Below are positions 1 through 23,204 of a stretch of DNA of 23,204 nt, in pieces. A program made the translations under genes and the position numbers. Under the pieces are notes generated by a model that saw only the letters and a program-made list of their open reading frames with translations, did not search any database and had not been told where the DNA came from. Source of the stretch: a virus. Location: positions 1-23,204 of IMG/VR virus record IMGVR_UViG_3300006802_000605. One strand, written 5' to 3'. The stretch's first letter is position 1. The number at the start of each line of letters is the position of its first letter.

Positions 1-467
1 CCGTATGCGGTGACGGTGCCTTCGATCTTCCATTGCACCGTCAGCACTTCACCGGGCAAGTCGTGAGCGGAAGCGAGCCTGCGAATGTGGGGCCACAGAA
101 TGTTCCGGACCTGCCGGTGCGTCGTGGCGGTGGTGACTGCCATAGCGGTGCCGGGGGCGTGGGAAGCGATCCACCATGCGACCACTCGCGCCGCTAGGTG
201 AGATTTGCCGGGGGCGTGGCAAGCCGGGACCACGGTGCGCTTATTGTCACGCACGGATTCCAGAATCTCAGCCTGCTTAGACCAAATCGTCTCCCTCAAG
301 CCCTCAGTAACGAACCCAACAGGGTCTTCCTGATACCTGGCCCACGGATTGTCAATCTCCGCTTCGATCATGCGCTTCAGGGCAAACCGCTCCTCAGGGC
401 TCATCACCCGATACAACTCAATGCGCTTCTCAGGCGAAGCCGTCAGCACCTGATCCACAAGTCGCAT
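1..467 (-). CDS. Terminase large subunit, N-terminal part (cut by window edge)
   Basis: The packaging motor ATPase loads DNA into proheads together with the small terminase subunit. The frame is open from an ATG at 467 to the left edge, about 155 codons. A Walker A-like stretch, ACHAPGKS, lies at about residues 82-89, followed by helix-like residues and the TTATTHRQV segment often seen after the P-loop in TerL ATPases. This is the usual place for the ATPase domain; the nuclease domain would lie outside the window. The ATG is preceded by GGAGGTG at a reasonable distance. It overlaps the 48-residue gene upstream by 38 bases. A small terminase subunit lies two genes upstream, which supports the call. 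Confident about the family; the full length is unknown. Confidence 0.9.
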   Translation of the reverse strand, partial: MRLVDQVLTASPEKRIELYRVMSPEERFALKRMIEAEIDNPWARYQEDPVGFVTEGLRETIWSKQAEILESVRDNKRTVVPACHAPGKSHLAARVVAWWIASHAPGTAMAVTTATTHRQVRNILWPHIRRLASAHDLPGEVLTVQWKIEGTVTAY

Positions 468-576
468 CGGTCATCACCTCCACCGCCCACTCAATGCCCT
501 GCATGAACGCTGCCGCCTCCGCCACCGTAAGGTCACGCCTCACCGGGGTAGCAAGCAGCCTATTGGTATCCGGCAT
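430..576 (-). CDS. Small hypothetical protein between nuclease and TerL (48 aa)
   Basis: I do not recognise a family. The frame starts with an ATG at 576, preceded by GGAGACGCTGAAAG, and reads 48 residues to a TGA. It overlaps the upstream nuclease gene by 17 bases and the terminase large subunit by 38 bases, so it fills the only gap in the packaging operon. The middle is Ala-rich (VAEAAAFMQGIEWAVEVM) and likely helical. The alternative is that the gap is non-coding leader for the large terminase, but the good start context and the chained overlaps favour a real gene. Confidence 0.6.
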   Translation of the reverse strand: MPDTNRLLATPVRRDLTVAEAAAFMQGIEWAVEVMTDATCGSGADGFA

Positions 577-895
577 CTTTCAGCGTCTCCAACATGACCC
601 CAAGGGGCATGATGGCGGGCCAAGCGTCAATCGACGCCTCACCGAAACCGTCAGGGCGGACGATCAGCAGCGGGGTACGGTCACCGGCCCGTTCCGCTGC
701 CTGTCGCATCCAACCCGGAAGGTCTAGCCCACGGCGGGCCTTCACCTCAATGTCCAGCCCCACCACCCCAAGCACATCCGTGCCCTGCCTACCCGCACCG
801 GTCGGCTCAGCGTAAGGCCAGCCCGCTACACGGAACCGCTCAGCCACGATCCGCTGAGAGGCATAGCCCCGATGCTTACGCGACTGCGACGGCAT
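560..895 (-). CDS. PD-(D/E)XK nuclease, VRR-NUC / Holliday-junction-resolvase-like (111 aa)
   Basis: A small nuclease that probably cuts branched or replicating phage DNA. The residues GTD (D40) and DIEVKAR (E50, K52) form the D-Xn-E-X-K catalytic core, preceded by an N-terminal helix with R15 and E19 that matches the layout of archaeal Hjc and VRR-NUC enzymes. At 111 residues it is a minimal domain with nothing fused. The gene starts at 895, where TGATG joins it by one base to the small terminase stop, so the two are translationally coupled. Its position beside terminase suggests that it trims or resolves concatemers before packaging; this is inferred. An endonuclease VII-like or restriction-type role cannot be excluded. 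Confidence 0.75.
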   Translation of the reverse strand: MPSQSRKHRGYASQRIVAERFRVAGWPYAEPTGAGRQGTDVLGVVGLDIEVKARRGLDLPGWMRQAAERAGDRTPLLIVRPDGFGEASIDAWPAIMPLGVMLETLKDAGYQ

Positions 896-1338
896 CAGGC
901 GCTGCCACCATCCCCTGCCGTGCCCAAGTCTGCACGGGCCTCAAGCACGCGAGCCACCTTCTCCTCCAAGTCCTGCATGGACACGTCAATCTGAAGGTTG
1001 CCGCCCTCAGCCCCGGTTACCTCGTACCGTTCCTTGCGACCATACTTCTGTGGGCGGGTCCGCTCAAGCCACCACGCGGCAGCCTGCCATGTGCCGTCCC
1101 TAGCGGCCCTCTTGATGATGGCGACGTTCTCCACTTCGGCGGCGGCTTTGGCCCTTTCTATGGCCTCGCGAAACTCGCCGTAATGGTCGTCTGCGCCGTC
1201 ACCTTTCTGCATCCATCGGTAGAAGGTGGCGGGGTCTATTCCGGCGTACCTAGCGGCGGCATCTTGGTAGTTGCCTGCTTGGATGGCGTCCACGATCTTC
1301 TCTTGGATTTCGGGTGTGAGTTTCGTTGGTCGGCCCAT
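895..1338 (-). CDS. Terminase small subunit, HTH DNA-binding (147 aa)
   Basis: This protein probably recognises packaging sites and recruits the large terminase. The N-terminus MGRPTKLTPEIQEKI is typical of small terminases and related phage HTH proteins. A helix-turn-helix follows at about residues 20-50 (AGNYQDAAARYAGIDPATF), then a helical middle and a charged C-terminus likely for oligomerisation. I chose the ATG at 1338 because the family signature begins there; an in-frame TTG at 1422 would add 28 unlikely residues. No Shine-Dalgarno sequence precedes the ATG. A TACAAT box ends exactly 7 bases upstream, which suggests a leaderless transcript. The nuclease and large terminase follow with overlaps. 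Confidence 0.82.
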   Translation of the reverse strand: MGRPTKLTPEIQEKIVDAIQAGNYQDAAARYAGIDPATFYRWMQKGDGADDHYGEFREAIERAKAAAEVENVAIIKRAARDGTWQAAAWWLERTRPQKYGRKERYEVTGAEGGNLQIDVSMQDLEEKVARVLEARADLGTAGDGGSA

Positions 1339-1345
1339 ACGGGGG

Positions 1346-1351
1346 ATTGTA
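1346..1351 (-). promoter_or_regulatory. Candidate -10 box giving a leaderless small-terminase mRNA
   Basis: On the minus strand TACAAT is followed by 7 bases (CCCCCGT) and then the ATG at 1338. This is the spacing expected when transcription starts at or next to the start codon, a common arrangement in actinobacteria. No Shine-Dalgarno sequence and no convincing -35 hexamer are present. Confidence 0.4.
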
Positions 1352-1364
1352 CATGGGGGTGTGC

Positions 1365-1502
1365 CTATTTGGCCCGCTCGTCTGCTCTGATTTCTGCTAT
1401 GCGGGTGCAGTCGCAGACGCAACCGTTGTGGGGGTCACATTCTATGCAGCGCCATTCATCGTTAATGCAGCCCGGGGCTTGACAGAACTTGTCGTGGATC
1501 AT
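1365..1502 (-). CDS. Cys-rich microprotein, putative metal-binding (45 aa)
   Basis: I do not recognise a family. The frame reads 45 residues from an ATG at 1502 to a TAG. Seven cysteines (positions 7, 12, 19, 22, 28, 30, 32) include a CIEC pair and a CVCDC cluster, so a zinc or iron-sulfur site is plausible. The start shares ATGA with the stop of the DUF5131 gene (4-base overlap), which is strong evidence of translation. The gene ends 26 bases before the small terminase. DUF5131 proteins are themselves Cys-rich, so a functional link is possible but inferred. Confidence 0.7.
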   Translation of the reverse strand: MIHDKFCQAPGCINDEWRCIECDPHNGCVCDCTRIAEIRADERAK

Positions 1503-2305
1503 AGGAGTGCGAGGGTTTCTTGTGAGTGTCTACCGGTGTAACGGCCCACGGTGCGGCCTTCATGTGGGGGGTGGTCTGCGGGGTGCGGGAACGGATACTC
1601 CTCATGCAGACGGCCTTCCAACTCCATGCCCATCTCTGTGCGTGGTGCGGCGGATTGCTTAAAGAAGAACGCCACATCAGCGGCTTCGCATCGGTCCCTC
1701 AAATCGACGGCCCATTCGTGGGGCATGGGGCGGAAGCCCTTGCCTGACTCTCCACCGACGATGACCCAATGAATCCCGGTTAGGTCTAGTGAGGGTAGTG
1801 GGCCTATGAGCGGTTCGCATGACAGGAACCGCACGTCCACGGGTATGTCACGGAGGTGGTCGGCACGCCACACGTACTGATCGGACTCAATGGTGGTGCC
1901 TAGCCAAATCTGTGTGGGGACTTTGGCTATGCCCCTGCGGCTGAGCCATCCTTCCCTGCCGATCATGTAGTTTCGCATGAGGGCGGGGCGCTTAGTGAGG
2001 ACGAGGTAGTCGTGTTGGGCTTGTGCAGCCATCTCATCAAACACTTCGTCTATCTGCTGTCGGGTGAAGTCGGGGTGAAATACGTCCGACATAGAGTTCA
2101 CGAATACTCTACCGGGCTTTAGTTTGCGGAGTTGTGTGACTTTCCCCGGCTTAAACGTGGGGGTGAATCCGTTGGGGAATGCGGGTGCGCCGAACTTGAG
2201 TGCGATGGTTTCGGCGTAGCAGTTATCGCATCCTGGGCTGATCTTGGTGCAGCCCGTCATTGGATTCCATGTGTGTTCTGCCCACCTGATCTTGGTGTCT
2301 TTCAT
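1499..2305 (-). CDS. DUF5131 family (phage Gp37/Gp68-like), radical-SAM-like Cys motif (268 aa)
   Basis: The family is named for phage Gp37/Gp68 proteins; its reaction is, to my knowledge, unproven. The N-terminus IRWAEHTWNPMTGC followed by PGCDNCYAE is the family signature. Its three cysteines are spaced C-X6-C-X2-C, resembling an iron-sulfur cluster binding loop of radical SAM enzymes. Later conserved blocks include FVNSMSDVFH, LTKRP, WLGTTIE and WVIVGGESG. The ATG at 2305 follows AGAAGGGACACCCC, a good ribosome site, and leaves 55 bases after the methyltransferase-like gene. An extended -10-like TGGTAAACT lies at the end of that gene. The product may modify nucleic acid together with its neighbours; this is inferred from context. 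Confidence 0.88.
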   Translation of the reverse strand: MKDTKIRWAEHTWNPMTGCTKISPGCDNCYAETIALKFGAPAFPNGFTPTFKPGKVTQLRKLKPGRVFVNSMSDVFHPDFTRQQIDEVFDEMAAQAQHDYLVLTKRPALMRNYMIGREGWLSRRGIAKVPTQIWLGTTIESDQYVWRADHLRDIPVDVRFLSCEPLIGPLPSLDLTGIHWVIVGGESGKGFRPMPHEWAVDLRDRCEAADVAFFFKQSAAPRTEMGMELEGRLHEEYPFPHPADHPPHEGRTVGRYTGRHSQETLALL

Positions 2306-2357
2306 GGGGTGTCCCTTCTGTTGTGGGGGCGTCCCAACCCCCTGCCTAATCCCGGTT

Positions 2358-2366
2358 AGTTTACCA
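2358..2366 (-). promoter_or_regulatory. Candidate extended -10 element upstream of DUF5131 gene
   Basis: TGGTAAACT on the minus strand matches TG-n-TAnnnT and overlaps the stop of the upstream methyltransferase-like gene. It is followed by AACCGGGATTAGGC, which partly resembles the GC-rich half of the 22-base motif found at other genes but on the other side of the -10. No -35 was recognised. The leader would be about 45 bases. Confidence 0.3.
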
Positions 2367-2948
2367 GAGAATCTGATACATCTTGAGGGCCTGCTGTTTG
2401 TAAATGTGGCGTGTCGTGCGCGTGTATCCAAGCGTGGCGCAGTAGTTGTCCCAGAACTTCTGCTGCCAGCGGGAGTACAGCATCAGCCCATACTTCTTGT
2501 GGTCCGTCCAATCCTTAGGGATACCGGCAGCGTGCGCGAGCCGAGGTATCGGGGTGAGGGCGAACATAATGCACGTGACCGCCACCGGCACACCCGGAGC
2601 CCGCTCAGCGCACAACCTCAGTTGGTCCTGCGGGATACCCCAAGCGTCAAGGTCAATCAAATCGAACTCAGCGAGGTCTAGCGACGGCATCACCTTACGG
2701 TTGTCCCCGACAATGATCTTGGGATCGGAATAGGGCTTCTTGTCGATCTTGAGAATGTCGAAGGACACGTCGGGCAGTTCAGCGGCGACACTTTCCCAGA
2801 TGAGGCTGTCTCCTGCGAATGCGTCTAGCACCCGCACCCGATCCTTACTCAACCCCCGTATCGCATCGGTGCGGAGTTGCACCTTCACCTTGTGATGCGA
2901 GTTATTCGTCTTAGTCAGACCCGGGCCTCTAGTTCTGGCTGCTGGCAA
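2361..2948 (-). CDS. SAM-dependent methyltransferase-like protein with DLDAWG motif (195 aa)
   Basis: The likely role is transfer of a methyl group from SAM; the substrate is unknown. VLDAFAGDSLIWESV matches a motif I SAM-binding loop, FDILKIDKK looks like the acidic loop after strand 2, and FDLIDLDAWGIP takes the place of motif IV. DLDxxGxP resembles Trm1-like tRNA guanine N2-methyltransferases more than the NPPY or DPPY of common DNA adenine enzymes. The start is best placed at a TTG at 2948, because GGAGGTGGAAG sits directly before it; a TTG at 2975 is possible. The gene overlaps the ParB-like gene by 20 bases. ParB-domain and methyltransferase genes are often adjacent in phages, which suggests a DNA-modifying pair, but an RNA target should be considered. 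Confidence 0.7.
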   Translation of the reverse strand: MPAARTRGPGLTKTNNSHHKVKVQLRTDAIRGLSKDRVRVLDAFAGDSLIWESVAAELPDVSFDILKIDKKPYSDPKIIVGDNRKVMPSLDLAEFDLIDLDAWGIPQDQLRLCAERAPGVPVAVTCIMFALTPIPRLAHAAGIPKDWTDHKKYGLMLYSRWQQKFWDNYCATLGYTRTTRHIYKQQALKMYQILW

Positions 2949-3486
2949 CTTCCACCTCCACCGGAAGGCCCTCAAGCACCGATTCGATCATGTCATGCAA
3001 ATGGATAGGGGCAGCCACAAGCCAATACGTCCGCTCAAGCGGGCGAATCTCCACGTCCTCCTCCGACTCGTCAGGAAGATCGGTGGATTCTTTAATCAGT
3101 TTGTCTAAATCTTTCGCATCCCAGCCCGTGCCCAACAGGTCAGATTCGTGCATGACCTCTTTCAGTAGCGTGGCGAGCGGGTCTTTGTCGTACTTGGCCC
3201 GGTCGCTTGTCCGGTTGTCGGCTAGGAGAATCTTCTTAGCCTGAGCGTCGTCTACGTCAAGGTACATAACCGGAATGGTCTTCATGCCCACGTTCTGAGC
3301 GGCCTGCCACCGGTGCGTACCCGCAAGGATCACATCTGTGCCCTCTTGCGCCAGGATGGCCCCGTAGAAACCGTTAATGCGGATGGACTCAGCAATCGCA
3401 TCCACATCCCCGACCCGGGGATTCTCCGGATGGGCCTTCAGTTGCCCAATGGGCACGTTCACAACCTTGGGCTGCTTAACAGCCAT
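2929..3486 (-). CDS. ParB/sulfiredoxin-fold N-terminal domain protein (185 aa)
   Basis: The N-terminal 90 residues carry the ParB-like fold: VVNVPIGQLKAHPENPR, DAIAESIRINGFYGAILA, and GTHRWQAAQNVGMKTIPV, followed by DNRTSDRAKYD. The GTHRW block corresponds to the GxRR-type nucleotide-binding motif of ParB proteins. There is no HTH domain for parS binding, so this is not a partition protein. Such stand-alone domains usually sit beside DNA methyltransferases or terminases in phages. The C-terminal 80 residues are acidic and unassigned. The ATG at 3486 follows TAGGAGGGGTT, one of the best ribosome sites in the window. Nuclease activity has been proposed for the superfamily but cannot be read from the sequence. 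Confidence 0.85.
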   Translation of the reverse strand: MAVKQPKVVNVPIGQLKAHPENPRVGDVDAIAESIRINGFYGAILAQEGTDVILAGTHRWQAAQNVGMKTIPVMYLDVDDAQAKKILLADNRTSDRAKYDKDPLATLLKEVMHESDLLGTGWDAKDLDKLIKESTDLPDESEEDVEIRPLERTYWLVAAPIHLHDMIESVLEGLPVEVEVASSQN

Positions 3487-3494
3487 AACCCCTC

Positions 3495-3848
3495 CTACGT
3501 GTACTGTCCCACGGCCTCAGCCGAGAACTGAGTCTTATGCGCCGACGCAAGCGACCGGCCCACCTCAATCTGCACCCCAAGCGTGCGGATGCGCTCCTTG
3601 CACGCCCTGACCTTAGCCTGAGCCAACTCAGCCATCAGGTTCTCGTCCTGAGTCTCAAACGTGGCGATCTGCCTACGCAAATCCATAGAGCCCACGGCCT
3701 CAAGGAACTCACGGGCGTAAGCCACCTCATACGCGGCCTTGGCCCGCACCGCCTCCTCGTCCAACACAGCGATTTCCTGAGTAGCCGCATCCAACATGCG
3801 CGAAAGTTCAGCAAGCCGCTCAAGGGACTGAGCCTGATTAGGAATCAT
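3495..3848 (-). CDS. Hypothetical coiled-coil protein (117 aa)
   Basis: No family recognised. From residue 8 to about 95 the sequence is heptad-like and helical (QSLERLAELSRMLDAATQEI, then LDEEAVRAKAAYEVAYARE and further Glu/Ala/Lys-rich helices), which predicts a coiled coil. There is no membrane segment or cysteine-rich motif. The ATG at 3848 shares ATGA with the upstream stop, so it is preferred over the in-frame GTG at 3857. The gene ends 8 bases before the ParB-like gene, whose ribosome site overlaps its end. A scaffolding, recombination-accessory or structural role is possible; none can be supported. Confidence 0.8.
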   Translation of the reverse strand: MIPNQAQSLERLAELSRMLDAATQEIAVLDEEAVRAKAAYEVAYAREFLEAVGSMDLRRQIATFETQDENLMAELAQAKVRACKERIRTLGVQIEVGRSLASAHKTQFSAEAVGQYT

Positions 3849-4369
3849 GCCGTCCACAGTTCCTTAGGCGTGGGTTCCATCTCAGTCCACCCCAACTGAA
3901 AGTGGCACGTGGTGGCCTGATTACCCAGATTAGCGAACCGCATAACGTAGTCAGACGACGGGCGCAGAATGTGGACCCTAGCGTCAGTCGCATCCCAAGC
4001 CACGTTATTTGACGACAGTACAAGTTCTTCAGCCACCGTGGTGCCTCCCGTAGCCGATGTGACATTAGAGAACACGGATTCGTGGTTGTCCGGGTAGTTG
4101 CGGTTCAGGTTGTACCCGACCCCGGCGCTTGTGGATTTAGTGACCGTAGCGCCTTCGATCAGTTCCGCATAGAGTTCGGCGCTAGTAGAGCCGATGGTGA
4201 AGAACTCAAACACGACAAGGAGTGCGGGGGTGGTGAGGCACAGGTCCACGGTAGTCGTACCGTCAATCGTGAACTTCTTGCCTAGGAGATACACGAATCC
4301 GCGCTTAGCGAGCCCGTCAGGTTCCGTAGACGACTCCGCGTACTGCCGCTTTAACCAGAAGTTAGTCAT
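3845..4369 (-). CDS. Hypothetical beta-rich protein, possibly virion-associated (174 aa)
   Basis: No family recognised. The sequence is dominated by alternating hydrophobic and Thr/Ser residues (KKFTIDGTTTVDLCLTTPAL, LVVFEFFTIGSTSAELYAEL) with few charged helices, as expected for a beta-sandwich or jelly roll. The later part, NVTSATGGTTVAEELVLSSN and the final ATTCHFQLGWTEME, keeps that pattern. Such composition is usual for capsid decoration or fibre-like proteins rather than replication factors, yet it lies among small regulatory genes and away from the tail module. The ATG at 4369 overlaps the upstream zinc-ribbon gene by 8 bases. The structural guess rests on composition only. Confidence 0.78.
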   Translation of the reverse strand: MTNFWLKRQYAESSTEPDGLAKRGFVYLLGKKFTIDGTTTVDLCLTTPALLVVFEFFTIGSTSAELYAELIEGATVTKSTSAGVGYNLNRNYPDNHESVFSNVTSATGGTTVAEELVLSSNNVAWDATDARVHILRPSSDYVMRFANLGNQATTCHFQLGWTEMEPTPKELWTA

Positions 4370-4526
4370 CGTCGTCTCCGTCTAGTGACTCAGCCTTACG
4401 AACGTCAAACCACACTTGGCAGCCGGGGCACATCCGCCAAGTGCAGAAGCGACAATGCTCTGTCAATCTGCTGACGAACAGCGGAATGTTGCAGTAGACG
4501 CATCGAATCGCATTCGGCAAGTCCAT
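4362..4526 (-). CDS. Zinc-ribbon microprotein (54 aa)
   Basis: A small metal-binding protein with CVYC (C9, C12), then CRFC (C25, C28, with H24) and CPGC (C33, C36), enough for one or two zinc sites. The tail is strongly acidic, ending in GDDDD. The ATG at 4526 follows GCAGGAGAAGGC, an excellent ribosome site. The gene overlaps the end of the upstream 92-residue frame by 122 bases in a different phase, so one of the two C-terminal/N-terminal assignments may need revision. Phage zinc ribbons of this size often act in transcription or DNA binding, but there is no direct evidence here. Confidence 0.75.
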   Translation of the reverse strand: MDLPNAIRCVYCNIPLFVSRLTEHCRFCTWRMCPGCQVWFDVRKAESLDGDDDD

Positions 4527-4683
4527 GCCTTCTCCTGCTTTCTTCCGCTCCGCACTCAAGCATAATGCGGGTAGCCGCTCCTATCAGGATGTGCAAGTCC
4601 TCATCAGACATGCCTTCGACTTCTTGTGTTCCCCAGATCGCATCGGACGCCAACAGTACGTCCCCAACAATCATGTCTTGCAT
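4405..4683 (-). CDS. Hypothetical protein, C-terminus overlapped by zinc-ribbon gene (92 aa)
   Basis: No family recognised. The ATG at 4683 follows AAGGGAGAAGCC. The first 52 residues (MQDMIVGDVLLASDAIWG, then MSDEDLHILIGAATRIMLE) look like an ordinary small helical protein. The remaining 40 residues are read out of phase with the zinc-ribbon gene and are less convincing. The true protein could be shorter, could be joined to the zinc ribbon by a frameshift, or the overlap could be real. An upstream TTG at 4704 would only add a few residues. It follows the small membrane gene by 11 bases. Confidence 0.6.
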   Translation of the reverse strand: MQDMIVGDVLLASDAIWGTQEVEGMSDEDLHILIGAATRIMLECGAEESRRRHGLAECDSMRLLQHSAVRQQIDRALSLLHLADVPRLPSVV

Positions 4684-4694
4684 GGCTTCTCCCT

Positions 4695-4832
4695 TCACAG
4701 CCAATCATCTTCGTCTTCCCAGATGGAATCATTATCGAAATCTTGCAGCATGGACAGCAGCCACCGTGCCGCGACAACACCGACGGTGACGCCTAGCGCA
4801 CCGCACATGATGAGAAACACGGTCAGTTTCAC
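4695..4832 (-). CDS. Small single-pass membrane protein with acidic tail (45 aa)
   Basis: Residues 3-24 (LTVFLIMCGALGVTVGVVAA) form one clear transmembrane helix, followed by an acidic tail rich in Asp, Glu and Trp. The GTG at 4832 shares GTGA with the stop of the preceding membrane gene, so the two are coupled. I do not recognise a family. The pair resembles small phage membrane proteins of unknown role; it is far from the lysis cassette, so a holin role is less likely. Confidence 0.7.
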   Translation of the reverse strand: MKLTVFLIMCGALGVTVGVVAARWLLSMLQDFDNDSIWEDEDDWL

Positions 4833-4999
4833 GGCTTGCCTTTGCCGTCCGGTGTGTACAGGTGTGACAGCGACCTTAAGTAGCGGTTTGCGCGGTTCTC
4901 CTCCCGTGCCTGCCCGCACCAGAACGCGCCGACCACAGCCACTACCAAACCCGCTACTCCTAGCGTGATACATACGATCACGACTATCAGGCTAGGCAT
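4829..4999 (-). CDS. Small single-pass membrane protein (56 aa)
   Basis: The N-terminus, residues 3-27 (SLIVVIVCITLGVAGLVVAV and onward), is a long hydrophobic helix with one or no charged residues, followed by a basic, Arg-rich cytoplasmic-type tail (EENRANRYLRSLSHLYTPDG). The ATG at 4999 overlaps the preceding HTH gene by 8 bases. A second small membrane protein follows with a GTGA overlap. The function is unknown; an early membrane-acting host-takeover factor or superinfection-exclusion protein are possibilities without direct evidence. Confidence 0.72.
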   Translation of the reverse strand: MPSLIVVIVCITLGVAGLVVAVVGAFWCGQAREENRANRYLRSLSHLYTPDGKGKP

Positions 5000-5261
5000 T
5001 GTCCTGTGCTTGCCGCGCACGAGCGTGTTGCTCAGCGATGTACTCGCGGAGAATCTTGTACACGTTCTGCTCAGTCGTGCCCATAGCCTCAGCAATGGCG
5101 CGATAAGTGACCTTCATGTCACGCAACGCCATGATGAACGTGCGACGCTCAGCGGCGCAATCTTCGATGCCTCGCTGATGCTCACGGATGCGCTCAGTAA
5201 GCGCAGAAATCTGGTTCAGGGCGTGCTGCTCTTCGGTGACACCCTGGTCAATGGCGGTCAT
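4992..5261 (-). CDS. Small helix-turn-helix protein with N-terminal coiled coil (89 aa)
   Basis: A likely DNA-binding regulator. Residues about 12-42 form a heptad-rich helix (HALNQISALTERIREHQRGI), and residues about 50-75 carry a sigma-region-4-like HTH, VTYRAIAEAMGTTEQNVYKI, where RAIAEAMG and TEQNVYKIL mark the two helices. It lacks any sigma region 2, so it is not a full sigma factor. The ATG at 5261 follows AAAGGGAACCGA. A 37-base gap separates it from the HNH gene. It may control the small membrane and zinc-ribbon genes that follow in the same operon; this is inferred from order only. Confidence 0.8.
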   Translation of the reverse strand: MTAIDQGVTEEQHALNQISALTERIREHQRGIEDCAAERRTFIMALRDMKVTYRAIAEAMGTTEQNVYKILREYIAEQHARARQAQDNA

Positions 5262-5298
5262 TCGGTTCCCTTTCTAACGGCGGTAGTTCATCCTATCC

Positions 5299-5670
5299 CT
5301 ACTGGGGTGAGTCTGCGGGTTTGTGCGCGATCCTGCCTCCGTCCTCAGTCAACAGCCACCAATCACCGTCACCGTCTAGGTACGCATGGATCAGCGGGTC
5401 ATCTAGGTCATACAGCAGGTATCCCGTTTGGTATGCCTCCGTGCGGTGAGACTCAAGCCATCCGTGGCAGCCGGTAGTTCCGGAACCACATAGAACTAGG
5501 AGGTTCTGTGGGGCATTCGCATCGGGCCTGCGAGTGCCGCCCATGCGGCGGGGGCGGCGGTGGTGCAGCGACCATTGGCTACTGAGGGGCAGCAGGCACC
5601 GCTCGCAGCGATACAGAGCCCGTAGGAGCGCCATGTGTCGAACCTGTGGCGAGGGACCGGTCATCCTCAT
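5299..5670 (-). CDS. HNH endonuclease (123 aa)
   Basis: A metal-dependent nuclease of the HNH fold. A zinc knuckle is formed by C22/C25 (CERC) and C61/C68 (LCGSGTTGCH). The catalytic residues are SLHH (H36/H37), N56 in NAPQNLLVL, and H69 in CHGW. The C-terminal 45 residues are acidic (YDLDDPLIHAYLDGDGDWWL) and unassigned. The ATG at 5670 follows AGGAGG and overlaps the previous stop by one base (TAATG). An in-frame start further up would run across the zinc-finger gene and is rejected. Phage HNH enzymes beside terminase help packaging; this one lies by the replication genes, so it may instead be a homing nuclease or act in recombination. Confidence 0.85.
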   Translation of the reverse strand: MRMTGPSPQVRHMALLRALYRCERCLLPLSSQWSLHHRRPRRMGGTRRPDANAPQNLLVLCGSGTTGCHGWLESHRTEAYQTGYLLYDLDDPLIHAYLDGDGDWWLLTEDGGRIAHKPADSPQ

Positions 5671-5864
5671 TAAGCCTCCTGCGGGGCTGCTAGGGCCATG
5701 CGGGAGGGATGTACGCGGGAGCCTAGGGCCAGCGGCACGCCGCCGGAGTGGCAATGGTGCCCCGGATGAGCCTTGCACCACGGGCAACGCAATCGCATCG
5801 CCGCCCTAAACATAACCCAATCCCGGTTAGGGTCAAGGGCCTTGTAGGCCGCGTCCGGGGTCAC
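5670..5864 (-). CDS. Small zinc-finger protein, C-X2-C-X7-C...H type (64 aa)
   Basis: The core is RCPWCKAHPGHHC, with C27, C30, C38 and a distal H52 in VHPSR as likely zinc ligands. The CPxC-xA-xPGxxC...HPxR pattern is widespread in actinobacteria and their phages as an uncharacterised finger. The GTG at 5864 shares GTGA with the helicase-loader-like stop, and its own stop overlaps the HNH start. The HNH gene directly after it suggests a role in DNA handling. Alternative: a short DNA- or RNA-binding adapter. Confidence 0.8.
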   Translation of the reverse strand: MTPDAAYKALDPNRDWVMFRAAMRLRCPWCKAHPGHHCHSGGVPLALGSRVHPSRMALAAPQEA

Positions 5865-6295
5865 TCCGGCCTCTTGGCAAGGCCACTCAGGTTCACGTCC
5901 CGCTGAGCCGTTGCCGTGACCTGACGCTTGACGCCGACCTTCGCATCCGCCACAGCCTCAGCAGCCTTGTCATCCAAGCCGTCAGCGATAGCGATGAACC
6001 ACGCCCCAATCCAATCCTGATACGCTCGAACATCATTAGCGTCAACAGGCGGCAGCGGAGCGACCCTGTTACCGATACGCGCACGCCGAACAGCCCCAAC
6101 CCGGGTACACACATCCGTGGGCAGGATCGAATGCGGGGACTCCTTGTAGTGTGCGATAACCGCCTCACGGGCGTCATCGAACATGAAGCCACCGATGAAG
6201 GCGTGCCACGCCGTAACGTCAATCTCACCAAAAGACCTACGTGAGTCCACGGCAGCAATCATCGCCAGGATGGCGGCAGTCTCTTGGAGTGTCAT
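5861..6295 (-). CDS. Putative replicative helicase loader/inhibitor, G39P-like (144 aa)
   Basis: The N-terminal half fits the SPP1 G39P helicase-loader pattern: MTLQETAAILAMIAAVDSRR, a conserved DVTAWHAFI with Trp, DDAREAVIAHY, and ILPTDVCTRVGAVRRAR. G39P-like proteins bind the host or phage DnaB-type helicase and deliver it to the origin. The C-terminal half is Ala-rich and variable, as expected. The gene starts with ATGA overlapping the initiator-like gene, exactly the initiator-loader order seen in lambda O-P and SPP1. No helicase or polymerase gene is in the window, so it probably recruits a host helicase. The fold call is from pattern only. Confidence 0.68.
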   Translation of the reverse strand: MTLQETAAILAMIAAVDSRRSFGEIDVTAWHAFIGGFMFDDAREAVIAHYKESPHSILPTDVCTRVGAVRRARIGNRVAPLPPVDANDVRAYQDWIGAWFIAIADGLDDKAAEAVADAKVGVKRQVTATAQRDVNLSGLAKRPE

Positions 6296-7026
6296 TCCGC
6301 CCCCGTCAGGATGCGCGACAGCCCGGAGATGCGGTCCTCAGCCGTAGCGGGACCACGACGGGTAGACGCCGTAGGCGGGTTCATCATCACGTTCACCTCA
6401 GACGCCAGGGTAGAAGGGTGCAAACCCTTCGCGGACACGGAGCGACATGCCTCCAATACTACCCCAGGTGCGAAACCCTGATCTAGTAGCAGCCTGACTT
6501 CCCGAGCCGTCTGCCCTATCACTCGCTCAGGCGGACGAGTACGCAAACCGTCAATCCACGCCTTCACGATGGTGCCCGCGTTCGCGGCTTCAGACGCGAC
6601 AACTAGTTCTTGGTTGTTATTAGACGGTTGTAAGGACGATTGACCCCTAGCAAAGTTGGGGAGTTGACCGTCAGAGTTGGGGAGTTGCGGGTCAAAGTTG
6701 GGGAGTTCGACCCCAACTGAGTTGGGGGTTTCCTCACGGGGGTTCTCCCCAACAGAGTTGGGGTTAAATGGGAGTAGGCGATACTCCGTAGCACGACCCT
6801 TACTGCTGCCTTTCTTCTCAATCAGCAGCGTGCCATCCTGCACCATCTGTAACACAGACTGACGCACATACTCCACAGAACACCGCGCCTTACGGGCAAG
6901 CGAGTTCTGCCCCGCATAGAACCATCCCTCATCATTCGCATGGTCAGCCATAGCAAGATGCAGCAGCAGACGCGCCCCCTCATACGGGGACTCAGACCAA
7001 ACACGGTCCATCCACTTAATGCTCAC
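6292..7026 (-). CDS. Replication initiator-like protein, N-terminal winged helix (244 aa)
   Basis: Probably the origin-binding initiator. Residues about 20-90 read as a winged HTH: LLLHLAMADHANDEGWFYAG, SLARKARCSVEYVRQSVLQM, then a wing ending TEYRLLPF. The middle (about 92-140) is a low-complexity linker with repeats of LPNF or LPNS, encoded by an array of GTTGGGG repeats. The C-terminal 90 residues (KAWIDGLRTRPPERVIGQTA and onward) form a second helical domain. The GTG at 7026 shares GTGA with the upstream stop. A gene with an iteron array in its middle, followed by a helicase-loader gene, parallels lambda O and its internal origin. A plain transcription regulator is the main alternative. 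Confidence 0.72.
   Translation of the reverse strand: MSIKWMDRVWSESPYEGARLLLHLAMADHANDEGWFYAGQNSLARKARCSVEYVRQSVLQMVQDGTLLIEKKGSSKGRATEYRLLPFNPNSVGENPREETPNSVGVELPNFDPQLPNSDGQLPNFARGQSSLQPSNNNQELVVASEAANAGTIVKAWIDGLRTRPPERVIGQTAREVRLLLDQGFAPGVVLEACRSVSAKGLHPSTLASEVNVMMNPPTASTRRGPATAEDRISGLSRILTGAE
6652..6763. repeat. Iteron array, candidate replication origin inside the initiator gene
   Basis: Three direct repeats of (A/A-G)AGTTGGGGAGTT start at 6652, 6673 and 6694, exactly 21 bases apart (two helical turns). Two further copies of GTTGGGG start at 6721 and 6757, and each is paired with an inverted copy to give CCCCAAC-N3-GTTGGGG at 6711-6727 and 6747-6763. That makes seven copies of the core in 112 bases. 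The flank at about 6600-6636 is only about 38 percent GC, against a clearly higher background, and could be the unwinding element. It lies in frame in the initiator gene, as the lambda origin does in gene O. Confidence 0.7.
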
Positions 7027-7460
7027 TCAGCCTCCCAACCACAGTTGGGGCACGGCTTGGACTTACGCCCATGCGGCTCAACCTCACGGCCCGCAACGAA
7101 ATCACCATGAACGTACACCTTGCAACGGTCCCGCGATTCCTTAAGCCGCGCAATACGCCCATCCTTGTGCATCACGGACAGAACACCCGAAGCGGTGCCG
7201 TGATGCCACCCCATCGCATCGCCCAGTTCCTTCCATGTCAGCCCCTCAGCCCCTGCCTGATGCAAAGCAAACAGCGCCGCCGACTGACGGTATGAAGTCA
7301 CACCGGACTTGTCCGCATCCTCAGCCCGCGCCCTTGACGTACTTGACCCGGACCAACCCGAAGTACCCGCGTAAGGCAGGCTAGGGCTACTGTCATTTAG
7401 CAGCGCCTCCATGACCAACGCAAAACTACCGAACTGATCCCATAACGTAGGCTCTTCCAC
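7023..7460 (-). CDS. Winged-helix DNA-binding protein with C-terminal zinc ribbon half (145 aa)
   Basis: A DNA-binding protein of unknown target. A winged helix occupies about residues 48-115: SYRQSAALFALHQAGAEGLT, WKELGDAMGWHHGTASGVLS, then the wing GRIARLKESRDRCKVYV. The C-terminus ends in CPNCGWEAE, half of a zinc ribbon. The first 45 residues are Ser-rich and probably disordered. I chose the GTG at 7460 because GAAGGGAG precedes it and the protein then begins with EEPTLWDQF; the longer frame has an unlikely Arg-rich extension. It follows the ERF gene by 23 bases and overlaps the initiator gene by GTGA. It may regulate replication or assist the initiator. Confidence 0.8.
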   Translation of the reverse strand: MEEPTLWDQFGSFALVMEALLNDSSPSLPYAGTSGWSGSSTSRARAEDADKSGVTSYRQSAALFALHQAGAEGLTWKELGDAMGWHHGTASGVLSVMHKDGRIARLKESRDRCKVYVHGDFVAGREVEPHGRKSKPCPNCGWEAE

Positions 7461-7483
7461 CCCGTGCTCCCTTCTACATGCCA

Positions 7484-8092
7484 CTAAGCCCTGGCAACGT
7501 GCCAATCCGTGACCGCCTCGCCTAGCGCGGCAGACCACTCATCCGTAATCTGAAACCCCTTAAGGTGCGCGACGATACCAGCGATAACCGCCTCATCCGG
7601 CGCAGACTTAATCGCATTCATGGCCCGCGTGTACGTCTCCTCATCCATCACCGTAGGAGAATCGACAGGAGCCCGCTCATACGACTGTGAATCCGGGTCA
7701 GGCTCATCAGTAGGCAACGCAAGAGCCTGCAACAGCGCAGTACGAAACGCAACGCTCATAGCCTTAGCCGTAGCCTTGTCACCGGAATCCATAGCCTCAC
7801 CCGGCACCGTAGCCGTCAGACTAGAACCGTCACCCGCCGTGAACGTGTACTTGACGATAACCCGCACATGCCCCATAGGGGTACGGTTCTTGCCAATCTC
7901 CACCGTGCCGTAATCGAAAGACTGCACATCCGGAGTAACCACAACGCCATGACGGCGCAAAGCCGGAGACACAGCGTTAACCACAGCGTCAATGCCACGG
8001 AAGTTAAACCGCTGACCCTGGTTGTAATCATCCTTACGCACAGCCCCAACCTCAGCCATGATGGCGGACAGCGCCTGCACAATGTCACTCAC
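7484..8092 (-). CDS. ERF-family single-strand annealing protein (202 aa)
   Basis: A recombinase that anneals complementary single strands, as P22 Erf does. The ERF signature is clear: FNFRGIDAVVNAVSPALRRH near residue 30, GHVRVIVKYTF, then VPGEAMDSGDKATAKAMSVA and LLQALALPTDE. The last 60 residues are a variable C-terminal domain (TYTRAMNAIKSAPDEAVIAG). The GTG at 8092 shares GTGA with the Gam-like gene upstream, so the two are coupled. The pair forms the usual phage recombination unit, with Gam blocking host exonuclease and ERF repairing or circularising DNA. No partner exonuclease is visible in the window. Confidence 0.92.
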   Translation of the reverse strand: MSDIVQALSAIMAEVGAVRKDDYNQGQRFNFRGIDAVVNAVSPALRRHGVVVTPDVQSFDYGTVEIGKNRTPMGHVRVIVKYTFTAGDGSSLTATVPGEAMDSGDKATAKAMSVAFRTALLQALALPTDEPDPDSQSYERAPVDSPTVMDEETYTRAMNAIKSAPDEAVIAGIVAHLKGFQITDEWSAALGEAVTDWHVARA

Positions 8093-8634
8093 TTAGACAC
8101 CTCCACGGAGAATCGAACGTCGTGACCGGTGACCTTAACCCCCGGCACCACTTCACCGGAGTGAGGGTCAATCGCATTCTCACCCGACACCTCAAGCACA
8201 ACCTTCATGTCAGCGACATTGGGTTCTTCCTTAACGCGCACAAGGTCAGGGCGGTTAGCCTTAGCCCACTCAAGGAACGCATCCTTGTCCACATCGAATG
8301 ACGGTTGAGCAAGGCGAGACTTAATCGTTCCGTACGGAGTAGAAACAGACTTGCGGCCCTCTACGCGCTGAGCGCGACCGTACTCAATGAGGATGGCCTC
8401 AAAGTAGTCCGTGTCACGCAACGGCTCACGGGACTGCTGCTCAGCCCACGCCTGAATGCGCTCAATCTCCGCGTCTGCGATGTGTTGGATTTCCTTGAGC
8501 CGCTGACTAGCAGCAGCCATCTTTCGCATAGCCCACACGGCTTGCTCATCGTTCTGAATGCGGAACCGCTCACGGTCCTCAGAGGCTACGGGCGCTTCAG
8601 CGTCCCAGTCGATAGCCTCAATGCTGTCACTCAT
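8089..8634 (-). CDS. Gam-like host-nuclease inhibitor (181 aa)
   Basis: Resembles the Mu Gam family, which coats DNA ends and blocks host exonucleases. The N-terminal half is a long charged helix pair (MRKMAAASQRLKEIQHIADA, then EIERIQAWAEQQSREPL), followed by FEAILIEYGR and the conserved KSVSTPYGTIKSRLAQPSF block, with FLEWAKANRPDLV after it. The ATG at 8634 follows AAGGGAGACGGC; an upstream GTG/ATG option is less good and crosses the promoter motif. Its own promoter-like 22-base motif lies 27 bases upstream, so this gene probably opens the recombination-replication operon. Confidence 0.82.
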   Translation of the reverse strand: MSDSIEAIDWDAEAPVASEDRERFRIQNDEQAVWAMRKMAAASQRLKEIQHIADAEIERIQAWAEQQSREPLRDTDYFEAILIEYGRAQRVEGRKSVSTPYGTIKSRLAQPSFDVDKDAFLEWAKANRPDLVRVKEEPNVADMKVVLEVSGENAIDPHSGEVVPGVKVTGHDVRFSVEVSK

Positions 8635-8661
8635 GCCGTCTCCCTTCTTAGACGTGACCCC

Positions 8662-8683
8662 ACCATAGCACACCCCAGTTAGG
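8662..8683 (-). promoter_or_regulatory. 22-base promoter-like motif upstream of the Gam-like gene
   Basis: The minus strand shows CCTAACTGGGGTGTG joined to CTATGGT. It fits TAACnGGGGTGTGnTAnnnT, shared exactly in spacing with sites at 21957-21978 and 22340-22361. The right end reads as an extended -10 (TGCTATGGT). The start codon is 27 bases downstream of the -10 with AAGGGAG between them. There is no clear -35, so the GC-rich half may bind an activator or repressor. Confidence 0.6.
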
Positions 8684-8773
8684 TAATGGGAGGGGGGTAC
8701 ACTAAACCCAACGGCTACGGAACTCCCTTCCCGTCGCCGCCGCCGCCGACAGTCCCCCCTGTCAGAGCGGCAA

Positions 8774-8810
8774 GAGGAAGCCCGCCGGTCCCCCCGTGGC
8801 GGGCTTCCTC
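8774..8810 (-). terminator. Terminator-like hairpin after the lysis cassette
   Basis: A perfect 13-base stem, GAGGAAGCCCGCC at 8774-8786 with its complement at 8798-8810, encloses an 11-base loop. The left end of the stem in transcription order overlaps the stop codon of the 30-residue zinc-finger gene. The T-run after the stem is poor (CTTGCC), so it may need a factor or work as a processing site. A second small stem, GACAG-N6-CTGTC, lies at 8748-8763. It separates the late lysis genes from the recombination operon. Confidence 0.6.
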
Positions 8811-8901
8811 ATTTCTCAGCCTCGTGCTTGTCTTCGCATGACCGCGCAAGCGAAGGCACCGGAAACCTACGCCCACACACGGCGCATGTCCAAGCATCCA
8901 T
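8809..8901 (-). CDS. Zinc-finger microprotein (30 aa)
   Basis: The frame from the ATG at 8901 reads 30 residues. CAVCGRRF opens a C2HC-type finger with C6, C9, C22 and H26 (C-X2-C-X12-C-X3-H), and nearly the whole protein is that finger. It begins 2 bases after the endolysin stop, so it is likely coupled to it, and its TGA lies in the first bases of the terminator-like stem. Similar tiny fingers are common in actinophages. The role is unknown. A longer 60-codon frame over the same bases lacks any motif and is less likely. Confidence 0.68.
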   Translation of the reverse strand: MDAWTCAVCGRRFPVPSLARSCEDKHEAEK

Positions 8902-8903
8902 GA

Positions 8904-9836
8904 CTACGGCTTGATCTTGCCGAACATCCGCTTCTGAGTGGTAGGGGAGAACTTACCGTGAGGGTTATTCCACCCCTGAGCCTTCTGAAAGCGAACCACA
9001 GCAGCAGAAGGATACTTCTGCTTGCCCATCTCAAGCGGACGAGTCTCCTTAAACCCAAGATCAAACAGGCGGCAAGCCACACGCCACGTAGCCCTATTCG
9101 CTAGACGCTTCTCGTCGGCATTACGCACCACAGCAAGCGACGGCACGGTGCCATCCCACGTCTGCGGACTCTCCATAAACGCCTTAGTCTGCTCACGCCA
9201 CCAAGGAGCGTTGTACGGCTGAGGGTTCGCATCGCCAGGGAAAGAGCGCCACGGCCCGTCAATCGTGTCATTCTTGCGCCCCAGACACGGAGAAGGCCCC
9301 TTGGGATTCCAGCCGTGACAGCCATCCGTGTAGCACTTGTGCGTACCGATAGCCTGATCCACGTCCCATCCGCACAGTTCAGCAAGCGCCGCAAGCGTGC
9401 GGGCGGTGTTCTCAATCTGATACGGCGTCAGCGACGAAGCGGTCTTACCGGGATCGTCAATCTCAATACCGAACAGGCGAGTCTGCCCAAGGAAACCACG
9501 TGAAGGAATACCAAGCGCCGGAACAGGTCCGCCATCACCACAATGGTAGGCCGACCCCGACGAAAGCAGGTAAGAATCTCCCGGGCCACGCCCGATGAGC
9601 ATGTTACAAACCGGGCGGTCATACGCCGTCACAGCCCAATACAGGCTAGGAGCGCCCTTTGAGCCCGTAGCAGAAGCCGTAGCCGTGTGATGAACCACAG
9701 CGCCCGTCAAGCCCGGAGAACCATCCGGTCCACGCCACGGACGCCCAACCGTGTCCCAACCCTTGTACGTCCGAACATCCACGCCATGATCCATCAGCGC
9801 GGCAAGCATCTGCGACGGGCTAGGGTTAGCGGTCAC
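8904..9836 (-). CDS. Endolysin: N-acetylmuramoyl-L-alanine amidase (PGRP/Amidase_2) with C-terminal domain (310 aa)
   Basis: Cuts the amide bond between muramic acid and L-alanine of host peptidoglycan at lysis. The amidase domain covers about residues 20-190. Zinc ligand candidates are H49/H50 in VVHHTAT, H166 in GTHKC, and C184, with K179 nearby as in T7-type enzymes. FGIEIDDPG marks the central strand. Residues about 235-310 form a peptidoglycan-binding-like helical domain ending in AAVVRFQKAQGW and FSPTTQKRMFG. There is no signal peptide, so release depends on the holin. The GTG at 9836 shares GTGA with the 46-residue gene upstream. Confidence 0.93.
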   Translation of the reverse strand: MTANPSPSQMLAALMDHGVDVRTYKGWDTVGRPWRGPDGSPGLTGAVVHHTATASATGSKGAPSLYWAVTAYDRPVCNMLIGRGPGDSYLLSSGSAYHCGDGGPVPALGIPSRGFLGQTRLFGIEIDDPGKTASSLTPYQIENTARTLAALAELCGWDVDQAIGTHKCYTDGCHGWNPKGPSPCLGRKNDTIDGPWRSFPGDANPQPYNAPWWREQTKAFMESPQTWDGTVPSLAVVRNADEKRLANRATWRVACRLFDLGFKETRPLEMGKQKYPSAAVVRFQKAQGWNNPHGKFSPTTQKRMFGKIKP

Positions 9837-9973
9837 GCCTCAGGCTCCTCATCCAAATCCACAACGTCAATCGCATCGGGCAAGGAATCGACAACCTCAG
9901 GCGACCACCCTGCGGGCGGAGCCCCTACCTCAATGTCAGCCAAGTCAAGGCTGCCGTCGTGGCCCTCACTCAT
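9833..9973 (-). CDS. Small acidic protein between holin and endolysin (46 aa)
   Basis: I do not recognise a family. The frame reads 46 residues from an ATG at 9973. Aspartate and glutamate make up about a third of the protein (DAIDVVDLDEEPEA at the end), and the middle holds GAPPAGWSPEVV. It overlaps the holin gene by 8 bases and the endolysin by GTGA, so it exactly fills the gap between two genes whose products cooperate. Both junctions are of the type used by translated genes here. A lysis timing or antiholin-like role is possible but inferred only from position. Confidence 0.72.
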   Translation of the reverse strand: MSEGHDGSLDLADIEVGAPPAGWSPEVVDSLPDAIDVVDLDEEPEA

Positions 9974-10217
9974 CGTCGGGATCAATCATCACGGCCTCGT
10001 CCGCAAGCGAAGGACCGTAGAACGGGCCGACGTTATTGGAAGCGATGGACGTGAGGATCGAAAGCAGCGCAGCCGTGCCAGCAACAGCGAGTGCCTGAGT
10101 CCAGTCAATGTTCAGGATCGTGATACCAGCGGCGAACACAGCGATGAGGGCCTGACAGAAAGTCTTGAGCGCCCGCTCCCCGGCTGCCTTGACGAACTCC
10201 ATGCTGAAGATACTCAT
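9966..10217 (-). CDS. Holin, r1t-like two-helix type (83 aa)
   Basis: Forms the membrane lesion that lets the endolysin reach the wall. After an N-terminal amphipathic stretch (FVKAAGERALKTFCQALIAV) there are two membrane helices, about residues 18-38 and 42-61; the second, QALAVAGTAALLSILTSIAS, is typical of the r1t holin family. The tail is acidic and cytoplasmic (AVMIDPDDE). The ATG at 10217 shares ATGA with the upstream gene and has GGGAGG ahead of it; the longer frame from 10235 is not needed. It lies directly in the lysis cassette before the endolysin. Confidence 0.88.
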   Translation of the reverse strand: MSIFSMEFVKAAGERALKTFCQALIAVFAAGITILNIDWTQALAVAGTAALLSILTSIASNNVGPFYGPSLADEAVMIDPDDE

Positions 10218-10570
10218 GCGCTCAGAGCCTCCCAAGTAAGAACGTCCACTTCACCGTTAACCTTCAGACCCTTGGAGCCCTGAAAGACGCGCACAGCGCG
10301 AGCAAGAAGCGTGCCGTACCGCCCATCCTGAGGGCCATCCCAGCCACCCTTAGCGGCAAGAAGACGCTGAACCTCAGCAACAGCGGGGCCATGATCGCCC
10401 TGCTCAAGCCGACGACGAAACGTCATCGTGGTCGTGACCTTAGGGGCAGCGGGCTTGGGAGCCGCTGCCTTCACCGGAGCCGCAATCGCATCGGCCTTAG
10501 GCTCGTCAACAGGAGGAGCCGGAGGCGCGGGAGTAGCGGCCTTACGCCGGGGACGATTCTGCTCAGTCAT
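10214..10570 (-). CDS. Peptidoglycan-binding domain protein with Pro/Ala linker (118 aa)
   Basis: Residues about 55-118 match a PG_binding_1 domain: RRRLEQGDHGPAVAEVQRLL, then DGRYGTLLARAVRVFQGSKG and VLTWEAL. The first 50 residues are Pro/Ala/Lys-rich (APPAPPVDEPKADAIAA) and probably disordered. There is no catalytic domain and no signal peptide. AGGAGG sits well before the ATG at 10570. It lies between a membrane protein and the holin, so it may be a separate wall-binding subunit of the lysin, or a virion-associated protein that anchors to the wall. The role is inferred from domain and place. Confidence 0.83.
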   Translation of the reverse strand: MTEQNRPRRKAATPAPPAPPVDEPKADAIAAPVKAAAPKPAAPKVTTTMTFRRRLEQGDHGPAVAEVQRLLAAKGGWDGPQDGRYGTLLARAVRVFQGSKGLKVNGEVDVLTWEALSA

Positions 10571-10598
10571 GCGAATCAGTCTACCTCCTGAACCGGGG

Positions 10599-10952
10599 TT
10601 ATGAGGGGAGTTGGTTTACGCGCTGCTCAATACGCAACTGACGATCCTCAATCGCCGTCACCCGCACAGCCAAATCCTTAGTTAAATCTAGGGTGTCACA
10701 CACCTTGTCCTTCAGCGACTCCCCACCATTACGGTGCAACTGACCGTCCATCGCATTCAGCCGCTGCATCACCCCCGGCACAGCCGAGCGACCCGGCTCC
10801 TCAGGCTCACCATCCCAGTCACGCTGAAACTTCTTCCACCATGTGAGGGCTTCACGAATCTCACGCCACATCGGATACAGCGCATACCTGACTACACCGG
10901 CGAGAGTAAGAATCCCGGCAGCAAACCAGAACACCGTATCTAACGAAGGCAT
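10599..10952 (-). CDS. Single-pass membrane protein with coiled-coil tail, lysis cassette (117 aa)
   Basis: One membrane helix lies at about residues 6-27 (TVFWFAAGILTLAGVVRYAL), followed by a Trp-rich amphipathic part and a heptad-rich C-terminus (DLAVRVTAIEDRQLRIEQRV). This layout, like DUF2746-type proteins, is common beside actinophage lysins, sometimes annotated as a holin or spanin-like factor. I favour the ATG at 10952: CATAAT lies 7 bases upstream, suggesting a leaderless mRNA. The ATG at 10961 has no ribosome site either and would add three residues. The gene probably opens the lysis operon. Confidence 0.78.
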   Translation of the reverse strand: MPSLDTVFWFAAGILTLAGVVRYALYPMWREIREALTWWKKFQRDWDGEPEEPGRSAVPGVMQRLNAMDGQLHRNGGESLKDKVCDTLDLTKDLAVRVTAIEDRQLRIEQRVNQLPS

Positions 10953-10959
10953 GGTCACC

Positions 10960-10975
10960 ATTATGAACGATCGTT
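10960..10975 (-). promoter_or_regulatory. Candidate lysis promoter: CATAAT -10 with palindrome AACGATCGTT
   Basis: The minus strand reads AACGATCGTT (a perfect 10-base palindrome, 10966-10975) and then CATAAT directly after it (10960-10965). The -10 is 7 bases before the ATG at 10952. The palindrome occupies the spacer region, where a bound protein would block or assist polymerase. No standard -35 is visible at 17 bases; a TTGCAT lies 14 bases upstream. Confidence 0.45.
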
Positions 10976-10991
10976 AAACATGCAACTAGGG

Positions 10992-11642
10992 TTACTCAGC
11001 GGGTCCAATGTAATGAACACCGAAAGCAGGAGTCGCATTAAGAGCGCCGCCCGAAGTCTGCTCCACCGTCAACTCCACGTAGTTAGTAGCCGACAAACTC
11101 ACCGGGCCAGACACCACCGTCAACTCAGTAGTACCCGCACTAGCCGTAGAAACCCTATGCACAGCAAGAGAAGTTGACCCACCCTGCCGAACCTTAACCC
11201 CACGAATACCCGTAGCGTTAGCCTCAAACGAAACCCACCCCGTGAACGTGTACCACCCATCCAACGGAACCGTGATACGAGTTGGATTAGTGACACCCTC
11301 CCACATGCCCCACGGGTCCGTACCCACCTCAGCGTTCATGGCAAGAGCAGTCTCCGTAGCATTAGCAACAGACGTAGCCGCCCCCGTAACCCTCAAAGCG
11401 GGAACACCACGCGGAGCAAGATGCCCAATGGCAAACACATCAGAGCCATCCGTAAGCAGCCACACGTGAGCCCCCACACGCGGCGCATACGAACCCAAAT
11501 ACTTGACCCCACTTACAGCCTCAGACGAACCGGCAATCGTGACCGTCACCCCATACGACGACACCGCCGTGACCTCACCCTGCCTAACCCGAAGCCCAGG
11601 ATGAGCAGCCACCTGACCCGCAAGCCGCTCAATCGCATCCAT
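10992..11642 (-). CDS. Minor tail protein with N-terminal OB-like and C-terminal C1q/TNF-like domain (216 aa)
   Basis: Probably part of the tail tip. The first 80 residues (VRQGEVTAVSSYGVTVTIAG, then GAHVWLLTDGSDVFAIGHL) look like the small OB-fold seen in tail-spike or hub proteins. From about residue 88 the pattern TSVANATETALAMNAEV, DGWYTFTGWVSFEAN and VELTVEQTSGG fits a C1q/TNF-like jelly roll used for trimeric receptor-binding tips. The ATG at 11642 overlaps the preceding stop by one base (TGATG); an in-frame GTG at 11645 is possible. It is last in the tail operon, where host-binding proteins usually lie. Confidence 0.72.
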   Translation of the reverse strand: MDAIERLAGQVAAHPGLRVRQGEVTAVSSYGVTVTIAGSSEAVSGVKYLGSYAPRVGAHVWLLTDGSDVFAIGHLAPRGVPALRVTGAATSVANATETALAMNAEVGTDPWGMWEGVTNPTRITVPLDGWYTFTGWVSFEANATGIRGVKVRQGGSTSLAVHRVSTASAGTTELTVVSGPVSLSATNYVELTVEQTSGGALNATPAFGVHYIGPAE

Positions 11643-12754
11643 CACTCCACCACCCGAACCGTGCGAGCCGTAGCCTGCATGGGGACAGACGGCGACAAGG
11701 GAACCGTGATCTGGTCGATAATCATTACCCGGTCAGTCTTAGTACCCGGATTATTGACAAGCACCACATCATTCACGTCAATAGCCGGGTCCACAATGAA
11801 CTCCCACGACACATTCTGAGCAAGCCCAAGCCCGCGAGACAACAGCAGCGCCGCCGCCGCCGTAGCCGCATTAGTGTCAACCACCGCCGACTGAGAGAAC
11901 ACCTTAGGCACCTCCCCAAACGGGCCATAACGATACGTGGGAGAAGAAGGGTCTTCATCCCACACCTCAACCCGGAACGGTGTCAACAGCCACGACGACT
12001 CAACCACATACACCACACCGTTGTACGTGTCCGTAGTCGTGTCGGTGCGAGCCAACTTAATCAGCACATCCGTATCCGAGAACGTAGCAACCACGCTAGC
12101 CGAATCAGCAGAAGGGAACGGCTGCAACGTACACACACCATTCTGGTCAAAGAACAGGTCATAGCCCGCAATCTCCGCCAAATACACAGCGTCCTTCCAC
12201 GGATCAGAACCCGACTCCTGACCTAAGACCTGCTGCTCAACATCCACGTCAACCGTAGGAAATGACAAATCCACAGCAGGCCAACGATTCTGAAGAATCC
12301 CAGTAAGCGCATCAGTCAAAGGCCCAGCCCCTACCTGATACGGGCCAAGCCACAGATTACGAGAAATGCGAACAGACCTGTCCACCCCCGTGATAGAAAT
12401 AGAAATGCCATTAGGGGTCTGATCGAAAGTGATACTAGTCATCACGAACACCCCCAACGGCACCGTCTCCTCCGTGCCACCCGCATACTTAACCCCCCGA
12501 TACAGGCGCAACTCATTGCCAAACGGAGTAATCGCATCCACCGCAGTAGACGGCACAAGGCTGTTATCTCCGATGCCAGCAAGAAGGGTAACCGAACACG
12601 TGCGCCGCGTAGCCTGCGAAACGCTCACCGTCACAGAGCCATCCTGAACCGGCAACTCAATAACCTTCTGCGAGCCCCGCCACACCTCAGCACGCGCCAC
12701 AGACACATGCGACTTGCGAACCTCAGCCCGGAAGGCATCCGTAGTCGGATACAT
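11642..12754 (-). CDS. Minor tail protein, DUF5047-like / baseplate-hub type (370 aa)
   Basis: The start YPTTDAFRAEVRKSHVSVAR and the early RLYRGVKYAG / VPLGVFVMTSITF block are typical of DUF5047-type actinophage tail proteins. The mid-section VDRSVRISRNLWLG, then DAVYLAEIAGYDLFFDQNG and LQPFP resembles hub proteins of the gp27/Tal family. It likely forms the tail-tip ring that joins the tube to host-binding proteins. The ATG at 12754 overlaps the previous stop by one base. It stands between a large minor tail protein and the C1q-like tip protein, the usual order. Confidence 0.8.
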   Translation of the reverse strand: MYPTTDAFRAEVRKSHVSVARAEVWRGSQKVIELPVQDGSVTVSVSQATRRTCSVTLLAGIGDNSLVPSTAVDAITPFGNELRLYRGVKYAGGTEETVPLGVFVMTSITFDQTPNGISISITGVDRSVRISRNLWLGPYQVGAGPLTDALTGILQNRWPAVDLSFPTVDVDVEQQVLGQESGSDPWKDAVYLAEIAGYDLFFDQNGVCTLQPFPSADSASVVATFSDTDVLIKLARTDTTTDTYNGVVYVVESSWLLTPFRVEVWDEDPSSPTYRYGPFGEVPKVFSQSAVVDTNAATAAAALLLSRGLGLAQNVSWEFIVDPAIDVNDVVLVNNPGTKTDRVMIIDQITVPLSPSVPMQATARTVRVVE

Positions 12755-14280
12755 CAGGGACTGACCTGAACATAGTCAGCAGTAATGTCCCGAACGATCC
12801 TACCCGCCGCATACCGCTCCACCCATGACCGCGTGACGATGCGAATGTAGTTCTGCCGCCCCAACGGGTCTTGCACAAGCAGCGTGCCCTGATGAGACAA
12901 CACATCCTCAATCGCATCCCATTGCGTATCATTCAGCGCCGTCAACCTCAGTTGCCCATCCACTCCGCCGATAAGGCCAGCCACCACAATAGGAAGACTC
13001 CGGCCCAACACTCGGAACACCGTATTGGGCTCTTCGATACGGCGGGTCAACTCACCCGTGGCAATAAGCGAACCCACATTCAGGGTAGGGTCAGCGACAG
13101 CCTTAAGCCACCACGTGCCGTCATTCGTGACAAGCACCTGAGGGATAGCGGTAGACCATGCACTAGGAATGCGCTCCTCACCGCTAACCCCGATAGAGCG
13201 AGCCCGATAACGCACAGTAAGCCCACGCGGAGCCTCATAATCGGTGACCGTGGCGGTGTAGGAACCAGACACGGCAATGTCGTCGCCATCCCGAAGCAAC
13301 GCCCACGTGACACCCGAATCGTCGGAACGCTGCACTTGGAAATACTGCGACGTGTACGAACCACCCGCAGCGTCACCCGTAAGCGTGAGAGTAGCCTTAC
13401 CCTCAGTAGCCGACCACGCTGCATCCACCGTAACCGTAGGGGGCGGAGTAAGGCTAAGCGTAAACTGCTCGTAATCCCAATCCGACCAGAACGGCTCACC
13501 GTTAATAGCCTTAGCCACCCGCACATAAGCCCGATACGTGCCCGACAGCAGCGGCTCAGCAATAGCAGCACCCAACTCGCTACTGCCCACAATCCCAGAA
13601 GTCCACGTCGCATCGGACGTAGCAGGATCAAACCCGCCCGCCCCATACTGAGCCGACGTAAACACCTTGATCTGGTAGAACCCCTGAGGGTCAGCAGCAT
13701 CCGGATCGGTGTACGTCCATTGCACCTCAGGGGTAGCCGAAGAAGTGATAGTCCCGGTAGGAGCCGTGACATTGAGTGTGGGCTGAGACGCCACATCCAC
13801 GTCAATGTACAACTCGTACACGTAGCCAATGTCAGAAGAATCTTTGTACTCAATGTACTGACCGCGAAGCGCGTCAATGCGAGTCTGATCCCAAGCAGCA
13901 CCATCAGGAGACGCGGAGAACCATGCACCCGTAACATCCACGGGAACAGAAACACCGACAGCGCCACGAACCGCGTAGCCCGTGAAATAGTACGTCTGAC
14001 CTGACACGCGAGTGCCAAGCATCAAATCCATCTTGCCGTTAGCGTTATCGGTTTCGACGCGAGCCCTCAAACGCACCCGGCGCACACGCTCATCAGCAGC
14101 AATAGTGGTGGTGCCGAACGTAAGCGACAAAGTTTGCGTACCGGAAACAGCACTACTCTTACGCACATAAGTCGCATCGGAGTCGTCATTAGTGGCAGCA
14201 GCAGCGTTAGCCGCACCCGTAACCGTGAAGTTAGACGCGCCAGTAGAAACAGCATCCGGACGAACCGTAACAATAGCCAC
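12754..14280 (-). CDS. Minor tail protein with Ig/fibronectin-type domains (508 aa)
   Basis: A tail-tip structural protein. The first 175 residues form a beta-rich carbohydrate-binding-like domain (TLSLTFGTTTIAADERVRRV). Two fibronectin III/Ig-like domains follow, with WTYTDPDAADPQGFYQIKVF near residue 190 and YFQVQRSDDSGVTWALLRDG near 305. The C-terminal third (LNVGSLIATGELTRRIEEPN to the end) holds a more conserved tail domain. The gene starts 2 bases after the tape measure, exactly where distal-tail proteins lie in siphoviruses. Large open frames on the other strand and in another phase over this gene are by-products of its GC-rich codons. Confidence 0.85.
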   Translation of the reverse strand: MAIVTVRPDAVSTGASNFTVTGAANAAAATNDDSDATYVRKSSAVSGTQTLSLTFGTTTIAADERVRRVRLRARVETDNANGKMDLMLGTRVSGQTYYFTGYAVRGAVGVSVPVDVTGAWFSASPDGAAWDQTRIDALRGQYIEYKDSSDIGYVYELYIDVDVASQPTLNVTAPTGTITSSATPEVQWTYTDPDAADPQGFYQIKVFTSAQYGAGGFDPATSDATWTSGIVGSSELGAAIAEPLLSGTYRAYVRVAKAINGEPFWSDWDYEQFTLSLTPPPTVTVDAAWSATEGKATLTLTGDAAGGSYTSQYFQVQRSDDSGVTWALLRDGDDIAVSGSYTATVTDYEAPRGLTVRYRARSIGVSGEERIPSAWSTAIPQVLVTNDGTWWLKAVADPTLNVGSLIATGELTRRIEEPNTVFRVLGRSLPIVVAGLIGGVDGQLRLTALNDTQWDAIEDVLSHQGTLLVQDPLGRQNYIRIVTRSWVERYAAGRIVRDITADYVQVSP

Positions 14281-14282
14281 AA

Positions 14283-17200
14283 CTACCTCCGCGCATTAGC
14301 GGCTTTAGCCGCAACCTCAGACAACGCCTCCATGACCGCCGACTTAACCGCTTCACTAGCGGCAGCCGGATTCTGGTCGGCACCCACCGTAACAGCCACC
14401 TGAACTCCACCGGAAGCAACAGAGATGGCAGGACTTGTCGTGTACGGGATGACCGGCGTAGTGGCGGGAACCATAGCGGAGCGCCCCTTACCCTTACCGG
14501 GCTTGCTGCCACCACCGGGTGCGGGCGGAGGCGTAACCGGAGTCATAGCAGCCGCCCATGCCGCCTGAATAGCCTGACCGATACGCTTAATCTCCGCCAG
14601 AATCTCAGCCTCACGATCCTTCAGGCCCTGAATGGTCGAAGCAAGCAACTGATCGCCAGCCGTGTAACCCGCCGTAGCCAACGGAGCAAGAGCGGCCTCA
14701 ATGCCAGCCACAATCGCATCCATCTCCTTGATTACCGAGGCGTATTCAGTCTGAAGCCCAGTAACCAAAGCACGCTGAGCCGTGATACCCGCGTCATACA
14801 TCACAGACGCCTGAGCATCACCGAAAGACTCCGCCATCGTCTGAGTCTGAGAAGTCAACTGATTCACATACTGCAACTGCTCATCGGTAGCCGTAGCAAG
14901 CGCAGCAGCAAACGTGCCACCCGATTCCGGGCCAGCAGACAGAATCTGCTGAATAACAGACTCCGCCACCCCACGCTTACGCAACGTGTCAATGTCCGCA
15001 ATGTACTTACGTGTAGCAGCGACACGCTGCTCAAGGCCCATGATGTATTCCTGAGCCGAACCAACCTTGCCGCTGATCTTAGAGAAGTCAAGAATGGACT
15101 GAGTGAACTTCTCTTGCGCCTGATTACGCTTGTCCTCAAGGTCTTTCAGTTTCGCTGACTCAACATTTATCTTCTCGATAAGGTCATTGCGCTTCTTAAT
15201 CAGTTTGACAAGAGCCTGAGTCTGATCCTCCACATACTTGACTAGCGAATCAGCCTTAGCCTTATCCAACTCGCCAATGCCCTCGCCACCGCCAAGGCGC
15301 TGCTCAATGAGTTCCTTAGCCCTATCAAACAGAGCAATAGCCTGATCCACACTCAACTCAGCAGACTTGTACGCCTTATCAAACTCGCTAGGCTCCCCAA
15401 ACCTATTCGCCAAGAAATCAGCAAGCGTCTTACGAGCCGACTCACGCTCATCCGCAATCTCTTGGAAAGTAGACAAACGTTCACGAATCTCACCCAACTT
15501 ACGAGTAAGCACATCCAACCTACGCAACTTACGCGCAAGTTTCTTCTCAATGTTGCCGATAATGCCATCCACGTAAGCCTGAGCCGCTTCAGGCGTCATA
15601 CCCGCACGCATGGCCTTATCAAACAACTTATCCGACAACGTATCGAAAATACGAGACACATCGCCGCTCTTATTAAACTCCTCAAGCAGCGAGCCCCAGT
15701 TCACCTTAATGGGCTTCATCTTGCCCAAGCGGCGCGTCGCATTCAGATTCTTACGAGCCTCAGCAGCAGCCCTCTCCGCATCAGCCTCATCACGGTAAGC
15801 CCGCGCAAGGTCACGCTCAGCAGCCGCCACCTCACGCGCCGAAGCCTCCCCCTTCTTACGCTCGTCCCGAATCTCTTTAAGCCGCTTCTTCGCATCGGCA
15901 ATAGCATCCTTGGAATCCTGCAAAGCCCAGAAGGCGTCTTGCATAGTGCGAGCAACGCCGTCTACGAAATCTTTAGAACCCTGAGTCCAGCCCAGACGCA
16001 GACCTTGGATAAGGTTGTCACCTACGCGAGCAAACAGACGCGACGGGGACTTCGACTCTGAAGCCGCGTCAGCAGCGGCCTTGGCGGCAGCAATAACCCG
16101 CTCAACCGCTGCCTTAACAATGAGACTGCCCTCGTCAATACCGGCAGCAATACCGGTGGAGAAGTTCCAACCGACCGGATCACCGGCATTCTTAGCCGGA
16201 ATCTGCATAGCAGTAGAAGCAGCGTTAATGACCCCAAGCAACTCAGGCTCAAGCGTCAAACCCATCTTAGCCTTAGCCGCATCGGTAGCGCCCTGAGCCA
16301 TGTGCTCAAGTGCGTCAGCAGTCATCGGCGCACCCGCTTCAGCAGCGCCCTTAAACGCCTGCTCAATGTTCTTCTGAACATCAGTCTTAAAGTTCTTGGC
16401 ACCCTTACCGACAGCAAGGCCAGCGGCGGTCATAATCTGCTCAACACCGACAGGCAGATTGTCCATAGCCCGCAAGAAAGTCTCAATGTCAGAATCCTTG
16501 ACCTTGGACGCCCGCAACGCCGCCACAATCTTAACCAGTTCCCCGGTAAAGATTTGACGCTGCTCCTCTGTGTTGTCGGTCAAGGACGTAGCGGCGGCAG
16601 CGGACTGCTCAAACGCCGAAATAACATCACCACGGAAAGCACGAATCTTAGGCGAAGTGCCAACCAGTTTGTTAGCGTTCTCCACCGCTGACGTGCCAAT
16701 GTTGTCAATGGCAGCAGCAGCGGCGTCCACAGCAGAAATCTGACCCGTGACGGCAAGCCACTTCTCCTGCTCCGCACGCATGGCTTCCACAGCGGCAGCG
16801 GCTTCCGCAGCAGCGTCCGCCAGTTCGTCGGTAGCCGCCGCGGCTGTAACCGTAGAAGGACTGTACAAATCCGCAGCCTCAGCCGCACGCAACGTAGCCA
16901 TGCTGATTTCGCCGGTGACAGCGGCATTATTCGCATTAGCGACAGCAAGTCCCTCTACCGCTTCTATCTCTCTTTGCGTGGAAGCCTTAGCATCATCAAG
17001 ACTTCCAGTAAGCGCAGAAAGCGAATCCGCTGCTGCATAAATCTTCTGAGCACCCTCACCGGCGCTAGAAACAAGGCCCTCACCGACAAGTGAGTTAAAC
17101 GACTCAATAACCCAGTTAGTATTGCGGTTCTCATCAGCGTACTCCCGCATACTTTGTGCGTAACGCTCAAGAGCGTTGCCGCCCTCAAGGTAAGCGTCAA

Positions 17201-18791
17201 CCAACTTGTCGGTAGCAATACCAGATTGACGCGCTGCCTCAAGGATTCCCTGCTCCTCAAGATGTTTAGCGACAAGCGCCCTATGATTATCTACAAGTAC
17301 GCCGTTCTGATCCAGCAAAGAATCGGTAAGAGTATCTGTGGCGGCAGCAGCGTCATCACCGCTCATAGCCATAGTGGCAAGCGCGGTAGCAATACCGACA
17401 ACGACTAGACCGATACCGGTAGAAGCCAACGCCGCCTTAAACCCGTTTACAGAAGCGGTGGCTGCCTTAACCGCACCATCCGTGATACGCATAGATGTGA
17501 CAGCAGAAGACCCGATAGCGCCAAACCCTCCGGACGCGGTAGCAGCACTTGTGGTAGTTGTTCTAGCGAAACTAACAATGCCAATGCCAGCACTACTAAT
17601 AGACTTCAGCAAAGCCGCGCCGAATCCGGTGCGAGCAAGAATAACCATCGCCGCTGCCGCCGCAAGAATAGGGTCAGGCAAAGCAGACAAGATGGCGCTG
17701 ATAGTTTCGACAACTTTAGCCGCCGCCGTAAGGACAGGGGCTAACTTAGCAACAGCAGGAATAAACTCCCTGGTAGCACTACCCGCAACCTCAAACAAAG
17801 CGACAGCCAACTCAGCCAACTGAGGAGCAAACTCTTGTGCGCTAGTAGCAACCTCAATGAGAACAGGCCCAAGTTGACTAGCAAACGCAACAGCCAAATC
17901 TGAAACCGGGCCTACAAGTTGCTCAAGCGAAGAAGACAACGCTGGCATAGCAGGCATCAAAGCGTCAATCAAAGCGTTGTTAATGGTGTCCTTAAACGTA
18001 GAAATAACACCATTAAGAGTCTTTGACTGCCGCTCCATAGCACCGGCAGCGCCAGGGAACTTCTGCATCTGCGAGATAAGCGCCTCAATGGCTTTCTCGC
18101 CGGTAAGCGACCCCTCCTGAACGGCTTGAGCCATAGCGTTCATGTCGCCGTTAAACAGTTCCTTGGCGATAGCCATGCGGGCGTTAAAGCCCGGGAGCGC
18201 GTTACCGATCTGCATGAGGTCTTGCTGCATAACGCGACCGGCAGACTTAATCTGGCCCATCGCATACACGACAGCGTTAATCGCTGAAGCGGGCTGTCCT
18301 AGCGCGGAGGTAATGTCACCGATAGCGGGCAGCAGCCGGTCCTTAACGTCGTCAGCCGCGTATCCGATAGACAGAAGGCGCTTAACGGCGTCAAGGGTTT
18401 GAGGCAACTCAAACGGGGTAGTGGCGGCGAAGTCACGCAAGTCGGCAAGATACGTCTTAGTTTCGGAAGTGGCCTGCTGCACCGACATGCCCATGCCGAC
18501 GAAGATGCCCTCAATCGAAATGACTGTCTGCTCATACGACGCGGCGGCGTCAATGGCCTGCATCGTGAACTGCTTGAGTTTGGCTGTGGCTTTAGCAATA
18601 GCCATAGCGCCCAATGTGCCGAAAGCGGCACCTAAGGCAACCGTGGAGGCTTTCATTCCCCCAATAGTCTTATCAGCCCCCGTAGCGGCATTAGCGAACG
18701 CCTGAGTAGACGCTTGGGCCTGCTTAACCCCCCGAACATAGGAGGCGACGTCGGCGCGATAAATCGCAGTTACTTCAGTCTGCGCCGCCAC
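14283..18791 (-). CDS. Tail tape measure protein (1502 aa)
   Basis: Sets tail length and passes into the host during DNA entry. The N-terminal 300 residues carry the TP901/TMP pattern: SYEQTVISIEGIFVGMGMSV, DLRDFAATTPFELPQTLDAV and QIKSAGRVMQQDLMQIGNAL. Hydrophobic helices near 370-390 and 465-485 are likely membrane-inserting. The centre and C-terminal half is long coiled coil (KDAIADAKKRLKEIRDERKK and later segments). A Pro/Gly/Lys-rich hinge (PPPAPGGGSKPGKGKGRS) precedes the last 60 residues. At about 0.15 nm per residue a tail near 225 nm is expected. The GTG at 18791 follows AGGAAGG; it lies 15 bases after the chaperone extension. Confidence 0.95.
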   Translation of the reverse strand: MAAQTEVTAIYRADVASYVRGVKQAQASTQAFANAATGADKTIGGMKASTVALGAAFGTLGAMAIAKATAKLKQFTMQAIDAAASYEQTVISIEGIFVGMGMSVQQATSETKTYLADLRDFAATTPFELPQTLDAVKRLLSIGYAADDVKDRLLPAIGDITSALGQPASAINAVVYAMGQIKSAGRVMQQDLMQIGNALPGFNARMAIAKELFNGDMNAMAQAVQEGSLTGEKAIEALISQMQKFPGAAGAMERQSKTLNGVISTFKDTINNALIDALMPAMPALSSSLEQLVGPVSDLAVAFASQLGPVLIEVATSAQEFAPQLAELAVALFEVAGSATREFIPAVAKLAPVLTAAAKVVETISAILSALPDPILAAAAAMVILARTGFGAALLKSISSAGIGIVSFARTTTTSAATASGGFGAIGSSAVTSMRITDGAVKAATASVNGFKAALASTGIGLVVVGIATALATMAMSGDDAAAATDTLTDSLLDQNGVLVDNHRALVAKHLEEQGILEAARQSGIATDKLVDAYLEGGNALERYAQSMREYADENRNTNWVIESFNSLVGEGLVSSAGEGAQKIYAAADSLSALTGSLDDAKASTQREIEAVEGLAVANANNAAVTGEISMATLRAAEAADLYSPSTVTAAAATDELADAAAEAAAAVEAMRAEQEKWLAVTGQISAVDAAAAAIDNIGTSAVENANKLVGTSPKIRAFRGDVISAFEQSAAAATSLTDNTEEQRQIFTGELVKIVAALRASKVKDSDIETFLRAMDNLPVGVEQIMTAAGLAVGKGAKNFKTDVQKNIEQAFKGAAEAGAPMTADALEHMAQGATDAAKAKMGLTLEPELLGVINAASTAMQIPAKNAGDPVGWNFSTGIAAGIDEGSLIVKAAVERVIAAAKAAADAASESKSPSRLFARVGDNLIQGLRLGWTQGSKDFVDGVARTMQDAFWALQDSKDAIADAKKRLKEIRDERKKGEASAREVAAAERDLARAYRDEADAERAAAEARKNLNATRRLGKMKPIKVNWGSLLEEFNKSGDVSRIFDTLSDKLFDKAMRAGMTPEAAQAYVDGIIGNIEKKLARKLRRLDVLTRKLGEIRERLSTFQEIADERESARKTLADFLANRFGEPSEFDKAYKSAELSVDQAIALFDRAKELIEQRLGGGEGIGELDKAKADSLVKYVEDQTQALVKLIKKRNDLIEKINVESAKLKDLEDKRNQAQEKFTQSILDFSKISGKVGSAQEYIMGLEQRVAATRKYIADIDTLRKRGVAESVIQQILSAGPESGGTFAAALATATDEQLQYVNQLTSQTQTMAESFGDAQASVMYDAGITAQRALVTGLQTEYASVIKEMDAIVAGIEAALAPLATAGYTAGDQLLASTIQGLKDREAEILAEIKRIGQAIQAAWAAAMTPVTPPPAPGGGSKPGKGKGRSAMVPATTPVIPYTTSPAISVASGGVQVAVTVGADQNPAAASEAVKSAVMEALSEVAAKAANARR

Positions 18792-18806
18792 GCCGACACC
18801 GCCTTC

Positions 18807-18992
18807 CTACCTGGCCTTCTTCATGGCCTGTTCATGCTCCCAGTTACGCAAATGCCACAGAGCCTCCCACTCCGTAATCTCTGCGCTAGAAATCGGGCGG
18901 TGGGCCGGGGAGCCCTCAAGCAACTCCCCGACCGTGCGACCCAACTTCTCCGCTAACTCAAAGAGAAAGCGCCGTTCAGGATTCTTCAGGAA
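18807..18992 (-). CDS. Tail assembly chaperone extension, reached by +1 frameshift (gpT-like)
   Basis: In the +1 frame relative to the upstream chaperone, 61 codons read FLKNPERRFLFELAEKLG, then TVGELLEGSPAHRPISSAEI and TEWEALWHLRNWEHE to a TAG. This is the typical C-terminal chaperone domain of siphoviruses. It has no good start of its own and overlaps the end of the upstream frame at 18976-18992. The likely slip is CGG-TTT-C at 18990-18996, where Phe-tRNA can move from UUU to UUC; a second possibility is TCC-TGA at the stop itself. Fused product length would be about 177 residues. The direction is +1 (or -2), not the usual -1. Confidence 0.8.
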   Translation of the reverse strand, partial: FLKNPERRFLFELAEKLGRTVGELLEGSPAHRPISSAEITEWEALWHLRNWEHEQAMKKAR

Positions 18993-19338
18993 ACCGCTTG
19001 CCTGCCTCGTCCTGCGAAACCTCTCCCTCCATGCCCGACAACCTCAAACCAACCCGGGCAAGCCGGTCAATGGCCTGAGCCGACTTCTCCATCAGAGCCG
19101 CACGGTCACCCTCGTCAAAGACACGGGCACCCGACTCCGGGTCATAGGCGGTGACAAGGACAGTCTCCACATACAGAGTGCCTGCCTTAATCTCACCGTC
19201 TACTGCAATGGTGTCGAAGATGCGAACACGGTCAGAACCAGACATTCCCCGAACCTCAATGCTGACGCCCCACTCGGGAACCTCAACCATCTCAGAGGGA
19301 ATGTCAACTGACTGAAGAATCTTGTCTCGCAGGGACAC
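18976..19338 (-). CDS. Tail assembly chaperone, short form (gpG-like, 120 aa)
   Basis: Holds the tape measure while the tube assembles. The sequence SLRDKILQSVDIPSEMVEVP and GVSIEVRGMSGSDRVRIFD is typical of the upstream chaperone of actinophages, with a helical C-terminus (LMEKSAQAIDRLARVGLRLS). The GTG at 19338 is preferred because AAGGA lies about 10 bases upstream; the longer frame from 19374 has no ribosome site. It sits between the tail tube and the tape measure as expected, and its end overlaps the frameshift extension. A 58-base gap to the tail-tube gene holds nothing I can identify. Confidence 0.88.
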   Translation of the reverse strand: MSLRDKILQSVDIPSEMVEVPEWGVSIEVRGMSGSDRVRIFDTIAVDGEIKAGTLYVETVLVTAYDPESGARVFDEGDRAALMEKSAQAIDRLARVGLRLSGMEGEVSQDEAGKRFPEES

Positions 19339-19396
19339 TACGGTCACTTCCTTTCGATGGGCCACGGAGGGCACGTAAGAGATGAGTATTCAGTTA

Positions 19397-19825
19397 TTAG
19401 GAGGTGGCGCGGGTGATAGCACCCGACACCTGGAATGAAGCAGAGAACGAAGTCACGTCACCGACGCTACCGGAAACCTCGTAGGAGGTGAGGTAGCACT
19501 CGCCCTCATACGCGGGGTTTGACGCGCCAACGGTGCCGCCGCCGGGGATGTACTCAAACGAAACCGACGCCTCCTGGCCCAGAATGCCGGACAGAACAGC
19601 GTCAACCGTCGAAGCGCCCGCAGCGTCGAACTTGCCCGACACGCTGATGGTCGCATCGGTCAGGCCGATGATGTACTCCTTGGCGTTGTCACCGAAGGTG
19701 GTGACCTCAGCCGTCTCAATGTCGCGGCTCAGCGAAACCTCGTCGCAGTAAGCGGAAATCTCGGTGAGGGTGCCGCCTGAGTTGTCAATGCTGAACTTGC
19801 TCTTCTTGCCATGTGTGAACGCCAC
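19397..19825 (-). CDS. Major tail (tube) protein, short paralogue (142 aa)
   Basis: Forms the tail tube or a specialised ring of it. MAFTHGKKSKFSID, DIETAEVTTFGDNAKEYIIG and LTSYEVSGSVGDVTSFSASF are classic tail-tube motifs. It is clearly homologous to the next gene upstream (shared MAFxHGK, VETAE-TTFG, AKxYIIGL, SYEVS-PVGDV blocks) but lacks the C-terminal extension. The GTG at 19825 follows AAAGGAGTCATACT. The chaperone genes follow. Which paralogue is the main tube subunit cannot be read from the sequence; the core-only form is the simpler candidate. Confidence 0.9.
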   Translation of the reverse strand: MAFTHGKKSKFSIDNSGGTLTEISAYCDEVSLSRDIETAEVTTFGDNAKEYIIGLTDATISVSGKFDAAGASTVDAVLSGILGQEASVSFEYIPGGGTVGASNPAYEGECYLTSYEVSGSVGDVTSFSASFQVSGAITRATS

Positions 19826-19837
19826 AGTATGACTCCT

Positions 19838-20557
19838 TTACTTCCGGGCGAACGCCATTGTGTAGGTGACCGACCCGGAGGAGCCTCCGGGGGCATGGGA
19901 GGCACGGAGGTAACGGTTCACCGTGCCAGTAACGCTGACCTTCTCCGATGCGGTGCTTGTAGCAGACACAGCGGTGAAGGTAGCAAGATCAGCCCACGTC
20001 GTGTTGTCCGACGAATGCTGAACCTTAAAGGTGCTGCTGCCATCGCGGGTGTTAGCGGTGACATGCAGATAGGCCGCGCCGCCATCAGCCGACGAAGCCG
20101 CGTTGTCCTGAGAAGCGCCCTCACCCGTAGTGGTGACAGCGGTAGCCGCTCCAAGCAGAACGCCACGGTCAATGCCGCCGTCCGCCTGAACTGAAAGGCT
20201 AGTGGACACCACGTCTCCGACAGGCGACGAAACCTCATACGAGGTCTTACGGGCCTGACATGAGTAGGAAGCATTGCCGATGGTCAGACCCTCAGGCGCA
20301 ACCGTCGTGTACCCGGCTGCCTCAGCGCCCAGGGTGGTAGCCAACTGATCGTCAACCGCGTCAGCAGCGCCGTCGAACATGCCCGACATGGACATGGTGC
20401 CGTCTTTCAGGCCGATGATGTACGACTTAGCGGACGAGCCGAAAGTTGTCGTCTCCGCAGTCTCCACGTCCTGAGACGCTGACGCCTCATTAAAGTAGGG
20501 CGACAGGTTAGCGTCGTCTACGAGGACGCCTGTGTTCTTGCCATGCTTAAAGGCCAT
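19838..20557 (-). CDS. Major tail protein, long paralogue with C-terminal beta domain (239 aa)
   Basis: Residues 1-140 repeat the tail-tube core seen in the following gene (VETAETTTFGSSAKSYIIGL and KTSYEVSSPVGDVVSTSLSV). Residues about 150-239 are a separate beta-sandwich (ADGGAAYLHVTANTRDGSST, KVQHSSDNTTWADLATF, VTGTVNRYLRASHAPGG) of a type often added to tail-tube subunits and exposed on the tail surface, where it may bind cell-surface sugars. The ATG at 20557 overlaps the previous stop by one base. Two tandem tube genes with different lengths suggest duplication and division of labour, or a mixed tube. Confidence 0.9.
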   Translation of the reverse strand: MAFKHGKNTGVLVDDANLSPYFNEASASQDVETAETTTFGSSAKSYIIGLKDGTMSMSGMFDGAADAVDDQLATTLGAEAAGYTTVAPEGLTIGNASYSCQARKTSYEVSSPVGDVVSTSLSVQADGGIDRGVLLGAATAVTTTGEGASQDNAASSADGGAAYLHVTANTRDGSSTFKVQHSSDNTTWADLATFTAVSATSTASEKVSVTGTVNRYLRASHAPGGSSGSVTYTMAFARK

Positions 20558-20865
20558 CAGCCCTCATCCTCCTCATCCTTAACCGGGGTGGCGAGAGCGG
20601 GGGCAGTAGCAGCAGCCGGAGCGGGCTTCGCATCGGCCTTGCCTTCAGCCTTAGCGGGCTCAATCAGGCCCTGCTCAAGAAGCCATTTCACGCTCTTGCC
20701 GGGGAGGTCGTCAACAATCTGACCCGCCTCAACCCGACGATCCGGGGGGTAACTCAATCCAACCAGAGCCCGATACTGAGCCAACCGATCCACCTCCTGA
20801 CGGCACGACCCCGCGCCGCCACGGAGGCCACGGGGGCACGGATCGCATAGGCGGATCGGGGCCAC
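20557..20865 (-). CDS. Conserved short protein at head of the tail operon (102 aa)
   Basis: The core YRALVGLSYPPDRRVEAGQI followed by VDDLPGKSVKWLLEQGLIEP is a motif I know from short actinophage proteins near head-tail genes; its role is not established. The N-terminus holds three cysteines (CDPCP, then GSC), and the C-terminal third is Ala/Pro-rich and acidic (APAAATAPALATPVKDEEDE). The start is a GTG at 20865 without a clear ribosome site, so the true start could differ. It is coupled to the tail-tube gene by TGATG. It is the first gene after the terminator-like hairpin. Confidence 0.75.
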   Translation of the reverse strand: MAPIRLCDPCPRGLRGGAGSCRQEVDRLAQYRALVGLSYPPDRRVEAGQIVDDLPGKSVKWLLEQGLIEPAKAEGKADAKPAPAAATAPALATPVKDEEDEG

Positions 20866-20910
20866 TAGGGCACGAAAGTATTGCTCTACACAGTCTAGGG
20901 GCAGAAAGGC

Positions 20911-20948
20911 GGAACCCCCGACTTCCGGGGGAAGAAGTCAGGGGTTCC
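20911..20948 (-). terminator. Strong terminator-like hairpin ahead of the tail operon
   Basis: A 15-base stem (20911-20925 with 20934-20948) has an 8-base loop. On the minus strand the only imperfect position is a G-U wobble, whereas on the plus strand it is an A-C mismatch, so the structure is built for minus-strand RNA. It is followed by GCCTTTCT, a modest T-run. It separates the small genes at 20988-23204 from the tail module. A weak TAGACT -10-like box at 20892-20897 could start tail transcription just after it. Confidence 0.65.
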
Positions 20949-20987
20949 TCATCAGATACCCTCCGGGGGGACAGAGGCTATCCGGGT

Positions 20988-21128
20988 CTAAAGGAAATCT
21001 GAGTTGTCTAGGATTTCGTAGTCTCCGAAAGCCTTACCGGTGTTGACCATAGCGACAACATACTCAAGGGCGGTTTCGCGCTCACGAAACGTGGCGACCT
21101 TATTGTTCAGGTAGTAGACGCGGTACAT
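20988..21128 (-). CDS. Small hypothetical protein (46 aa)
   Basis: No family recognised. The sequence starts YRVYYLNNKVATFRERETAL and continues EYVVAMVNTGKAFGDYEILD, consistent with a small alpha-beta fold. The ATG at 21128 follows AGGGGGCAGC, 10 bases after the previous stop, so the longer frame from 21170 is not used. It is the last gene before the terminator-like hairpin. The function is unknown. Confidence 0.72.
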   Translation of the reverse strand: MYRVYYLNNKVATFRERETALEYVVAMVNTGKAFGDYEILDNSDFL

Positions 21129-21138
21129 GCTGCCCCCT

Positions 21139-21321
21139 TCAGGCGTAGTCCTGCTCGTAAACCCAACCAAGGTTCTCGTCGTAATAGTCGCCCGGTGCGT
21201 TAGTGACCGGGTTGGCCTTACGGTATGCGGCGTACTCCGCGTAGGTCATGGTCTGACCGTTAAACAGGGTGATCTGAACGGTGCCGTCTGCTAGGCGCTG
21301 AGCCTTCTTGTATCCCGCCAT
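21139..21321 (-). CDS. Small hypothetical protein (60 aa)
   Basis: No family recognised. The N-terminal half, AGYKKAQRLADGTVQITLFN, looks like a small beta hairpin, and the rest (YAEYAAYRKANPVTNAPGDY) is Tyr-rich and acidic. The ATG at 21321 has GGAAGGGAGGGG immediately upstream and a good extended -10 (TGATACAAT) 23 bases before it, so this and the next gene can be expressed apart from the upstream gene. Confidence 0.75.
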   Translation of the reverse strand: MAGYKKAQRLADGTVQITLFNGQTMTYAEYAAYRKANPVTNAPGDYYDENLGWVYEQDYA

Positions 21322-21344
21322 AACCCCTCCCTTCCTCAACCCCG

Positions 21345-21353
21345 ATTGTATCA
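21345..21353 (-). promoter_or_regulatory. Extended -10 promoter element (TGATACAAT)
   Basis: TGATACAAT matches TG-n-TATAAT at five of six hexamer positions and overlaps the stop codon of the upstream gene. The ATG at 21321 is 23 bases downstream with a strong ribosome site between. It lacks the TAACnGGGGTG block found before the -10 at the three motif sites, so it may be unregulated by whatever reads that block. Confidence 0.5.
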
Positions 21354-21932
21354 GACGCTAGCGGTTGCCCGCGCCACGATAGAAGCCTTCGTCGGCCTCT
21401 TAAAGAACCCGAACAGCGGGTCATCATCAGAGGCCGTCAGCGTGGCGGTGAACGTCACCGTGTCACCCTCCTCCGCGCTGACCGTGTTGTAGTTGCCTTC
21501 CAGCGACCGGGGCATGGTGCCCCACAACCGGAAGCCCTCAGTAGTCTCAACCAGCATCTTCAGCGTGATCCCGCCGGAGTACGTGTAGTACGTCTCCTGA
21601 GCCTTGATTGACACGATCACACCGGTCACCGTGTTACGGCCCTCAGGCACACTCACACCGGCTTCCAGCAGCGCCGCACGACGCGCCTCACGCTCAGCCT
21701 TGGCACCCAAGGCGGCAGCGCGAGCGGCCTCACGCTCAGCCTGCTCGGCAGCGTACTGAGCCTGACGCTCAGGATTAGGCGTACAGCGGTGGCTAGGCCA
21801 GTAGGTGCGCTGAGCGCCGTACTCCGTGCCGAACCACTCCTTAGGCTGAGCCAAGTAACGCTTGCCGCTCTTAGCGGTCATCCACGTAACCATCGTGTAG
21901 CAGTCGCGGCACATGAACATCGTGTCGCTCAT
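21351..21932 (-). CDS. Zinc-finger protein with Ala-rich helix and OB-like C-terminus (193 aa)
   Basis: A likely nucleic-acid-binding protein of unknown role. The N-terminus has FMCRDCYTMVTW and a later SHRC, together a C-X2-C...H-X-C zinc site. Residues about 60-95 are an Ala/Arg/Glu-rich helix (QYAAEQAEREAARAAALGAK). From about residue 97, NTVTGVIVSIKAQET, KMLVETTEGFRLWGTMPRSL and EGDTVTFTATLTAS form a strand pattern like an OB fold. The ATG at 21932 follows GAAAGGGGGCAAGAC; a GTG at 21950 is possible. It has its own 22-base promoter-like motif upstream. Confidence 0.82.
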   Translation of the reverse strand: MSDTMFMCRDCYTMVTWMTAKSGKRYLAQPKEWFGTEYGAQRTYWPSHRCTPNPERQAQYAAEQAEREAARAAALGAKAEREARRAALLEAGVSVPEGRNTVTGVIVSIKAQETYYTYSGGITLKMLVETTEGFRLWGTMPRSLEGNYNTVSAEEGDTVTFTATLTASDDDPLFGFFKRPTKASIVARATASV

Positions 21933-21956
21933 GTCTTGCCCCCTTTCCACCCCTTA

Positions 21957-21978
21957 AGTGTACCACACCCCGGTTATG
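21957..21978 (-). promoter_or_regulatory. 22-base promoter-like motif upstream of the zinc-finger/OB gene
   Basis: The minus strand shows CATAACCGGGGTGTG joined to GTACACT. It fits TAACnGGGGTGTGnTAnnnT with an extended -10 (TGGTACACT) whose end is 24 bases before the ATG at 21932, the same distance as at the site 22340-22361. Its TAA is the stop codon of the upstream gene. Confidence 0.62.
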
Positions 21979-22315
21979 CCGCGTAGCGGGCGAACTGCCG
22001 CTCAGCAGCAGCAAACGGCCCCACGAAATAGGCGTTACCGTTCACCGCCACAACGCCCTTAACCCCGTTCGCATCAGACCACAGCGTGACCCATTGAGTA
22101 GGCGACATAGCGCCCTCAGCCACCACGGACAGGCCCGTGACCCAAGAGAAGCCCTTACGGGTCGGAGCCCAGCCCAGCAGCCTCTTGGCGCACTCTCCGC
22201 CGACCCGGCTGCCATCAGACAGGTAGGTCACCCAGCGCAGGCCGGTCTTGCCGCATTGCTGGCATTCACCCGTGCCTTCGTGGTCTTCCACGCGCCACAC
22301 CGTCAAGCCGGTCAT
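21974..22315 (-). CDS. Small zinc-finger protein (113 aa)
   Basis: Residues 18-42 hold ECQQCGKTGLRWVTYLSDG and ECAKRL, a C-X2-C-X20-C pattern of a short zinc knuckle seen in many actinophage proteins and thought to bind nucleic acid. The C-terminal 60 residues (TQWVTLWSDANGVKGVVAVN) are beta-rich with no known motif. I chose the ATG at 22315, because GGAAGGGGG precedes it and the longer frame crosses the promoter motif. The stop overlaps the motif for the next gene. Confidence 0.8.
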   Translation of the reverse strand: MTGLTVWRVEDHEGTGECQQCGKTGLRWVTYLSDGSRVGGECAKRLLGWAPTRKGFSWVTGLSVVAEGAMSPTQWVTLWSDANGVKGVVAVNGNAYFVGPFAAAERQFARYAA

Positions 22316-22339
22316 GGCACCCCCTTCCCGTACACCACC

Positions 22340-22361
22340 ATGATACCACACCCCCGTTAGG
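22340..22361 (-). promoter_or_regulatory. 22-base promoter-like motif upstream of the 113-aa zinc-finger gene
   Basis: The minus strand shows CCTAACGGGGGTGTG joined to GTATCAT, giving TAACnGGGGTGTGnTAnnnT. The extended -10 is TGGTATCAT, the best of the three sites. It lies 24 bases before the ATG at 22315 in a short intergenic gap. A GTAGCC run precedes it; no -35 hexamer is seen. Confidence 0.64.
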
Positions 22362-22378
22362 CTACCGGCGGGTAGGGG

Positions 22379-22612
22379 TCAGAACGGCACCGAATCCCGA
22401 ATCTGCCTTAGTCGAATGTGTAACTGACAGGCGTAAGCGATCAGGTCTTCCACCTCTTCCAAAGCATCCTGCACGATCGCATCCAACGGCCTACCCTCAA
22501 ACCGTTGCCTACCGGACCCGTCGTCGTACTGCAACATCCCCGGCCCCATAATCCGGCCCTCAAGCCTGCCCACAATGTCAGCGACCTCAGCCGCATACTC
22601 CTCAGAAGTCAT
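22379..22612 (-). CDS. Small helical protein, weakly MazG/pyrophosphohydrolase-like (77 aa)
   Basis: Residues about 45-70 read DAIVQDALEEVEDLIAYACQ and LHIRLRQIRD, similar to the EExxD helix of short phage MazG-like proteins, but the full set of metal-binding acidic residues is not seen. Such proteins hydrolyse nucleotides; here this is only a guess. The ATG at 22612 lies 4 bases after the phosphoesterase stop with no ribosome site, so translation is probably coupled. Confidence 0.68.
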   Translation of the reverse strand: MTSEEYAAEVADIVGRLEGRIMGPGMLQYDDGSGRQRFEGRPLDAIVQDALEEVEDLIAYACQLHIRLRQIRDSVPF

Positions 22613-22616
22613 GGGC

Positions 22617-23204
22617 TCACAATACGGCTAGGTCACCCCAAGCACCATGCCCCACAAGCAACGTGACAAGGCCAGCCGGAGAATCCTGACCCGTCCGATG
22701 CTTCCACCATTGCGAACCACCGTCCAACGCCGGAATCTGAAGAAACGATTTAGCGCCCGTCTGCTCCACACGCAAATGGTGAAGGTGCGCCCCCATCAGC
22801 AACGTAGCCGAACCGATCGGCTGCATACCGTGAGCCTGACCCGCCCACCACTTAATCGGGTCACGCCCAAACTGATGACCATGCGCGAACCCCGTAGGAG
22901 TACCCGCCACATCCAACGTGATCGTCAACTCATCATCCTGCGGGAACACAAACGAAACATTCTCAAACCCACCCGAAAGACGTATCGCATCCGACACAGC
23001 AGCCGCACCCTCAACCGCCCACGAATCCGTGTACGAGCGCACCACCTTACCCACACGCTGCCCCTCATCGTGATTACCCGGCACCACAGGAATAACCACA
23101 CGGTCAGCAAGCGGAGCAAACACCTTTACCTGATGAAGCATCAAACGGCGGAACACCCTGACCTGCTCCGTGATCGACAAGTCAAGACGACCGGCAGCAG
23201 CAAG
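22617..23204 (-). CDS. Calcineurin-like metallophosphoesterase, C-terminal part (cut by window edge)
   Basis: A metal-dependent phosphoesterase. The frame is open to the right edge, so the start is outside; a TTG at 23180 is only the first possible start in view. PVVPGNHDEGQ is the GNHD motif, FAHGHQFG and GAHLHHL are the later histidine motifs of the two-metal site. The N-terminal GDxHxG motif would lie outside the window. Actinophages often carry such genes beside DNA metabolism genes; proposed roles are nuclease or nucleotide phosphatase. Two small genes follow immediately. Confidence 0.88.
   Translation of the reverse strand, partial: LAAAGRLDLSITEQVRVFRRLMLHQVKVFAPLADRVVIPVVPGNHDEGQRVGKVVRSYTDSWAVEGAAAVSDAIRLSGGFENVSFVFPQDDELTITLDVAGTPTGFAHGHQFGRDPIKWWAGQAHGMQPIGSATLLMGAHLHHLRVEQTGAKSFLQIPALDGGSQWWKHRTGQDSPAGLVTLLVGHGAWGDLAVL

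Follow-up and report, generated by a model that had tools for sequence, protein, structure and literature searches.

The array of iterons described here is very probably the replication origin of this actinobacteria-type phage, located inside the gene of its own initiator protein, in the part that encodes the linker between an N-terminal DNA-binding domain and a C-terminal domain. This assignment, based on sequence comparison, predicted models and analogy, places the locus in the lambda O/SPP1 gp38 type, with a G39P-like helicase loader. The window (the whole stretch of DNA analysed) is an entire IMG/VR virus record, linear and 23,204 bases long, and possibly a fragment; the best matches of its tape-measure gene are to Arthrobacter phages and are of low identity.

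Counting both strands, the window contains 15 copies of the heptamer GTTGGGG, against 4.4 expected and a maximum of 12 in shuffled sequences. Seven of the 15 copies are clustered at 6655–6763, inside the gene at 6292–7026 (minus strand), starting at 6655, 6676, 6697, 6721 and 6757 on the plus strand and at 6711 and 6747 on the minus strand. The initial annotation had counted seven cores in 112 bases; the count is correct, but the span is 109 bases. The motif positions confirm the spacing that it gave, with a 21-base period for the three direct repeats and a 36-base offset between the two palindromes. The array is better described, in the sense of the gene, as five CCCCAAC iterons pointing in one direction, with spacings of 36, 24, 21 and 21 bases. 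Iterons 1 (6747–6763) and 2 (6711–6727) are extended to full CCCCAAC-N3-GTTGGGG palindromes, with TCT and TCA as the respective central triplets, and one further iteron is a degenerate palindrome. The direct iterons 3, 4 and 5, also on the minus strand, have the cores AACTCCCCAACTTTGACCC (6697–6703), AACTCCCCAACTCTGACGG (6676–6682) and AACTCCCCAACTTTGCTAG (6655–6661). The array is the densest 7-mer cluster of the window. When the window was scanned with a 19-bp matrix derived from the five iterons, the top seven matches all fell within the array, and neither a second array copy nor a strong extra site was found outside it. A search of the window against Rfam matched no family.

The repeats also encode protein. 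The linker residues over them are LPNF/LPNS/LPNF and PNSVG, in agreement with the LPNF/LPNS linker of the initial annotation, and the three LPN motifs are spaced exactly seven codons apart. Such regularity would be expected if the repeats were a by-product of a proline-rich linker peptide, under protein-level selection or generated by tandem duplication, an explanation we consider extremely unlikely. In 5000 synonymous codon shuffles within the gene, with the protein fixed, the linker contained at most five cores, compared to the seven observed; with codons drawn from the usage of the phage (5000 trials), it contained at most four. As synonymous shuffling never gives seven cores, the array is not explained by protein coding and is more than coding requires. 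The core is furthermore present on both strands, the linker is predicted to be disordered, and two relatives discussed below retain the sites in a different reading frame or with other residues. Elsewhere in the window, a 27-nt unit that ends in CTCAG is present in three imperfect copies at 21671–21772, within the gene at 21351–21950; the copies encode a stretch rich in alanine, arginine and glutamate and are probably a coding repeat.

Between the iterons and the sequence encoding the C-terminal domain, an AT-rich stretch (6601–6640) is a candidate unwinding element. Its GC content is 37.5%, compared to 58.0% for the window, matching the stretch of about 38% noted beside the array beforehand; about 0.5% of the 40-mers of the window are equally low, and it is neither unique nor the lowest-GC spot. 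An unusually low-GC 40-mer is present at the corresponding place in many relatives too. GC skew, suggested earlier as a check, shows no switch at the array and is uninformative, the main genes all running one way and the record maybe being a fragment.

The initiator gene encodes 244 amino acids and is matched by O-like and replication-initiation PHROG profiles: phrog_391 and phrog_8540, both O-like, match the N-terminal part (E about 1e-5) and phrog_8064 the C-terminal part. The AF2 model contains a winged helix (residues 1–86), a region of low confidence (about 93–146) and a helical domain (about 150–215); pLDDT exceeds 90 in most of each domain and drops below 50 in the linker. The low confidence at residues 93–146 places the array over a predicted disordered linker, which, being disordered, may tolerate a sequence dictated by the iterons. 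The N-terminal domain (residues 1–86; 6769–7026, minus strand) is the proposed iteron reader. Its best Foldseek matches are the N-domains of RepA initiators (4pql, 4pt7 and 5kbj), and profile searches gave DnaD matches; the RepA_N domain PF06970 is absent among the Pfam matches up to E 0.1, although the fold resembles 4pql and 4pt7. The model and the PHROG matches thus uphold the winged-helix protein of the initial annotation. The conserved C-terminal domain (residues 148–221; 6364–6585, minus strand), matched by phrog_8064, shared with 47 IMG/VR relatives and modelled as helical with pLDDT above 90, is proposed to contact the loader.

Directly downstream, the gene at 5861–6295 (minus strand) encodes a protein of 144 amino acids that profile, fold and neighbourhood identify as a putative G39P/lambda P-like helicase loader; the initial annotation had called the gene helicase-loader-like. 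The profile match is to SPP1 G39P (1no1, E 0.01), the N-terminal helical fold of which is present in the predicted model. VIA-align superposes 64 residues of the model on 1no1 with a Z-score of 10.5 and an rmsd of 1.1; lambda P (9oa1_Y) is second, at a Z-score of 8.8. Immediately after the C-domain initiator, nearly all relatives have a loader-like gene, and in Microbacterium phages the homologue, located between the initiator position and DnaB, is annotated as a helicase loader. Scanning with the loader by itself gave no close relative. A search of the window for a DnaB gene was negative; such a gene is present in only five of the 44 relatives' records, which can be fragments, suggesting that most relatives recruit the helicase of the host. 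The same replication/recombination module includes an ERF-type single-strand annealing protein (7484–8092, minus strand; PF04404) and a Mu Gam-like end-protection protein (8089–8673, minus strand; PF07352). Near it, the gene at 2929–3486 has a ParB-like N-terminal domain. A Gp37/Gp68-type DUF5131 gene is found at 1499–2431 (E 4e-78), and a gene of this family is also near a related initiator in the Streptomonospora plasmid phiM2. A calcineurin-like phosphoesterase match near the record end (22617–23180) is below the Pfam cut-off.

The winged helix of the initiator is about equally similar to many regulators in structure comparisons, and relatives are annotated as hypothetical, HTH or transcriptional repressor proteins. 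The repeats might therefore be operators, the protein being a transcriptional repressor with binding sites in its own coding sequence; the winged-helix fold and the annotations agree with this, but we judge it highly improbable. The sites are in the middle of the gene and not at a promoter, no promoter-like match is nearby, the window has no further strong site, the family matches are to replication initiators, and the G39P-like loader gene comes next in nearly all relatives. Autoregulation could exist alongside origin function. An imperfect palindrome just upstream of the initiator start, CCCAACCACAGTTGGGG (7034–7050), was rejected as an autoregulatory operator because it covers codons for Cys-Pro-Asn-Cys and is not conserved in the relatives L058 and L059. 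RefSeq calls members of the family 'transcriptional repressor' in Arthrobacter phages Laroye, LiSara and Salgado; the modelled domain layout argues for a replication initiator in family members so labelled.

Scans for close relatives with the full initiator, in viral and genome contigs, gave no matches, and relatives were therefore recovered by single-domain alignments. A profile search of IMG/VR with the C-terminal domain yielded 47 loci, of which the 44 distinct ones were analysed, taking the 300 nt before the C-domain as the linker zone and 1856 tiles of the same loci as controls. At least five copies of one 7-mer are present in 24 of the 44 linker zones and in none of the 1856 control tiles; for at least four copies, the numbers are 30 of 44 and 32 of 1856. 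The other 14 of the 44, about a third, have fewer than four exact 7-mer copies in the linker zone, which weighs against the origin reading. In a second set gathered via the N-domain, 40 of 48 distinct zones contain at least four copies. Three loci found in this way, L061, L062 and L076, have arrays of AAGGGTGACAT, GGTGCAA and GGTGAAGCCCA, respectively, directly after the winged helix; since their linkers carry arrays too, the embedded array appears to be general for this N-domain class. An exact scan for the double palindrome gave no match, and the stretches of L107 that were compared are not present in the window.

The relatives provide the strongest evidence, and a first comparison indicates that it is the DNA that is conserved. 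In L011, the spacings are 36, 23 and 21 bases, compared to 36, 24, 21 and 21 in the window; all iteron copies read TATCCAAC instead, and translation runs through the direct iterons in another frame, giving NYPT in place of LPNF. As the layout is kept with a changed core and a shifted frame, the DNA and not the residues is what is conserved. L060, with an N-domain 58% identical to that of the window and a different C-domain, retains TCCCCAA, encoding other residues. The check proposed initially, whether repeats persist when linker residues change, is thus positive for both. L058 and L059, with N-domains 89% and 88% identical to that of the window, share its iterons, with ACTCCCCAACT repeated every 21 bp. 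L011 also has one isolated strong iteron-like site, AACAGCCCAACTGTGTTGG (805–823; score 19.1), about 2 kb upstream of its array; this is a possible second binding site or operator.

Clustering separates 14 N-domain types, and the iterons differ between N-domain groups. Recombinant pairs of relatives, with a C-domain similarity above 0.87 and unrelated N-domains, have 0–17% of their iteron words in common, whereas N-similar pairs have on average 63–73% in common. Partial Mantel correlations of the iterons are positive for both the N-domain (0.42) and the C-domain (0.37); as the latter is also positive, the argument for the N-domain rests on the discordant pairs and not on correlation alone. That the iterons follow the N-domain across relatives supports, but does not prove, recognition; part of the co-variation could be due to linkage, the two being adjacent on the DNA. 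The dependence also bears on whether the array is a secondary site, such as a parS-like partition site, a recombination site or a second origin, with the main origin elsewhere in the genome. The ParB-like gene at 2929–3486, the two origins of SPP1, oriL and oriR (PMC6316719), and the possibly fragmentary nature of the window would fit such a site; the array type, however, tracks the N-domain of the initiator itself and there is no second array copy in the window, making this very unlikely in our view.

Repeats in the initiator coding sequence between the DNA-binding and C-terminal domains, a predicted unwinding element beside them and a winged-helix N-domain related to O-like proteins (from PHROG matches and the model) are all consistent with an origin inside the initiator gene. 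For the steps that go beyond the sequence evidence, we infer a mechanism from lambda, SPP1 and pSK41 RepA. The winged-helix domain would bind the five phased CCCCAAC iterons and wrap the DNA, and the resulting strain would open the adjoining AT-rich stretch. The C-domain would then hand over to the product of the downstream gene, the putative G39P/lambda P-like loader, which would deliver DnaB helicase, probably that of the host, onto the opened strand.

In lambda, the iterons are in the middle of initiator gene O and are followed by an AT-rich tract (PMC7466680). The O-like N-domain, the adjacent loader gene, the resemblance of the loader model to P (Z 8.8) and recruitment of the host helicase, as suggested for most relatives here, are shared features. 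The iteron sequence is different, however, every iteron of lambda has inverted-repeat symmetry while only two of the five are full palindromes here, and the C-domain is of an actinophage family, with similarity to O only at the PHROG level. In SPP1, direct repeats and an AT-rich region lie inside initiator gene 38 (oriL), the end of which is overlapped by the loader gene (PMC6316719). Over 64 residues, the predicted loader has almost the same fold as the SPP1 loader gp39 (Z 10.5), but the iterons and host group of SPP1 are different and this phage has its own helicase, gp40, while a DnaB-type gene was not found in the window or in most relatives. In pSK41, the RepA N-domain reads boxes located centrally in its own gene, where the ori encodes a dispensable linker, and the C-domain is conserved; in the staphylococcal chimera pPR9, the N-domain is swapped together with the ori over a constant C-domain (PMC5703833). 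RepA N-domains are also the best Foldseek matches of the N-domain described here; pSK41, however, is a plasmid and not a phage, and its Rep is reported to have a DnaG primase interaction domain, where a G39P-like loader gene is found here. SPP1 gp38–gp39 and pSK41 RepA parallel the present locus as closely as lambda does. In Staphylococcus phage 80alpha, the initiator gene (ORF20) is thought to hold the origin and is followed by a loader gene (ORF21), although the loader is DnaC/DnaI-type and not G39P-type (PMC5499656). An origin inside the gene has also been proposed for mycobacteriophage repA (PMC7157519).

The arrangement of an origin in the initiator gene is already known, being established for lambda, SPP1 and pSK41; what is added here is the breadth of an actinophage family and its natural recombinants. 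We suggest tentatively, with doubt slightly outweighing confidence, that actinophages carry an exchangeable origin-specificity cassette, in which about 14 unrelated-looking N-domains, most with their own linker iterons, precede one conserved C-domain and a G39P-like loader gene, and recombination in the linker swaps reader and sites in one step. If this is true, co-infecting or resident phages would avoid cross-replication. As far as the literature found goes, mapped origins are few among actinobacterial phages, and the comparison provides a sequence-only recipe that yields candidates for the origin, the initiator and the helicase loader in dozens of them. With numerous natural combinations of a DNA-binding domain with its site, as well as recombinants of these, the recognition rules of this initiator class are directly testable.
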